A stretch of DNA of 60,992 nt. It comes from a virus. The stretch covers positions 1 through 60,992 of the IMG/VR virus record IMGVR_UViG_3300030202_000714, one strand, 5' to 3'. Positions 1 to 60,992 of the stretch are shown in pieces. The translations under genes were made by a program, and so were the position numbers. Below the pieces are notes generated by a model. That model saw only the letters and a program-made list of their open reading frames with translations, made no database searches and was not told the DNA's origin. The stretch's first letter is position 1; each line of letters starts with the position of its first letter.

Positions 1-351
1 GAAGTCATATTCCATATCAGACCATAAATGAGGTTCTATCCACACACCACCACCTGATGTCATTTCACTAATAGCTCTTTCAGACCATTCAGCGTAGTCT
101 TCATACTGATAACCATCTTGTGATACATAAGGTCTCTCATCATGAGTACACCAGTATATATCATAGCTATCAGCTGTTGATTCACTGTATATTTTTAGTA
201 TATGGTTCTTATCACACCAGTCAGTTGTATTATCTAGGTTTCCGCCATATTCTGATTCGATGTACTCGATCAGCCAATTAGCATCTGGTTCCTGCATTAT
301 TCCATCGCTCTCAAGAGCTTCAATAATAATATCATCTGTTAGTAACTCCAT
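1..351 (-). CDS. Hypothetical acidic protein, 3' part missing at window edge
   Basis: An open frame of 117 codons starts at the ATG at 351 and runs off the left edge, so the C-terminus is not visible. The start shares a TAATG overlap with the stop of the gene at 351-590, implying translational coupling. The protein is acidic and rich in Asp, Glu, Trp and Tyr (for example LIEYIESEYGG and DWCDKNH near residues 27-50). No family is recognised. It belongs to the leftward block of small genes, which is typical of early phage proteins acting on the host. That role is inference from position only. Confidence 0.7.
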   Translation of the reverse strand, partial: MELLTDDIIIEALESDGIMQEPDANWLIEYIESEYGGNLDNTTDWCDKNHILKIYSESTADSYDIYWCTHDERPYVSQDGYQYEDYAEWSERAISEMTSGGGVWIEPHLWSDMEYDF

Positions 352-590
352 TATTCTTCGATTAGCATTCTGCCACCGTACATAATGTCTTTGGCTGTTA
401 CATCACTTGTATAAAGACCTGCGTAGGACAATAGGGCACTAACATCAGATACTGATAGTTCATGCCATAATACACTACTCATGAGTTTATACTTTAATCT
501 TTTAGCGCTGTCATATTTTCTAGCACTAGCTTGCAACTCTGATTTAAGACTAGGTTGCAGTAAGTCGTAGATTGATTTCATTTTACTCAT
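351..590 (-). CDS. Hypothetical 79-residue protein
   Basis: A small, helix-rich protein with a basic middle (SARKYDSAKRLKYKL). No known domain is recognised. The start lies about 30 nt downstream of a copy of the repeated promoter-like element (619-651), so it is probably the first gene of a short leftward unit that continues into the gene at 1-351 through a TAATG junction. Function unknown. Confidence 0.7.
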   Translation of the reverse strand: MSKMKSIYDLLQPSLKSELQASARKYDSAKRLKYKLMSSVLWHELSVSDVSALLSYAGLYTSDVTAKDIMYGGRMLIEE

Positions 591-618
591 TGTTATTATA
601 TTTAATTGTTTGTATATA

Positions 619-651
619 TATTATCCGACTATTGTCGTATTTAATTTGTAT
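619..651 (-). promoter_or_regulatory. Promoter-like element, copy 1
   Basis: Read on the minus strand this 33-bp site follows the pattern shared by seven sites in the window: (T)TACAAA, five bases, TACRA near position 13, then GGATAATA at position 26. This copy has ATACAAA, AATACGA and CGGATAATA. It ends about 29 nt before the ATG of the gene at 351-590. GGATAATA resembles a -10 box. Promoter function is inferred from conservation, fixed spacing and position. Confidence 0.6.
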
Positions 652-653
652 TG

Positions 654-700
654 AGGACGTGGCGGGAGTCGAACCCGCACCTTAGTACCGTAGCACGTCC
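654..700 (-). ncRNA. tRNA-like minihelix: acceptor stem plus T-arm only
   Basis: On the minus strand a perfect T-arm (GCGGG, loop TTCGACT, CCCGC; 662-678) is followed directly by CACGTCC (655-661) and an unpaired T (654). The only sequence matching the acceptor strand, GGACGTG, lies at 694-700, just 15 nt before the T-arm, so no D-arm or anticodon arm fits between. The spacer can form a 4-bp hairpin with a UACG loop, but that uses the last bases of the acceptor half. Upstream, 701-771 has further pairing potential (CCTCTC with GAGAGG, and ACCA/TGGT around GGGA/TCCC), so a larger structured RNA is possible. No CCA end is encoded. It sits in the gap between two leftward genes. It could be a tRNA remnant or a tRNA mimic. 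Confidence 0.5.
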
Positions 701-775
701 ATAACCTCTCTTGTTTTCATCACAAGGCCTACTGTGTATTCCCGAGAGGCGCCACCATGGGATTCCCTGGTTAGC

Positions 776-1018
776 TTAGTTATATATTTTATTAGACTTA
801 CATACCATCCACTCGCAGTTAGTAGGCTTATGTCCTTTTAAAGTCATTAAGTCTTCATAGTCTTCGCATTGTAGATCTGCTCGTCTAATATTGTACATGA
901 ATACTCTGCCTAATTCAAAGTCTAGTATCCATAGATAATTTCTTGCGTCAGAGTTTTCTATTACCTCTAATCTTTCTTCGTCTTGCATTTCATGCCATTT
1001 CTTTACTGAATCACTCAT
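776..1018 (-). CDS. Hypothetical 80-residue protein
   Basis: Small acidic protein with no recognised family. The C-terminal half has two Cys residues separated by 20 residues (LQCEDYEDL and NCEWMVCKSN). Its start overlaps the 3' end of the gene at 1011-1229 by 8 bp, so the two are probably co-transcribed. The structured RNA region follows its stop codon. Function unknown. Confidence 0.65.
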   Translation of the reverse strand: MSDSVKKWHEMQDEERLEVIENSDARNYLWILDFELGRVFMYNIRRADLQCEDYEDLMTLKGHKPTNCEWMVCKSNKIYN

Positions 1019-1229
1019 CGTAATATTTATTAGTTGTTACATCTAGTTTGTTAGCGATGTGGCGAGCGACCAGTCTCATAAGATAACTATGAGTGTCGTT
1101 TGTAAGTGGGGACTCAGCATCTTTAGGTAGAAACTGACCGACTTGCCAATCACTTTGTTTGTATATTTCTTCTATTATATCTGTAGCTATTTCTTCTGCT
1201 ACTATATTCATTTGTTTTATTACTGCCAT
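1011..1229 (-). CDS. Hypothetical 72-residue protein
   Basis: Small protein predicted to be mostly helical (AEEIATDIIEEIYKQ and YLMRLVARHIANKL). No family recognised. It overlaps the next leftward gene (776-1018) by 8 bp and lies 4 bp after the zinc-ribbon gene at 1234-1446, so it belongs to the same transcription unit. Function unknown. Confidence 0.65.
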   Translation of the reverse strand: MAVIKQMNIVAEEIATDIIEEIYKQSDWQVGQFLPKDAESPLTNDTHSYLMRLVARHIANKLDVTTNKYYDE

Positions 1230-1233
1230 ATTA

Positions 1234-1446
1234 TTATCTTAAGCATGTTCCATAACCTCTACGAGCGCCAAGCTTTCTTACACGTTTCGCCTGTTCTTTC
1301 GGCATAATTTGTATAGTGTTACCGGTTTTATGGTATGTAAGGGATATACAGCCATAAGGTTCTACTGTGCTACAGTCGACGCAAGAGGTGTACCCAAGTG
1401 CGAGGCGCTGCGGAGGTATTATATTTTTACATTTACATTTTGTCAT
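1234..1446 (-). CDS. Small zinc-ribbon-like protein, 70 residues
   Basis: The N-terminal half carries two cysteine pairs, CKC at residues 4-6 and CVDC at 22-25, separated by IIPPQRLALGYTS. This resembles the C4 zinc finger of DksA/TraR-type proteins, which touch RNA polymerase. The resemblance is only to the finger, because the DksA coiled coil is absent. The C-terminal half is basic (KEQAKRVRKLGARRGYG). The start lies 8 nt after a copy of the promoter-like element, which would give a nearly leaderless mRNA. It may bind nucleic acid or polymerase. That is inference. Confidence 0.65.
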   Translation of the reverse strand: MTKCKCKNIIPPQRLALGYTSCVDCSTVEPYGCISLTYHKTGNTIQIMPKEQAKRVRKLGARRGYGTCLR

Positions 1447-1453
1447 ACAATTA

Positions 1454-1486
1454 TATTATCCAACTGTATTTGTATTTTGTTTGTAA
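1454..1486 (-). promoter_or_regulatory. Promoter-like element, copy 2
   Basis: Minus strand: TTACAAA at positions 1-7, TACAAATA at 13-20 and GTTGGATAATA at 23-33 of the shared pattern. It overlaps the last codons of the gene at 1456-1917 and ends 7 bp before the ATG of the zinc-ribbon gene (1446), so a transcript starting after GGATAATA would have almost no leader. Confidence 0.6.
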
Positions 1487-1917
1487 TTCTTTAGATAGTA
1501 TTCTAACATATAGTTTAATCTAGCAAGACCTGAATAGATTCTAGCTCTTGATATAGTATTATATGTTTTAGTTACTGTCTTATTTCCTTCTAAAAATACC
1601 CACTTTTTCTTTCTTTTATATGTAGGATTTAGTTGATAAGGTGAGTAGCAACCATTTTGTTTTCTAACATAACCTGTTTTGAAACACGCTAATCTTAATT
1701 TAGGAAACTGATTTGGATTTACTCTTCCATACCTTGTTTTAGGTGCTAGCGAAGATACAGGAAACTCAAATTCTCTTGTACCATTGATCGCTTGTCTTTG
1801 CGTAGTTACTTCTTTAATATTGTATTTAATAAGCAATTGTCTCGCAAAAGCGTCTTCTAACATTTGCTTTTCTTGTTGCCAAGTATATTTATACTCGCCG
1901 TTTTCTAGTATTCTCAT
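1456..1917 (-). CDS. Hypothetical basic protein, 153 residues
   Basis: Basic, Tyr- and Lys-rich protein with an acidic helical N-terminus (WQQEKQMLEDAFARQLL). No family is recognised. The middle part (KTRYGRVNPNQFPKLRL, then YKRKKKWVFLEGNKTVTKTY) looks like a beta-rich basic domain and could bind nucleic acid. Its final codons are the DNA of promoter-like element copy 2, so the C-terminal residues may be dictated by the promoter. It starts 2 bp after the gene at 1920-2165 stops. Confidence 0.65.
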   Translation of the reverse strand: MRILENGEYKYTWQQEKQMLEDAFARQLLIKYNIKEVTTQRQAINGTREFEFPVSSLAPKTRYGRVNPNQFPKLRLACFKTGYVRKQNGCYSPYQLNPTYKRKKKWVFLEGNKTVTKTYNTISRARIYSGLARLNYMLEYYLKNYKQNTNTVG

Positions 1918-1919
1918 AG

Positions 1920-2165
1920 TTATTTATTAAATTGTTGCATCCACTCCCAGTCTTTACCGAAAGTTTCAGGTGCATATTTGTTATATAGTTCGCATAATTC
2001 TTTTGTCCAACCACCTACTGATTTGACTTTATCTTCAATAATATCACGCTCCATTCTGCCAGATTCATAGTATCTGTTGTCATCACTCATCATATAAGTG
2101 TGGTCATGACACTCAAACATTTCTTCGAGTGATAAATCTTTAAAGTATCTTGGTTTATTCGACAT
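1920..2165 (-). CDS. Hypothetical acidic protein, 81 residues
   Basis: Acidic, Tyr- and Met-rich small protein (SLEEMFECHDHTYMM at residues 12-26). No known family. It overlaps the 3' end of the 47-codon gene at 2155-2298 by 11 bp and stops 2 bp before the next leftward gene, so it is inside a tight operon driven by promoter-like element copy 3. Function unknown. Confidence 0.65.
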   Translation of the reverse strand: MSNKPRYFKDLSLEEMFECHDHTYMMSDDNRYYESGRMERDIIEDKVKSVGGWTKELCELYNKYAPETFGKDWEWMQQFNK

Positions 2166-2298
2166 AGCTAATTCCGTTTATAGTTATATATTTACGCCAC
2201 TCTTTTGCATAAGGTATTCTTTCATGTAGAACTCCATCAACTAACACGTGAGTAGGCACACCGTGTACATTATGGTTTATATATTTTATCTTTTTCAT
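2155..2298 (-). CDS. Hypothetical 47-residue protein
   Basis: Reading the minus strand gives a 47-codon frame beginning MKKIKYINHNVHGVP and ending NGISYVE. The ATG at 2298 lies only 5 nt beyond the GGATAATA of promoter-like element copy 3, and the stop overlaps the start of the next gene (1920-2165). The pattern of hydrophobic and charged residues suggests a small beta-rich protein. No family recognised. Confidence 0.5.
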   Translation of the reverse strand: MKKIKYINHNVHGVPTHVLVDGVLHERIPYAKEWRKYITINGISYVE

Positions 2299-2303
2299 AT
2301 TAT

Positions 2304-2336
2304 TATTATCCAACTATTTTTGTATTTAAATTGTAA
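2304..2336 (-). promoter_or_regulatory. Promoter-like element, copy 3
   Basis: Minus strand: TTACAAT, AATACAAAAATA and GTTGGATAATA at the conserved spacing. The site ends 5 nt before the ATG at 2298 and overlaps the end of the small gene at 2306-2437. If GATAAT is the -10 box, transcription would start at or next to the initiation codon. Confidence 0.6.
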
Positions 2337-2437
2337 TTTCTATTAAATCTATTAAACCACTCATCTTCAATCATCATTATTTGTTGACGAGTAAGTTTAA
2401 TAATCTTCTTACTTGTATGTTTTCTATAACGTGCCAT
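2306..2437 (-). CDS. Hypothetical basic protein, 43 residues
   Basis: Small frame starting MARYRKHTSKKIIKL, followed by a helix (TRQQIMMIEDEWFNRF). It overlaps the end of the gene at 2424-2567 (start inside its last codons), as is common in this block. Its last ten codons coincide with promoter-like element copy 3. Basic N-terminus; no family recognised. Confidence 0.45.
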   Translation of the reverse strand: MARYRKHTSKKIIKLTRQQIMMIEDEWFNRFNRNYNLNTKIVG

Positions 2438-2567
2438 AGTAAACATCAGTATATTCTTCAACAGTTACCCACTTATTTATATCGTGTGAGTAAATCATGC
2501 CATCAATCACATGCTCATCAGCAAATGACCATAGTTTCTCGTGTGTGTGTTTTCTAGTAGTTGTCAT
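2424..2567 (-). CDS. Hypothetical 47-residue protein
   Basis: Frame MTTTRKHTHEKLWSF to DVYYGTL read on the minus strand. It overlaps both neighbours: 14 bp with the gene at 2306-2437 and 14 bp with the gene at 2554-2673. The chain of overlaps supports real coding in an operon. No family recognised; rich in His, Thr and Tyr. Confidence 0.45.
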   Translation of the reverse strand: MTTTRKHTHEKLWSFADEHVIDGMIYSHDINKWVTVEEYTDVYYGTL

Positions 2568-2673
2568 AGACAAGTTGATTTACGTGAGATTTCTCTTCAC
2601 TGGTTAGTAAATTGTAGTGTTTGTTATATATTCTAAACGCTACTTTTAATTTATATGTATTTATATGTGCCAT
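2554..2673 (-). CDS. Hypothetical 39-residue protein
   Basis: Frame MAHINTYKLKVAFRI to HVNQLVYDNY on the minus strand, overlapping the following gene by 14 bp. Basic N-terminal half, amphipathic C-terminal half. Support is the operon-like chain of overlaps; no family recognised and a chance frame cannot be excluded. Confidence 0.4.
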   Translation of the reverse strand: MAHINTYKLKVAFRIYNKHYNLLTSEEKSHVNQLVYDNY

Positions 2674-2682
2674 AGTTTAATT

Positions 2683-2784
2683 TTAGCATGGACAAAATAT
2701 CCATAGTGAGATGTATAATATGTAGAATATTAATGCTACAAATACAAAGTTTATTATTATATCTATTATTTTATTCTTTTTCAT
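2683..2784 (-). CDS. Single-span membrane peptide, 33 residues
   Basis: The peptide begins with MKKNK and is followed by about 22 hydrophobic residues (IIDIIINFVFVALIFYIL and on), ending in CPC. A positively charged start followed by one hydrophobic span indicates an inner-membrane peptide. It overlaps the stop of the membrane peptide gene at 2781-2924 (ATGA junction). Such peptides in early phage regions can alter host membranes, but no specific role can be read here. Confidence 0.45.
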   Translation of the reverse strand: MKKNKIIDIIINFVFVALIFYILYISLWIFCPC

Positions 2785-2924
2785 CTTATTAATATATTAG
2801 CAGTTGCACCTTCGAATATAATAGCATAAATCATTATTGCAATTCCAGTAAATGCTAGTGTGCCAAGTGCACCGATGAATAGTTTGATTGCTACATTAAG
2901 AGCAATGTGAGTGAATTTTCTCAT
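2781..2924 (-). CDS. Membrane peptide, 47 residues
   Basis: MRKFTHIALNVAIKL is followed by a hydrophobic stretch (FIGALGTLAFTGIAIMIYAI) that would span the membrane once. It ends on an ATGA overlap with the next membrane peptide gene, so the two are translationally coupled and may act together. The upstream gap carries the second tRNA-like sequence and promoter-like element copy 4. No family recognised. Confidence 0.5.
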   Translation of the reverse strand: MRKFTHIALNVAIKLFIGALGTLAFTGIAIMIYAIIFEGATANILIR

Positions 2925-2947
2925 AGTTAATTGTATTTAATTGTTAG

Positions 2948-2991
2948 TACTAGTGTGTGTAATCGAAACGCACCTCTGCTCCAAGACTAGT
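2948..2991 (-). ncRNA. Possible second tRNA-like minihelix (degenerate)
   Basis: Minus strand: TGCGT, loop TTCGATT, ACACA (2956-2972, one C-A mismatch) is a T-arm-like hairpin. It is followed by CACTAGT (2949-2955) and an A. The matching ACTAGTC (2985-2991, six of seven pairs) lies only 12 nt before the T-arm. The architecture copies that at 654-700. The mismatches and the palindromic ACTAGT make chance more likely than for the first element. Confidence 0.25.
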
Positions 2992-3021
2992 TATTCAACT
3001 GTATTTATACTCGAGAGAACT
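2989..3021 (-). promoter_or_regulatory. Promoter-like element, copy 4 (weak)
   Basis: Only the downstream half matches the shared pattern: TATAAATACA then GTTGAATAA in place of GTTGGATAATA. The TTACAAA box is absent. It lies upstream of the two membrane peptide genes and abuts the possible second tRNA-like structure. Confidence 0.35.
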
Positions 3022-3051
3022 TTGAACGCCGAGTGAATAAAGAATTAGTTA

Positions 3052-3279
3052 TTAAACTAACTCTTTATCTCTAAGTACTAAAGGTATATTGTTAGTAGCA
3101 GTATACGATTTGTACTTTAACCAACATGGTAGTGTAGTTAGTGTATCTTTCATTATTGAAAATACTTTGTCGTGATTGTAAGTTATCTTGTCACCTTTTT
3201 TGTTAGTGAATTCGAATGTTACATTTTTACCGATTAGTGATTGTCTTACGACAAATCTTTTAGTGATTAAGTTACTCAT
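3052..3279 (-). CDS. Hypothetical basic protein, 75 residues
   Basis: Basic small protein (LITKRFVVRQSLIGKNVTF at the start), probably beta-rich, with no recognised family. It starts 38 nt downstream of promoter-like element copy 5 and is the first gene of its unit. Function unknown; likely early. Confidence 0.65.
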   Translation of the reverse strand: MSNLITKRFVVRQSLIGKNVTFEFTNKKGDKITYNHDKVFSIMKDTLTTLPCWLKYKSYTATNNIPLVLRDKELV

Positions 3280-3316
3280 AGTTATTATATTTAATTGTTA
3301 TTATTAGTTACATTTA

Positions 3317-3349
3317 TATTATCCAAGTTGTATTGTATTGTATTTGTAA
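3317..3349 (-). promoter_or_regulatory. Promoter-like element, copy 5
   Basis: Minus strand: TTACAAA, TACAATACAA and CTTGGATAATA at exactly the spacing of the other copies. It precedes the gene at 3052-3279 by 37 nt. The matching bases are conserved although the surrounding sequence differs, which supports selection on the DNA. Confidence 0.6.
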
Positions 3350-3429
3350 AAGTAGTATGTTTGTTTATTAGTAGTTTTAATGTTAGTAGTATTCCGCACA
3401 CTCTCACAACTTCTAATTTTATAATTCAT
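3319..3429 (-). CDS. Possible 36-residue peptide
   Basis: A minus-strand frame from ATG at 3429 (MNYKIRSCESVRNTTN) to a stop inside promoter-like element copy 5. It starts 25 nt after copy 6 of the element, which is the main reason to consider it. Composition is low complexity (Thr, Asn, Tyr, Lys), so it may instead be untranslated leader. Confidence 0.3.
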   Translation of the reverse strand: MNYKIRSCESVRNTTNIKTTNKQTYYFYKYNTIQLG

Positions 3430-3454
3430 AATTATTACTTTTTACTTACATTAT

Positions 3455-3487
3455 TATTATCCATTTAGTATTGTAGTGAGTTTGTAA
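3455..3487 (-). promoter_or_regulatory. Promoter-like element, copy 6
   Basis: Minus strand: TTACAAA, CTACAATA and ATGGATAATA at the shared spacing. It is the outermost copy firing leftward from the divergent region, 67 bp from the outward-facing copy 7. Confidence 0.6.
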
Positions 3488-3557
3488 TAATATGTGAAAT
3501 GTTTTTATAAAATGAATATAAGTAGATGAGCGAGGTGAGCATAATAGTTAACATGTA

Positions 3558-3590
3558 TTACAGAGTAAATACGAAAAATCAAGGATAATA
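3558..3590 (+). promoter_or_regulatory. Promoter-like element, copy 7 (only rightward copy)
   Basis: Plus strand: TTACAGA, AATACGAAAAA and AAGGATAATA, with the same 25-bp offset from the first box to GGATAATA. It points toward the rightward genes, whose first start (3787) is about 197 bp away, leaving room for a long leader that contains the G-rich run and dyads. Confidence 0.5.
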
Positions 3591-3643
3591 AGGGTATAAG
3601 CTGGCGGGGCTAGCTAAATAAAAGGCGTTTTCCTATATGGCAT

Positions 3644-3661
3644 GGTGGTGGAGGGGAGGGG
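3644..3661 (+). other. G-rich run with quadruplex potential
   Basis: Five guanine tracts in 18 bp (GG, GG, GG, GGGG, GGGG) separated by single T or A bases, in a genome that is otherwise strongly AT-rich. Single-base loops favour a two-layer quadruplex on the plus strand. It lies in the leader or control region downstream of the rightward promoter-like element. Confidence 0.5.
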
Positions 3662-3735
3662 AGCAACACAAACTATCTAATTATCTTATAATTTTTTTTA
3701 TGACAGTAGCCTTATAGAGTACCCTAGTAATAGGC

Positions 3736-3746
3736 TAGTGTCACTA
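3736..3746. promoter_or_regulatory. Short dyad, possible operator
   Basis: TAGTG-T-CACTA is an 11-bp perfect dyad with a one-base centre. It is too tight to form an RNA hairpin but typical of a dimer-binding DNA site. It lies 40 bp upstream of the first rightward ATG. Function is inference. Confidence 0.3.
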
Positions 3747-3786
3747 TAGCTTTAAATATCACTTTTTACGTGTAATTATATTGTAT

Positions 3787-4008
3787 ATGGCAAGAGCAAA
3801 TTCACAAGGACTGAGTCCAACAGCATTAAGAGCAAAGCGAGCTAGAGATTTAGCAGCAGCTAAAACACCTAAACGTAGAGCCCGTAAAGCTGAGAACCAG
3901 AGGATAGGTCAAAAACCAGGATCTGACTTGCATCATACATCCAGTGGAACAGTAATACGCACATCGATAGCTTATAATAGAGCTACACATGATAGAGGCG
4001 AAGTATAA
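3787..4008 (+). CDS. Small very basic protein, 73 residues
   Basis: Arg- and Lys-rich protein (LRAKRARDLAAAKTPKRRAR, residues 15-34) with a second half containing DLHHTSSGTVIRTS. ATG at 3787 is preferred over a TTG two codons upstream. No Shine-Dalgarno sequence; the leader is A/T-rich (AATTATATTGTAT). The charge suggests nucleic-acid binding. No family is recognised with confidence. First gene of the long rightward block. Confidence 0.65.
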   Translation: MARANSQGLSPTALRAKRARDLAAAKTPKRRARKAENQRIGQKPGSDLHHTSSGTVIRTSIAYNRATHDRGEV

Positions 4009-4079
4009 TGGATTTTATACTATGTTTATTATTAGTTGTGTTAAGTTTTGTCTTCCACATGGTAGTGTATGAAGATTAA
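4008..4079 (+). CDS. Possible 23-residue membrane peptide
   Basis: A frame of 24 codons sharing a TAATG junction with the preceding gene. It begins MDFILCLLLVVLSFVF and ends with an acidic tail, so almost the whole peptide is one hydrophobic span. Translational coupling and composition support it; size makes it uncertain. Confidence 0.4.
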   Translation: MDFILCLLLVVLSFVFHMVVYED

Positions 4080-4110
4080 CCTAATTATTAACCCTTAAAA
4101 AACCAAAATT

Positions 4111-4395
4111 ATGACGTTTTTTTATTCGACTAGAACGTGGAATAGTCAACCACAAATTACCGATGAAACCATTTCTTGGTGGAAACATTTATCTACTAAG
4201 AAAAACTGGAGAATAGTTCAGTTACCAAATGGCTTTTATCAAACCGAATACCTAGATTTAGATGAAAACTGGGTAGATGTTACAAGAAGAGAAACAATTG
4301 AATCAGCTGAGGCTGCAATTGATGGTAGCATCGAACATTACAACAAAAAGTTAGAGTTCACAAAAGGACCTAAAGTTGTAAAAACATTTAAATAG
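4111..4395 (+). CDS. Hypothetical protein, 94 residues
   Basis: Trp-rich, mixed alpha/beta protein (WNSQPQITDETISWWKHL; NWRIVQLPNGFYQTEYLD; SAEAAIDGSIEHYNKK). The alternation looks like a compact three-strand, two-helix domain. No family is recognised. It lies 22 bp upstream of groEL and may be transcribed with it. Function unknown. Confidence 0.65.
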   Translation: MTFFYSTRTWNSQPQITDETISWWKHLSTKKNWRIVQLPNGFYQTEYLDLDENWVDVTRRETIESAEAAIDGSIEHYNKKLEFTKGPKVVKTFK

Positions 4396-4417
4396 TAACT
4401 AAATAAAATATAATTTA

Positions 4418-5977
4418 ATGGAATTTAATAACCCAAGTCAATTGGTCAAGCATCTTAACTTTGGTGATGATGCTAATGACAAAATAATGAGTGGTGTAGA
4501 TCAACTAGCTAAAGCTGTTAAATCTACACTAGGTGCTTCTGGTAAATGCGTTATATATGAAGATGCAACAGGAAGACCGGTGATTACAAAAGATGGTGTA
4601 ACCGTTGCGGAAAGCGTAGTCTTATATGATCCGGTCGAAAATATAGGTGCAACACTTATAAAGGAAGCAGCTAAAAACACGGTGAAAGAAGCTGGAGACG
4701 GTACCACAACGGCTATCGTCTTAGCTGAATCACTACTAAAAGAAGTAAATAACAGCGATAATGTACGAGAAATTAAAGAAGGTATTAACTCAGGACTTGA
4801 AAAAGTTAATAAATACCTTTCTAAACACTCCAAAGCAGTATCTGGCGATAATCTTAAATACGTATCAACAATAAGTTGTAACAATGATAGTGAATTAGGT
4901 GGTATTATAGCCGATGCTTACACGAAAGTAGGTAAAGATGGTGTAGTATTGATGGAGGAAAGTGAGACGGATGAAACTTATACAGACATCGTTGAAGGTG
5001 TACAGTTAGAAAATGGCTTAACATCGCCATATTTTGCTACAGACACTGAAAAACAAAAATGTGAATTAGAAAATCCGCTAATTTTAATAGTTTCTAGTGA
5101 AATTCCTAGTGTTAGGAAGATACAAAACATACTAGAACATGTAATTAAGAATAATAGATCGCTTTTAATAGTGGCTACTGTTGCTCAGCAGGTAAAATCT
5201 GCGCTTTTAATGAATAAAGTTAAAGGTAATATAAAAGTAAACATTATAAATCCACCAGGATTTGGCCCAACTAAGCGAGATACTATAGATGATTTAGCTA
5301 TTTTAACAGGGGCTAAGGTAATAAATGAAGAATTAGGTGACGATTTGGATCTAATTCAACCAGATTGTCTTGGTGAAGCTAAATTTTCAATAACTGACGA
5401 TAAAAATACAGTTATAACTACTTATAATGTACAAGAAGACATAGAGGGTAGGGTAAAAGAGGTTAAAAAGCTCATAAAAAATGAAAAAAATGGCTTTTTA
5501 AGAAAAAAATTAGAAAATAGACTTGCTATGTTATGCGGTTCTGTTGGTATTATACGTGTTGGTGCTAATTCTAAGGTAGAATTAAAAGAAAAGAAGGATA
5601 GAGTTGAAGATGCAATATACGCAGTTAAAGCCGCTTTGCAAGAAGGTATTGTCCCAGGTGGCGGTATCGCTCTTTTAAATGCTGCAAATAACATAAAGTT
5701 TGATAATATTGGGGAGAATATACTAGCTACAGCAATTCAAGCACCATTTAAAACCATTATGGCAAATGCTGGTATTGAAAACTACGATACGCCTAAAGAT
5801 TTAGGTGTTGGGTACAATGTAATTTCCGGTAAACTAGTTGATATGGTTGACTCTGGTATCGTAGACCCCGTCTTAGTTACAAAGACAGCACTAAAAAATG
5901 CAGTTAGTGTTGCAACTACTATATTTTCTGCAGATTGTGTAATTAATAATATAAGAGTAGAAAATGCGAGCAGTTAG
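4418..5977 (+). CDS. groEL: Phage-encoded chaperonin GroEL (Hsp60)
   Basis: A 519-residue group I chaperonin subunit, which forms ATP-driven double rings that refold proteins in the cytoplasm. Visible hallmarks are the nucleotide site TKDGVTVAE (57-65) and GDGTTTA (93-99, Asp94 matching the catalytic Asp87 of E. coli), PGGGIALL near 415 in the intermediate domain, and VDPVLVTKTALKNAVSVATT near the end. Family members have about 545 residues. Here the GGM-repeat tail is missing and there is a short N-terminal extension (NNPSQLVKHLNF). No Shine-Dalgarno sequence. The 3' end overlaps the groES-like gene by 14 bp. In bacteria the order is groES-groEL, so this operon is reversed. It probably folds capsid, tail or other phage proteins. 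The family is certain; the clients are inference. Confidence 0.95.
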   Translation: MEFNNPSQLVKHLNFGDDANDKIMSGVDQLAKAVKSTLGASGKCVIYEDATGRPVITKDGVTVAESVVLYDPVENIGATLIKEAAKNTVKEAGDGTTTAIVLAESLLKEVNNSDNVREIKEGINSGLEKVNKYLSKHSKAVSGDNLKYVSTISCNNDSELGGIIADAYTKVGKDGVVLMEESETDETYTDIVEGVQLENGLTSPYFATDTEKQKCELENPLILIVSSEIPSVRKIQNILEHVIKNNRSLLIVATVAQQVKSALLMNKVKGNIKVNIINPPGFGPTKRDTIDDLAILTGAKVINEELGDDLDLIQPDCLGEAKFSITDDKNTVITTYNVQEDIEGRVKEVKKLIKNEKNGFLRKKLENRLAMLCGSVGIIRVGANSKVELKEKKDRVEDAIYAVKAALQEGIVPGGGIALLNAANNIKFDNIGENILATAIQAPFKTIMANAGIENYDTPKDLGVGYNVISGKLVDMVDSGIVDPVLVTKTALKNAVSVATTIFSADCVINNIRVENASS

Positions 5978-6230
5978 TTTATATATAGTAGTAGAAAACA
6001 TAAAGCTAAAACCTAAAACAATAGGTGGCTTAGAAATATCTGATAACATAGACAGTGACAATAGATATTTAAAAGGAAAAGTTATTAGTAAAGGTGATCT
6101 TTGTCCTCCAGATGAGGTTTTAAAAGTAGACGATATTGTCTATTATGACAAACATGCTGGCCACGAGATAACATATAATAACAAACAATACTATGTCATG
6201 ACTATTAAAGACATAGTTTTAGTAGAATGA
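5964..6230 (+). CDS. groES: GroES-like co-chaperonin
   Basis: An 88-residue protein matching the Hsp10 layout. An N-terminal strand (SLYIVVENIKLKPK) is followed by a mobile loop with a hydrophobic contact (IGGLEIS, compare GGIVL of GroES), then GKVISKGD, then VDDIVYYDKHAG, and finally YYVMTIKDIVLVE. It would cap the phage GroEL, and perhaps the host GroEL, during folding. Its start lies inside the groEL 3' end (14-bp overlap) and its stop overlaps the next start (ATGA), so the three genes are translationally coupled. The loop is shorter than in E. coli GroES. Identification rests on motif order and on the adjacent groEL. Confidence 0.85.
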   Translation: MRAVSLYIVVENIKLKPKTIGGLEISDNIDSDNRYLKGKVISKGDLCPPDEVLKVDDIVYYDKHAGHEITYNNKQYYVMTIKDIVLVE

Positions 6231-6667
6231 GATTAAGTGCATCCGATCTCAGAGAATTAAATATATTTAAGTATTACAGGCTCGTTCGTAAATGGGCTTG
6301 TAAAACTTATAATTTAAAGGATGCAGATTTAGAATTATTAATATACTTAGACTGTAAAGGTAAATTTACACGTCAAGAATTCATAGATGGTGTATACACT
6401 ATGTCTTGGGATAAAAACCGCTGGGAACGTTTAAAACGCGAAGGCTGGATAGAGACATGGAGACACCGTAACCGCACTTCAATAAAATATAGCATTTTTA
6501 AGACATCATTTAAATGCTCACAACTAATCACAAGAATATATAGAATCCTATTAGCAGAGGAAGACTTACCTACATCAGAACGTAGTATTTTTTATAAAAA
6601 TAATTCGTATACTGATAAGGTGTTTAATAAGGCTATAGATGACATGTTAAAAGATAATACAAGATAA
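6227..6667 (+). CDS. Probable winged-helix (MarR-like) protein
   Basis: 146 residues, basic. The arrangement is a helix (YYRLVRKWACKTY), then DLELLIYLDCKGKFTRQEFIDG as the helix-turn-helix region, then WDKNRWERLKREGWIETW as recognition helix and start of a wing (HRNRTSIKYSIF), then a C-terminal helical part (LITRIYRILLAEEDLP). This order fits MarR-type winged-helix regulators and similar phage proteins. ATGA overlap with the groES-like gene. It may regulate late genes or bind DNA during assembly. Family call is by pattern only. Confidence 0.6.
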   Translation: MRLSASDLRELNIFKYYRLVRKWACKTYNLKDADLELLIYLDCKGKFTRQEFIDGVYTMSWDKNRWERLKREGWIETWRHRNRTSIKYSIFKTSFKCSQLITRIYRILLAEEDLPTSERSIFYKNNSYTDKVFNKAIDDMLKDNTR

Positions 6668-6668
6668 T

Positions 6669-8087
6669 ATGGCAAAACCTATTACAAATAAAGTAAAAAC
6701 AGGCCAAATACCTGTAATTAAGAAAGACTTAGACAGTGGTGTCATAGCTGAGGCTAATAATGACGGTACTATATATTTAGACAAGTCTGTTAAAAATGAC
6801 AGCCCTCTTGCAAAAGAAGCTATAGCACACGAAATGGTGCATATGGATCAAATGGCTAGAGGTGATCTAAACTACAATGACGATAAGGTTTTTTGGAAGG
6901 GTAAAGAATATGACCGCGACGATATGAACGAGGGGTCAAAACAATTACCATGGGAAAAAGAAGCTTACGATAAAACTAAAAATATGAAAAAATCCCCAAA
7001 CAAATACTCTCTTAGTAAAGGTGCAATAAGGACCAATAGAGATGTAGTTACTACTAAATTAAGAGCTGATGCTGATAAAACAGCAGCTATAGGCGCAGCC
7101 GTAGGTACGGTTACTAGTAAAATACCTAGTTTTGACGACTATGAGAATCAAAAAGATAATGATGTTGATGTAGGTACAGATGATCTAGTAACAGATTCTG
7201 GTGCTAACATGAACTTAAAAAACAAAAATAAATCAGCTATAAAGATGAAATCAACTCCTATTACACAAAAAGCTAAATCACCTGCGAAACTCGCACCGTT
7301 AGCCGCTATGGCTGGTAAAGCACTTATTGGTGCTGCCGCTAATAAAGTGGTTGATTCTGCTATGAAAATGAAATCTCCTTTACATGTTGAAACAACAGAA
7401 ACCAGAGAGTTTAAAGGTAACTTAGGTGATGAAACTGGAACGTTTACAGAAACAAAAACAACTAAGAAAAGTAAAGAAAAGAAAGAAAGTGTTAAAAACT
7501 TTGCTAATTCTTGTTATAACGAAGATGGTAGTAAAAAAGCTGAAGGAACAATTGTAGGTGATATAAAATGTAGCTGGAAAGATGATGAAGATTTTGATCC
7601 AGAAAGTGAGTATGAAACAAAAGAAGAAACTATATATGATACAGCTTTTCAAAACGAAAAAGATAAAGTTGTAACACCAGGCGATCCAGGTAGACCGAAT
7701 ATGGGGTATTACGAGTCTCTAGATAGCAAAATGGGTGCTGGTGTAAGAGGTAGATCTAACAAAAGAGTAAATAGAAAAGCTAACAGCGCTGGCGCTAAGT
7801 TTGACAGAATGGATGGTAGAGGTAAAACACCACTTAATCCTAAGACTGGTGAGCCTTACACTAGAGAAGAATATATTAAAAACGTATCTGGTGCTTTTGA
7901 AATACCAGATGCTTTTGTAGGTAAAAGAGAAAAAAGTACACCTGGATCTGAAAAAGAAGTTATAAAAGGGGCAGACCCAGATAAACAAACTTATAAAATA
8001 GTAGATGGCGAAGCTGTCGCTGTTATGAACAAAAATAATAAAAATAAAAGTGCTTTCAAAATGAAAGGTTGGAAAGCATATAATTAA
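6669..8087 (+). CDS. HExxH metallopeptidase-like protein with repeated KMKSP motifs
   Basis: 472 residues. The N-terminal ~110 residues carry a zinc peptidase signature, HEMVH at 54-58, followed about 40 residues later by PWEKEAY (94-100), whose Glu could be the third ligand of a gluzincin-type site. The remainder is Lys-rich, low in hydrophobics and probably extended. It has spaced copies of NKNKSAxKMK (near 180 and at the C-terminus) and MKSP-type motifs shared with four other proteins of this phage. It starts 1 bp after the winged-helix gene. It may be a virion-associated or maturation protease, or a peptidase linked to lysis. Activity has not been shown; the zinc motif and its spacing are what is seen. 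Confidence 0.65.
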   Translation: MAKPITNKVKTGQIPVIKKDLDSGVIAEANNDGTIYLDKSVKNDSPLAKEAIAHEMVHMDQMARGDLNYNDDKVFWKGKEYDRDDMNEGSKQLPWEKEAYDKTKNMKKSPNKYSLSKGAIRTNRDVVTTKLRADADKTAAIGAAVGTVTSKIPSFDDYENQKDNDVDVGTDDLVTDSGANMNLKNKNKSAIKMKSTPITQKAKSPAKLAPLAAMAGKALIGAAANKVVDSAMKMKSPLHVETTETREFKGNLGDETGTFTETKTTKKSKEKKESVKNFANSCYNEDGSKKAEGTIVGDIKCSWKDDEDFDPESEYETKEETIYDTAFQNEKDKVVTPGDPGRPNMGYYESLDSKMGAGVRGRSNKRVNRKANSAGAKFDRMDGRGKTPLNPKTGEPYTREEYIKNVSGAFEIPDAFVGKREKSTPGSEKEVIKGADPDKQTYKIVDGEAVAVMNKNNKNKSAFKMKGWKAYN

Positions 8088-8113
8088 TAAACAAGGACTA
8101 AACAATTAAAACA

Positions 8114-8851
8114 ATGGGAACAAAAGGAAACAAAGCCTCTAACATTTATCAAGTGTTAAAAGGTGCAGGTGCTTGGCAGAGTAAAGACTCGCAAGGACCT
8201 ATGATTAAAGGTGTTGGTATTAAATCACCACTAAATATGAAAGCTTCACCGGCAAAAATAATGCCTTCTCCAAAGGTGACTGAAAAAATAGATAAACCAG
8301 TAAAGAAAACTTCATACTCAGAAGCTTACAAAAAGCGTGATATGAAAACTTATGGTAATTTAACAGAAGCTGAATATACAGCAGAAGCTAAAAGACAAAA
8401 TAAGTCTAAAAAAGAAACTGGTAAGTGGGATGCGCCTAAAAAGCAAATGGAGTCTAAAGAAAATAAGAAGAAGGACGATCCAAAAGATACTACTACTACT
8501 ACGACTACAACAACTACTGATCCTAAGAAGGAGGAAAATGTTAAGTCTACTGAAGTTACTGTTAAGTCTAGAAAACAACTTAGAAATGAAAGAAGAGCTA
8601 AGAGGTTATCTGATAAAGCTAAAGATAAAGGTAGTTTAACAAAAGGTCAACAAAAAAGATTAGCTATTGCTGAAGAGAAAGCTTCTGGTAAGTCTGGTAA
8701 AGATGCTAGAGATGCTGCTAAGAAAAAGCTAGCACCAAAAGAAGAGGGTGATTCGCCTGCTAAAAAAGCTTTAGTTGGTAAGCAAAAGAACTTACCTGAG
8801 GACTTAAAAGCTAAAATTAAAGCTTCACCTGCTAAAAAATACAAAAAATAA
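8114..8851 (+). CDS. Basic low-complexity protein with SPxK motifs
   Basis: 245 residues, extremely Lys-rich. SP motifs occur near the start (IKSPLNMKASPAK, MPSPK) and at the end (DSPAKKAL, KASPAKKYKK), with a ten-threonine run around residues 131-140 and a helical Arg/Lys segment (RKQLRNERRAKRL). Probably disordered and nucleic-acid- or virion-associated. Its motif set matches the preceding peptidase-like protein, suggesting the two interact or are packaged together. No family recognised. Confidence 0.6.
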   Translation: MGTKGNKASNIYQVLKGAGAWQSKDSQGPMIKGVGIKSPLNMKASPAKIMPSPKVTEKIDKPVKKTSYSEAYKKRDMKTYGNLTEAEYTAEAKRQNKSKKETGKWDAPKKQMESKENKKKDDPKDTTTTTTTTTTDPKKEENVKSTEVTVKSRKQLRNERRAKRLSDKAKDKGSLTKGQQKRLAIAEEKASGKSGKDARDAAKKKLAPKEEGDSPAKKALVGKQKNLPEDLKAKIKASPAKKYKK

Positions 8852-9259
8852 ATGTCAAAAATACTAGCTAAACTTTTCGGCGGTGCTGGAGGCAGTGTTG
8901 TCGAAAAGATAAGCGGTGTTGTAGATAAGTTCGTAAGAACTAAAGATGAGAAAGCAGCTTTTGAAAAAGAGATGACGCAAATTCTCATTGAAGCAGAAGC
9001 CGCTATGCAAAAAAACGTAACCGAAAGATGGAAAGCAGATCTAGAACATGGTAACTGGCTTACGCGAAGCGTACGTCCATTAGTCCTTGTTTTTTTAATA
9101 GTCAGTACTGTGATCATGGTTTTCATAGATAGTGGTTCAATAGCATTTGAAGTAGATGAAAAATGGACGGATTTACTTCAATTAGTGCTTATGACTACGA
9201 TCGGTGCCTATTTTGGCGGACGAAGCGTTGAAAAATTTAACAAAATAAAAAACAAATGA
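8852..9259 (+). CDS. Holin of the three-TM gene-transfer-agent type
   Basis: 135 residues. An amphipathic acidic helical N-terminal half (FEKEMTQILIEAEAAMQKN) is followed by WKADLEHGNWLTRSVRPL, two clear membrane segments (VLVFLIVSTVIMVFID and LLQLVLMTTIGAYFGG) and a basic tail. This order, including the SVRPL and GAYFGGRS signatures, matches the 3TM holin family found in gene-transfer agents and many marine phages. Such holins let endolysin pass the inner membrane at the end of infection. It abuts the preceding gene directly. The endolysin lies far away at 55343. Confidence 0.75.
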   Translation: MSKILAKLFGGAGGSVVEKISGVVDKFVRTKDEKAAFEKEMTQILIEAEAAMQKNVTERWKADLEHGNWLTRSVRPLVLVFLIVSTVIMVFIDSGSIAFEVDEKWTDLLQLVLMTTIGAYFGGRSVEKFNKIKNK

Positions 9260-9260
9260 A

Positions 9261-9965
9261 ATGGCTAGAATTAATCAGTATACAAAAGATACAAACATTA
9301 CTGGTTCAGACAAGTTTATTGGGTCTGATTCTAGCGGAGCTACTAGAAACTTTTTAGTAGAAGATTTACAAACCTTTCTAGCTGAAACAGCTACATCAGG
9401 TTCTAGTAGCCGTTTTTCATATAAGTACAAAACCGTTGGTACATCTAGTGGGGATATGGTATTCACTTTTTCTAGTGGTAGTACTTTTGCTAATGTAACA
9501 AGCATAAAAATAAGTAAGTATAATTATAGAAGACCATCTATTGATATAAGTAAAGCTTTAGAGCTTTTAAATGGTAAAGATATAATTATATATGATGTAA
9601 ATAATAGAAATAACTATGGTGTATATAAAGCTGGTAATATAGCTGTAGATAGTAATGATAGTAATTTTTATGATTTACCTATTACAATGAAAAAGAACAA
9701 TAGTTCTGTTACAATTGACAAAATATACGGTATAGATCTATTTGCTGGTAGCGATGTAAACTACGTACATCATCAAAATAACGCAGCTACTACTTGGTCA
9801 ATAAACCACAATCTTGGTAAATTTCCTAGTGTTAGTATAAAATTCTCAAGTTCTGATAATGTTTATACTAATGTTGGTGCTTTTGCTGGGGTTGTATATA
9901 CCGATGAAAATAACTTAACAATAAACTTAGCGGCCCAAGAAAGTGGATACGCATACTTAAACTAA
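9261..9965 (+). CDS. Tail fibre or baseplate-type structural protein, 234 residues
   Basis: The N-terminus (INQYTKDTNITGSDKFIGSD) resembles an adaptor segment common at the start of phage fibre proteins. The C-terminal 80 residues (WSINHNLGKFPSVSIKF ... AGVVYTDENNLTIN ... GYAYLN) form a small beta domain seen at the ends of many fibre and baseplate proteins. The middle is Ser/Asn/Tyr-rich. It is the first of the fibre gene run and starts 1 bp after the holin gene stops. Probably attaches or extends a fibre. Confidence 0.65.
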   Translation: MARINQYTKDTNITGSDKFIGSDSSGATRNFLVEDLQTFLAETATSGSSSRFSYKYKTVGTSSGDMVFTFSSGSTFANVTSIKISKYNYRRPSIDISKALELLNGKDIIIYDVNNRNNYGVYKAGNIAVDSNDSNFYDLPITMKKNNSSVTIDKIYGIDLFAGSDVNYVHHQNNAATTWSINHNLGKFPSVSIKFSSSDNVYTNVGAFAGVVYTDENNLTINLAAQESGYAYLN

Positions 9966-9972
9966 AAAAACA

Positions 9973-11622
9973 ATGGCAATACCTATTTTAAATCACTTAG
10001 ATCTACGAAGCGTATCGGAATTAAGAAATGCGATCCTTCATAAGACATCATCAGGATCAGCTACTCATGCTGCTGGTAAAATAATATATGACTCGGGGGC
10101 TGTAAAAGTTTCTGATGGATCAGCTTGGTTTGATCTTTCTGGAGATATAAAACAAGTTAAAGTAATTGCTGATAGTGGTGATTACGATGTTACAAATGGT
10201 AATTTCGTATTAACAATATCTGGAGATACTGGTATAACTACAAGCATTACTAGTTCTACGTTGTCAATTGATCTTGATGACACATCTACTGATATGACTG
10301 CTACAAACAGCGGTGTATATGGATCTTCTACAGCAATTCCAGTAATTACTGTTGACAGACAAGGTAGGTTAACAAACGCTACGACAACAAGTATATCCAC
10401 ATCGTTTACTATTAAAGATGACGACGACGACGATCTAGTTATCGATATGGGTAAAGAGATTAAATTCTTAGGTGATGGTATCGGTATTGACTGGACAGAC
10501 ATTGATACTGGTAATGATACTGATCCTTATGATTTAACATTTACAAACACAGATAAAGGTTCTGGTCAAAATATATTTAAAACAGTAGCTATAAACCCTT
10601 CACATAGTGGTACAACTACTTACGCATCAACAAGAGATCTTACAGCTGATAGCAATAATGATACTTTAAAGGTATTTGATGGTGATGGTATTGATGTTGT
10701 TGGTGCTGCTGAAGATGATATAATGAAAATATCTGTAGATAATACAGTTGTTAGAACATCAGGTGCTCAAACAATTGCTGGTACTAAAACGTTTAGCAAC
10801 GAGGTTATTATAAATGGTAACTTAACAGTATCTGGTACACAAACAACTAAAGCATCCGAAACAGTATTAATTGAAGATAATATAATTACATTAAATAGTA
10901 ATGAAACTGGTTCTGCTTCTGAAAATGCTGGTATTGAAATTGAAAGAGGAAGTGATACAAATGTATTATTAAGATGGACAGAGGGAAGTGATAGATGGCA
11001 GTTTACTAACGATGGTTCTACATACTACAATATTCCAATACCTAGTGAATATGATAATTTTAACTTTAGTGTAAAAGCATTAAACGGTTCTGGTAATTTA
11101 ACAACACAAGAGGTTGCTGACGGCGGAGTTGTTACTTTTACAGCTGGACAAGTTGCTAGCACGGATGGTATTGATGTTGTTATTAGTGGAGATGATACAA
11201 TTACTATATCACACCATGACACATCTAGTCAAGCTTCTGTAAACAATACAGGTAGAACTTATATTCAAGATATAACTTTAGATACATACGGTCACATTAC
11301 CGCTATTACCTCTGCTACAGAATCAGTAGTTGATACAAATACTCAATTAGTTACTAAATCAGCACTTATTGACGTAAGTGTAATGGATGACACCGCTACA
11401 CATAGAGCAGCTTCTATAGCTCACAATATGGACTCTGAAAAAATAATGGTTCAATTGTTTGATATATCAACTGGAGGTGTTGTTTTTGCTGATATAGTTC
11501 ATGTTGATGAAAACACTGTTAAAATAACATTTGCTTCAATACCAACAAATGATATTAGAGTTCTTATGATAGATCTTAAAGATACATTAAGTGATCTAAC
11601 ACCTACATACAGTAACTCATAG
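9973..11622 (+). CDS. Tail fibre protein, 549 residues
   Basis: Thr/Ser/Asp-rich beta-repeat protein. Around residues 275-360 is a module (NGNLTVSGTQTT, VLIEDNIITLNSNETG, ERGSDTNVLLRWTEGSDRW) repeated in related form in the next gene. The C-terminal domain (HNMDSEKIMVQLFD ... VHVDENTVKITFASIP) resembles the terminal domain of the preceding 234-residue protein. A strong terminator follows at 11642. Likely part of the host-recognition fibre. Confidence 0.75.
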   Translation: MAIPILNHLDLRSVSELRNAILHKTSSGSATHAAGKIIYDSGAVKVSDGSAWFDLSGDIKQVKVIADSGDYDVTNGNFVLTISGDTGITTSITSSTLSIDLDDTSTDMTATNSGVYGSSTAIPVITVDRQGRLTNATTTSISTSFTIKDDDDDDLVIDMGKEIKFLGDGIGIDWTDIDTGNDTDPYDLTFTNTDKGSGQNIFKTVAINPSHSGTTTYASTRDLTADSNNDTLKVFDGDGIDVVGAAEDDIMKISVDNTVVRTSGAQTIAGTKTFSNEVIINGNLTVSGTQTTKASETVLIEDNIITLNSNETGSASENAGIEIERGSDTNVLLRWTEGSDRWQFTNDGSTYYNIPIPSEYDNFNFSVKALNGSGNLTTQEVADGGVVTFTAGQVASTDGIDVVISGDDTITISHHDTSSQASVNNTGRTYIQDITLDTYGHITAITSATESVVDTNTQLVTKSALIDVSVMDDTATHRAASIAHNMDSEKIMVQLFDISTGGVVFADIVHVDENTVKITFASIPTNDIRVLMIDLKDTLSDLTPTYSNS

Positions 11623-11641
11623 TAATAAAATAAAAAAATAA

Positions 11642-11666
11642 GGCGGTACGTGAGTACCGTCTTTTT
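11642..11666 (+). terminator. Rho-independent terminator
   Basis: Stem GGCGGTAC / GTACCGTC (8 bp, one G-U pair) closed by a GTGA tetraloop and followed by five T bases, in the 62-bp gap after the 549-residue fibre gene. It would limit read-through into the giant fibre gene. Confidence 0.85.
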
Positions 11667-11684
11667 ATCAATTAAATAATAAAT

Positions 11685-14600
11685 ATGGCTCAACAATTTC
11701 TTACAGGTGTAAAAATAACCGCTGGCGACGAGAATACTTTATATCTCAACACTGGGTCTACTGGCCAAGAAACAGCTATTTTTTACCAAGTAAATGGTTC
11801 TTATAAATTTGAACAAAGAGTAGGAACTAACTGGGAATTGTATAATTATACTACATCTAATTGGGACTTTCATCTACAAGGTTCAACTGGTTATTTAGCT
11901 TTAGGTCATAATTCACCTGGAGCTGGACTTCACGTAAAAGGTACAACCAACCTAGCATCAAGATTTATATTCACGAAAGACTTATCTACAGACAAAATAC
12001 TATTTGGTGGTGCAGACCACGATAATTTTGATACTTTTGTAGGTTCCTCAAGCAATCATTCATTTACTATAACCCAAAATGGAGCAGCTGCTATAACTGT
12101 AGACACGTCTAAACACTCAACTTTTGCAGGTAATGTTACGTTGTCAAGCACTGGTCCTTTGTTACATCTCGCTAATACAACGTCTACAACTGGTAAAACT
12201 TGGAGGTTTAGTTCAGCAGCAAATGGTAAATTTTATATTACTCAAGAGGGTGTTGTAGATGCAGTTACACTTGATCACACAACAGGTAACGCAACTTTTG
12301 CAGGAGGTGTAACTGTTGAAGGTGGAACTTTAGAATTAGGTAAAGCAGATACATCATCTGGTCATATCAACGCTAAAGAGTTAATGACTTTTAATATTGA
12401 CACAGATAATGATGATACTAACAGATATTTTGCTTGGTATAAAAATAGTTCATCTGGTAGTGGTACTGAGTTAGTAAGAATAAAAGAAGACGGAACTGTC
12501 GGAATAGGAACTGACGATCCTGCATTTAATTTAGAAGTTTTTTCAGCCGCAAACAGTACTACAGCAATAGGTATAGGTAATTCAGGTACTGCTGCATCAA
12601 GATTATATTTAGACGCATCTAATGGTGATTATTCAGGTAGTGACTATATGTGGATTGGTCAAAATAATGACTTATCTGGTGAAATTTTTATGGCTCAAAA
12701 TGCTGGATCATTTAAAATAAAAACACAACCAGGTGGTGTATCAACAACTCAGTTTGAAATAGCTCAAAATGGTAATGCAACTTTTACAGGTAAAATATCA
12801 TCAAAGCATATAAAATATTGTAATAAATCTATATCAAATAGTTATGAAAGAATCTACTTTGCAGCAGCAAATACTTCTCAATTAGCTACTGCAGTTAGAT
12901 TAACAGGAACAACACATGGTAGTAGTCATGTTGCTAATTTTACAGCAGATATATTAGTAAACCACTATCAAGATGTTTTTATAACATCAAAGAGTGGGGC
13001 TTATACACAAGTTACATTAAAAGTTTCAAGTAATAATAATGGAGATTATACATTATTTGTAAAATCAGCTTCTTCTAGCGCATCTACTTATTATTTTAAA
13101 ATAGAAGCAATATCAGATAATGTAGATTTAACAACTTTACCATCATCAACCGCGTCAAGTAATACAACACATGAACATACTACTGTATTTGGTAGCAACG
13201 CAACTGGAACAGGTGGTACGTTAGAACATAAGCACGGAGGTAAACTTGGTATGTCAAGTGGATATGCTAGTGGAAAGTTTGCCGTAATGTCTAATAATGT
13301 TCATGGTTCATACGATTTTTATAATAATGGTACTTCTTATTTTAACGGCGGTGTAACAATTGATGCAAGCCTTAATCAAACAAGTGGTGCTTCTTCAAAT
13401 TTTTCAGGAGACATAACAATAAAAAAACCTGTAGATGGAGACTTTACAGGTCTACGTATTATGAACCAAAAAACATATGGTTCAGGTACAGGTATAAATG
13501 AAACAGCAAGATTAGTTTTAGGTATTGCAGAGAGCGGGCAAGCAGATTCTAATAGAGAAGGTTTTGTTATTGAAACATATACATCTACTGAAACTGACTC
13601 TTCTAATATAAATACTGAATTTAAAGTAAGAGATGGTGGCGCAATTGGTACTGCAGTAAAATTCCATGGTAATGATAAAAGTGTACAGTTTTATAGTCAT
13701 ATTAAAATTAACTCAGGTAAAGCACTTAGGTTATACAACGCGGCTGGAAGCGGTTGGGCTGAAATGGCTTTTAATGAAAGTCTTAATATGCTACAAATTC
13801 AAAGAGGTCTTGTAGCTTCAGGTGATAGCTCATTAAACTTAGGTACTAGTTCAGTTAGATGGGCTAATATTTGGGTAGACAATATAAACGGCGGCACACC
13901 TGTAAGTGGTAGTGGTGCTGATAATTATTTAGCTCTTTGGAATGGCACAGGCGCTATAGATCATGACACAGATTTTTATGTAGATAGTAGCACGTTGTAC
14001 ACAAACGCTTTAAGAATTACTAGTGATAATGCTTTTTATAGAGATACTATAAACAGTATTACTGGAGGAGAATCATGGAATGCAAGTAACGGATGGCATA
14101 GAATAATTGAAATATCAGGTGGTAGTGGTAGAGGTAAATGTCATTTCTTGATACAAACAGGTGGTGGTAGTGGTACACCGTGTAGAGTTGAAGCTATAGT
14201 TAATACAGCTTGGTCAAATTCTAACTCTACATTAACAATACTACATAATAGTTATCCAAACTTTATAACAGATATAAGAGTTGTAAGAAACGCAACAACT
14301 AATAAATCCTATGTAGATATAAAAGGTAGTGGTGAAGATTACGTTGATGTAACAATACTTCCAGATGGTTCTACAAGCGCAGCTATTGTAAACTTTACAA
14401 ACGTAAATTCATTACCAAGTAATGATACAATGGAAATACATCAAACATTGACAAATATGATTATGTCAATGTCTAGCGGACAAGGATCAGGTAATGGTTA
14501 TGATGGTAACGCTGGTACAGGACAAAAACCTTTCCAAGTAAAATATGATGGTTCAATTTTCGCTGAACAAGGGACTTTTGAAGGAACCATTTATACAAAT

Positions 14601-16385
14601 CAATATTTAACACATCTCGATGATGGAAATACATATTTAGAATTTGCAGGTGCTGATAATATAAAATTAGTTGCAGGTGGAAAAAATTATTTACACGCAC
14701 ATGATAATGGTAATTTATATTTATACGGTAATAATAGCACAGCGTTAACATTAGACGGTTCACAAAACGCAACTTTCGCAAATGATATTTTAACTGATGC
14801 AGATAGTTCAGCAGATATAGGAAAAACTGGTACACGTTGGGCTAATCTTTGGGTAGATAATATTAACGGAACTACACCGGTAACTGGTGGTCCTTTTTTA
14901 CCTTTAGTTGCTGGTTCAGGTTATCCTTTAACTGGAAGTCTTTATTTTAATAATTCTGTAAGATCTATAGTATGGCCTCACACATCTGGTCAAAGCTCTA
15001 GTAGATCATGGGCGTTTATAGGTGAACAAGGTTCTTATGGTAAGTTTGAATTAAGAAGATCTGATGCTGCCGACGATACACCAGATACTACTGTATTAGA
15101 ATTTGATTTAAATGGTAAAGCAACTTTTGCTAATGATGTAAGATTAGGTAGTTATACAGGTGCTAATACAGGTGGTGGCGGACAGACTGCGTATGGAGCG
15201 TTAAGTATATTTGAAAACTCTGGTACAGCTGCTTTATTTTTAGGTGTTAAAGATGCTAGTTATGCTAATAGAGGTTGGTCATTTAAAGCAACAGAAGTAG
15301 GTGTTAACTCTAAATTAGAATTAATAGAGCATGGGTTATCAGGAACTAGATTAACAATTACTAGCGGTGGTGACGTTGGTATAGGATATGGATCTCCTGG
15401 TTATAAATTAGAGGTTGCTGAAGATGTAGATGGTACGGCAGACTTATTAAGGTTAAGAAATTCTGATTCTACATATGCTCAAACTTGGGCGTTCCAATCA
15501 GATACAGCTAAAGATTTAGTAATTACAGGTTCAAGTAGTGCGGGTGGATTTAAAGTTGTTCCAGGATCAAGAGGATCAACATTTACAGGTAATGTAACAA
15601 TAACAGGTGATCTAACAGTTGGAGGAACTAACACTATATTAAACACACAAACAGTAGAAGTTGAAGATAATATACTACAACTTAACACAACACAAGGTTC
15701 ACCAGACACAGCTACGGCTACTACATCTGGTATATCTGTTTATAGAGGCAATGGTGTTACGCAAGCAAGTTTAATATTTGATGACGCAGACGATACATGG
15801 GATTTAACAAATAATTTTAAAGTTGATGGTAAAATAATTCCAAATGCTCATATTGAACTTCCTTATGGTGGTGAACTTAGAACATTAGATTCTAATGGTG
15901 CCGTAAGAACTATAGCTAGAGCAAACAGTAATAAATTACAATACGGTTGGAGTTACAACGGTGCAGTTGAGTTTATGGGTGGTGGTAGTTACTCACCTAA
16001 AATAACTATAAATACAGATGGTACAACAACTTTTGCAAATGCTATTGATGTTAATGGAAGTGTAACAGTACAAAGTGGTTTAGCTGCTTATTATTCACAA
16101 GCCACGTCTGCAACAACAACAACAACAATTGCTAGTGTAAACAAAACTACATACGGAGCTGCATTTTTTGACTATGTTGCTTATAAAGGTACTAATATTA
16201 GAGCTGGTACTATAACAGCGGTTAATGATGGAACGAATGTAGAGTATAATGAAACATCTACTACATCTTTAGGTGATACGTCTGATATAACATTTGAGGT
16301 TGTTATAGCTAGTACTCAAATGAGTCTACAAGCAACCACTACATCAAGCACGTGGACAATTAAAACAATGGTAAGAGCATTATAA
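11685..16385 (+). CDS. Giant tail fibre / receptor-binding protein, 1566 residues
   Basis: Low-charge, Gly/Ser/Thr/Asn-rich protein made of beta repeats. Recurrent units include TFAGNVT- or ATFANDI-type segments and a segment before each major block (SVRWANIWVDNING near 725, TRWANLWVDNING near 1050). Residues around 1310-1375 repeat the module of the preceding fibre (TITGDLTVGGTNT, VEVEDNILQLNTTQG). The end (residues 1480-1566) is a distinct beta domain. It shares 1 bp with the next gene. It likely trimerises as a long side fibre. Large antisense open frames inside it reflect codon bias only. Confidence 0.8.
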   Translation: MAQQFLTGVKITAGDENTLYLNTGSTGQETAIFYQVNGSYKFEQRVGTNWELYNYTTSNWDFHLQGSTGYLALGHNSPGAGLHVKGTTNLASRFIFTKDLSTDKILFGGADHDNFDTFVGSSSNHSFTITQNGAAAITVDTSKHSTFAGNVTLSSTGPLLHLANTTSTTGKTWRFSSAANGKFYITQEGVVDAVTLDHTTGNATFAGGVTVEGGTLELGKADTSSGHINAKELMTFNIDTDNDDTNRYFAWYKNSSSGSGTELVRIKEDGTVGIGTDDPAFNLEVFSAANSTTAIGIGNSGTAASRLYLDASNGDYSGSDYMWIGQNNDLSGEIFMAQNAGSFKIKTQPGGVSTTQFEIAQNGNATFTGKISSKHIKYCNKSISNSYERIYFAAANTSQLATAVRLTGTTHGSSHVANFTADILVNHYQDVFITSKSGAYTQVTLKVSSNNNGDYTLFVKSASSSASTYYFKIEAISDNVDLTTLPSSTASSNTTHEHTTVFGSNATGTGGTLEHKHGGKLGMSSGYASGKFAVMSNNVHGSYDFYNNGTSYFNGGVTIDASLNQTSGASSNFSGDITIKKPVDGDFTGLRIMNQKTYGSGTGINETARLVLGIAESGQADSNREGFVIETYTSTETDSSNINTEFKVRDGGAIGTAVKFHGNDKSVQFYSHIKINSGKALRLYNAAGSGWAEMAFNESLNMLQIQRGLVASGDSSLNLGTSSVRWANIWVDNINGGTPVSGSGADNYLALWNGTGAIDHDTDFYVDSSTLYTNALRITSDNAFYRDTINSITGGESWNASNGWHRIIEISGGSGRGKCHFLIQTGGGSGTPCRVEAIVNTAWSNSNSTLTILHNSYPNFITDIRVVRNATTNKSYVDIKGSGEDYVDVTILPDGSTSAAIVNFTNVNSLPSNDTMEIHQTLTNMIMSMSSGQGSGNGYDGNAGTGQKPFQVKYDGSIFAEQGTFEGTIYTNQYLTHLDDGNTYLEFAGADNIKLVAGGKNYLHAHDNGNLYLYGNNSTALTLDGSQNATFANDILTDADSSADIGKTGTRWANLWVDNINGTTPVTGGPFLPLVAGSGYPLTGSLYFNNSVRSIVWPHTSGQSSSRSWAFIGEQGSYGKFELRRSDAADDTPDTTVLEFDLNGKATFANDVRLGSYTGANTGGGGQTAYGALSIFENSGTAALFLGVKDASYANRGWSFKATEVGVNSKLELIEHGLSGTRLTITSGGDVGIGYGSPGYKLEVAEDVDGTADLLRLRNSDSTYAQTWAFQSDTAKDLVITGSSSAGGFKVVPGSRGSTFTGNVTITGDLTVGGTNTILNTQTVEVEDNILQLNTTQGSPDTATATTSGISVYRGNGVTQASLIFDDADDTWDLTNNFKVDGKIIPNAHIELPYGGELRTLDSNGAVRTIARANSNKLQYGWSYNGAVEFMGGGSYSPKITINTDGTTTFANAIDVNGSVTVQSGLAAYYSQATSATTTTTIASVNKTTYGAAFFDYVAYKGTNIRAGTITAVNDGTNVEYNETSTTSLGDTSDITFEVVIASTQMSLQATTTSSTWTIKTMVRAL

Positions 16386-17698
16386 TGGGAATAGCAAGAG
16401 GAACAAATATAGTAACAAACGGTTTGATATATGGGCATGACACTGGTCATAATCCAAGTATAACTGGTTTAGATAGTCAACCTCATCATAATGATTATAG
16501 GTTTTACAAAGGCGTACCAGATACAAATGTAATTTCTTCTGGTATACCAGGTTATTTTGGATCAGGTGGAACGACTTTGTATCAAAAAACATTAAATGGG
16601 TTTTCATCAGCATCTGGCGTGTTTCAAAGAAATTATGTAACTAACCCAGCTCAAGCTAATACTGGTACGTATAACAATAACGCAGGTTTATTTCATAGTG
16701 GACTTTCATTTAATAGTCTTTCTGCTAACACAGAATACATAATGATTAGTTTTGATTTTTATATGATAACACCATATGTTAGACACTCAAGCTCAGGTAC
16801 TGGTTTAAATGGTTATCTAGGTGTAACATATACTGATGGATCAGGTGGTAATCATGGTTGGAATACTTCATTAGCTGGTAACGCTGGTGATGACTGGAAT
16901 AACAATAGTGCATATGTTGGTAAGTGGAGGAAAATAGCTTTAATAGCTGATTTAACAGATAGTAAAACACCTAGTTCTATTAACGCTATGTATATATATA
17001 ACGATAGAACTATTCAAGGAGAAGGTATATTTACAAACTTTGTTATAACTGAACATACAACACTACCTACATCACCTGTACAATGGATTGCTCAAAACGG
17101 AAGTAGAAGTAATACTCAGTGTTTAAATGATTTAGCAAGTTCATCGATTATAGATGTATCAAACGTTTCTTTTGATTCAACTGGTCAACCAACTTTTGAT
17201 GGAACAAGTGATTATTTTACTACATCACATCTTTCTACACCAAGTTCAACAAAATTAACATTTGAATCAATTTTTAAATTTAATGGTAGCTTAGATAGTA
17301 ATGATAGAAAAGTGTTTCACTGGGATAAAACAGGTTCATCTAACGCTGTTGCTCAAATAAGAAAAGGAACAAATAACGGTAGATTAATGTATCAACATCA
17401 CAACTCTCAATGGTACACATTATCTGTTGATGACGTTGTTACAGCAAATGATTTTATACATATAGTAGTTGTTCATAGTGGTACAACAGCAACTATGTAT
17501 AAAAATGGTACTCAGGTAGGTACTACAACCGTGGGCTCTTTAAATTATACTAACGCCGCTGAAATACTAGTGGGATATAGAGCTAATGCTGAGTATTGGA
17601 AAGGTGATATACCTGTGTTAAAAGTATATGATGTTGCGCTTTCTACAACTCAAATAACACAAAACTATAACGCATATAAAAACAGATTTAATTTATAA
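16385..17698 (+). CDS. LamG-like fibre tip protein A, 437 residues
   Basis: The N-terminus (GIARGTNIVTNGLIYGHDTG) resembles two genes downstream. The C-terminal ~180 residues form a concanavalin/LamG-type jelly roll: FDGTSDYFTTSHL, LTFESIFKFNGS, HIVVVHSGTTATMYKNGTQVG, ILVGYRANAEYWKGDIPVLKVYD, ending TQNYNAYKNRFNL. Such domains bind glycans. It starts on a 1-bp overlap with the giant fibre gene, so it is probably an attached tip or accessory adhesin. One of three tandem paralogues. Confidence 0.75.
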   Translation: MGIARGTNIVTNGLIYGHDTGHNPSITGLDSQPHHNDYRFYKGVPDTNVISSGIPGYFGSGGTTLYQKTLNGFSSASGVFQRNYVTNPAQANTGTYNNNAGLFHSGLSFNSLSANTEYIMISFDFYMITPYVRHSSSGTGLNGYLGVTYTDGSGGNHGWNTSLAGNAGDDWNNNSAYVGKWRKIALIADLTDSKTPSSINAMYIYNDRTIQGEGIFTNFVITEHTTLPTSPVQWIAQNGSRSNTQCLNDLASSSIIDVSNVSFDSTGQPTFDGTSDYFTTSHLSTPSSTKLTFESIFKFNGSLDSNDRKVFHWDKTGSSNAVAQIRKGTNNGRLMYQHHNSQWYTLSVDDVVTANDFIHIVVVHSGTTATMYKNGTQVGTTTVGSLNYTNAAEILVGYRANAEYWKGDIPVLKVYDVALSTTQITQNYNAYKNRFNL

Positions 17699-17700
17699 TT

Positions 17701-18033
17701 ATGGCATTTGAAAATAGAAGATGGTTGGTACTACCAACTGACAAAATAGACGATATAAACTTTGATCAGGTTTTACAATCAAACAAAGATTCTTTAATTA
17801 AATCTTTAGACGAAAGTGAAACTTTTGTTAAGTATGATGTAACTATATTAGAAGAAGACGTTGTTAATGAATATACAGATGTGGAAACAAACGAAGAAGT
17901 ATCACATACTATAAAAGCTGGAACGTACGGTAGGCCAGATGTGTATAGCACAGATTACAAAGAATATAATCATGAAGATATGTTAGCTTTATTAGCTACA
18001 GATAAATGGACTGATAACACAGAACAAGAATAA
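17701..18033 (+). CDS. Small acidic protein between fibre genes, 110 residues
   Basis: Acidic alpha/beta protein (WLVLPTDKIDDINFDQVLQ; KYDVTILEEDVVNEYTD; HTIKAGTYGRPDVYSTDY). No family recognised. Its size and position between two LamG-like genes, with 2-bp gaps on the left and 1 bp on the right, suggest a fibre assembly helper or a small fibre component. A comparable small protein follows the S74 fibre at 23189. Confidence 0.6.
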   Translation: MAFENRRWLVLPTDKIDDINFDQVLQSNKDSLIKSLDESETFVKYDVTILEEDVVNEYTDVETNEEVSHTIKAGTYGRPDVYSTDYKEYNHEDMLALLATDKWTDNTEQE

Positions 18034-18034
18034 A

Positions 18035-18634
18035 ATGGGAGCAATAACTGGACCAAACATAGTAACATTAGGGTTAGTATTATCTTTAGATGCTGGTAGC
18101 ACTAGATCTTATCCAGGTAGTGGAACAGTCTGGAAAGATTTAAGTGGAAATGGTTTTGATTTTACTATGGACAGTAGTGGTATAGCTGCTAATAGCTCTG
18201 AAGGCTCTTTTACATTAACGGGTGGCGGAGCTAGTTATAATGATATTATTACACAATCACAAGACTGTACATTTGTTTTTTGGATGAGAACAAATGATAG
18301 TACAGCGCTTTTTTGGCAAGGCCAAACTACTAGTTATTACTTAGGCGCATATCATGGTGGTAATAAAGAATATCATAATCTTTTTGGTAGCCCACAGTTT
18401 TTTAAAAATACAGTTGACACAGCTAATATATACGATAACATTAGAGATAATCAGTGGCACATGCTTGAGTTTAAAAATGTAAGCATGCTTGGTCACACGC
18501 AACAACATTTTAATCAATATGGTAGTTTTGAGTTTCAAGCTACAAGCGCTGTTGGTGCAATTATGGTATATAACAGAAACCTTACTGCAGCTGAAAGCGC
18601 TCAAAATTATAACGCACTTAAAAATAGATTTTAA
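18035..18634 (+). CDS. LamG-like fibre tip protein B, 199 residues
   Basis: A nearly pure LamG/concanavalin-type domain: GLVLSLDAGSTRSYPGSG, WKDLSGNGFDFTM, CTFVFWMRTNDS, QWHMLEFKNVS, GAIMVYNRNLTAAESAQNYN, ending NALKNRF. Shorter than its paralogues because the N-terminal region and linker are missing. Likely carbohydrate binding on the virion surface. Same orientation and tight spacing as its neighbours. Confidence 0.75.
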   Translation: MGAITGPNIVTLGLVLSLDAGSTRSYPGSGTVWKDLSGNGFDFTMDSSGIAANSSEGSFTLTGGGASYNDIITQSQDCTFVFWMRTNDSTALFWQGQTTSYYLGAYHGGNKEYHNLFGSPQFFKNTVDTANIYDNIRDNQWHMLEFKNVSMLGHTQQHFNQYGSFEFQATSAVGAIMVYNRNLTAAESAQNYNALKNRF

Positions 18635-18639
18635 TAGAC

Positions 18640-19857
18640 ATGTACACAGGACCTAAATTAATAACGGAATCTTTAGCATTTGGATTTGACACTGGTTATG
18701 GTGTTGCAGATAAGCATACATCTACTATATACTATAAAGGTGAACCAGCTACAAATTTACAATCAGGCACTCAAACGTCTGGTATAATTCAAGGTATGTC
18801 TGGTGTTAGCATAGCCCATGTTGGTGAAGAAGATGGTTATCAAAAGTACTCTATGAACGGTACTTTTAGTGGAGGAAGTTATCCATATATAACATATTTA
18901 AATCAACAAAGTTTTACAGGTGGTGTTAAATATTCCACACAAGCTAAAGTAAAAACAAATGTTCCTGATAAATTTAATTATTTTGGTTCTAATGGTGTTA
19001 GTTATGTAAATCAACCTATGGATCATAGTGGTACGTTAAGTAGTACGCTTCAAGATGATGGTTGTTATTTAGTTAAAAGAGAAGGTTTTGCATATACTTC
19101 TACAACGTCTCAACCTGGTTATTTATGGACAAATCCAATTAATAATACGACCTTTAGTTCATCACAAGATTTTATTTATATAAAAGATTTTCAAATAGAA
19201 CAAAACGATCATTGTACACCTTATACACCAACATCTAGAGGTAATAATAATAGTTTAATTGATTTAACAAAAACTAGAGATATTCAGATAGACAACGCGT
19301 CATTCGACTCAACATGTCAACCTGTGTTAGACGGAACTGGTGATGATATTGATTTGGGTGCTGATGTTGATTTTGCTGGTGATAGAGAAGAGTGGACAGT
19401 AGAAAGTGTTGTTAAATATAACACAGTGGCTGCTGGTTACAATAATACTACATCTCCAGCTAACTTTATCGGCTCTGATAGTATTCAGCATAGTAGCTGG
19501 TATTGGAGTGTGTTGGGTAGTAAACTTGCTATTTGGAATATAAGTCCAGGAGTTTGGAAATATGGCTCAACAACGCTTGCTGCAAATACTTGGTACCATG
19601 TAGTTTTAACTGTTGGGCCTGGTGGAACAAGTTATCAAATGTATTTAAATGGTGTAGCAGAAGGTGGTGATCACGCTAGCTACTCGTTTAACGCTGATTA
19701 CTCAGGTTTAAGAGTTAGATATTTTGGTAGAGGAAACTCAGGTAACAGAAGAAACGTTGATGGAAACATAGCAGTAACAAGAATATACAAAAAAAGATTA
19801 ACAGCAGATGAAGTAAAACAAAACTTTAACGCATATAAAGAAAGATTTAATATATAA
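18640..19857 (+). CDS. LamG-like fibre tip protein C, 405 residues
   Basis: The start (TGPKLITESLAFGFDTGYG) parallels proteins A and B. The first ~190 residues are a separate beta domain (YKGEPATNLQSG ... DFQIEQNDHCTPYTPTSRG) with some similarity in phrasing to the N-terminal part of protein A. The C-terminal part is a LamG jelly roll (WTVESVVKYNT, TWYHVVLTVGPGGTSYQMYLNG, RYFGRGNSGNRRNVDGNIAV) ending QNFNAYKERFNI. Third paralogue of the set. Confidence 0.75.
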   Translation: MYTGPKLITESLAFGFDTGYGVADKHTSTIYYKGEPATNLQSGTQTSGIIQGMSGVSIAHVGEEDGYQKYSMNGTFSGGSYPYITYLNQQSFTGGVKYSTQAKVKTNVPDKFNYFGSNGVSYVNQPMDHSGTLSSTLQDDGCYLVKREGFAYTSTTSQPGYLWTNPINNTTFSSSQDFIYIKDFQIEQNDHCTPYTPTSRGNNNSLIDLTKTRDIQIDNASFDSTCQPVLDGTGDDIDLGADVDFAGDREEWTVESVVKYNTVAAGYNNTTSPANFIGSDSIQHSSWYWSVLGSKLAIWNISPGVWKYGSTTLAANTWYHVVLTVGPGGTSYQMYLNGVAEGGDHASYSFNADYSGLRVRYFGRGNSGNRRNVDGNIAVTRIYKKRLTADEVKQNFNAYKERFNI

Positions 19858-19878
19858 CCCGGAAAATGAAAGGTAATT

Positions 19879-22800
19879 ATGGCAAATGAATTTAAAGTAA
19901 GAAAAGGTCTCATAGTAGACGGATCAACACAAGTTCCAGCATTAGTTGGAACAGTCGTCGATGTTCAAGGAACAGCAGGACAGCTATTTTCTGTAACAGA
20001 TAGTTTGACAGGAGACTTGTTTTCTGTGTCAGACGTTTCTGGTGTACCTATATTTAATATAAATTCATCTGGTGAAATTAATATTGGTGATGACGATAAG
20101 TTGTACTTTGGTGCGTCTAATGATCTTCAAATATATCATGACGGTAGTAACAGTTATATAGCTGAAGTAGGATCAGGTGGGTTAGTATTTAAATCAAATC
20201 ACTATTATTTTCAAGATACTTCAGGTAATACAGCATTCAACGTAAGTGCACCTGCAGGTGATGCAACTTTTGAAGGTAGTATAACTTCTGGTGGTAATAT
20301 TATTTCTAACGATACTTTTTATTTACAAAATTCTAGTGGTAAAAAATGGCAATATCTTTTTGACGGAGATAATTCTCAATTTAGACACTACAATGGTTCA
20401 TCATGGGGTACACATGTATTAAAGCTTTTGGCTAGTAGTGGTATTAATGTAACAGGTGAATACACTACGTCAGCAGACTATGGTAACTCTGGATTTATAC
20501 AAACATGGAGAAACACTAATACAGGCGGTGGTGCTTACGTAGAACATATTATTGGAAATAGCGCTTCTAGTGAACTTCGTATAGGTCATGCACCTAATTA
20601 TGGCTCTGCTGACTGGAATGCATCATGGGTATATGCTGTTGGTAAACCGTTGTTTTTAAAATCAAGTAATGGTAACGTTGTTATATACGCAGGTGGCGCG
20701 GGTGCATCTGATGAGGTAGCAATATTTGATACTAGTCAAAATACAAGGTTTAAAGGTGATGTTCAAATTGATGGTGGGATAACAAGTGCTTTAAATAATA
20801 GTATATTAATAAGTTACAGTAGTAATGACGGAAATAACAATGACGCTGGATTAAAAATAATGAATGACAGCAACGATTGGGGTGCTTATATTAGAAAAAC
20901 TAGTAGTGGTAATTATGGTTTAAGAATAGATTCAGGCGGAGCAAGTGCTCTTAGTATATACTCAACAACTGGAGGTAGTACAAAAACTTTTGGTGTTGAT
21001 GGTTCTAACGGAAATACAGGTATTGCAGGTATTGTAACAACAGATAAAATATTTGTTGCTAAAGGTCAAAACGTAACACACGGAACAAGTCAAATTAAAA
21101 TAAGTCAAGAAAATTCAACTAAAAGTCAAATTAGATTTTATGGTGCTGATACTTCAACGGCAGGAATTTTAGAATTTACAGGTTCATCTTCTGATGGTTC
21201 TGCTGGTGGTGTAAGATTAACAATCAATGCTGATGGTTCATCAACTTTTTCAGGTGCTGCAACTTATCATAAAATTAAAACATACTATGATGGTGATTAT
21301 ACAAGTGGATTTAAATTTTCAGATTATAATGGTGGTATTTGGTATGATGCTGGTGCAGATGATTTAACTCTTAATGGTGGTCATGCTAATAGTCAAATTC
21401 TTTTTAATTCAGGTGGAGCGCTTGCTTTAACTTTAAATGCTAGCCAATTAGCAACTTTTGAAGGAACTATACTTATTGATGGTGTTTCTAATTATACAGG
21501 ATTAGAAGTAAAAGGAGCGGGTGCATCTAGACCATCAGTACAATTTTCAAATGCAAATCAAGGTGATTTAGGTCAGATTTATGGAACGGAAAGTAATGCT
21601 TTAGTTATTGCAACTGGTACTGGTAGCAACACTGCTGTTACTTTAAATTCAAATCAAACAGTTAATTTTCACAATTCAGTATATTTTAGTGGCTCTAACG
21701 TTGGATTAATTTCATGGGGAAGTATGGGCGGTGGAACTGGTTTTGGTATTAGAGGTGAAAGTGGTAGAGCATTAAGTCTGGGTTCTAATGGGGCATGGGA
21801 TAAACTTATTATTGATACAAGTGGCAATACAACTTTTGCAGGTAGCTTAACCATGAGCGCTAGTGGTAATGTATTTTCAGATAGTATATTTCAGTTTTTA
21901 AATACAGGTAGTGGAGCTCAATATGGTAAATTTAGAGGTATACAATTGTCTACCTCATATAGTGGTACAATACCTAGCCAAGGTATATTATTTGGTACAG
22001 ATACAAATTTATATAGATCAGCAGCTAACACTTTAAAAACAGATGATGATTTTGTAATTAATAGCTCATCAGCATCTGGTAGCACGGTGTTAGATGTACA
22101 AGGTTCTGAAGGTCAATTATTCTCAGTTACAAATAGTTTAAGTGGTGATTTATTTTCAGTATCAGATGTATCAGGTGTACCTATATTTAATGTTAATTCT
22201 AGTGGCGCAATAAGTGTTGACGGTTATATTGAAGGTAACTTAGAAATAAAATCAACCGGATCTGTAGGTTTAACTATCAATGCTGATACAGATAATGCTA
22301 CAGAAAGTGATATTCCGTTTTTATCATTTAAAATGGATGGTGCTATGGAAAGATTACGTATTGGTGTTGATGCTAGTAATAACCCGTACATAAGCACAGA
22401 CAGTGATAGTAATCTACCTTTAAAAATATTAACAGGTACCAATAACGGTAGTTGTGCTACTTTTAATGCTGATAAAACTACAACATTTCATGGTAATATA
22501 CATACAGACGTTGTAAATAACGGTGCTAATTCGCATAATATGATATACAGAACAGGTGGAAAAACACTTGTTGGTGGTGGTTCTTCTGCAAATAAACTTT
22601 ATGTAGATGATACCGGTAATGTTACTGTTGGTGGTAATAGCAACGCTACTACTAACGCATATGGAGGTACCGGGGTTAAATCACTTAACATACAAGCACC
22701 TGATTATCCTTTAATAGCTTTCTACGCTGGATCAACACCAGCTTTAAGAACGACTATGATAAGTTATTCTAATAGCACACTGTTCACTCACAATCATGCT

Positions 22801-23196
22801 ACTGCAAAATATACATTTCAAAATAGCACATCGAATACAGGTGAATTAAGCGGAACAGGAACATTCACAGTTAAAGGCGATGTTATAGCTTATGGATCTC
22901 CATCAGATATATCGTTAAAAGAAAATATAAAACCAATTGAATCAGCTTTAGATAAGGTAAATAAACTAAAAGGTGTAACATTTGATTGGAAAGAGTCTGA
23001 TAGTATATTAGATATAAAAGAAGATATAGGATTTATTGCTCAAGATGTACAAGAGGTATTACCAGAGCTTGTAAGAGAAAATGATAATGGTAAATTATCA
23101 CTTAGAGACAAAGGTATAGTGCCTGTATTAGTTGAAGCTATAAAAGAATTAAAAGAAGAAATTGAACAACTTAAAAAACAAATAAATAATGGCTAA
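19879..23196 (+). CDS. Tail fibre with peptidase S74 (intramolecular chaperone) end
   Basis: 1105 residues. The N-terminus (NEFKVRKGLIVDGSTQVPAL) is a typical attachment segment. A module containing GQLFSVTDSLTGDLFSVSD at about 35-65 recurs at about 745-775, indicating internal duplication. The last ~95 residues (SDISLKENIKPIESALDKVN, GFIAQDVQEVLPELV, VPVLVEAIKELKEEIEQL) are a peptidase S74 domain, which trimerises the fibre through a coiled coil and then cleaves itself off. The Ser-Lys dyad candidate is in SDISLKEN. It overlaps the next gene by 8 bp. Probably the main receptor-binding fibre. Confidence 0.85.
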   Translation: MANEFKVRKGLIVDGSTQVPALVGTVVDVQGTAGQLFSVTDSLTGDLFSVSDVSGVPIFNINSSGEINIGDDDKLYFGASNDLQIYHDGSNSYIAEVGSGGLVFKSNHYYFQDTSGNTAFNVSAPAGDATFEGSITSGGNIISNDTFYLQNSSGKKWQYLFDGDNSQFRHYNGSSWGTHVLKLLASSGINVTGEYTTSADYGNSGFIQTWRNTNTGGGAYVEHIIGNSASSELRIGHAPNYGSADWNASWVYAVGKPLFLKSSNGNVVIYAGGAGASDEVAIFDTSQNTRFKGDVQIDGGITSALNNSILISYSSNDGNNNDAGLKIMNDSNDWGAYIRKTSSGNYGLRIDSGGASALSIYSTTGGSTKTFGVDGSNGNTGIAGIVTTDKIFVAKGQNVTHGTSQIKISQENSTKSQIRFYGADTSTAGILEFTGSSSDGSAGGVRLTINADGSSTFSGAATYHKIKTYYDGDYTSGFKFSDYNGGIWYDAGADDLTLNGGHANSQILFNSGGALALTLNASQLATFEGTILIDGVSNYTGLEVKGAGASRPSVQFSNANQGDLGQIYGTESNALVIATGTGSNTAVTLNSNQTVNFHNSVYFSGSNVGLISWGSMGGGTGFGIRGESGRALSLGSNGAWDKLIIDTSGNTTFAGSLTMSASGNVFSDSIFQFLNTGSGAQYGKFRGIQLSTSYSGTIPSQGILFGTDTNLYRSAANTLKTDDDFVINSSSASGSTVLDVQGSEGQLFSVTNSLSGDLFSVSDVSGVPIFNVNSSGAISVDGYIEGNLEIKSTGSVGLTINADTDNATESDIPFLSFKMDGAMERLRIGVDASNNPYISTDSDSNLPLKILTGTNNGSCATFNADKTTTFHGNIHTDVVNNGANSHNMIYRTGGKTLVGGGSSANKLYVDDTGNVTVGGNSNATTNAYGGTGVKSLNIQAPDYPLIAFYAGSTPALRTTMISYSNSTLFTHNHATAKYTFQNSTSNTGELSGTGTFTVKGDVIAYGSPSDISLKENIKPIESALDKVNKLKGVTFDWKESDSILDIKEDIGFIAQDVQEVLPELVRENDNGKLSLRDKGIVPVLVEAIKELKEEIEQLKKQINNG

Positions 23197-23500
23197 AGTA
23201 TATACAACAACGATAGAAAGTTTAAGAGGTGCGCCTTCTTATGACAGTAAAACAAATGTTATTACAGCTGTTAATTTTCAAATAGTATGTGTAGATGGAG
23301 AATATAGTCATAATTATTATGGAGATATATCTATAGAATATGATGCTGATAATTTTATAGAGTTTAATAACTTAAAAGAATCAGATGTAATAGCTTGGGT
23401 TGAAGCACATCCAGCATATACAAGTGGTAAAAATTGGTTAAGCGATTTTATTGATAACATGAAAGTACCTATGGATGTAGGTCTAGAAAAACCTTGGTAA
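23189..23500 (+). CDS. Small protein after S74 fibre, 103 residues
   Basis: Alpha/beta protein (VYTTTIESLRGAPSYDSKTN; VITAVNFQIVCVDGEYSHN; FIEFNNLKESDVIAWVEAH). The start is inside the S74 fibre's last codons, so the two are coupled. Family not recognised. A fibre assembly chaperone or a small tail component is plausible by position. Confidence 0.6.
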   Translation: MAKVYTTTIESLRGAPSYDSKTNVITAVNFQIVCVDGEYSHNYYGDISIEYDADNFIEFNNLKESDVIAWVEAHPAYTSGKNWLSDFIDNMKVPMDVGLEKPW

Positions 23501-23501
23501 T

Positions 23502-25262
23502 ATGGCAGTTCCTGCAAGTGGTAATCAGTTAAGTTTACTTAAAATAGCAAAAGAAAAAGTGGCTGATGATTATAATTCATCTAGTCCTGTTCAAAGTGCT
23601 ATAAGTTTAAAGCATGTAACTATAGGTGGCAATGATGGTGTTCATATGCACTCAGGTACTAGTTTTGATGTAACTAATGCCATTAGCCCCTCACACCCTG
23701 ACAACGAAGCTAGTTATGGCATGTCTGAGTTTTACAGTTATGACCATGATTTTGCAGCGCCAGGTTGTAATATAGCTTATTACGAAGGTAGCCAAGGAAC
23801 ATTTAATTATCCTATAAATTTAGGTAGTGCACAAGGAACTGTCACAATTGAATATCAATCTTTTGTAATACCAGATAAATTTGTATTTACATGGAATGGT
23901 AATACATACACAAGCGGTAGCACAAGTGGTAATTACGATGGATGGGTTGGTGGTCAAAGCTATTTATCCGCTTTAAGAGCCGCAACAGGTATTAGTGGTT
24001 TAGAAATAACAACTCATACAGGTGGACCTTATCCAGGTTCCTCAAGTAGTAGTCAGAATAGACAACTAGGAGGTAGAGGAGCAATTACATTTAATAAAAA
24101 CGCATCAGCTGGAAGTATGGTAGCTACTGTATCAGCGCCGTTAAGTAATACAGCTTGGTGGTTTAGTGTAAGTTGCCCTGGTCAAACAGTAGTCGTTGAC
24201 TCAACAAACGGTATTGGTATTGCACCTAGTATAACGGCGAGTAATGGTCAAGTTAGTTCAACTTCAATACAAATGTATGGTAATGTAACTGATAAAGGTA
24301 AAACAAGTAATTTTAGCACAACTGGAACTATATCAGCCAAAGGTTTTGTAGTTTTACCAGCTTCAAACTCTACTGCTCAATTTTACAAAGACACGTCAGG
24401 TGTTACTGTTATCAATGAAGATGATAGTACAATAAATACAACAGGTAGTTTTAATGAAAGTATAACTGGCTTAACAGTAGGTACACCTTCTATAGGTGCT
24501 GTAACAACATCTAGCATTGATGAAGATGAATTCGATGTTAGTTATAACTTATCTAGTGTTGGCGCATCACCAAACGCTTTTAGAGCTTGGGCTACTAATA
24601 CAGCTGGTACTACATATAGTGAAATTAAAAACTTAAGTAATACGGGTGAAGTAGCTGAGCATGGTGTTGTTTTTTGTAATCAAGCTTTTAGTTCTACACC
24701 TACAGCAGCTATATCGCTTGGTGTTTTAGATGATTCAACTGGATGTCAATTCACTCAAGTAGCTGGTACAACAACGACTACCGGTACTAAAACTGATACA
24801 ATACAAGAAGGCAGTGTTAGTTTACTAGCTAATAACACGTATAGAATTAGATCAGTATGTAGACAGGGTAGCACTGCAACTCATGGATCTATATCATCAT
24901 TTACAGTTCCTGCTAGTAATGATTTTAGCTCAACAATAACAACAGGAAGTAGTAGTTTTTACTCAACTACTTTTCATGGTTATATAACATCACCAGTTAC
25001 AGCTGGTAGCATGAGTAATAAGAGTTTTAATGGAGTATTAATAACTGGCATGTATTGGCAAAACAGTTCATCTGGTACAGATTATTTGTATATATATTTT
25101 AATGGAACAAAACCTAGTTGGAGTGCTTTAAGCATAAATGGACAGAGTATGGGAGCATCTAGTGCTTGGACAAGTATTAACAATGTTGCATGGAGAAAGG
25201 TATATACAAGTAACATATTTGGAAGTAATGGAAGTAGTATCTCTGTTACAGCCTCATATTAA
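23502..25262 (+). CDS. Virion surface or fibre protein, 586 residues
   Basis: The N-terminal ~80 residues (GNQLSLLKIAKEKVADDYNS, then SLKHVTIGGNDGVHMHSG) are followed by Ser/Thr/Gly-rich beta repeats that look like Ig or fibronectin-type units (SGVTVINEDDSTINTTGS; GVVFCNQAFSSTPTAAI; FTVPASNDFSSTITTGS). The C-terminus is a beta domain (SGTDYLYIYFNGTKPSWSAL). Probably a short fibre or decoration. It is the last gene of the adhesin run, followed by a 60-bp gap. Confidence 0.65.
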   Translation: MAVPASGNQLSLLKIAKEKVADDYNSSSPVQSAISLKHVTIGGNDGVHMHSGTSFDVTNAISPSHPDNEASYGMSEFYSYDHDFAAPGCNIAYYEGSQGTFNYPINLGSAQGTVTIEYQSFVIPDKFVFTWNGNTYTSGSTSGNYDGWVGGQSYLSALRAATGISGLEITTHTGGPYPGSSSSSQNRQLGGRGAITFNKNASAGSMVATVSAPLSNTAWWFSVSCPGQTVVVDSTNGIGIAPSITASNGQVSSTSIQMYGNVTDKGKTSNFSTTGTISAKGFVVLPASNSTAQFYKDTSGVTVINEDDSTINTTGSFNESITGLTVGTPSIGAVTTSSIDEDEFDVSYNLSSVGASPNAFRAWATNTAGTTYSEIKNLSNTGEVAEHGVVFCNQAFSSTPTAAISLGVLDDSTGCQFTQVAGTTTTTGTKTDTIQEGSVSLLANNTYRIRSVCRQGSTATHGSISSFTVPASNDFSSTITTGSSSFYSTTFHGYITSPVTAGSMSNKSFNGVLITGMYWQNSSSGTDYLYIYFNGTKPSWSALSINGQSMGASSAWTSINNVAWRKVYTSNIFGSNGSSISVTASY

Positions 25263-25322
25263 AGTAAAAAACGTGAAAATAGCGTAATAATATAAACATA
25301 GAAATAACTTAAAATTTAAAAA

Positions 25323-25694
25323 ATGGCATTACAAGGAAAATTTGCATGGAAAGGTATTGAACTATCTGATGCGTATATTACTATAAATGAAGCTACATGT
25401 AAATGTGTATATAACTCTAAAATGATTGTAAAAACACCTGAGGTGTTAAATGAAGACGGCAGTGTTAAGACTGAAGCTGTTATGGAAAAAGAAATAACAA
25501 AAGTTCTTCATGGAAACTTTACAGCTTATATATATAAAGACAAAGCTTCTAAAGAAGCTAATCCTGATGAGGTTTTAGATACAATATTTAGTTATTATAC
25601 ACCTAAACATAACACATCAGCTAAAAATGATGTTGCACAAGCTTATGCTGCTTTAAAAGCATTAGAAGCGTATAAAGATCTTGCTGACGCTTAA
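25323..25694 (+). CDS. Conserved-looking small virion or assembly protein, 123 residues
   Basis: Alpha/beta protein: FAWKGIELSDAYITINEATC, VYNSKMIVKTPEVLNEDGS, FTAYIYKDKASKEANPDEV, ending in an Ala-rich helix (AQAYAALKALEAYKDLADA). The KGIELSDAYI phrase resembles small proteins in the structural regions of marine phages (from memory, not searched). It opens the morphogenesis cluster after a 60-bp gap containing an A/T-rich possible promoter. Confidence 0.55.
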   Translation: MALQGKFAWKGIELSDAYITINEATCKCVYNSKMIVKTPEVLNEDGSVKTEAVMEKEITKVLHGNFTAYIYKDKASKEANPDEVLDTIFSYYTPKHNTSAKNDVAQAYAALKALEAYKDLADA

Positions 25695-25720
25695 TAGCGA
25701 GACAAATTAAATTTAATAAA

Positions 25721-26005
25721 ATGAAAGACGTAAAAGTAGAAGACATCGCTAAAGATGTAAAAAAGATTACTGATGAAGAATTAAAATCAGTACAAGATAA
25801 GGTAAATAAAATAAATCAAGCTCAAATGCAAGTTGGTGGTTTAGAGGTGCAAAAAAATGTAGCTTTAGAAACTTTAAAAGGTTTGCAAATGGATTTACAA
25901 GTAATTCAAAAAGATCTTGAAGAAAAATATGGTAAAGTATCTGTTAACTTAACTGATGGTACTATATCTGAAATACCTGAAGATGAGACTGATAAGAAAG
26001 ATTAG
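25721..26005 (+). CDS. Coiled-coil protein, 94 residues
   Basis: Residues 15-75 are a continuous heptad-like helix (DEELKSVQDKVNKINQAQM; LETLKGLQMDLQVIQKDLEE), followed by a short acidic tail (EIPEDETDKKD). Such proteins are common just upstream of the terminase genes of this phage type and may be assembly factors. Overlaps the next gene, whose best start is at 25983. No enzymatic motif. Confidence 0.6.
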   Translation: MKDVKVEDIAKDVKKITDEELKSVQDKVNKINQAQMQVGGLEVQKNVALETLKGLQMDLQVIQKDLEEKYGKVSVNLTDGTISEIPEDETDKKD

Positions 26006-26201
26006 TATCGGTAAAGATTACAAAAATGAAGCTATGCACTACTCCGTAGATCAAGAGGTTTACGGAGGGCATATCATCGATTGTATAGTTGAGGAAGACG
26101 ACAAATACAGTGTTTATATTAAAAAAGAAAACGAGGTTTTACCTTGGAAAGATTTTAATAAAAACATGGCTATAGCTGTTGAGTACAATTTAGAATATTA
26201 A
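25983..26201 (+). CDS. Hypothetical protein, 72 residues
   Basis: Beta-rich small protein (KISIGKDYKNEAMHYSVDQE; HIIDCIVEEDDKYSVYIKKE). The internal ATG at 25983 is preferred because the nine codons upstream lie inside the preceding gene and look random. It ends on a 1-bp overlap with the following gene. No known family. Confidence 0.6.
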   Translation: MRLIRKISIGKDYKNEAMHYSVDQEVYGGHIIDCIVEEDDKYSVYIKKENEVLPWKDFNKNMAIAVEYNLEY

Positions 26202-26797
26202 TGCAAGGTCTTTATTATTTTGTAGTTAAACCAGTAAATTCAAGATATAACAATATTAAGAAAATAGGTGATAAATCACTTATTACAAATACTGAGAATT
26301 TTACACATCAAAATGTAAATAGAAACGCTATAGTTATATCTACACCTAAAGGTTTTGAAACTAATATAAATATAGGTGATGAAATTATCGTTCATCATAA
26401 TGTTTTTAGAAGGTGGAAAGATATAAGAGGCGTAGAGCAAAATAGTAAAGGATATTTTGAAGAAGATAAATATTTTGTTCAACTAGATCAAATATACTTA
26501 TATAAAAATAACAACACTTGGAAATCAGTAGATGAGTATTGTTTTGTTAAACCAATACATGCTATTGATAATTTTAGTATAGAAAAAGAGCAACCATTAA
26601 TTGGTGTTTTAAAATATACCAACAATCACGAATATTTAAATACTTTAAAACCTGGTGATTTAGTAGGATTCGTACCTCGTAGTGAATACGAGTTTATAAT
26701 AAACGATGAGCGTTTATATAGAGTTCAAACAAGTGCAATTACAATTAAATATGAATATCAAGGAAAAGAAAGAGAATATAATCCAAGCTGGTTATAA
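26201..26797 (+). CDS. Beta-barrel protein, possibly two GroES-like halves, 198 residues
   Basis: Two similar halves are visible. Residues 1-100 read VVKPVNSRYNNIKKIG, AIVISTPKGFE, INIGDEIIVHHNVFRR, KYFVQLDQIYLY. Residues 105-198 read FVKPIHAIDNF, PLIGVLKYTN, LKPGDLVGFVPRSEYEF, LYRVQTSAITIKYE. Each half has the GroES order of strand, loop, glycine turn before a GD-[EL]-[IV] strand, and terminal strand. A tandem GroES-like fold is inference. It may be a phage co-chaperonin variant or a structural adaptor. It overlaps the next gene's 5' end. Confidence 0.5.
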   Translation: MQGLYYFVVKPVNSRYNNIKKIGDKSLITNTENFTHQNVNRNAIVISTPKGFETNINIGDEIIVHHNVFRRWKDIRGVEQNSKGYFEEDKYFVQLDQIYLYKNNNTWKSVDEYCFVKPIHAIDNFSIEKEQPLIGVLKYTNNHEYLNTLKPGDLVGFVPRSEYEFIINDERLYRVQTSAITIKYEYQGKEREYNPSWL

Positions 26798-27026
26798 AGC
26801 TGTAGAGGAGTTAGTTAAAGTTGCTAAAGAGCCTATTGTTGATAGTGATGATGATATATCTGCAGATAGATTAAAAAATGCAGCAGCAACAAAAAAACTA
26901 GCTATATTTGACGCTTTTGAAATATTAACTAGGATACAGACTGAGCAAAGCATGATAGATGGAAAGCCAGTTGAAGAAACTAAAAAACAAACATTTAGTG
27001 GATTTGCTGAAAAAAGATCTAAGTAA
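26751..27026 (+). CDS. Candidate small terminase subunit, 91 residues
   Basis: Helical protein directly upstream of the large terminase (1-bp overlap). NIIQAGYKAVEELVKVA is followed by an acidic patch (VDSDDDISADRL) and a long helix (AATKKLAIFDAFEILTRIQT). Size, helical content and position fit a small terminase subunit, which selects DNA for packaging. The ATG at 26751 is chosen over one at 26706 because the latter adds 15 residues overlapping the previous gene. No HTH motif can be assigned with confidence. Confidence 0.5.
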   Translation: MNIKEKKENIIQAGYKAVEELVKVAKEPIVDSDDDISADRLKNAAATKKLAIFDAFEILTRIQTEQSMIDGKPVEETKKQTFSGFAEKRSK

Positions 27027-29236
27027 TGTATCAGCAAAGTTTATATAGTATTATACAACCTATAAAGTTAAACACTATTAAGAGGTTGAATAAAAAAAAG
27101 GCTTGGAAATATGGTTACAATAAAGAAAATGATGTTGTTGTAATTAGTAAGACAGGACAGATAGGCGATGTGTATAGCATACAAGGTTTGAAAATAGCTT
27201 TGCCAAAAGTTCCAAAAGAAGTACACGTATTTAAGAATAATACTTGGCAGGTAACAGAATACCCTAAAGAGCTAAATAGAATTAAAACAATATTTGATTG
27301 GCGTGAGTATCCAGAGGACTTTAAAAAAAAGTATATTGGTTATATAGAAAATGAGTTTACGAAAAGAGAAAATGGTTTCTGGTTTAGTAATAATGATATA
27401 CCTACTTACATTACTGGCACACATTATATGTATCTTCAGTGGTCTAAAATTGATGTAGGACATCCAGATTTTAGAGAAGCAAATAGATTATTTTATATAT
27501 TCTGGGAAGCTTGTAAAGCTGATAATAGATGTTATGGTATGTGTTATCTTAAGAATAGACGATCTGGTTTTTCGTTTATGGCATCTGGTGAGACAGTTAA
27601 TTTAGCTACTATATCTAGTGACGCTAGATTTGGTATACTATCTAAATCTGGTCCTGATGCTAAAAAGATGTTTACAGACAAGGTAGTACCAATATCAGTT
27701 AACTATCCTTTCTTTTTTAAACCGATTCAAGATGGTATGGATCGACCTAAAACTGAGCTAGCGTATAGAGTACCAGCTAGTAAGTTAACAAGAAGAAACA
27801 TTACATCTACTGAAAACAGGCCTGAGGAATTAACAGGATTAGACACAACTATTGACTGGAAAAATACAGGTGATAATAGTTATGATGGTGAAAAATTAAA
27901 ACTGTTAGTACATGATGAGAGTGGTAAGTGGGAGAGACCAAACAATATATTAAACAACTGGCGTGTAACAAAAACTACATTAAGATTAGGTAGTAGAATT
28001 ATTGGTAAGTGTATGATGGGGTCAACATCAAATGCTTTAGATAAAGGAGGTGATAACTTTAAAAAACTATATTATGATTCAGACGTTACCAAAAGAAACC
28101 GCAATGGACAGACTAGCTCGGGATTATATAGTTTGTTCATACCTATGGAATGGAACTACGAAGGATTCATTGATTCTAATGGAATACCTGTATTCGAAAC
28201 GCCAACAGAAGAGGTTAAGGGACCATTTGGAGACTATATAGATATAGGTGTTATTGATCATTGGCAAAACGAAGCCGATGGATTAAAGAATGATCAAGAC
28301 GCATTAAATGAATTTTATAGACAATTTCCAAGAACTGAAGAACATGCTTTCAGAGATGAAACTAAAAACAGTATATTTAATTTAGTAAAAATATACGAGC
28401 AAATAGATATAAATGAAGAGGTTGCTAATTATAGTAGAGGTAATTTCCAATGGGCAGGTGGTATAAAAGATACTACTGTTAGGTTTTTACCAAATCAACA
28501 AGGTAGATTTAATATATCTTGGACCCCACCACTTCATCTACAAAATAAACAAGTAGTTAAAAACGGTTTAAAATATCCTGGTAATGAACACATGGGTGCT
28601 TTTGGTTGTGATAGCTACGATATATCAGGTACAGTTGATGGTAAAGGTTCTAAAGGAGCTTTACACGGATTAACAAAGTTTAGCATGGAAGATGCCCCTG
28701 CTAATTCTTTTTTCTTAGAGTACTTAGCTAGACCTCAGACATCCGAGATGTTCTTTGAGGACGTTCTAATGGCTTTAGTATTTTATGGGATGCCAATACT
28801 CGCTGAGAACAATAAACCTCGTCTATTGTATTATTTAAAAAGACGTGGTTATAGAGGTTATTCAATGAATAGACCTGATAAAGTTTGGAATAAATTATCT
28901 GTAGCAGAAAAAGAAGTTGGTGGAATGCCTAATTCAAGTGAAGATATTAAACAAGCTCACGCTGCTGCGATTGAAATGTATATAAATGATCATGTAGGTT
29001 TAAAAGCTGATGGTGAATATGGAGACATGGTATTTAACAACACATTAAATGATTGGGCTGGTTTTGATATAACAAGAAGAACTAAGTATGATGCAACAAT
29101 TAGTAGTGGTTTAGCTATTATGGCTTGTAATAGACATTTATACAACCCAAGATCAAATGTACAAAGAGATAAAATAAACTTAAAAATAGCTAAATATAAA
29201 AATAAAGGCTATAATTCAAAATTAATAAAACAATAA
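27026..29236 (+). CDS. terL: Terminase large subunit
   Basis: 736 residues; the packaging motor ATPase and nuclease. The ATPase half shows a divergent Walker A (YLKNRRSGFSF, 175-185) in which the usual GK[ST] is replaced, a clean Walker B (LKLLVHDES, Asp297-Glu298), and a coupling-motif region (GSTSNALDKGGDNFKKLYY). The nuclease half has GAFGCDSYDISG (Asp529, Asp532) and FYGMPILAENNKP followed by LLYYLKRRGYRGY, which resembles crAss-like phage terminases. It packs DNA into the prohead through the portal encoded next. It starts on a 1-bp overlap with the putative small subunit. Confidence 0.92.
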   Translation: MYQQSLYSIIQPIKLNTIKRLNKKKAWKYGYNKENDVVVISKTGQIGDVYSIQGLKIALPKVPKEVHVFKNNTWQVTEYPKELNRIKTIFDWREYPEDFKKKYIGYIENEFTKRENGFWFSNNDIPTYITGTHYMYLQWSKIDVGHPDFREANRLFYIFWEACKADNRCYGMCYLKNRRSGFSFMASGETVNLATISSDARFGILSKSGPDAKKMFTDKVVPISVNYPFFFKPIQDGMDRPKTELAYRVPASKLTRRNITSTENRPEELTGLDTTIDWKNTGDNSYDGEKLKLLVHDESGKWERPNNILNNWRVTKTTLRLGSRIIGKCMMGSTSNALDKGGDNFKKLYYDSDVTKRNRNGQTSSGLYSLFIPMEWNYEGFIDSNGIPVFETPTEEVKGPFGDYIDIGVIDHWQNEADGLKNDQDALNEFYRQFPRTEEHAFRDETKNSIFNLVKIYEQIDINEEVANYSRGNFQWAGGIKDTTVRFLPNQQGRFNISWTPPLHLQNKQVVKNGLKYPGNEHMGAFGCDSYDISGTVDGKGSKGALHGLTKFSMEDAPANSFFLEYLARPQTSEMFFEDVLMALVFYGMPILAENNKPRLLYYLKRRGYRGYSMNRPDKVWNKLSVAEKEVGGMPNSSEDIKQAHAAAIEMYINDHVGLKADGEYGDMVFNNTLNDWAGFDITRRTKYDATISSGLAIMACNRHLYNPRSNVQRDKINLKIAKYKNKGYNSKLIKQ

Positions 29237-29237
29237 T

Positions 29238-31664
29238 ATGGCTGAGTCTTACATGAGCAATTATTTTCCTAGTCAAGTTGTAAGCGACAAAGAGAAGATG
29301 TCTTTAAAATATGGTTTAAAGATAGGTAAAGCTATTGAAAGCGAGTGGTTTAAAAGAGACTCTGGCACAAATAGATTTGCTAGCAACCAAAACAACTTCC
29401 ACAAACTTAGACTTTACGCTAGGGGAGAACAAGCTATTCAAAAATATAAAGATGAATTATCAATTAACGGTGATTTATCATATCTTAATTTAGATTGGAA
29501 ACCAGTACCTATTATACCTAAATTTGTAGATATAGTAGTAAATGGCATATCAGAAAGAACTTTTGATATAAAAGCATATACACAGGATCCATATGGTGTT
29601 GATAAGAGAACTAAATATATGGAAGGTATATTAGCTGATATGAGATCTCAAGAGTTAAATGAATTTGCAGCAGAGGCTTTTGGTGTAAATTTACAATCAA
29701 GTAACGCTAACCCTTTACCTGATAACGAGGAAGAGCTACAGTTACACATGCAGTTAAATTATAAACAAGCTGTTGAAATAGCAGAAGAGCAAGCTATAAA
29801 TGTTTTATTAGATGGTAATAGATATGAGTTAGTCCGTAAAAAGGTTAACTATGATTTATGCGTTTTAGGTATAGGTTGTGTTAAAAATACTTTTAACAAA
29901 GCTGAGGGTGTTAAAGTAGAATATGTTGATCCTGCTAACGTAGTATATTCATATACTGAAGACCCGTATTTTGAGGATATATACTACTTTGGTGAGATTA
30001 AAACTCTACCTATAAACGAATTAATTAAAGAGTTTCCTCATTTAACAGAACAAGAATTAAAAAGTTTACATAACCAAGGTCATCAAACTACAGGTTTTTA
30101 TAATAGAAGTTTAGCTGAATCAGTTAATCAAGATAAAAATCAAATACAAGTTTTATATTTTAATTATAAAACTTATATGAATCAGGTTTATAAAACTAAA
30201 GAAACTTCTACAGGTGCTCACAAGGTTATAGTTAAAGATGACGAGTTTAATCCACCTACAGAATTATTAGAGGAAAGATTTGGTAAATTATCTAAACAAA
30301 TAGAAGTTTTATTTGAAGGTGCCATGGTTCTAGGTACTAAACAAATGTTAAGATGGAATTTAGCTAGCAACATGATGAGACCTAAGAGTGATTATACTAA
30401 AGTTAAAATGAATTATAGTATTGTTGCTCCTAGAATGTATAAAGGCAAAATAGAATCTTTAGTTAGTAGAATTACTACATTTGCTGATATGATTCAAATA
30501 ACACACCTTAAAATTCAACAGGTGATGTCTAGAATGGTTCCAGATGGTATATATTTAGACGCTGATGGATTAGCTGAAATAGATTTAGGTAATGGAACTA
30601 ATTATAATCCACAAGAAGCATTAAACATGTTTTTCCAAACTGGTAGTATAATTGGTAGATCATTTACATCTGATGGTGATATGAACCCAGGTAAAGTACC
30701 TATTCAAGAAATACAGAGTGGTGCTGGTGGTGCTAAATTACAGTCTCTAATACAAACGTATAACTATTATCTACAAATGATAAGAGACGTGACCGGATTA
30801 AATGAAGCAAGAGATGGTAGTATGCCAGATGCTAAAACATTAGTTGGTGTACAGAAATTAGCCGCAGCTAATAGTAACACAGCAACAAGACATATATTAC
30901 AAGCTGGTTTGTTTTTAACAACTGAATTAGCAGAATGTTTATCATTAAGAATATCTGATATACTAGAATACTCACCTACAAAAGACGCTTTTGTTCAAAA
31001 GTTAGGTAGACATAATGTTGCTACTTTAAAAGAAATGGCTGATTTACATTTATATGATTTTGGAATTTTTATAGAATTATCACCAGATGAAGAAGAAAAA
31101 GCAATGCTTGAAAATAATATTCAACAAGCACTACAACAACAAGGTATAAACCTAGAAGATGCTATTGATATTAGAGAAATAAAAAATGTTAAACTTGCAA
31201 ACCAGTTATTAAAACTAAAACGTAAGAGAAAAGCTGAAGAAGATGCAGCGGCTCAGCAAGCTAATATACAACAGCAAGCACAAGCCAATGCTCAAGCTCA
31301 GCAAGTTGCAGCTCAAGCAGAAGCACAAAAAAATCAAGTTGTAACGCAGAATCAAATGCAGTTAGAACAAACAAAGTCTCAACTTGAAACAGAAAAAATG
31401 ATTAAAGAAGCTCAGTTAAAGAAAGAGTTAATGAATCATGAATTTCAACTTAACATGCAGATAGAGCAAATGAAGGCTCAAACAGCAAAAGCAAGTGAAG
31501 ATAATAAAGAAAACCGTAAGGACGAAAGAACTAAAATCCAAGCGAGTCAACAATCTGAATTAATAGATCAAAGAAAAAGTAATAAACCACCTAAAAACTT
31601 TGAATCTTCAGGTAATGATATAATGGGTGGTGGGTTCGGCATGAATGCCTTTGAACCAAAATAA
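29238..31664 (+). CDS. Portal protein
   Basis: 808 residues, immediately after terL (1-bp gap). The core has alpha/beta portal-like sections (NLDWKPVPIIPKFVDIVVNG near 85-105; DLCVLGIGCVKNTFNKAEG near 210; AQTYNYYL-type helices near 505; RDVTGLNEARDGSMPDAKTL near 520-540). The C-terminal ~170 residues are a Gln/Ala/Lys-rich helical barrel or coiled coil. Length is close to that of crAss-like phage portals and longer than T7's. It forms the 12-fold channel for DNA entry and exit. Identification is from position, size and layout. Confidence 0.85.
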   Translation: MAESYMSNYFPSQVVSDKEKMSLKYGLKIGKAIESEWFKRDSGTNRFASNQNNFHKLRLYARGEQAIQKYKDELSINGDLSYLNLDWKPVPIIPKFVDIVVNGISERTFDIKAYTQDPYGVDKRTKYMEGILADMRSQELNEFAAEAFGVNLQSSNANPLPDNEEELQLHMQLNYKQAVEIAEEQAINVLLDGNRYELVRKKVNYDLCVLGIGCVKNTFNKAEGVKVEYVDPANVVYSYTEDPYFEDIYYFGEIKTLPINELIKEFPHLTEQELKSLHNQGHQTTGFYNRSLAESVNQDKNQIQVLYFNYKTYMNQVYKTKETSTGAHKVIVKDDEFNPPTELLEERFGKLSKQIEVLFEGAMVLGTKQMLRWNLASNMMRPKSDYTKVKMNYSIVAPRMYKGKIESLVSRITTFADMIQITHLKIQQVMSRMVPDGIYLDADGLAEIDLGNGTNYNPQEALNMFFQTGSIIGRSFTSDGDMNPGKVPIQEIQSGAGGAKLQSLIQTYNYYLQMIRDVTGLNEARDGSMPDAKTLVGVQKLAAANSNTATRHILQAGLFLTTELAECLSLRISDILEYSPTKDAFVQKLGRHNVATLKEMADLHLYDFGIFIELSPDEEEKAMLENNIQQALQQQGINLEDAIDIREIKNVKLANQLLKLKRKRKAEEDAAAQQANIQQQAQANAQAQQVAAQAEAQKNQVVTQNQMQLEQTKSQLETEKMIKEAQLKKELMNHEFQLNMQIEQMKAQTAKASEDNKENRKDERTKIQASQQSELIDQRKSNKPPKNFESSGNDIMGGGFGMNAFEPK

Positions 31665-31690
31665 TTTGTTTAATTTTATAATATTATATT

Positions 31691-32941
31691 ATGGCTAAAA
31701 AAGAAAAAGCTAAGGCGGTCGAAGAGATCGTTGAAGAAACACAAGAACAGCCTGTTGCTGAAGAGCAAAAGGTTGAGGAACCATCTAATCCTAATGAGGT
31801 TAAAGAAGATGGTACTATAAAAGTAGATTTAGATAAATGGGCTAAGGTTAGTAAAAAAGAAGATACTGATGTAGCTAAAGTTGATTTATCTGAGAAGAAA
31901 GAAGAAGAACAACCAAAAGAAGAAGTAAAAGAAGAAGTAAAAGAAGAACCTGTTGAAGAGGTTAAGGAAGAAGAAAAAACAGAAGAAGTGGTTGAAGAAA
32001 TACCAGCTGTTGAAGAAATTACTGAAATAGAGGTTGAAGAAAAAGTTGAAGAGGTTAAAGAAGCAGTTGAAGAAGCTGTTGCTGAAGCTAAAGAAACTGG
32101 TGAACCACTACCTGAAAATATACAAAAGGTAGTTGAATTCATTAATGAAACAGGAGGTACTCTTGATGATTATGTTAGATTAAATCAAGATTATGACAAG
32201 TTTGATGATAATGAACTCGTAAACGAGTACTTAAAACAAACTAAACCTCATTTAACAGATGAAGAAAGAGTTTTCGTTATGGAAGACTTGTATTCTTATA
32301 ATGAAGATGAGGACGATCCTAAAGACATTAGAAGAAAAAAACTGGCATTAAAAGAGCAAGTTGCGAATGCCAAAAGCCACTTGGACGGGCAAAAGTCCAA
32401 ATATTACGCTGAAGTCAAAGCTGGTTCAAGATTAAATCCTGAACAACAAAAAGCTGTTGACTTCTTTAATCGATATAATGAAGACGCTAAAGCTGTTGAA
32501 AAGAATAAGTCGATCTTTGAGAAAAAGTCAAATGAAGTTTTTAACAATGAATTCAAAGGTTTTGAATATAAAGTTGGTGAAAAACGTTTCAGACTTAATG
32601 TTAAAGAAGCTGATAAGGTTAAAGATAACCAAATGAACATTAACAACTTCGTGAGTAAATTTACTAATAAAGATACTCAAGTTGTTGAAGATGCCAAGGG
32701 TTATCATAAATCACTTTTTACAGCAATGAACCCTGATTTAGTTGCAAATCATTTTTATCAACAAGGTAAAGCTGATGCTATAAAAGAAAGTATGGCTAAA
32801 GCTAAAAATGTTGACATGTCTGCTAGACAAACTAACACTAACGTTATTCAGTCTGGTGGTATGAGTGTAAGAGCTATATCTGGTGATTCATCTAGTGACT
32901 TTAAAGTAAAGATTGGGAGAAATCCAAATAAAATAAGTTAA
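31691..32941 (+). CDS. Scaffold-like protein with acidic tail, 416 residues
   Basis: The first ~140 residues are an extreme Glu/Lys/Val low-complexity region (VEEIVEETQEQ, EEVKEEVKEEPVEEVKEEE), probably extended. The rest is helical and charged (EELV-rich, then RRKKLALKEQVANAKSHLDG, GSRLNPEQQKAVDFFNRYN). Position between portal and capsid genes and high helical content fit an internal scaffold protein that guides prohead assembly and is then removed. The short C-terminal segment (SDFKVKIGRNPNKIS) may contact the capsid protein. A Ser-rich antisense frame here is an artefact. Confidence 0.7.
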   Translation: MAKKEKAKAVEEIVEETQEQPVAEEQKVEEPSNPNEVKEDGTIKVDLDKWAKVSKKEDTDVAKVDLSEKKEEEQPKEEVKEEVKEEPVEEVKEEEKTEEVVEEIPAVEEITEIEVEEKVEEVKEAVEEAVAEAKETGEPLPENIQKVVEFINETGGTLDDYVRLNQDYDKFDDNELVNEYLKQTKPHLTDEERVFVMEDLYSYNEDEDDPKDIRRKKLALKEQVANAKSHLDGQKSKYYAEVKAGSRLNPEQQKAVDFFNRYNEDAKAVEKNKSIFEKKSNEVFNNEFKGFEYKVGEKRFRLNVKEADKVKDNQMNINNFVSKFTNKDTQVVEDAKGYHKSLFTAMNPDLVANHFYQQGKADAIKESMAKAKNVDMSARQTNTNVIQSGGMSVRAISGDSSSDFKVKIGRNPNKIS

Positions 32942-32960
32942 ACATTAAAAATTAAAAGTT

Positions 32961-34433
32961 ATGCCTTTTATTAATCCTGCTCAAGGTGCTGAATTACAGC
33001 ACTTGACACCTCGCCCAACTCAATCGTTGTGGGGAGATAATTATTTGAGCTTCGATTCTGCATCTGGCGGTGGAACATTCGCACAGCAGTTTTTACCAGA
33101 AATTTATGAAAAGGAAGTAGAAAGATACGGAAAAAGAACTGTATCTGGTTTCCTTAAAATGGTAGGAGCTGAAATGCCTCTTGCTTCTGATCAAGTTATT
33201 TGGTCTGAACAAGGAAGATTACACATCGCTTATGATTCATTAGAATCTGGAGCTAACTCTGTACAAGTTGCAGTAGCTGCTGATAATACAATTACATTAC
33301 CTGCTGCTCACTTAGTACAACAATTTGATACAGTTATCATAGTAAACAATGAGTCTGCTAGATTAGGTAACACAATAAAATGTAGAGTATCTGCTATTAC
33401 AAATACAGGAGCTACATGTCTACCTTACTCAACTAATGACTTAGCTGACGGAGCTTTGTTTGCTAATGGTGATGATATTAAAGTATTCGTTTATGGTAAT
33501 GAATATCCAAAAGGTTCTTCAGGAATCGTTGGTAGTATAGATGCTGGGTTTACTCAGTTCTCTAACAGACCTATCATTTTGAGAGACAGATACCAAGTTA
33601 ATGGTTCTGACACTGCTCAAATCGGTTGGGTTGAGGTTACTACTGAAAACGGTGCTTCTGGTTACCTTTGGTATATGAAATCTGAACACGAAGCTAGATT
33701 AAGATTTGAAGACTACCTAGAAATGTCTATGTTAGAAGCTGAACAAGTAGCTTCTGGTTCTGCAATTTCTGGTGTTCAAGGTACTGAAGGTCTTTTCGCG
33801 GCTGTTGAATCAAGAGGTTTAGTATTTACTGGAACTGATTTTGACGTACAAACTGGATATAACTCTGCTGGAGTTGCTACAGCTTATGTCGTTAATGCTG
33901 GTTTAAGTGAGTTTGATACTATTCTTAATGAATTAGACAAGCAAGGTGCTATTGAAGAGAACATGATGTTCTTAGATAGAAACACTTCTTTAGAAATTGA
34001 TAACATGTTAGCGTCTGTAAATTCACACGTTGCTGGTGGTGCTTCTTATGGAGTATTCAACAACGCAGAAGATATGGCGTTAAATTTAGGTTTCTCTGGT
34101 TTCAGAAGAGGTTCTTATGACTTCTACAAATCTGACTGGAAATACTTAAATGATTCAACTACTAGAGGAAACTTGACTGATATTCAAGGTCTTTTAGTAC
34201 CAGCTGGTACATCTACTGTGTATGATCAATCTATGGGTAAAAATATCTCTAGACCATTCTTACATATTAGATATAGATCTTCTGAAGCTGATGATAGAAA
34301 AATGAAATCATGGATCACTGGATCTGTTGGTGGAAACTATACTTCTGACGCTGATGAGATGGTAGTTAACTTCTTATCTGAAAGATGTTTATGCGTTCAA
34401 GCAGCAAACAACTTCGTATTATTTAAGAGCTAA
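32961..34433 (+). CDS. Major capsid protein
   Basis: 490 residues, following portal and scaffold genes and followed by a strong terminator, as usual for the most abundant virion protein. The N-terminus (FINPAQGAELQHLTPRPTQS) leads to a helical segment (FAQQFLPEIYEKEVERYGKR) like the spine region of HK97-fold capsids, then beta-rich domains. The length equals that typical of crAss-like phage capsid proteins. Codon usage looks more even, with fewer rare codons than its neighbours, consistent with high expression. Confidence 0.85.
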   Translation: MPFINPAQGAELQHLTPRPTQSLWGDNYLSFDSASGGGTFAQQFLPEIYEKEVERYGKRTVSGFLKMVGAEMPLASDQVIWSEQGRLHIAYDSLESGANSVQVAVAADNTITLPAAHLVQQFDTVIIVNNESARLGNTIKCRVSAITNTGATCLPYSTNDLADGALFANGDDIKVFVYGNEYPKGSSGIVGSIDAGFTQFSNRPIILRDRYQVNGSDTAQIGWVEVTTENGASGYLWYMKSEHEARLRFEDYLEMSMLEAEQVASGSAISGVQGTEGLFAAVESRGLVFTGTDFDVQTGYNSAGVATAYVVNAGLSEFDTILNELDKQGAIEENMMFLDRNTSLEIDNMLASVNSHVAGGASYGVFNNAEDMALNLGFSGFRRGSYDFYKSDWKYLNDSTTRGNLTDIQGLLVPAGTSTVYDQSMGKNISRPFLHIRYRSSEADDRKMKSWITGSVGGNYTSDADEMVVNFLSERCLCVQAANNFVLFKS

Positions 34434-34456
34434 TTGCTAACAATTATTTATAAAGT

Positions 34457-34497
34457 TGAGAGGGCGGTATACGTATCGCCCCTCCTCTTTATTTTTT
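34457..34497 (+). terminator. Strong rho-independent terminator after the capsid gene
   Basis: Stem GGGCGGTA (34462-34469) / TATCGCCC (34474-34481) with a TACG loop. The stem is extended outward by GAG/CTC around a bulge and followed by a T-rich tract (CTTTATTTTTT). It marks the end of the high-abundance capsid transcript. Confidence 0.85.
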
Positions 34498-34522
34498 ACA
34501 AACTTTTTAATTATATTATATC

Positions 34523-35254
34523 ATGGAAAAATACAAAGATAAATTGTATGAACTGACAGGTAGACATCAACCAATATTGAATAAAATACCATCAAGACAT
34601 ACTAGAAAAAATCCTTTAATGTGGTTTGACGAAGAAAAAGGTTACAATAGAGAATTAAGATATGCTACAAACCAAAAGTCACCATTCGTTGATGAACAAG
34701 TAGGTCCTGCAACTTTAGGACATATTGCTTTTAGAAACGGTAAACTTCACGTAGAAGGTAAACAACAAAACTTAATAAAGTTCTTAGAAAAACACCCACT
34801 AAATGGTAAGTTATTTAGAGAACATAATAAAGTTGAAATAGCAGAAGACGAATTAGATTACTTAGAATTTAAAGTAGAATCTATGAAATATGCTAAAGAA
34901 ATGGAAATAGATCAAGCTGAAGCTATTTTAAGAGTTGAAATAGGTAGTGAAGTTAGTAAGATGACTACTAAAGAAATTAGAAGAGATCTTATTGTAATGG
35001 CTGAAAGAAATCCTAAACTATTTTTAAGCTTAGTTCAAGACGATAACATTATGTTGAGAAACATAGGTATTAAAGCTACTGAAGCTGGTATATTAGAACT
35101 TACGCAAGATCAAAGAACATTTAAATGGAAATCAAATGGTAGAAAACTATTTGAAGTACCTCACGAGGAGCATCCTTATTCAGCGCTAGCCGCTTGGTTT
35201 AAAACTGATGAAGGTATGGCTGCTTTTAAAACAATTGAAAAAAGATTAAATTAA
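34523..35254 (+). CDS. Capsid-associated protein, 243 residues
   Basis: Charged helical protein: FRNGKLHVEGKQQNLIKFLE, DYLEFKVESMKYAKEMEIDQ, AEAILRVEIGSEVSKMTTKE, then a C-terminal domain that looks like a WYL-style or small winged fold (DQRTFKWKSNGRKLFEVP ... HPYSALAAWF). No family is recognised with confidence. It is the first gene after the capsid terminator, preceded by a TTAATTATATTATAT leader that may hold its own promoter. Possibly an auxiliary head or packaging protein. Confidence 0.6.
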   Translation: MEKYKDKLYELTGRHQPILNKIPSRHTRKNPLMWFDEEKGYNRELRYATNQKSPFVDEQVGPATLGHIAFRNGKLHVEGKQQNLIKFLEKHPLNGKLFREHNKVEIAEDELDYLEFKVESMKYAKEMEIDQAEAILRVEIGSEVSKMTTKEIRRDLIVMAERNPKLFLSLVQDDNIMLRNIGIKATEAGILELTQDQRTFKWKSNGRKLFEVPHEEHPYSALAAWFKTDEGMAAFKTIEKRLN

Positions 35255-35269
35255 TAATCACTTTATAGA

Positions 35270-35294
35270 GTAGTCACTCTATACGGGTGACTAC
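35270..35294 (+). terminator. Hairpin between capsid-associated and ring genes
   Basis: GTAGTCACTC (35270-35279) pairs with GGGTGACTAC (35285-35294), a 10-bp stem with one G-U pair around the loop TATAC. The sequence after it is A-rich rather than T-rich, so it may be an mRNA processing or stability hairpin instead of a terminator. Confidence 0.4.
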
Positions 35295-35313
35295 TACTAT
35301 AAAAAACAAAAAT

Positions 35314-36051
35314 ATGGTCAATATAAATACAGTATATCAAAGAGTATTAACCATTGCTAATAAAGAGCAACGAGGATATATAACTCCACAAGAGTTTAAT
35401 ATACTTGCTAATCAAGCTCAGATGGATATATTTGAGCAATACTTTTATGATTTAAATCAATTTCATAGAGTACAAAGCATAAATGAAACGATATACGCAG
35501 ACACTGTAGATATTCTTCAAGAAAAAATAGATCACTTTGAAAAGTTTAGAGCTGCAGTAGATATGAGCAACGGAGGTGGTGTAGGTATACTACCTGATTA
35601 CTATCGTATGGGAGCTTTATATTATAAGAAAGCTGGTCAGTATTACGAAATAGAAAACGTTGAACAAAACGAACATCATACTTATTTAAGATCACCATTA
35701 ACAGCACCTACATTTACAAGACCTATATATGTTAGGTTTTCAAACGCTGGTGATAATCAAGAAAATAGAGAACAAAGAATACAAATCTTCCCAATAACAA
35801 TTACCTCAACTGTTTACTGCAATTACATTGCAAGACCTAGTACGGCTAGATGGGGTTATACTATTGTTAATGATAAGCCTTTATATAATCCAGCGGCTAC
35901 ATATACAACACACTTTGAATTACATGAATCAGAAGAAACTGATTTAGTGTTTAAAATATGTGCTTTAGCTGGTATTGTTATAAAAGACGCTGCGTTTTAT
36001 CAACAAGCTGCTCAAGAAGAAATAAACCAAATACAACAAGAAAAACAATAA
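35314..36051 (+). CDS. Ring / head-tail connector protein, 245 residues
   Basis: The start (NINTVYQRVLTIANKEQRGY followed by ITPQEFNILANQAQMDIFEQ) is a recognisable opening of connector or tail-ring proteins in crAss-like and other marine phages (from memory). Mixed alpha/beta protein ending in a Gln-rich helix. ATG at 35314 is used because the upstream GTG-led codons run into the hairpin. It probably joins portal and tail. Confidence 0.7.
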   Translation: MVNINTVYQRVLTIANKEQRGYITPQEFNILANQAQMDIFEQYFYDLNQFHRVQSINETIYADTVDILQEKIDHFEKFRAAVDMSNGGGVGILPDYYRMGALYYKKAGQYYEIENVEQNEHHTYLRSPLTAPTFTRPIYVRFSNAGDNQENREQRIQIFPITITSTVYCNYIARPSTARWGYTIVNDKPLYNPAATYTTHFELHESEETDLVFKICALAGIVIKDAAFYQQAAQEEINQIQQEKQ

Positions 36052-36054
36052 GCC

Positions 36055-37146
36055 ATGCCATTATTTAACATAACACAACAACAATATTACGATAATAGTC
36101 AGATTTTAGTTAGTAATGGTAACGCAGCACTACCTCCTTTAACATTTGATCCACTACCTACTGTAGAAGCTCAAATAGCTGTGTTTGTTGGTGGTAATGA
36201 AATAGCTGCAAATTTATTTGCTTATAATGCTTCTAACGGTGTTATAACAATGAACCCTGCCTTAGCTAATGGTACTCAAGTTACCGTTAGACAAGTAGCT
36301 GATCAAAATGAACAACTTGGTAATTATCAATATATAGGTATAGATGATATAATAGCTAACTTTCAAGTTAATTACGTTGGTGAGGGTAAAATTATAAGAA
36401 AAGTAAAAATACCTGAAATATCTTTTCATGTACAAAGAGCTATTGCTGAGTTAAGTTATGATACATTAAGATCAGAAAAATCTCAAGAGATAGAAATACC
36501 ACCATCATTAACAATGAGATTACCTCATGACTACGTTAATTATGTTAAGTTAAGTTGGAAAGATAACGCTGGTATTGAAAGAGTTTTATACCCTGCTAGA
36601 AACACTAGTAATCCTTTAGCAATATTACAAGATGGTGATTATGATTATACTTTTAATGAGGACCAAACTTTATTAGAAGCTCTTGATTCTAACACGTGGA
36701 CTGATTTTAGAAACTCAGCTAGTACAGATAATACTGTTGAAAATGTAAGTGGTCCTGATGTTGATGCTACATTAGCAGAGGGTAGAAGATATGGTCTTCA
36801 ACCAGAGCATGCTCAATTTAATGGTTTGTATTTTATAGATAATTCTAGAGGTATGATATATTTTAGTTCTGGAGTAAGTGGTAAAACAGTAACTTTAAAA
36901 TACATAAGTGATAGTTTAGGTACTGAAGAAGAAATAAGGGTACATAAGTTTGCTGAAGAAGCAGTCTATAAATGGGTTGCACATGGTATATTGTCATCTA
37001 GAGTAAATACACCAGAATATATAATAGCTAGATTTAAAAAAGAAAGATTTGCTGCGGCAAGAAAAGCTAAGTTAAGATTATCAAATTTAAAAACAGAAGA
37101 GCTTAACTTAATAATGAAAAACAAATCAAAAATAATAAAACATTAG
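36055..37146 (+). CDS. Tail ring / tubular protein, 363 residues
   Basis: The N-terminal beta domain (FNITQQQYYDNSQILVSNG) is followed by VQRAIAELSYDTLRSEKSQE, then a sandwich-like part, and a helical basic C-terminus (EEAVYKWVAHGILSSRVN, FKKERFAAARKAKLRLSNL). This layout resembles tail-tubular A-type proteins of short-tailed phages. It lies 3 bp after the ring protein and 1 bp before the large tail protein. Structural role in the portal-tail connection is inferred. Confidence 0.65.
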   Translation: MPLFNITQQQYYDNSQILVSNGNAALPPLTFDPLPTVEAQIAVFVGGNEIAANLFAYNASNGVITMNPALANGTQVTVRQVADQNEQLGNYQYIGIDDIIANFQVNYVGEGKIIRKVKIPEISFHVQRAIAELSYDTLRSEKSQEIEIPPSLTMRLPHDYVNYVKLSWKDNAGIERVLYPARNTSNPLAILQDGDYDYTFNEDQTLLEALDSNTWTDFRNSASTDNTVENVSGPDVDATLAEGRRYGLQPEHAQFNGLYFIDNSRGMIYFSSGVSGKTVTLKYISDSLGTEEEIRVHKFAEEAVYKWVAHGILSSRVNTPEYIIARFKKERFAAARKAKLRLSNLKTEELNLIMKNKSKIIKH

Positions 37147-37147
37147 T

Positions 37148-40100
37148 ATGCCAGAATTAAAGAGACAATTTGGTGGAGGTGGTATGAATAAGGACCTCGA
37201 CGAAAGAATAGTTCCTAATGGTAAATATAGAGACGCGTTAAACATACAAGTGTCTAGTTCTGAAGCTAGTGATGTTGGTGCTGTGCAAAATATATTAGGT
37301 AATAGAAGACCGTATGGTAATGCTTTATCTAATCTAGGTAGTAATCCTATGTGTATTGGTGTTTACTCAAATACTAAAACAGAGATGATATACTGGTTTG
37401 TTGCGAGTGACACTAAGTCTTTAATACTAGAGTATGATCAAACATTAAATGTTGTTTCACCTATATTAGTAGATACGACTGGTGTTTTAGGTTTTAATGA
37501 AGCATTTTTAATAACTGGTATAAATATAATTGATGATCTATTATTTTGGACAGATGATCAAACTGAGCCAAAGAAAATAAATATAAAAACTTGGAAAGCT
37601 TATAATAGCTCTAATAGTAATTATACACACACACAAATAAGTAGTGCTAACTTTACAGAAGACCACATAACAGTAATAAAGAAAGCTCCAATCAAACCAC
37701 CAACTATAGCAATGTCAGCATCTAAAAGAACTGGTATTGTTGAAACTACATTATTACAAAAAAGATTTACAGAAACAACAGATCCTTTTGATGCTATAAG
37801 TACTGGTAATTACGGTGCTGTTACGTTTTCAACAACACCAAATTTTGAAGTTGGAGATAAATTAAGGGTAACATTACTTAGCGGTGCTGCAGATGAAGAG
37901 ATTATACTTAGTGTAACAGCTGTAGCAGGTGCCTCGTTTACAGTTAATGTAGATGTTATCTCAGAAAACATAGAAGAAGGTTTACAAGATTGGAAAGTTG
38001 AGTTAATAGAAGAAAAACCTATGTTTGAGTTTAAATTTCCTAGGTTTTCATATAGATATAAATTTGATGACAACGAATATTCAGCTATAGGACCTTATAG
38101 TAAAGTAGCATTTTTACCATCTGATTTTGATTATGCTCCTAAAAAAGGTTATAATAAAGGTATGGTTAACAATGTTAGATCTTTAAAAATAGGTGGTTTT
38201 ACAGAAGGAGCACCTCATGGTGTTAAAGAGATAGACATATTATATAAAGATACAGCTAGCAACAATATATACACAGTACAAAGTATAAAAACAACAGATG
38301 AAGAATATACAGCTGGTACCAATGGTGAAGTTGAAATAACTTCAGATGTTATATATAAAGTTTTACCTTCAATTCAAGCATTGAGACCATGGGATAATGT
38401 TCCTAGAAAAGCTAAAGCTCAAGCTATGTCAGCTAATAGGATTATGTATGGTAACTACTTAGAAAACTTTGATATGAAAGATTCTAGTGGTGATGATATA
38501 AGCGTTAGGTTTGATGTATCTATAGTTCAAAACCCCTCAGTATCAACTTTAGAAAAAGAACCATACCCATCTATCAAATCGCTTAGAACATATCAAGTTG
38601 GTGTTGTTTATAGAGACAAATATGGTAGAGAAACACCAGTGTTTACTGATACATCTGGTTCTTTTACATTAGATAAATTATCCGCTATAAACTACAATGT
38701 TTTAAAAGTAAAAATAACTAGTCCAATACCACATTGGGCTGAGTCATATAAATACTTTGTAAAAGAATCTTCAGACGAATATTATAATTTAGCTATGGAT
38801 AGACATTATCCAGCTGAAGATGGTAATGTTTGGATAGCTTTCCCTTCATCAGAAAGAAATAAAGTATCAGAAGAAACATTTTTAGTTTTAAAGAAAAGAC
38901 ATAATGATGATACGTTTGTTGAAGATGAAGCTAAATATAAAATAATAGCTATTGAAAACGAAGCTCCTGATTTTTTAAAAATAGAAAGAGTTACACAAGG
39001 TGTTTTAAATTCTACTAACTCTGGACAACAAAATGAAAACATATTTTTATCCACTGGTTTTCCTGAGCCAGATAGAACTTACATGCACATATTAAAAAGT
39101 AAGTGGAAGAAAGTTTTTGGAGGTGGTGAAAATGATTTTAATGAAAACACACCACCTGTTCATCATAAATCTGACTTAATAGTTAGAGTGTTATCAGCTG
39201 GTAATAAAACAAAATGGTATGATATTGCTAATTTAAAACTTGTTGAAGCAGGTAGCAATGATTATTATGAAGTCGAGTTAGAAGATAAATTAACAGAAGA
39301 TGATGTTTCTTTTATAGGTGCTTATAGCGCTAGTGATAATAGTTTATCTTTAGAGATTGCTCAAAAAAATATTAAAACACAACCTGAATTTGGTGGTAGA
39401 TTTTTTGCTAAAATAGAAAGAGATGGTGTTTTAGAATCAGCTATTTTAAATAATGAAAACACAGATGATTATAGTGTTATAGCTAACACACATATATACG
39501 CTAACAGTTTTGCACCTGATAAATCACAAGATTATTGGAGAAATGCTCAAAAAGGTGTTTATCCAGGTGGAGCAGGAAGAAATGATACATATCACGGTGA
39601 ATGGTTTTTATGTAGAAATATATATAGACATTATAAAGATGCTGGTGGTACTTTAGTTACTAACGGTAATAAATACAGAGGTGGTTTAGGTGGTGTTACA
39701 AGTCACAGCAATGCTCATGATGTTAGAGGTTTTGGAGCTCAATCTGGTAATGACTTTATTGAAATAGCTTATCACTGGTGGTATGATCAGGATAGAGAAG
39801 CTTGGCAAGGTGCTTGGAATAACTTTGAGTACCAACATAGACCTGCTTATAAAAATCTAGTAACCTCAATGCAAACAACAAACATGAAGTTTAGGTTTAC
39901 TGATGACCCTGATCAAACTGTTTATCAAATAAAAGGATATAGAAGAAGTAATATAGGTGCTTTTAAAGATGGTGCTATAGGTAGATGGGGTAGTATGAGA
40001 ATTATTAAATGGACTTTAAAACTAGATAAGCAAATACAATGGGCGCCAGAAGATAATGGACACACATCAAAAGCGTCGGCTACTCAAATAGAGTTTTTAG

Positions 40101-41422
40101 ATATATATGCTGGTGGTGACGAAAAAGGTTTTACAAGTGATAATCCAGCTATATTTGAAACAGAACCAAAAGATATAACAGATCTAAATCTATATTTTGA
40201 GACGGATCAAGCTTATAATAAATCAGTACATGGTAACGAGCAAACTTTAGATTATTCAAACTGTTGGAGTTTTGCTAACGGTGTAGAGTCTGATAGAATT
40301 AGAGATGATTTTAATGCTTTTAAATTAAACAAAGGCGTGAAAGCTAGTACTATATTAGAAACACCTTATGCTGAAGAAAGAAAATCAAACTTTGTTATAT
40401 TCTCTGGGCTTTATAATTCTATAAGTGGAACAAACAATACTAATCAATTTATACAAGCTGATAAAATAACAAAACAAATAAACCCTGTTTATGGATCAAT
40501 ACAATTAATGAGACATAGACATGGTGGTCTAGATGTTTTATGTGAAGATAAATGTTTTAAAATACCTACAAACAAAGATATATTATTTACAGCTGAAGGT
40601 AGCAAACAAGTAACAGTATCTTCAGATGTACTAGGAACAGTAAATCCTTACACTGGTGAGTTTGGTATTAGTAAAAATCCTGAGTCTTACACTCAATATG
40701 GTTACAGAGCGTACTTTTCAGATAAAGCCAGAGGAGTGATTCTAAGACTCTCTGCTGATGGTCTTGAGCCTATATCACGTTATGGTATGGAAGATTACTT
40801 TAAGGACAACCTAGAAGTGTCTACGACGGTTATAGGTAGTTATGATACTAATAAGAAAGAATATAATATAACTTTAAACCATAATACAATATCTTTTAAA
40901 GAAGATACTAATGCTTGGACAAGTAGAAAAAGTTTTTTACAAGAAGATGGTGTGAGTTTAAATAATAAATACTACACATTTAAACACGGTGATCTTTGGG
41001 TTCACGATAATGAAGTTAGAAATGAATTTTATGGTAATCCATATGACTCAAGTATTAAATTTATATTTAACGATGCTCCTGGTTCTGTCAAACAATTTAA
41101 AACTCTAAACTACGAAGGCTCACAAGCTAGAATATTCCAAGATAATAGTGGTAATGCTGACACAGATAATAACTTCTTTAACAAAAATAATACCGCTGGT
41201 TGGTGGAGTAATTCTATAGAGTCTGATAAACAAAGTGGTAATGTATTAAAGTTTGTAGAAAAAGAGGGTAAATGGTTTAACTATATACAAGGTACACAAA
41301 CAACATTGTCTAATTTAGATACAAGTGAGTTTAGTGTTCAAGGTTTAGGTAGTGGATCTGTATCCGCAAGTAGCGATTACTCATATAAAGTAACAATAAC
41401 AGTAAACGAAAATAACGACTAA
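37148..41422 (+). CDS. Large tail nozzle (muzzle-like) protein, 1424 residues
   Basis: The N-terminus KRQFGGGGMNKDLDERIVPN followed by GKYRDALNIQVSSSE is characteristic of a family of large tail proteins in short-tailed marine and crAss-like phages. It is otherwise beta-rich, with propeller-like segments (SNLGSNPMCIGVYSNTKTEM, FFSDKARGVILRLSADGLEP-type runs) and low-complexity tails. Size and position match the muzzle/nozzle protein of crAss-like tails, which closes the DNA channel. It overlaps the next gene by 1 bp. Confidence 0.7.
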   Translation: MPELKRQFGGGGMNKDLDERIVPNGKYRDALNIQVSSSEASDVGAVQNILGNRRPYGNALSNLGSNPMCIGVYSNTKTEMIYWFVASDTKSLILEYDQTLNVVSPILVDTTGVLGFNEAFLITGINIIDDLLFWTDDQTEPKKINIKTWKAYNSSNSNYTHTQISSANFTEDHITVIKKAPIKPPTIAMSASKRTGIVETTLLQKRFTETTDPFDAISTGNYGAVTFSTTPNFEVGDKLRVTLLSGAADEEIILSVTAVAGASFTVNVDVISENIEEGLQDWKVELIEEKPMFEFKFPRFSYRYKFDDNEYSAIGPYSKVAFLPSDFDYAPKKGYNKGMVNNVRSLKIGGFTEGAPHGVKEIDILYKDTASNNIYTVQSIKTTDEEYTAGTNGEVEITSDVIYKVLPSIQALRPWDNVPRKAKAQAMSANRIMYGNYLENFDMKDSSGDDISVRFDVSIVQNPSVSTLEKEPYPSIKSLRTYQVGVVYRDKYGRETPVFTDTSGSFTLDKLSAINYNVLKVKITSPIPHWAESYKYFVKESSDEYYNLAMDRHYPAEDGNVWIAFPSSERNKVSEETFLVLKKRHNDDTFVEDEAKYKIIAIENEAPDFLKIERVTQGVLNSTNSGQQNENIFLSTGFPEPDRTYMHILKSKWKKVFGGGENDFNENTPPVHHKSDLIVRVLSAGNKTKWYDIANLKLVEAGSNDYYEVELEDKLTEDDVSFIGAYSASDNSLSLEIAQKNIKTQPEFGGRFFAKIERDGVLESAILNNENTDDYSVIANTHIYANSFAPDKSQDYWRNAQKGVYPGGAGRNDTYHGEWFLCRNIYRHYKDAGGTLVTNGNKYRGGLGGVTSHSNAHDVRGFGAQSGNDFIEIAYHWWYDQDREAWQGAWNNFEYQHRPAYKNLVTSMQTTNMKFRFTDDPDQTVYQIKGYRRSNIGAFKDGAIGRWGSMRIIKWTLKLDKQIQWAPEDNGHTSKASATQIEFLDIYAGGDEKGFTSDNPAIFETEPKDITDLNLYFETDQAYNKSVHGNEQTLDYSNCWSFANGVESDRIRDDFNAFKLNKGVKASTILETPYAEERKSNFVIFSGLYNSISGTNNTNQFIQADKITKQINPVYGSIQLMRHRHGGLDVLCEDKCFKIPTNKDILFTAEGSKQVTVSSDVLGTVNPYTGEFGISKNPESYTQYGYRAYFSDKARGVILRLSADGLEPISRYGMEDYFKDNLEVSTTVIGSYDTNKKEYNITLNHNTISFKEDTNAWTSRKSFLQEDGVSLNNKYYTFKHGDLWVHDNEVRNEFYGNPYDSSIKFIFNDAPGSVKQFKTLNYEGSQARIFQDNSGNADTDNNFFNKNNTAGWWSNSIESDKQSGNVLKFVEKEGKWFNYIQGTQTTLSNLDTSEFSVQGLGSGSVSASSDYSYKVTITVNENND

Positions 41423-43299
41423 TGGCATTAACTAACTGTACAATAAATTCCACATCTGTTGAGGTTACACCATCACAAGCTTTAGGATCTGGTGTTGCTA
41501 ACCAAGTGTTAACAATAACACCTAATACTGGTTATAGAGTTGCTGCTGCTGATTTTGCTCAAAATACAGATTTATCAGCTGTTCCATTTGTTAATCAAAT
41601 TAACAACATAACATTAACAAATAGTGGTACGGCTTATGCTGAAAGTAATAAAGTTATTGTAACAATAGATCTTAAAGATACATTTAACCCAGGAACTAAC
41701 AATCATACTTTTACTATAGATATTGATGGTGCTGCTGTGTTAGAAAAAAATATACCTAAAACTTTATCAGGTGTTTTTAATGTAACTGTAAACAACGCTA
41801 CAACCGCAGCCTCAAATCAAGCTTATTCAGCTACAGCTACAAGTGGTACTACAGTAGATTTATTTACTAGAACTGTAACAGCTACTAGTGGTAATTACTT
41901 TGAAGTAGCACCAACAATTGAAGTTGCAACAGGAAACGTTGATAACTATGTAATAACAGCTACGCCTAACGGCACTGGTACTAATCACACTGCTACAACT
42001 TTTAATGTTGATGGTATAATACCTTTGATAACAGATACTTCTGATGTTATAAATATAGATGCAAGAGCTGTAACTATACCAGTTGCTTTAAATAGAATTA
42101 ATAGCTATAGCATGGATACTTCAGACGCTCCATATGTTTTAACTAAAAGAGGTTTAACTGTATACGGTGATGTAGGTGCTAAATTTGAAGTTAATATAAC
42201 TAGAACAGGTGATAGTCATACTTATGATTTTTCAGCGGGTAATTTTACTAGCTCTAATACTAACTCTGGTACTTTAACAATAGGTAGTAACGGACAACAT
42301 GCTCAGTTAATAACTTTACCTTTAGTTGTAGCTGACGTAACTTATACAATAACTATAAGTGAAAAACCTCCAACAGCTGATAACATATCACAAACAAATC
42401 CTTTTACTATAAACAGAAGAGGATTTAAAACTGTTACAGCTAGCGCTTCATCAACTAGTAGAGGAACATTAAGTTCTGTAGCTTCCACATATACTAATTA
42501 TGCTGGCACAACTATAAACCATAGCGCAGGAGCTAATGCGATAAATGGACAAAGTGGTACTGAAATTGAAAGTAATAACGGTGCTGAGTTTAATTTTGTT
42601 ACTGTTATACAAGATGATCAAGCTTTTACTTTTAGTGGGACTAATGCTCTTTCAAGTAGTATGACGTTAACATCAAGTCACTATGGTATAACCGGTAATG
42701 CTAACATAGTTGCTGGAACAATTACAGCTGTAAGATCTGCTGACAATAGTGGAAATGCTAATAGAAAACTAACAATAACTGGAACAGACTGGTATAATTG
42801 GCAACATGGAACAAGTAATACTGTTATAAACTTTAACATTGATCAATTTTGTGACGCAGGTGGTAGTAATCCAGGTGGTAGTAATGTACTTACTATAGGA
42901 AATACACAATTCCAAGATGTTACAGGTGGTAATAGCACAATATTATACCCTAGTGGTTATATACAAGGTGTCACTGGTAGAACATCTGGATCATCAACTA
43001 TAACATATACTTTAGCTGGTGTTCAGTTATCTAGTAATGATTTTCCTTCTTATGTAGATACAAGCGGTGATGTAACAATTACAGCGGGTAACTATGGCGC
43101 TACTACAACTAAATTTAATAGCGCTAACTACGCTACTTCATTAACTAGTTTTAACGTTGCTAATCAAGGTACAAGCTCAAGGGTTTTAACTATGGATATA
43201 ACTGTAACAATAACTAGCTTTAGTCCGAATGTAGCGGCTAACGATGTACACAACTTAAAAGTTATGATTGCTTTCGCTAACGACGGTGCTAACCCATAA
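41422..43299 (+). CDS. Ig-repeat-like structural protein, 625 residues
   Basis: Thr/Asn/Ser-rich, with repeating beta domains of ~90-100 residues (NQVLTITPNTGYRVAAADFA, NVTVNNATTAASNQAYSAT, GLTVYGDVGAKFEVNITRTG, RGFKTVTASASSTSRGTLSS). No catalytic motif. Probably a surface decoration or short fibre attached to the tail nozzle, whose gene overlaps by 1 bp. The family is not named with confidence. Confidence 0.6.
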   Translation: MALTNCTINSTSVEVTPSQALGSGVANQVLTITPNTGYRVAAADFAQNTDLSAVPFVNQINNITLTNSGTAYAESNKVIVTIDLKDTFNPGTNNHTFTIDIDGAAVLEKNIPKTLSGVFNVTVNNATTAASNQAYSATATSGTTVDLFTRTVTATSGNYFEVAPTIEVATGNVDNYVITATPNGTGTNHTATTFNVDGIIPLITDTSDVINIDARAVTIPVALNRINSYSMDTSDAPYVLTKRGLTVYGDVGAKFEVNITRTGDSHTYDFSAGNFTSSNTNSGTLTIGSNGQHAQLITLPLVVADVTYTITISEKPPTADNISQTNPFTINRRGFKTVTASASSTSRGTLSSVASTYTNYAGTTINHSAGANAINGQSGTEIESNNGAEFNFVTVIQDDQAFTFSGTNALSSSMTLTSSHYGITGNANIVAGTITAVRSADNSGNANRKLTITGTDWYNWQHGTSNTVINFNIDQFCDAGGSNPGGSNVLTIGNTQFQDVTGGNSTILYPSGYIQGVTGRTSGSSTITYTLAGVQLSSNDFPSYVDTSGDVTITAGNYGATTTKFNSANYATSLTSFNVANQGTSSRVLTMDITVTITSFSPNVAANDVHNLKVMIAFANDGANP

Positions 43300-43310
43300 A
43301 ATAAATAGAT

Positions 43311-43697
43311 ATGCCAAGTATAACAGTAACATTTACTAACGAATTAAACGAATCAGTGCAATTAGGAGACGTATTATACTATGTTAATCCTAGTAGTGAA
43401 ACTATGCAAGGAGATCATGGATCTAGTGGAACTCAAACACCTATACTAAATAGTAATAATATTATTGAGGTTGGCGTAATAACAGCTATAAACTATGCTA
43501 CAAATGTAATAACAGCTGATATAGATAACTCTACAGCTTTACCAACTGGTAGCAGTTTCTTTTTATTTAGTAAAGATAATAGAGCTAATATGTCTAGTTT
43601 ACTAGGATATTATGCTGAAGTTGAGATGACAAATAACTCTAATATAAAAGCAGAGTTATTTAGCGTAGGATCAGAAATATTTGAATCTAGCAAATAA
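43311..43697 (+). CDS. Small virion protein, 128 residues
   Basis: Beta-rich protein: SITVTFTNELNESVQLGDVL, VNPSSETMQGDHGSSGTQTP, ANMSSLLGYYAEVEMTNNSN. Acidic, no Cys. It resembles small head- or tail-cap proteins found after large tail genes in marine phages, but no family is certain. Eleven-bp gap from the previous gene. Confidence 0.6.
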   Translation: MPSITVTFTNELNESVQLGDVLYYVNPSSETMQGDHGSSGTQTPILNSNNIIEVGVITAINYATNVITADIDNSTALPTGSSFFLFSKDNRANMSSLLGYYAEVEMTNNSNIKAELFSVGSEIFESSK

Positions 43698-43725
43698 TGT
43701 GTAATAATAATATAAATAATTTAAA

Positions 43726-44379
43726 ATGAAAAAATACCAAGGATCTTCACCATTAAAATTTATACCACAAGCGGCTCAAGCGGTTGGAATAGCTGCTAAA
43801 ATAGGTATGGGTTTAGCTGGTAGAAAAAAGAAAAAAGCTCAATTGAAGAACGCTCAAGGAGCATATGATATGCAAAGACAACAATTTGAAAACATGGATA
43901 CGTCTAATTTATACATGGATAAAGAAAATGTATTTGAAGATGCTACTGTAAGTACACAGGCTGCAGATTTTGCTAAAGCTCAAGCTTTACAAAGTCAATC
44001 AAACACTATGGATCAGTTTAGTCAAGCTGCAGGTGGTTCTGGTATTGCCGCTCTAGCTCAAGCAATGGCTGGTTCATCAAATCAACAAGCTCAAGCAAGT
44101 TCTGGTGATTTGAAAAAACAAGAAATAACCAACGAAAGAAATACTATGGCTGAAGCTGGTAGAATACAAGACCAACAAATAGAAGGAGAATATACAAAGA
44201 GAGATCATGAGTTAGGAAAAATAGATACTCTAATGCAATTAACTGGTCAAGAGCTTCAAGCTGCGCAAGCTGCTAAGTCAGCAAGTGATCAAATGTTAAT
44301 AGGTGGTGTTGGTGATGCATTAGGTATGGCTACTCCAAACATGGCTCAATTTTTAAAAGGTAAACCAAAAAACGTATAG
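43726..44379 (+). CDS. Internal virion protein (T7 gp14-like), 217 residues
   Basis: A short basic start with an SPLK motif (KKYQGSSPLKFIPQAAQAV) and a Gly-rich hydrophobic stretch (GIAAKIGMGLAGRKKKKAQL) is followed by a long Gln/Ala-rich helical region (AAQALQSQ-type repeats). This composition matches small ejected core proteins of short-tailed phages, which cross the outer membrane during DNA entry. Position directly before two larger internal proteins supports this. Confidence 0.65.
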   Translation: MKKYQGSSPLKFIPQAAQAVGIAAKIGMGLAGRKKKKAQLKNAQGAYDMQRQQFENMDTSNLYMDKENVFEDATVSTQAADFAKAQALQSQSNTMDQFSQAAGGSGIAALAQAMAGSSNQQAQASSGDLKKQEITNERNTMAEAGRIQDQQIEGEYTKRDHELGKIDTLMQLTGQELQAAQAAKSASDQMLIGGVGDALGMATPNMAQFLKGKPKNV

Positions 44380-44385
44380 AATATT

Positions 44386-45642
44386 ATGTATTATAATCAA
44401 CAATCAATTTACGACGCTGCTGGTGGTGGTAGATCTGTAAACGTTAAAACAGCTTTTGATATAGGTTATGAAGCAGCTACGGGAGGTAAAGGTAGTGACA
44501 ATCCAACTAGATCTGTAAAAAACTTTTATGAACAGAAGCTAGCTAACTACCTAAAAAAATTACCAGCTGATGTTGACTTAGCTGCAGTACCTAATAAGTA
44601 TAGAGGTGGTATATCTCAGTTTTTATCAAAGCAAAAACAAGCATATGTTGATGCTGCTAATAGCGTTGACGAATATGAGGTTGGTAGCGAAGATTATATG
44701 AATAGAGTTGCTATAATGAATCAAATAAAAAGTTCGTTTGAAAATTTAGATAAACAAATGAAACTTTATGGTGAAAACAAAAAAGAATTAATAGAAGATA
44801 TTGAAGGTCAACAAACTTCTATGTATGGTGAAAATCAAGCTAATGTAAATTTACTAAGAAGTATTTTTAATGAAGAACTTGATATGGTTATAGATGAAAC
44901 CGGTAACGTTAAATTTGTAGGTGATGATGGTGAGTTATCTTTAAATGACTTACCTGATTATGCTATAAAAGATTATGAAACAGCTACAGCTATGACTAAA
45001 ATGGGTGTTGATGTTTATAAAAATTCTTTAAAAACAGGACAAGTTTTAAACGTAAATAATCCCATGTATTTTCAATATCAAAACCAATTAAAAACAGCTA
45101 TTGATCAAGGTGGTACTTCAACTCTAATGTCTATACTACATGACGGCTTAGTTGGTAATGTGGTTTTAGCTGATGGTATGAAAGATCAAATTCAAGCATA
45201 TAAAGATGGTAACTTAAGTTTTAGTGAGTTAAGAGATCAAGTTGTAAATAACTACATGGACGTTTTGGTTAAACAATCACAAACAGGCGTTAGTCAAAGA
45301 AAAGTAAATCCAAGTAAGTTAAATACAGGTGGTGGTACTGGCGGTAGCTCGACTGATATTAAAAATCAAAATAAAGTAAATAAACTTACTGATGCTTGGA
45401 ATAATAAAAATATAAATGATATAGAGCTATATTTACCTACAAATTTAGAAATAAAACAATTGGGAGAAAATTTCTACATAAATGATAAGCTTATAGATCT
45501 TAATAACCCCGATTCTTTCTTTGATGTTTTAAGATATGCTAGAATTGATCCTATATACTGGCCGCAGCTTACAGAGCAAGAAAATACAGAAGAAATAAAC
45601 CAGCAAACTAACTCCAACGTTGGTGCAGCTGATAACTTTTAA
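44386..45642 (+). CDS. Internal virion protein, 418 residues
   Basis: Predicted mostly helical, acidic and Gln/Asn-rich, with segments such as YYNQQSIYDAAGGGRSVNVK, NFYEQKLANYLKKLPADVDL and QMKLYGENKKELIEDIEGQQ. It sits where T7 gp15 would be, between the gp14-like protein and the giant protein. In crAss-like phages this slot encodes capsid cargo proteins. No enzymatic motif seen. Confidence 0.6.
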   Translation: MYYNQQSIYDAAGGGRSVNVKTAFDIGYEAATGGKGSDNPTRSVKNFYEQKLANYLKKLPADVDLAAVPNKYRGGISQFLSKQKQAYVDAANSVDEYEVGSEDYMNRVAIMNQIKSSFENLDKQMKLYGENKKELIEDIEGQQTSMYGENQANVNLLRSIFNEELDMVIDETGNVKFVGDDGELSLNDLPDYAIKDYETATAMTKMGVDVYKNSLKTGQVLNVNNPMYFQYQNQLKTAIDQGGTSTLMSILHDGLVGNVVLADGMKDQIQAYKDGNLSFSELRDQVVNNYMDVLVKQSQTGVSQRKVNPSKLNTGGGTGGSSTDIKNQNKVNKLTDAWNNKNINDIELYLPTNLEIKQLGENFYINDKLIDLNNPDSFFDVLRYARIDPIYWPQLTEQENTEEINQQTNSNVGAADNF

Positions 45643-45652
45643 ATAAATAAAT

Positions 45653-48600
45653 ATGAGTGATGCTAAGTTTATGACACGTCAGTATAATGTTGCTGGCGCT
45701 AGCTACAACATTACTGATAAACATCAAGAAATGCAAGATGATTACGATGAGTATCTTGTGGAACAAGAAAGATTAGAAGAAGAGGAAAGAAGATTACATC
45801 TTGAAAAAACTCAAAAAAGCTTACCTAAACTATATAAATATTTAGTTGAAAACGGTATATATACTAAGCCGTTTAATAATTTCACAGAACAGTTTTACAA
45901 TGAACAAAGTAGAGAAAAACTACATAGTTATTTACAAGAACAAAAAGCATACACTAAAGGTTATGAAGCTTTTAATGAACAGTTTTTTTCTGACGATGTT
46001 GAATATTATGGTGATTATTCAATTGATGGATCATACACTAATAATACTATAGAAAGTGATTATTCTAAATCTTTAGCTGGTATTGGTCATGCTATTTGGG
46101 GAGGCGCTAAACAAGGTTACTGGAGAGCTTCTTCTATGGACGATATAGCTAATGTTATGGAGTTTAATCCTGAAGGTATAACTGATGAAGATATATCTAA
46201 ATTTATAACTGCAGCAGAAGAATTAGAAGAAATGGGTGGACCTAGTAGAGTTACTAAACTTTGGCAAAAAGTTTATGATGAAGAAATGGACAAGGGCACT
46301 AATGGTGTTGTTGCTTGGCTTAGAGCTACAGAAGCAACTGGTGGTGTTTCTTATATTGCAGAAAATTTTCTAGCGAGTATGGGAGGTATGATTAACTTTG
46401 AGAGTGCAAAAGCCGCTGTAGCTGGTGGAGCTACAGGTGCTGGTGGAGGTTTTATGGTTGGTGGACCAAAAGGAGCTGCTGTTGGTGGAGTCGCTGGCGC
46501 TTGGGGTGGTGTTAATGCTTACAATGATGCGTTGATGAGTTTTAAAGCTTCTTTAGACGAAGAACTACAAGAAAGGGGTTTGCCTAGAAATATAGAGAAT
46601 TTAAGAGTATTATTTAGAGATGAAGAGTTTTATGATAAAGCTCGTAATCAAGCTGTAGCAAGAGGTGTAGCTATTGGCGTTATCGAATCTGTTTTTACAG
46701 TGGCTGGTGGTAAAGGAGCTACAGCAATTATAAGAAGCGCACCTAAAACAACCGTGGTTAGAGGTTCAAGAATAATACCAAAAGCTAGTACTATAAAAGC
46801 AAGTGGTGTGGTTGGTGTTTCAGAAGTTGCTGGCGGTATGACCGGTGAAGCTGTTGGTTTAAAAATACAAGGCAAAGAACTAGATGCTGGTGAAATAATT
46901 AACGAGGGTGTTATAGGACTAGGTGGCGCTCCTGTTACTGGAGCGGTTAGTTTGTTATCAAACGTTAGAAAAGGTGAATATTCTATTGATGGTAAAAATG
47001 TTACACCTCAACAAATGCAAGATATTATTGATACAGCTACAAACGAGGAGGTAACAGCTATGGACATTGTTATTAAAAACGACAATGAATTATCACAGTA
47101 TGTAAATAAAATACAACAAGAAACACAATTAAAAGCATCCATAGATCCAAGAGTTACAAATAAAACAGATAGAGATGCTTTGTTTGAATTAGAAAGAAGA
47201 GCACTAAAATTTATAGGTAATGATTCATCTTTTGCTAAATCTCAATTAGCGGATATACAAAGTCAAATAAAAGATATAAATTCTAAGTACTCAAGAAAAG
47301 GTAGAAAGTCAAAAGCTACTTTACAAAACGAAGCGGATAGATCAAGAGTTGCTAACGCTATTAAAAAAAGAAAAGCAGAAGAACAAGCTAGATTTGCTGA
47401 AACTGGTGCTAAAAAACTTGGTTTAAAAACCGTAGCAGCAAACACTACAAAAGGTCTTAACAAAATAATAAAAGACAATAAAATAAATCTAACAAAAAAA
47501 CAAAAATCTCAATTAAATCTTATAGGTGGTTTTATTGATAAAGGTGTAATATATATAAATAAAGAAGCCGCAGCTAATACGCTTCAATTTAATGTTGGTG
47601 CGCATGAGTTGCTTCATGGTATTTTAAACGCTAAAGTAAAAAATCAAAAGGCTTTAATGAACGATATACAAAGAATATTACCAGATAATATCAATGCTGC
47701 TATTATAAAAAGGATGCAAGACAGAGGTTATGAAAGAGGCAAACAGCATCAAGAATATCTTACAGTTATGTCAGACATGCTAAACCCTAATGATAAATCT
47801 GCAGCTGCTATGGAAGTAAAAAGTTTGTTTAAAGACAAAGGTATTGTAGATAATATAAAGCAGTTTATTATAAATATACTCAGAAGATTTGGTTATAAAA
47901 ATATAGACTTTAATAAAGCAGAAGATGTATTAAAGTTTATGCAAGAGTATACAGATAGTGTTAAAGAAGGTCAAATATCACAAGCTTTAGTAGATGAAAT
48001 AGGACCAATAACAGCTGAACAAGCTACACTTTCAGAAGCACAACTTTCTTTAAACGCTGTAGATTCACAATTAGTAAATGAAATATATAGAGAGCAAGGT
48101 ATAACAGATCTTAGTGCTTTTGAAATGTTAAATGTATTAAGACCTACAGCTCAAGGTATAGCTCGTAGATATGAGCAAAGACCTAATTATTCTGAGTTTG
48201 CAGATATACTTGTAGATGAAATACAAACAGGTGAAAGAGGTATGCTAGATGTTATAAGAAGTTATCCTGAGTACGTTAAGAAACAACAACTAAAAGGTAA
48301 AGAACCTGCACCATTGTCCGGCTATTTAAATAATGCTTTTTCTACAAAAACAGGTTTTAAAAGGTATGTTGAAATAGCTGATAGAATTTTAGGTAAAGAC
48401 GAGGGTAGTCAGTTTACAACAAGTATAGATGATACAACTCAACAAATAGCAGATCAACCTGTAGAAACAAAAAAGACTAAACCAGTTACAAAGATAGATC
48501 CTAGAGATATAGTAAAACCTAAGTTTAAAAAAGCTTATAACGAAACTGTGACTTTAGATAATGTAGATCTTGAAAACCCAAGCTTTAAAAAAATAAAAGG

Positions 48601-51600
48601 ACAAGGTGAAGCTATTATGGCTGAGGCTGTAGGCATACCTGTTAGCAAATTAAAACCAGCTAACAACTTTAGTAAAGCTGATTTAGAAAAATCATCTAAG
48701 TTTATATTTGATTCTAAAACTTTATTTAGAAAGCTTATGCCAAAAGGCGCTGTACTAGAAGCTGCTTCAGATAAATTAATAGGTACATCAACTGGTGTTC
48801 AAAAATCTTTATTGAATGCTTATTATACTAAACAAGACAGAGCAGATAACTTATACCCACATGCTTTAGATAAATTAAATGATACTCAGTTTTTAGAAAA
48901 AGCTGGTATAGATCCAAAAACAGGTAAACCAATAAAAGGTTTATCACCTAGATCGGCTGAAGCACAGGTGCAAAAAGCTTTATTGAACATGGGTGATAAG
49001 TTAATTACAAACACTATAATTAAAGAACAACTAAAACAAATAGATGCTTCACCAAACGTTATTCAAGATGTAGCCGCGGGTACTCAAGAAATACAACTTA
49101 GTAAAACAAGTATAGATTTAGCTAATGAATTTGATTTAATAAATACATATCCTGGTGTGCGTGAAAATGCTGCAAAAAGTATAGATGCTGGTATTTTAGC
49201 TTCTGATTTTTATTTTGATGGCTTTTATAAATATATATATCCTGTTTTTGAAAAAAATCACCCAGGACTACTAACAGCTGGTGAGGCTTATAACGGTATT
49301 AATTTAAGAAACTATAAACCGGTTTTATATTATTTACGAGAAAAGTTTAAAAGTATAAAATATTCAACGGGTAATTATCCTAAAAGAGATTTTGCTGAGT
49401 TTGTTGGTAAAACAGTAAAAGACATACAAAAAAATAAATCAAAAATACCTGAATATAATAAACAAGCAAGTATAAATTTTGATGCTTTTTGGAATAATAT
49501 TAATGAAATATTAGTTAAAAATCCTGAAGCACTTGGTGTTGTTTTACAATTTTTAGAAAACGCTATAAGCTCTAAAACACATCCACACAGAAATGGTGCA
49601 GAGTTTATGTATTACGATCAGACTAACACTGGTAATGTTTATTTAGAACACGCTTTACAAAATAAAAACGCTTACGTTACTTTGATACGTTCTATTATGA
49701 ATCCAGATCAAAACTTTCAATCTACATTAGCTGCTGTAAAAAAGAACTATAAGCTTATTGGTATAACTTATGCTGATAACAAAAGTCTAGATAATAGTGA
49801 TTTAAAAAACAATATGGATCTTACTGGTGAGTGGAACGTGTTTGATAATAACTGGTTTGAAAGATATTTTAATGAAACGATGGCTGCGTTAGGTTTTGTA
49901 GGTACAGAAAATTTAATAAATGCAGAAACAGGTAAATCATTTTTAGAAGAGTTCAATATAAACAACGAGGGTTTAAAAATATCACCTCAGTTACAATTAT
50001 CTATAAACGAGGTTAATAAAAATAGTAAAATATTAGAAGCTAAACAACAAGGTAGATTAAAAAACAAACCTGAAAAAGGTATCAGTGTATTTGACTTTGA
50101 TGACACTTTAGCTCAAACAAACAGTCAAGTTATAGTAACTATGCCTGATGGTAGTACTAATAAAATAAATGCTACTGAGTTTGCTTTACAGTCTGCAGAT
50201 CTTGAAGCGGCTGGAGCTGTATTTGATTTTAGTGAGTTCAATAAAATTATTGATGGTAAGAAAGGTCCTTTATTTGAACTAGCATTAAGAAGACAAGATA
50301 AGTTTACTAGCAAAGACATATTTGTACTAACAGCAAGACCACAAGAAGCAGCTTATGCAATACATGCTTTTTTAAAAGGTATAGGATTAGAAATACCTAT
50401 AGAAAATATAACTGGCTTAGAAGATGGTAGACCTCAAGCAAAAGCTGACTGGATTATAGATAAAGCAGCTGAAGGTTATAATAATTTTTATTTTGCTGAT
50501 GATGCTTATAAAAACGTAAAAGCAGTACAAGATGTTTTAAATCAAATAGATGTTAAATCCGACGTGCAACAAGCTAAGATACAGTTTAGTTTAGGTGAAG
50601 GTTTTAATAACATATTAGAGCAAACAAAAGGCATAGAAGCACAAAAAGTATTTTCTGATGCTGCTGCAAAATCAAGAGGTCGAGGTGCTGATAAGTTTAC
50701 TTTCTTTTTACCACCTTCAGCTGAAGACTTTGTTGGTCTTATATACAGCTTTTTAGGTAAAGGCAAACAAGGTGAAACTCAATTAAAATTCTTTGAAGAT
50801 AACTTAATAAAACCTTTTACTAGAGGTATACAGGAAATAAATAGTGCTAAAGAAGCTTATGCTAAAAACTACAGAGAGCTTGGTAAGTTTTATCCTCAAG
50901 TTAAAAAACTATTATCAAGAAAAACAGCTTATAATGATTTTACATATGACGCTGCTATTAGAGTTTATTTGTGGGATAAATTAGGTTATAAAATACCTGG
51001 TATATCAAAGACTGATCAAAAAAGATTATCAGAGATAGTAGCAGCTGATATTGATTTAAAAAGCTACGCTGAAGTATTAAACAATATTACTGGTAAGAAA
51101 AACTTTCCTGAACCAAGTGAAAACTGGGTGATAGGTACTATTGTATCTGATATAAATGATATAACTCAAAGAGTTGGTAGAAAAAAATATTTAGGTGACT
51201 TTATAGAAAACAAAAACGAAATATTTAGTAAAGATAACTTAAATAAAATCCAAGCTACATATGGTGATAATTTTAGAAGTGCGTTAGAAGACATATTATA
51301 TCGTATGGAAAACGGTACTAATAGACAAAGTGGTAACAATAAGCTTACAAACTCGTTTTTAAACTGGGTTAACAACTCTGTTGGTGCTATCATGTTTTTT
51401 AACTTTAGATCAGCGACTTTACAAACAATATCTTTATTTAACTTTATCAACTGGTCAGATAATAATCCAGTTAAGTTTGGTAAAGCTATATTAAATACAA
51501 AGCAATACGCTAAAGATTTTGCTATGATATTTAATTCAGACATGTTAAAACAAAGAAGAAGAGGTTTACAGACAGATGTAAACGAAGCTGAAATAGCACA

Positions 51601-52591
51601 AGCGATGAGTACATCTAATAACAAGCCAGCTGCTATATTAAGGTATTTATTACAAAAAGGTTTTATACCCACACAAATGGCTGATAGTTTTGCTATCGCT
51701 TCAGGTGGTGCTACGTTCTATAGAAATAGATTAAACACATACTTAAAACAAGGTTTAAATCAAAAACAAGCTGAAAACAAAGCTTTTGCTGATTTTGCCG
51801 ATGCTTCAGAAAAAGCACAGCAGTCAGCTAGACCTGATATGATCTCACAACAACAAGCAAGCCCATTAGGTAGATTAATATTAGCTTTTCAAAATACACC
51901 AATGCAGTATATGAGATTAACTAAAAAAGCTTTTCTTGATCTTAAAAATGGTAGAGGTGATTGGAAAACAAATGTTTCTAAAATAGCTTATTACGCAGCT
52001 ATACAAAATTTAATATTCTCTACACTATCTAACGCTATGTTTGGTATGTTGTTTGATGATACTGAAGAGGATATGTGGGATAAAAAGAAAGATAGAGTTG
52101 TTAATAACATGATGGATACTGTTTTAAGAGGTTCCGGTGTTTACGGTGCTATCGTCTCTACAATAAAAAATATGATAATGAGATTTTCATATGAAGCTGG
52201 TAAAGATAGAAATCCAGATTACACCTATGTATTAGTAGAAGGTTTAAATCTATCACCACCAGTTGGATCTAAAGCTAGAAAACTATACAACGCTTTACAG
52301 TCTTACAAGTTTGATGCTGATGAAATGAAAGAAGCAGGATTTAGTTTAGATAATCCTGGTTTATTAGCAATTGGTAATGTGTTGTCAGCTACGGCAAATA
52401 TACCTTTAGATAGAGCTGTAATGATATTAAACAATTTAAAAGAAGCTTCTAACAGTGAAAATGAAGCGTGGCAAAGAATAGCTATGGTATTAGGTTGGAA
52501 CACTTGGGATGTAGGTGTCGATCCTTATGAATCTAAAAGCCAAATAAGAAAAAAGAATACAAAAAGAATACAAAGAGTTAAGAAAAATTAA
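45653..52591 (+). CDS. Giant internal virion/cargo protein with peptidase- and HAD-like domains
   Basis: 2312 residues. The N-terminus has two related ~27-residue repeats (LYKYLVENGIYTKPFNNFTE; LHSYLQEQKAYTKGYEAFNE). Residues ~245-300 are Gly/Ala-rich and hydrophobic (AAVAGGATGAGGGFMVGGPK), a possible membrane-insertion segment. A zinc peptidase motif HELLH is at about 651-655. An HAD-type phosphatase domain covers about 1476-1600, with VFDFDDTLAQT, FVLTARP and FADDAYKN. The last third is helical with a hydrophobic stretch (NLIFSTLSNAMFGMLF). Such proteins are packaged and ejected into the host with the DNA. Separate catalytic domains suggest it modifies the host envelope or nucleotides/proteins on entry. 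Domain calls are by motif; functions are inference. Confidence 0.8.
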   Translation: MSDAKFMTRQYNVAGASYNITDKHQEMQDDYDEYLVEQERLEEEERRLHLEKTQKSLPKLYKYLVENGIYTKPFNNFTEQFYNEQSREKLHSYLQEQKAYTKGYEAFNEQFFSDDVEYYGDYSIDGSYTNNTIESDYSKSLAGIGHAIWGGAKQGYWRASSMDDIANVMEFNPEGITDEDISKFITAAEELEEMGGPSRVTKLWQKVYDEEMDKGTNGVVAWLRATEATGGVSYIAENFLASMGGMINFESAKAAVAGGATGAGGGFMVGGPKGAAVGGVAGAWGGVNAYNDALMSFKASLDEELQERGLPRNIENLRVLFRDEEFYDKARNQAVARGVAIGVIESVFTVAGGKGATAIIRSAPKTTVVRGSRIIPKASTIKASGVVGVSEVAGGMTGEAVGLKIQGKELDAGEIINEGVIGLGGAPVTGAVSLLSNVRKGEYSIDGKNVTPQQMQDIIDTATNEEVTAMDIVIKNDNELSQYVNKIQQETQLKASIDPRVTNKTDRDALFELERRALKFIGNDSSFAKSQLADIQSQIKDINSKYSRKGRKSKATLQNEADRSRVANAIKKRKAEEQARFAETGAKKLGLKTVAANTTKGLNKIIKDNKINLTKKQKSQLNLIGGFIDKGVIYINKEAAANTLQFNVGAHELLHGILNAKVKNQKALMNDIQRILPDNINAAIIKRMQDRGYERGKQHQEYLTVMSDMLNPNDKSAAAMEVKSLFKDKGIVDNIKQFIINILRRFGYKNIDFNKAEDVLKFMQEYTDSVKEGQISQALVDEIGPITAEQATLSEAQLSLNAVDSQLVNEIYREQGITDLSAFEMLNVLRPTAQGIARRYEQRPNYSEFADILVDEIQTGERGMLDVIRSYPEYVKKQQLKGKEPAPLSGYLNNAFSTKTGFKRYVEIADRILGKDEGSQFTTSIDDTTQQIADQPVETKKTKPVTKIDPRDIVKPKFKKAYNETVTLDNVDLENPSFKKIKGQGEAIMAEAVGIPVSKLKPANNFSKADLEKSSKFIFDSKTLFRKLMPKGAVLEAASDKLIGTSTGVQKSLLNAYYTKQDRADNLYPHALDKLNDTQFLEKAGIDPKTGKPIKGLSPRSAEAQVQKALLNMGDKLITNTIIKEQLKQIDASPNVIQDVAAGTQEIQLSKTSIDLANEFDLINTYPGVRENAAKSIDAGILASDFYFDGFYKYIYPVFEKNHPGLLTAGEAYNGINLRNYKPVLYYLREKFKSIKYSTGNYPKRDFAEFVGKTVKDIQKNKSKIPEYNKQASINFDAFWNNINEILVKNPEALGVVLQFLENAISSKTHPHRNGAEFMYYDQTNTGNVYLEHALQNKNAYVTLIRSIMNPDQNFQSTLAAVKKNYKLIGITYADNKSLDNSDLKNNMDLTGEWNVFDNNWFERYFNETMAALGFVGTENLINAETGKSFLEEFNINNEGLKISPQLQLSINEVNKNSKILEAKQQGRLKNKPEKGISVFDFDDTLAQTNSQVIVTMPDGSTNKINATEFALQSADLEAAGAVFDFSEFNKIIDGKKGPLFELALRRQDKFTSKDIFVLTARPQEAAYAIHAFLKGIGLEIPIENITGLEDGRPQAKADWIIDKAAEGYNNFYFADDAYKNVKAVQDVLNQIDVKSDVQQAKIQFSLGEGFNNILEQTKGIEAQKVFSDAAAKSRGRGADKFTFFLPPSAEDFVGLIYSFLGKGKQGETQLKFFEDNLIKPFTRGIQEINSAKEAYAKNYRELGKFYPQVKKLLSRKTAYNDFTYDAAIRVYLWDKLGYKIPGISKTDQKRLSEIVAADIDLKSYAEVLNNITGKKNFPEPSENWVIGTIVSDINDITQRVGRKKYLGDFIENKNEIFSKDNLNKIQATYGDNFRSALEDILYRMENGTNRQSGNNKLTNSFLNWVNNSVGAIMFFNFRSATLQTISLFNFINWSDNNPVKFGKAILNTKQYAKDFAMIFNSDMLKQRRRGLQTDVNEAEIAQAMSTSNNKPAAILRYLLQKGFIPTQMADSFAIASGGATFYRNRLNTYLKQGLNQKQAENKAFADFADASEKAQQSARPDMISQQQASPLGRLILAFQNTPMQYMRLTKKAFLDLKNGRGDWKTNVSKIAYYAAIQNLIFSTLSNAMFGMLFDDTEEDMWDKKKDRVVNNMMDTVLRGSGVYGAIVSTIKNMIMRFSYEAGKDRNPDYTYVLVEGLNLSPPVGSKARKLYNALQSYKFDADEMKEAGFSLDNPGLLAIGNVLSATANIPLDRAVMILNNLKEASNSENEAWQRIAMVLGWNTWDVGVDPYESKSQIRKKNTKRIQRVKKN

Positions 52592-52627
52592 AAACAAGTA
52601 ATATTAAAAGAATAAACCTACTTTACT

Positions 52628-53806
52628 ATGAAAAAACTATTATTGATTATAGCATTGCTAATTTCTAGCAATGTTCAAGCACAATTTTTAAAAGAAATAT
52701 ACAAAGACTTCCTTAAGTACGGTACGTTCTATGCTGCTGGTAATATAGAAAACGCACAAGCAGTACAACCAAACTATTTCATACGTACAAATCCTGATGA
52801 TTTTTATGGTATACCTCAAGTAGAGGATAGAGCTCAATACCACCCGTTTAATTATAGATATGGTATAGGTATACGTAAATTAGCTAGATTTGATTACGAG
52901 GTAAAACCTGGAACGTTTTGGACAGGTGATAACAAAAAAGAAAAACAAATAGGTTTGTCTGCACCTACATCAGCTGTAGAAGGTTTTGAGTACTTGTTAC
53001 ACTGGGAAAAAGAAAGACATAATGGTAAAGAGTTTAATAATAAAAGATTATTTGTTAGACATACTGGTGATTATCATATAGCTAAGTTTGAAGCTAGAGA
53101 AACTGGTAAAATAGATTTTGAATACATGTCTGGTGAATTAAGAGCCAGGTTACCTATTGGTAAGAAATTTAGTATATCTGCTGGCGCAATATATAGAACA
53201 CACCAACGTCCTTATGGTTATAACCCTGTAGAAATATGGTTAAACATGGAAGATGAAGATGGAGACGCATTAAATCCATGGTATAGCTTAGGGTATGAGT
53301 ATGGTTATCAAGACATATACTACGCACAAAATGATGAGTTTGGAAATAATGTTTATGATTGGTACTGGATAAATCAAGATGGAGTTGTTGTTGCTTATAC
53401 TGATCGTGACTTCAGAGACAGGATAATGCCTGGACTTATGAATCGATATAACCAAGAAGCATGGGCTGATTTAGATGCTTTCGCTGAGATTGCACCTATT
53501 GTCGGTTTTGACTTCTACCACTACAAAGCTAACTTTTGGATGCATGCTTATGGTAGTTGGATATTACCTTATCACAAATATGTACAAGGTAATGAGGACT
53601 TTAGTTATTTACATAGAAATAGCTGGGGTAAGGGTGGTCACAATGATTTGCTTGAAGGAGAGCAGTGGAGTGATTACCAAGCAGGTTTAGTATTTGGTGT
53701 AAAAATTAGTAAATCAATTGGTTTATTTATTGAAGGTGAATACACTAAATTCTGGGACTCAGAAATGTTTAACTCAAATTTCGGTATTAACTATACCTTT
53801 AGATAA
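52628..53806 (+). CDS. Predicted outer-membrane beta-barrel protein with signal peptide
   Basis: 392 residues. The signal peptide MKKLLLIIALLISSNVQAQ has likely cleavage at VQA-Q. The mature part is Tyr/Trp/Asp-rich with alternating strands (YGIGIRKLARFDYEVKPGTF, FEARETGKIDFEYMSGELRA, GLFIEGEYTKFWDSEMFNSN) and ends in an aromatic residue, NYTFR, as outer-membrane barrels do. A secreted barrel is unusual for a phage late gene. Superinfection exclusion or an outer-membrane lysis aid are options. It follows a 36-bp gap after the giant protein gene. Confidence 0.65.
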   Translation: MKKLLLIIALLISSNVQAQFLKEIYKDFLKYGTFYAAGNIENAQAVQPNYFIRTNPDDFYGIPQVEDRAQYHPFNYRYGIGIRKLARFDYEVKPGTFWTGDNKKEKQIGLSAPTSAVEGFEYLLHWEKERHNGKEFNNKRLFVRHTGDYHIAKFEARETGKIDFEYMSGELRARLPIGKKFSISAGAIYRTHQRPYGYNPVEIWLNMEDEDGDALNPWYSLGYEYGYQDIYYAQNDEFGNNVYDWYWINQDGVVVAYTDRDFRDRIMPGLMNRYNQEAWADLDAFAEIAPIVGFDFYHYKANFWMHAYGSWILPYHKYVQGNEDFSYLHRNSWGKGGHNDLLEGEQWSDYQAGLVFGVKISKSIGLFIEGEYTKFWDSEMFNSNFGINYTFR

Positions 53807-54114
53807 TGGAAGAAAAAATGCTATCAGAAAAATCTGAAGTAAAACTTGATATAAAAACATTAATAGGTATCGTAATAGGTATTGTAACTGTAGCAGGTAT
53901 ATGGTTTGATCTAACAGCTAAAATAAGTAACATAGAAAGTACATTAGTTAGATTAGAATACAACCAAACACTAAATGATGAGTTTAGAATCAAATGGCCT
54001 CGTGGTGAAATGGGTGCATTACCTGATGACGCAAAGCAAGATTTACGAATTGAATATTTACAGAAAGATGTAGAAAAATTACAGGCAATAATTGAAGAAT
54101 TAAAAGATAAATAA
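53806..54114 (+). CDS. Membrane-anchored coiled-coil protein A, 102 residues
   Basis: One N-terminal membrane span (LIGIVIGIVTVAGIWF) preceded by EVKLDIKT, then a charged helix with heptads (LQKDVEKLQAIIEELKDK). The layout fits an inner-membrane spanin-like or phage pore-associated protein. Its N-terminal half is paralogous to the next gene. It overlaps the barrel gene's stop by 1 bp. Confidence 0.65.
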   Translation: MEEKMLSEKSEVKLDIKTLIGIVIGIVTVAGIWFDLTAKISNIESTLVRLEYNQTLNDEFRIKWPRGEMGALPDDAKQDLRIEYLQKDVEKLQAIIEELKDK

Positions 54115-54115
54115 A

Positions 54116-54397
54116 ATGGCAAAGCAAATAGGTGAAGAAACCAAGGTAACGTTAGATTTAAAAACATTAGGCACTATAGCTGTCGGTATAGCCGCTTTAG
54201 TAGGTATGTGGTTTGCTTTGCAAGCTGATATAGCTCTTGCAAAAGAACTTCCAGCGCCTGTTATTGATAGAGTAGAATATGATCTAAAAGACGAATTAAT
54301 TCGTCAGACCATAATGGATACTCAAGATGATGTAGAAGAAATAAAAGAGAGTCTAGAAAAAATAGACGAAAGATTGTACGAACTACAAAAGAAATAA
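54116..54397 (+). CDS. Membrane-anchored coiled-coil protein B, 93 residues
   Basis: Close in form to the preceding gene: KVTLDLKTLGTIAVGIAALV and GMWFALQADIA, then a charged helix (VEEIKESLEKIDERLYELQ). A tandem duplication with 1-bp spacing. Possibly two subunits of one membrane complex. No known family name is certain; an inner-membrane spanin role is possible. Confidence 0.65.
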   Translation: MAKQIGEETKVTLDLKTLGTIAVGIAALVGMWFALQADIALAKELPAPVIDRVEYDLKDELIRQTIMDTQDDVEEIKESLEKIDERLYELQKK

Positions 54398-54399
54398 AA

Positions 54400-54810
54400 A
54401 TGAAATACTTAATATTACTCTTAATACCATTTATATCATTTTCACAAAGTGACGTTCCTGATGAATATTGGTTAGATGATTCAAATTTTGAAGATAGAAT
54501 AAATACCAATAACGCTTTTGGTGATGATGATGTTAAACCTGTTGTTATAGAGTTTTGGGCTAAGTTTAATGAAGCTAATTGTTTTGCTGAGTGGGAAGAG
54601 CTAGAAGACGCTGTTTATTATAGGGTTGACATAGCTAAAGCACCTGAAACTAAAAAGAAATATAGGGTTCGTATGGCACCCACAGTAATAATATTTAAAG
54701 ATGGTATAAAAGAAACTGTCTTTAAAGCTGGTTTAGATTTAATGCTACCAGCAGACTTAAACGATATTCAAGAAGCTATAAATGAAATTAATAACGCAAG
54801 TAAATTTTAA
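54400..54810 (+). CDS. Secreted thioredoxin-fold protein lacking CxxC
   Basis: 136 residues. Signal peptide MKYLILLLIPFISFSQS, then a thioredoxin-like core: VVIEFWAKFNEANCF (where WCGPC would be; only one Cys remains), YRVDIAKAPETKKKYRVR, and MAPTVIIFKDG with the conserved cis-proline, then a final helix. Without the CxxC it cannot do standard dithiol exchange, so a chaperone, single-Cys or structural role is likelier. It sits in the lysis/envelope gene block, and the next gene starts inside its 3' end. Confidence 0.65.
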   Translation: MKYLILLLIPFISFSQSDVPDEYWLDDSNFEDRINTNNAFGDDDVKPVVIEFWAKFNEANCFAEWEELEDAVYYRVDIAKAPETKKKYRVRMAPTVIIFKDGIKETVFKAGLDLMLPADLNDIQEAINEINNASKF

Positions 54811-55135
54811 ATTATGTGTCCTATTTGTAATGGGTATTGTGGGCTTTGCTAATGCTCAGATACCAAGAGATAAACAACTACATTTTGCCGCAGGTACTAT
54901 AGCCGGGAGTACTGGTTACACGTATGTTTGGCAAAAAACAAAAGATAAAAAGAAAGCTATGCTAGCAGGCATAGGTACAGCTATTTTAGCCGGTACAATA
55001 AAAGAATTAGTAGACTCTTCTCAATCAAACAATAGGTTTGATACAAAAGATCTAGCCGCGACAGCACTCGGCGGTATAACAGTGAGTGTTACAATTAATT
55101 TATTTAATAAAAAGAAGTATGTGGAAATTAACTAA
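54782..55135 (+). CDS. YfiM-like membrane or periplasmic protein, 117 residues
   Basis: An N-terminal signal or membrane segment (KLCVLFVMGIVGFANA-Q) is followed by DKQLHFAAGTIAGSTGYTYV, a second hydrophobic stretch (AMLAGIGTAILAGTIKELVD) and RFDTKDLAATALGGITVSV. The order DKxxHF, KELVDS, D-DLAATxxG resembles the YfiM/DUF2279 family of small envelope proteins. The start overlaps the thioredoxin-fold gene by 29 bp. Role unknown; possibly lysis-related. Confidence 0.6.
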   Translation: MKLITQVNFKLCVLFVMGIVGFANAQIPRDKQLHFAAGTIAGSTGYTYVWQKTKDKKKAMLAGIGTAILAGTIKELVDSSQSNNRFDTKDLAATALGGITVSVTINLFNKKKYVEIN

Positions 55136-55343
55136 ACAATACTGGAAAGATATGTGGAAAGCTCTATGGAGCAAAACTACAATTGATGAGAAAGCTATAG
55201 CTACGCTAGCTGAAATAAAGAAAAGAAAAAAACTTACTGAGGCAGAAATAAAAGATGTCATTAGCGCTATAAAGCAGGTAGGTAATCAAATTGATGATAT
55301 ACCCGGAGCTTTAAAAGGTAACGCTAGAAAAGGTAGAAAATAA
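55119..55343 (+). CDS. Small basic helical protein, 74 residues
   Basis: The N-terminus (WKLTKQYWKDMWKALW) is an amphipathic Trp-rich helix. The rest is a charged helix (LAEIKKRKKLTEAEIKDVIS) with a basic tail (GNARKGRK). The ATG at 55119 is preferred to one at 55086, which would add codons inside the preceding gene. It ends at the endolysin start. A membrane-active or accessory lysis role is possible; no family is recognised. Confidence 0.55.
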   Translation: MWKLTKQYWKDMWKALWSKTTIDEKAIATLAEIKKRKKLTEAEIKDVISAIKQVGNQIDDIPGALKGNARKGRK

Positions 55344-55804
55344 TGGATAAAATAAGTAAACACGTAAGTTACCGCGAAGGTGTGTATAGCAGAACAGCAG
55401 AGAGGCTTGGATTAAAAAACGATCCCTCTGATGATCATTTAGCTAACATGAAGCTTATTGCAGAAAAAGTATTTGAACCTCTTAGAATACACGTAGGAGG
55501 TCCTATAAAGATCAATTCGTTTTATCGTGGACCAGAACTTAATGCTGCTATTGGTGGATCATCTAAGTCACAACATTGCCACGGGCAAGCTATTGATATT
55601 GATGATACATATGGTCACGCTTCTAATGCTGAAATGTATAACTGGATTAAAGCTAATTTAGATTATGATCAGATGATATGGGAATTTGGTACAGATGAAA
55701 ACCCTAACTGGGTACACGTAAGTTATGTAAACGCAGAAGCAAACAGAAACAGGTGTTTAAAAGCTTATAAAGATAATGGTAAAACTAAATACATGGTAAT
55801 ATGA
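55343..55804 (+). CDS. Endolysin, peptidase M15-type
   Basis: 153 residues. The zinc peptidase signature SxHxxGxAxD is present as SQHCHGQAID (His78, Asp85), with SFYRGPELNAAIGG before it and WVHVSY (His125) after it. These are the three zinc ligands of the M15 (VanY/peptidase M15A) fold, which cuts peptide cross-links in peptidoglycan. No signal peptide, so it needs a holin. Overlaps the following gene by 4 bp. Distance from the 3TM holin at 8852 is notable; a nearer holin candidate is at 56785. Confidence 0.85.
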   Translation: MDKISKHVSYREGVYSRTAERLGLKNDPSDDHLANMKLIAEKVFEPLRIHVGGPIKINSFYRGPELNAAIGGSSKSQHCHGQAIDIDDTYGHASNAEMYNWIKANLDYDQMIWEFGTDENPNWVHVSYVNAEANRNRCLKAYKDNGKTKYMVI

Positions 55805-56241
55805 ACAGATATGATATAAAACAATACGAATCAGCTATAACAAAAGCTTTTCTAGTTTTTTTAGGAGTAGTTTTTATGTTATTGTGTTACGCTTGTTCAC
55901 CATATTATTATCAAAGTAAAGGACCTGAAATAACACATGTATTAGCTTTGACAAAAGAAGGCGATACATTAAAAATACCTATTAAAGATATAAAACCAAA
56001 TGTAGTATATAATGTAATCGGATATGATTGGTATCATGTGCCATCTGGATATTATAACAGATGGAACAATCCATATTATCACCCACATTTGTATAATCCA
56101 CCTAAACCTATATATAATGGTAATAGTAATTATAATAATAACAATAATAACAATACGCCAAATATTACAACGCCCACAATCAAACCGGGAGGATCGGTAG
56201 TTACACCACCATCTACACCAGTTAATCCTAGAAAAAATTAA
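55801..56241 (+). CDS. Candidate outer-membrane lipoprotein / spanin, 146 residues
   Basis: A hydrophobic segment (AFLVFLGVVFMLLCYAC) ends in a lipobox-like cysteine, followed by SPYYYQSKGPEI and a tail very rich in Asn, Pro and Tyr (YNNNNNNNTPNITTPTIKP). Short lipoproteins with Pro/Asn-rich tails next to an endolysin are typical outer-membrane spanin candidates. The start overlaps the endolysin stop (4 bp). The lipobox is atypical (LLCYAC), so a membrane-anchored form remains possible. Confidence 0.55.
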   Translation: MNRYDIKQYESAITKAFLVFLGVVFMLLCYACSPYYYQSKGPEITHVLALTKEGDTLKIPIKDIKPNVVYNVIGYDWYHVPSGYYNRWNNPYYHPHLYNPPKPIYNGNSNYNNNNNNNTPNITTPTIKPGGSVVTPPSTPVNPRKN

Positions 56242-56243
56242 TT

Positions 56244-56534
56244 ATGTACGTACAAAAAAATAATCCTTTTAAAGTAACAAGCTGTGGTAGACGTAGAACG
56301 TTTATGCAAGATGGTGGCAAGTCTCCTTTTAAAAGAACAGCTAAAAGCTGGACACAAAAAGATAGAGATGAATACAATAGAGAAACGGGTAGTAATTTAA
56401 AACCACCTCAACCACAAGGTGGATCGCGTAGGGATAGTTATTGCGCTAGATCTGCTGGTATAAAAAAATGTAAAAATCCAGATAAAAATGGCGATTGTCC
56501 AAATGACATTGCTAGAAGAAAATGGAACTGTTAA
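56244..56534 (+). CDS. Small Cys-containing basic protein with SPxK motif, 96 residues
   Basis: Motifs: NPFKVTSCGRRRTFMQDGGK, KSPFKRTAK, DSYCARSAGIKKCKN and CPNDIARRKWNC. Five cysteines, spaced C-C-C-C-C, suggest metal binding or disulphides. It carries the SPFK motif seen in other proteins of this phage. No family named. Located in the lysis/envelope block. Confidence 0.6.
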   Translation: MYVQKNNPFKVTSCGRRRTFMQDGGKSPFKRTAKSWTQKDRDEYNRETGSNLKPPQPQGGSRRDSYCARSAGIKKCKNPDKNGDCPNDIARRKWNC

Positions 56535-56544
56535 ATAAATAATT

Positions 56545-56781
56545 ATGGGAAAAAAAGGATTGTGGGCAAATATGCACGCTAAAAGAAAAAGGGGTGAAGC
56601 ACCGGCAAAACCTGGTGATAAAGATTACCCAACAGACAAAGCTTTAAAAGACTCAGCTGCTAAAATGAAGTCTCCATTTAAAATGACACCTAGTCCTTCA
56701 GCATTAAAATGTTGGAAAGGATTTGAAAGAGTACCTGGTACTAAAGAATATTCTGATGGTAGTTGTAGAAAAAAACAATAA
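56545..56781 (+). CDS. Small basic protein with SPxK motifs, 78 residues
   Basis: The N-terminus GLWANMHAKRKRGEAPAKPG, followed by DKDYPTDKALKD, is a phrase found in small basic proteins of many phages (from memory). It then has KMKSPFKMTPSPSALKCW and ends GFERVPGTKEYSDGSCRKKQ. Shares the SP motif with the other motif-bearing proteins. Possibly virion-associated. No function known. Confidence 0.6.
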   Translation: MGKKGLWANMHAKRKRGEAPAKPGDKDYPTDKALKDSAAKMKSPFKMTPSPSALKCWKGFERVPGTKEYSDGSCRKKQ

Positions 56782-56784
56782 ATT

Positions 56785-57003
56785 ATGTGGGCACTATTTA
56801 AAGATAAAAACGAAATTAATGAAAAAAATGTTATAGGATTTATGTCATTTATAGTAATGACATTGTTTGCTATTGCAGATCTTGTAACTAGCTTTTTATT
56901 TGTAGATGGACAATTAGTAATAAATGAAGTAATATACAATTCATTTGTATGGGTTACACTAGGTTGCTTTGGAATATCTGCTTTTGAAAAAGTTAAGAAA
57001 TAA
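56785..57003 (+). CDS. Holin-like membrane protein, 72 residues
   Basis: Two membrane segments (GFMSFIVMTLFAIADLVTSF and IYNSFVWVTLGCFGISAF) with a charged N-terminus (FKDKNEINEKN) and basic tail (EKVKK). Two-TM topology and position just after the lysis genes suit a holin or antiholin. It is the last rightward gene, followed by the bidirectional terminator. Confidence 0.55.
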   Translation: MWALFKDKNEINEKNVIGFMSFIVMTLFAIADLVTSFLFVDGQLVINEVIYNSFVWVTLGCFGISAFEKVKK

Positions 57004-57005
57004 AA

Positions 57006-57025
57006 AAAGGGGCTTTCGCCCCTTT
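57006..57025. terminator. Bidirectional terminator between convergent operons
   Basis: Perfect stem AAAGGGGC / GCCCCTTT with loop TTTC. It is followed by T-rich sequence on the plus strand and by seven T on the minus strand. It ends both the rightward late block and the leftward nrd operon, whose last stop is 4 bp away. Confidence 0.9.
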
Positions 57026-57029
57026 AATT

Positions 57030-58751
57030 TTACCCGTCACAACTCATACAGTCTTCACTAGTAGCTTGAGCTGCTATATCTCCTCTCAGTACTGACTCAG
57101 TACGCATATAATACAAAGTCTTAATACCTTTTTTATGAGCTTCAAGATGAACCTTGTTTATAAACTTAGGTTCTGCTTGTGCAGGAAAAGCTAAATTTAA
57201 ACTAACAGATTGATCTATATATTGTTGTCTTATACCAGCTTGATTAACTAGTTCTAACTGATTTATTTCCTTGAAAGTTTTGAATACTTCTTTGATTGGT
57301 ATATCGTGATCTCCCAACGTAATTTTCTCTAATTGTTTGATACCTTGTATTGAACCACCGTCCTCTAAAATTTTGTTCCATATTTTATTAGTATTTAAAT
57401 CATGTTCTTTTAACACATCTACTAAAGTTGGATTTTTGCGGATGAAAGTTCCTTTTGCACTTTGGTCTGTAAAGACGTTAGCTGCCCATGGTTCAATCCC
57501 GGGAGAGATATTCCCAGCAAGCTTGCTATTAGATACAGTGGGAGCGATGGCACGTAAATGAGTATTGCGCATACCAGAGCCAACACACCAAAGAGGTTCT
57601 CCATAAGCTTCAGCAAGAGCCATTGAAGCTCTTTCAGACTCGATTTTAATTTGACTAAAAATTCTTCTTGTTTCATATTGTGCTAATAATCCTTCGAAAG
57701 GTATTCCTTTTTGCTGTAGATATGTATGCCAACCTAGAACACCTAAACCTAGTGCCCTACCTTTTTCAGCAGATCTTACAGCATTTTCAAATCCCCTTCT
57801 ATTTTTTGCTTTTTGTATAAATTCCTCTAATACACCGTCTAAAAACCATATACTATCATATATTAAATTAGAATCTTTCCATTCATGGTATTTAGCTAGA
57901 TTTAAACTAGATAAACAACATACAAAGCTATGGTTTTCATCCGTGTGTAATACAATCTCTGAACATATATTGGTCATAAAGACCTTCAGAGCATTATCCT
58001 TATACATGCTAGGATTCTGTTTATTAACATTACCCTTAAACATAATATAAGGCTCTCCAGTTGCCTTACGTTTCTGAAGTAATTTACTCCATTTACGTCT
58101 TGCAACCTTATCACCGTCTCTAAGTTTACGCATAAACTTATCACCGATTATAGTACATTGATGTAGGTTTAATGATTGTCTATTAACATCACCCTTGGGT
58201 TCTCTTATTTCCAACCAGTCTTCCCAATCTTTGTGGTCTATATTTAAATTAACTGATGCAGCTCCTCTACGTACAGCTCCTTGATTAGTAGCTAATATAC
58301 TAGAGTCATATAATTTACAAAATGGCACAACACCATCAGATGTTCCATTCATTGTAATTTCTGCACCAGAAGGTCTGATCTGATTGATACCAATACCAAC
58401 TCCTCCTCCATGTTTAGCTAACAACATCATCTCTAAATTCTTAGTTCCGATGTCTAATATGCTATCAGCTACATCGATACCAAAGCATGATATAGGTAAT
58501 CCTCGTTCAGTTCCTGTATTTGACAACACTGGAGAAGCTAGACATAACCAACCTTTCCATATGTAATCAAAAAATGTATCAGCCATTTCTGGCTTTTTTA
58601 ATCTCATAGCGACTGTTTTTGCAACTCGCTTATAAGCTTCTTTAGGTGTTTCTCCATTATATAGATAACCACCTACTATAGTTTTTTTATATACTTCGGC
58701 GTCTGCCCACTCTGGGTAATCAACACCTTTTTTCCATCTGTTACTCCACAT
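57030..58751 (-). CDS. nrdA: Ribonucleotide reductase class I alpha subunit
   Basis: 573 residues; converts ribonucleoside diphosphates to deoxy forms for phage DNA synthesis. Seen: SPVLSNTGTERGLPISCFG with Cys89, MLLAKHGGGVGIGI (glycine-rich loop), NICSEI (Asn261, Cys263, Glu265) as the catalytic triad region, FVCCLSSLNL (Cys278 as redox partner of Cys89), the LYYMR tyrosine pair and the C-terminal redox motif CMSC (568-571). It starts near the catalytic core, so the N-terminal ATP-cone that gives dATP feedback is absent, which is common in phages. Start overlaps the upstream small gene by 1 bp (TAATG). Followed by the shared terminator. Confidence 0.92.
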   Translation of the reverse strand: MWSNRWKKGVDYPEWADAEVYKKTIVGGYLYNGETPKEAYKRVAKTVAMRLKKPEMADTFFDYIWKGWLCLASPVLSNTGTERGLPISCFGIDVADSILDIGTKNLEMMLLAKHGGGVGIGINQIRPSGAEITMNGTSDGVVPFCKLYDSSILATNQGAVRRGAASVNLNIDHKDWEDWLEIREPKGDVNRQSLNLHQCTIIGDKFMRKLRDGDKVARRKWSKLLQKRKATGEPYIMFKGNVNKQNPSMYKDNALKVFMTNICSEIVLHTDENHSFVCCLSSLNLAKYHEWKDSNLIYDSIWFLDGVLEEFIQKAKNRRGFENAVRSAEKGRALGLGVLGWHTYLQQKGIPFEGLLAQYETRRIFSQIKIESERASMALAEAYGEPLWCVGSGMRNTHLRAIAPTVSNSKLAGNISPGIEPWAANVFTDQSAKGTFIRKNPTLVDVLKEHDLNTNKIWNKILEDGGSIQGIKQLEKITLGDHDIPIKEVFKTFKEINQLELVNQAGIRQQYIDQSVSLNLAFPAQAEPKFINKVHLEAHKKGIKTLYYMRTESVLRGDIAAQATSEDCMSCDG

Positions 58752-59002
58752 TATTTTAATAAATGATTTATCCAGGCGATAAGCCCATTAATATTCAATG
58801 CTACTAAGTTCCATTGTTTTCTACTTGCTACTTGAACTAACACACAACAAAAGCCAGCTATGTATAGCACTGGTTCTACGGTCCATTGTGCAGCTACTAA
58901 AAAGCCCGCACCCATATAACCTACTCTACTAGCTAGTCTTTCGCCAGGTGATAGTTTTTTATTTCTTACTAAAAATTTTAGTACTTTATACTTCCAACTC
59001 AT
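58751..59002 (-). CDS. Small membrane protein within the nrd operon, 83 residues
   Basis: A basic N-terminus (KVLKFLVRNKKLSPGERL) is followed by two or three hydrophobic segments (RVGYMGAGFLVAAQWT; VLYIAGFCCVLVQVAS; WNLVALNINGLIAWINHLL). The last segment resembles membrane-facing helices of small transporters, but no family is assigned. It lies exactly between nrdB (0-bp gap) and nrdA (1-bp overlap), so it is translated with the reductase. It may tie nucleotide metabolism to the membrane. Role unknown. Confidence 0.65.
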   Translation of the reverse strand: MSWKYKVLKFLVRNKKLSPGERLASRVGYMGAGFLVAAQWTVEPVLYIAGFCCVLVQVASRKQWNLVALNINGLIAWINHLLK

Positions 59003-59971
59003 TTACCAGATATTCTCGAAGTCTTCGCCTTCATTTGCTTTGCTGTAGTCGGTCGGCCTAATAGCAAAAAAGTCAGTATGGGTATGACCACCAGTAAGAT
59101 GATAAAACCAATCCAAGTTTTTCGCGGCTTCTTTGTCGTACTTAAATTCTTTTGCGAGCTCTTTGTAACCCAGCTCAACAAGTTTTTCATTTAATCGTTT
59201 CTTTATAAATTGTTTAAGATCATAAGATTTTAACCCCTCTATATCTCCAGCTTCAAACATCTTATCTATGTATTTCATTTCAGCATCATGCATAACATGT
59301 GCTGCGTCTATTATGTGTGGTTTACAAGACTCTTTTAAAAAGTCTTTTTCTTCACACATATGTCTATATAATCTACAACCCATACGTGAGTGTAGACTTT
59401 CGTCTCTTACAGACCATTTCATTTGTTGCCCAATACCTTTAAGTAAATTACGTAGCTGAAAAGAATAAAGTACTGCAAAAGCACTATATAAAGAAACTCC
59501 TTCAGCGAAAGCACTAAAAATAGCCAATGATCTGCCAATGTCAACAGGATCGGAGCCATCATATGCAACGAGATTATCAAAACGCTCAGCCGTAGCTGGC
59601 TCATGTAAAAAAGCTTCAAAGTCTTCAAGTCCCAATGTCTCATTTAAATAACTATAAGCTACAGCATGTATTGTCTCTTGACTTCCAAACATCATGGCCA
59701 TTTGCTGTATTTCGTGTTTAGGAAACCATGACACTACTTTCTGAGTCCAGTAATCACTTACTGCACATTCAGTCTGAGCAAAACCTAGTAGGATGTTTCC
59801 TACTAAGTTCTTCTCTCCTTTTGTTAACTTTTCGTTCCAGTCTTTAACATCACCTGACATAGGTATTTCTGTATGTAACCAAAATGCTTGAGCTTGTTTC
59901 AACCAACCCTCAGTATAATACTCAGGGTACTCAAAAGGTTTATATGCTATTCTGTTATCAAATAATCCCAT
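59003..59971 (-). CDS. nrdB: Ribonucleotide reductase class I beta subunit
   Basis: 322 residues; the radical-generating subunit. Metal ligands read as Glu68 (QTECA, where E. coli has Asp84), Glu99 and His102 (ETIH), Glu157 (FAEGVS), Glu191 and His194 (DESLH). Tyr106 (ETIHAVAY) occupies the radical tyrosine position. The C-terminal end is acidic (NEGEDFENIW), the usual alpha-binding tail. Glu at the first ligand is seen in some subclasses, so the metal type cannot be read here. Works with the nrdA product. Transcribed leftward with nrdA. Confidence 0.9.
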   Translation of the reverse strand: MGLFDNRIAYKPFEYPEYYTEGWLKQAQAFWLHTEIPMSGDVKDWNEKLTKGEKNLVGNILLGFAQTECAVSDYWTQKVVSWFPKHEIQQMAMMFGSQETIHAVAYSYLNETLGLEDFEAFLHEPATAERFDNLVAYDGSDPVDIGRSLAIFSAFAEGVSLYSAFAVLYSFQLRNLLKGIGQQMKWSVRDESLHSRMGCRLYRHMCEEKDFLKESCKPHIIDAAHVMHDAEMKYIDKMFEAGDIEGLKSYDLKQFIKKRLNEKLVELGYKELAKEFKYDKEAAKNLDWFYHLTGGHTHTDFFAIRPTDYSKANEGEDFENIW

Positions 59972-59974
59972 ATT

Positions 59975-60115
59975 TTAATATTGTAATGTTAAACAAATGT
60001 CGAATATGAACACGTAAAATACGTGATCAACTTTATTATTTTCTTCGTCTGGATAATTTCTATATCCAAACAATAGGCCTTCAAAAAGGCCAAAACTTAA
60101 TTCCCATCTTTTCAT
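59975..60115 (-). CDS. Hypothetical 46-residue protein
   Basis: The minus-strand frame MKRWELSFGLFEGLLFGY to DICLTLQY lies between two genes, with 1-3 bp gaps. Hydrophobic and aromatic with a charged middle (PDEENNKVDHVF). The tight packing supports it. No family recognised. Confidence 0.5.
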   Translation of the reverse strand: MKRWELSFGLFEGLLFGYRNYPDEENNKVDHVFYVFIFDICLTLQY

Positions 60116-60116
60116 A

Positions 60117-60254
60117 TTATCTTCCTTGTCCACGGTAAGGCGTACCTGCGTAATACTTACCTGATTTTTGTTTTGTATTTCTGTTTTTGCTATGGATACC
60201 TGGTCTTTTCTTTTTAGGTTTCCATTTATATGCTTGTAATACTATTCTTGCCAT
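60117..60254 (-). CDS. Small basic protein, 45 residues
   Basis: Frame MARIVLQAYKWKPKKKRPG to YAGTPYRGQGR on the minus strand: strongly basic and Gly/Pro-rich at the end. It overlaps the preceding gene's 3' end by 13 bp and precedes the 46-residue gene by 1 bp. Possibly nucleic-acid-binding. No family recognised. Confidence 0.5.
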   Translation of the reverse strand: MARIVLQAYKWKPKKKRPGIHSKNRNTKQKSGKYYAGTPYRGQGR

Positions 60255-60421
60255 TTTATACCATATTTTTCGTATTGTTCTTTTAAATGTTTCCATTTTA
60301 AATAACCTCTACCTTCAATGGTCCATTTTATAAACCTATCTATTTGTCTTATAGCATACATACGTCTTGCTACTTCTTTGTTGCGTTGTTCTTTAAAATT
60401 AGTCTTACTGTTTCGTCGCAT
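60242..60421 (-). CDS. Small basic protein, 59 residues
   Basis: Frame starting MRRNSKTNFKEQRNKEVA within the end of the endonuclease gene (52-bp overlap) and ending WKHLKEQYEKYGIKWQE. Basic, helical and Trp-rich (IDRFIKWTIEGRGYLKW). A shorter start at MYAIRQIDRF is possible and would remove the overlap. No family recognised. Confidence 0.45.
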   Translation of the reverse strand: MRRNSKTNFKEQRNKEVARRMYAIRQIDRFIKWTIEGRGYLKWKHLKEQYEKYGIKWQE

Positions 60422-60825
60422 TCTTTTTGATTTTGTGGTTTATATAATATAACATTAGGTAAATGTTCTTGAACATATTTCTTAAACATCTTCCAACGTA
60501 ATGGGAAGCTTTCATTAGCTCTACCTTTACATTCAATGATAAATCCTTTACCTATAAAGTCTGGTGTATAAGATATATTTAATATCTTTTTATGTCCACG
60601 ATCTTTATAATCACCTTTACCATTAGCACATCTCTCAAAAGCTGAAGACTCAAATTGATATGCTGGAAATATCTCGTAAGTATGTCCTTCATATACAGCT
60701 TGTATCTTAGCTTTTTTAAGAGCAATGTGCATATATTTTTCTAGTCCTGATGCAAAGGTTATCCCGTCAACCACGACTTTACGTGATTGAACAGGACCTT
60801 TTTTTCTTCTAAACTTTTTTCTCAT
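60370..60825 (-). CDS. Holliday-junction endonuclease, T7 endonuclease I-like
   Basis: 151 residues with the PD-(D/E)xK nuclease core in T7 endonuclease I order: SGLEKYMHIAL (Glu29), SYTPDFIGKG (Asp89) and IIECKG (Glu98, Lys100), followed by PLRWKMFKKYV and VILYKPQNQKE. This fold cuts branched DNA, such as junctions made in replication and recombination, and helps prepare DNA for packaging. Basic N-terminus. Coupled to the small helical gene upstream (17-bp overlap). Confidence 0.85.
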   Translation of the reverse strand: MRKKFRRKKGPVQSRKVVVDGITFASGLEKYMHIALKKAKIQAVYEGHTYEIFPAYQFESSAFERCANGKGDYKDRGHKKILNISYTPDFIGKGFIIECKGRANESFPLRWKMFKKYVQEHLPNVILYKPQNQKECDETVRLILKNNATKK

Positions 60826-60985
60826 CTTCTAAACATTTTTTAGCTGCTTCGATATACAATAATGCATCCATTATTTCTTCTTGTACATCGGTTAAAAACA
60901 TAAGTAAGTCTTTCTTACCAGTTTCTATTTCGTTTTGCATTGTTTGACCATATTTCTTTTGACCAATAATGCTACGATCGTCCAT
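60809..60985 (-). CDS. Small helical acidic protein, 58 residues
   Basis: Frame MDDRSIIGQKKYGQTMQNE to AAKKCLEDEKKV on the minus strand. YGQTM, then LLMFLTDVQEEIMDALLYIE, resembles the helical end of MazG-like or dATP/dGTP diphosphohydrolase-type phage proteins, but it is too short to be a full enzyme. The ATG at 60985 is only 7 bp from the window edge, so an upstream gene may continue the operon. Overlaps the endonuclease gene by 17 bp. Confidence 0.55.
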   Translation of the reverse strand: MDDRSIIGQKKYGQTMQNEIETGKKDLLMFLTDVQEEIMDALLYIEAAKKCLEDEKKV

Positions 60986-60992
60986 CTTCCTT

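Follow-up and report, generated by a model that had tools for sequence, protein, structure and literature searches.

The window analyzed here, a complete virus record of 60,992 nucleotides, harbors on its minus strand (655–700) a tRNA-like minihelix without anticodon, and the existence of this structure as a genuine RNA-type element is nearly certain. Sequence comparisons place it in a family of anticodon-less tRNA-like RNAs (classes A to D) of marine flavobacterial-type podovirus relatives, which is apparently widespread among phages and undescribed. The window copy comprises 46 nt plus the discriminator position (U654) and consists of a 7-bp acceptor, a 15-nt linker and a T-arm, as documented by its sequence and its homologues. 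The 5' acceptor strand GGACGTG (694–700) pairs with the 3' strand CACGTCC (655–661), and six of these seven pairs covary. The linker CTACGGTACTAAGGT (679–693) contains an invariant GG resembling G18-G19 of the D-loop, and the T-arm GCGGG-TTCGACT-CCCGC (662–678) exhibits a consensus T-loop with invariant TTCGA; all five of its pairs are kept in the homologues, two with double-sided changes. U654 corresponds to N73 and is followed by the trailer start CAA (together 651–654); N73-CTAA is the prevailing reading in the homologues and in genuine tRNA-Met genes of the phages. The first-pass annotation had described a perfect acceptor and T-arm separated by a 15-nt spacer, and all parts are indeed present on the minus strand between 654 and 700, with the seven acceptor and five T-stem pairs intact. 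The CTACGGTACTAARGT linker between paired 7-nt arms, together with the T-arm, assigns the copy to class A and sets it apart from class D with its AYGGTTART linker and 6-bp acceptor. The 7-bp acceptor and the 5-bp T-arm with its TTCRANN loop are features of the tRNA family RF00005, whose cloverleaf with an anticodon arm is absent here, the spacer being 15 nt long.

A descriptor scan of the whole window returned the 654–700 copy as its single match. The expectation for spacers of 8–40 nt is 0.01 matches per order-1 (dinucleotide-frequency) resampling of the window, which rules out a chance origin, and none of the matches in resampled sequences had a fully Watson-Crick acceptor. The class-A covariance model scores the window copy, which was among its building sequences, with 78.9 bits. 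Standard annotation overlooks the element: ARAGORN reports neither a tRNA gene nor a tmRNA in the window, and an Rfam scan yields no gathering-level match at the minihelix and no RF00005. Relaxed Rfam thresholds retrieve only a match to the tmRNA T-arm and the mascRNA family at 12.8 bits. The thermodynamics of the minus-strand region is weak as evidence (z = -1.7) and would not by itself reveal the pairing upstream of the minihelix. A plus-strand RNA was rejected, given its weaker fold (z = -0.3) and a T-loop consensus that is legible on the minus strand only. A permuted tmRNA or split tRNA was likewise dismissed, since the parts stand in normal order.

Homologues of class A were collected from viral contigs with a pattern that combined the linker with a portion of the T-arm and left both acceptor strands free (17 stretches); together with other fetches they provided an alignment of 11 distinct sequences. 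All 12 pairs are kept in this alignment, and eight of them show double-sided changes, which amount to 22 cells versus 5.9 in shuffled alignments (0/500 shuffles). Pair conservation and double-sided changes document that both class-A stems are selected as RNA. The CTACGGTACTAA of the linker is invariant in the 11 sequences, a conservation for which the search pattern is largely responsible; L196, which was retrieved with another pattern, keeps CTACGGTACTAA too. The covariation in relatives that had been proposed as a check is hence present, both in the 11 distinct sequences of class A and in 10 distinct sequences of class D. The descriptor scan detected no such minihelix in the elemovirus or in the Manatee Spring phage, the model gave no confident class-A match in those parts of two Cellulophaga phages to which it was applied, and DNA searches of named phages returned nothing beyond the T-arms of ordinary tRNAs. 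In the Manatee Spring relative (MW202828; L242:520-640), ARAGORN leaves uncalled an odd tRNA-Leu-like element whose spacer measures 76 nt.

The window encodes a terminase, a portal protein, an endolysin and a ribonucleotide reductase as well as GroEL (4418–5977, recognized by sequence). The nearest relatives of the terminase are found in podoviruses of Flavobacterium, Cellulophaga, Tenacibaculum and Maribacter and in an environmental genome (63%), and further homologues occur in an elemovirus. These terminase relatives suggest that the host is probably a marine flavobacterium. The minihelix is located 75 nt past the stop codon of a co-directional gene of 80 aa (776–1018, minus strand), whose homologues in three other contigs are 90, 88 and 85% identical, and 64 nt ahead of a second co-directional gene of 79 aa (351–590, minus strand) with homologues of 81–86% (L122, L129, L134) and 48–58% (L125, L131). 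The equivalent spacer between both genes houses such elements in L122, L125, L129, L131, L134, L137, L138 and L168, and its content differs: class B in L122 and L168, classes B and A in L129 and class A in the window. The promoter-like element that had been noticed beside the minihelix was confirmed. It is situated between minihelix and next gene (615–650, core 619–642), and its sequence AAATACNANNNNNGTYGGATAATA has four window matches with at most two mismatches versus 0.01 expected, all on the minus strand (619–642, 1454–1477, 2304–2327, 3317–3340). The same promoter-like sequence stands between element and next gene in the syntenic relatives.

The pairing potential that had been suspected upstream of the minihelix resides in two domains. 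The first, M1 (705–749, minus strand), is composed of an outer helix (CCTCTC/GAGAGG), an inner helix and a conserved TGAAAACAA. In eight sequences, 98.9% of the cells in the two helices are paired, and 6 of 11 pairs show double-sided changes (0/500 shuffles). M1 is separated from the minihelix by only 4 nt. The second domain is the hairpin M4 GCTAACCAGGGAATCCCATGGTGGC (751–775, minus strand), which directly follows the stop codon 776–778. Its core ACCAGGGWWTCCCATGGT recurs in relatives, namely inside the class-B third arms of L139, L163, L164, L167 and L202, and for 46 of 89 class-B third arms, homologues occur beyond the class A and B elements. These recurrences are indicative of hairpins that behave as exchangeable modules.

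Four classes can be distinguished. Class A is defined by its 15-nt CTACGGTACTAARGT linker, and class B (90 stretches) by the succession of GGGCGTG, AAATGGTTAG, a third arm of variable length, AAC, GCAGG TTCGANT CCTGC, CACGTCC, A and CTAA. Class C exhibits AACTAGG or a similar sequence and GACTACYGACGRGTA ahead of the T-arm, and class D has a 6–7-bp acceptor, a 9–11-nt linker such as ATGGTTAAT and a T-arm. Classes A, B and D have in common the D-loop-like GG and the T-loop TTCRA, although the latter was a requirement of the scan. The trailer N73-CTAA follows 62 of the 90 class-B elements, a sample that is biased by the search pattern, and 26 of 30 genuine tRNA-Met genes of the same phages. Several of the contigs surveyed are fragments. 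All elements examined in this respect are situated between genes and run in the direction of their neighbours, and some lie 0–8 nt past a stop codon or a few nucleotides ahead of the next ATG. Several classes commonly coexist in one phage; examples are G014 (D, B, C) and G009 (C, A, tRNA-Met, B).

The acceptor of class B usually contains G3:U70, and its third arm carries the interchangeable hairpin modules. Bacterial alanine identity includes A73, G2-C71 and G3:U70 (PMC9976931). The combination of G3:U70 and A73 is present in most class-B copies, but their acceptors were mostly fixed by the search pattern and therefore do not represent independent evidence. Outside this pattern, three acceptor variants retain G3:U70 (GGGAGTG/CACTTCC, GGGCGCG/CGCGTCC, GGGTGTG/CACATCC) but five other listed entries have lost it, so alanylation of class B is no more than a lead. 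The window copy with its A3:U70 and U73 is devoid of the alanine identity given in PMC9976931.

In the alignment of class D, which comprises 10 distinct sequences, 11 of 11 pairs are preserved, nine of them with double-sided changes, and a search with the linker and half of the T-arm, from which the acceptor was left out, recovered 63 stretches. A 6-bp acceptor is formed by 41 of 42 distinct sequences versus 3.5 with shuffled partners, and 19 different hexamers occur among them. The distribution of these sequences indicates that class D reaches beyond the flavobacterial-type podovirus group, and many matches sit in phages with large tRNA arrays. The class-D model found no match in five bacterial genomes, and a single scan of genome contigs detected true elements only in two Aliivibrio MAG contigs (L288, L289; classes B and D), which probably represent mis-binned phage. 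Four phage contigs with 56% G+C (L308, L315, L319, L332) harbor a class-D element of the type GCGGGG..CCCCGC located 6 nt past a stop codon.

Class-D elements are often positioned directly behind a complete Rfam match to GOLLD (RF02032). This association was investigated without bias towards the minihelix by searching with the conserved end of the Rfam GOLLD match, which retrieved 19 phage loci (L297, L305, L307, L310, L317, L322, L328, L330, L333, L339, L341, L344, L349–L355). All 19 possess a tRNA-like element about 8–13 nt behind the conserved GOLLD end, 17 of them a minihelix and two an aberrant full cloverleaf (L350, L352), which shows that minihelix and tRNA occupy the same slot. The order in the window, with M4 and M1 followed after 4 nt by the minihelix, parallels this succession of GOLLD and minihelix in the 19 phages; the window itself has no Rfam match to GOLLD. 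Since the Rfam model is complete at this end and the 3' region of GOLLD is universally conserved, the minihelix should be placed 3' of this conserved region. A pseudo-tRNA has been reported within the GOLLD gene (PMC6582537) and tRNAs in the GOLLD linker (PMC12286853), and our literature search found no report of a minihelix without anticodon arm at GOLLD.

Among the known systems, the mascRNA/MEN-beta tRNA-like element (RF01684) shares the location directly 3' of a structured non-coding RNA and is the only short-spacer tRNA-like family suggested by relaxed Rfam scoring. The 12.8 bits of the window copy are far below the gathering threshold of 42.5, and mascRNA differs by its length of about 56–61 nt, its residual D and anticodon arms and its occurrence in vertebrate nuclei, whereas the phage minihelices of 40–47 nt are restricted to acceptor and T-arm. 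The tRNA-like domain of tmRNA (RF00023) likewise combines an acceptor, a D-loop without D-stem and a T-arm, and class B resembles it further, as its third arm takes the position of P2 and its copies often combine G3:U70 with A73. However, the phage elements have no tag reading frame and no pseudoknot body. A tmRNA identity was rejected for the window copy, because only its 17-nt T-arm matches RF00023 and ARAGORN predicts no tmRNA. The 3' tRNA-like structures of plant viruses such as TYMV are comparable in their tRNA mimicry in viral RNA beside upstream structured domains, but they have a pseudoknot-closed acceptor at genome 3' ends, in contrast to the plain 7-bp acceptor inside DNA-phage operons. 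Finally, armless mitochondrial tRNAs (PMC7609411) are also tRNAs reduced through arm loss; they retain the anticodon at the expense of the D- and/or T-arm, whereas the phage minihelix has lost the D-stem and the anticodon arm and kept the T-arm.

Starting from the observed structure, selection, placement, homologues, tRNA-type trailer, structured-RNA association and cloverleaf interchange, we propose that the minihelix is a compact pre-tRNA mimic cut by RNase P and RNase Z, thereby freeing the upstream structured RNA or mRNA, a reading from sequence features to which we give an even chance. The tRNA would be reduced to a coaxial acceptor/T-arm stack and a D-loop-like strand, whose GG may close the elbow with the T-loop. 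The minihelix would be co-transcribed with the preceding gene at the 3' side of the structured RNA (751–775 and 705–749), host RNase P would cut ahead of GGACGTG and host RNase Z past U73. The presumable purpose is a defined 3' end for the upstream RNA and its separation from the next unit with its own promoter-like element, and the released 47-nt minihelix could receive CCA. Processing is supported by the tRNA-type trailer N73-CTAA and by the placement like that of genuine tRNA genes. For bacterial RNase P, a T-arm/acceptor minihelix suffices as a minimal substrate, and it is RNase P that generates the 3' end of MALAT1 at mascRNA; as in that system, the window copy lies directly 3' of a structured RNA, the covarying M1 (705–749). 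By textbook rules, class D is an imperfect RNase P substrate, since in many of its members only six acceptor pairs form and the seventh position is unpaired, or N66 is missing. Neither the strict 15-nt linker of class A nor the third arms of class B, which are elaborate and exchangeable, are explained by plain punctuation.

The first-pass annotation had considered a tRNA relic, a decoy for tRNA-processing enzymes or a larger structured RNA. The larger RNA is borne out by the domains at 705–775 and, elsewhere, by GOLLD; the relic is rejected because covariation demonstrates selection on both stems. Contact with tRNA-processing enzymes is likely, yet the minihelix would act as a cutting signal rather than as a decoy. 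A present-day relic or an attP copy of a host tRNA 3' end is scarcely credible: T-arm and 3' acceptor represent the usual attP core and the class-D slot holds a degenerate cloverleaf in two phages, but covariation in classes A and D refutes this reading, several copies occur per genome and no integrase was found among the window proteins scanned, a subset of the ORFs. The shared slot makes descent from a tRNA plausible, and an evolutionary origin of this kind is likely. Excised minihelices could also serve as free decoys that titrate a tRNA-binding host factor or a defence nuclease; without an anticodon they would be immune to anticodon nucleases, and class B with G3:U70 and A73 might be charged with alanine and compete with tmRNA or tRNA-Ala. 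The fact that phages carry several copies belonging to different classes and the retention of G3:U70 in three acceptor variants beyond the search pattern fit this improbable scenario, which is at odds with the missing alanine identity of the window copy, the non-independence of most class-B acceptors and the wide variation of acceptors between phages (19 class-D hexamers), unlike a mimic of one tRNA.

A rather unlikely alternative to processing is a docking domain, in which the attached minihelix would bring the structured RNA via its tRNA-like elbow to ribosomes, EF-Tu, synthetases or other tRNA-binding proteins. It would account for the strict 15-nt linker of class A and for the tight coupling to upstream domains (4 nt in the window, about 8–13 nt behind GOLLD), and the reported ribosome binding of GOLLD in pull-downs, as cited in PMC12286853, agrees with it. 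The tRNA-type trailer and the tRNA-gene-like placement suggest processing instead, and a recognized structured RNA is missing ahead of many copies of classes B and D. It is highly improbable that the element is a natural RNA scaffold, i.e., a tRNA-like shell that protects exchangeable cargo hairpins in the third arm of class B, with A and D as cargo-free shells. The 46 of 89 third arms with homologues elsewhere, the same hairpins with different closing stems and the M4 core as cargo in five other phages point in this direction; the window copy carries no cargo, and the idea is derived from architecture alone. Processing may also be part of a wider arrangement, which we propose tentatively: phages would own a modular RNA kit, in which the minihelix shell terminates, protects or bears interchangeable structured RNA modules, among them ornate RNAs of the GOLLD type, while host tRNA enzymes process the shell and class B is possibly alanylated. 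If so, stable non-coding RNAs would be produced during infection.

Minihelices composed of acceptor and T-arm serve as laboratory tools and have been postulated as ancestors of tRNA. We found no description of this family in the open-licence literature, where an existing account could have been missed, and a natural gene family of minihelices would be new as far as this search could find. Its link to GOLLD provides a testable handle on the origin of ornate phage RNA ends, and the exchange of modules suggests that a set of phage RNA domains may still await description. In the class-B third arms and neighbouring spacers of L122–L241, recurring small structured modules (such as CACCTAACAGTAAATCGACGCCTTGGCTTCCTTGAGGTATCAGTTGTACAAAGCCAGTCGTAGTGACAGGTG and GACCGAGACGTGGTAACAGTA...GAATCCAACCGAGTCATGGT) swap places, nest in the loops of one another and change their closing stems, and one recurring module (AAGCTAAGAACAG/CTGTGACGCTT) resembles a kink-turn.
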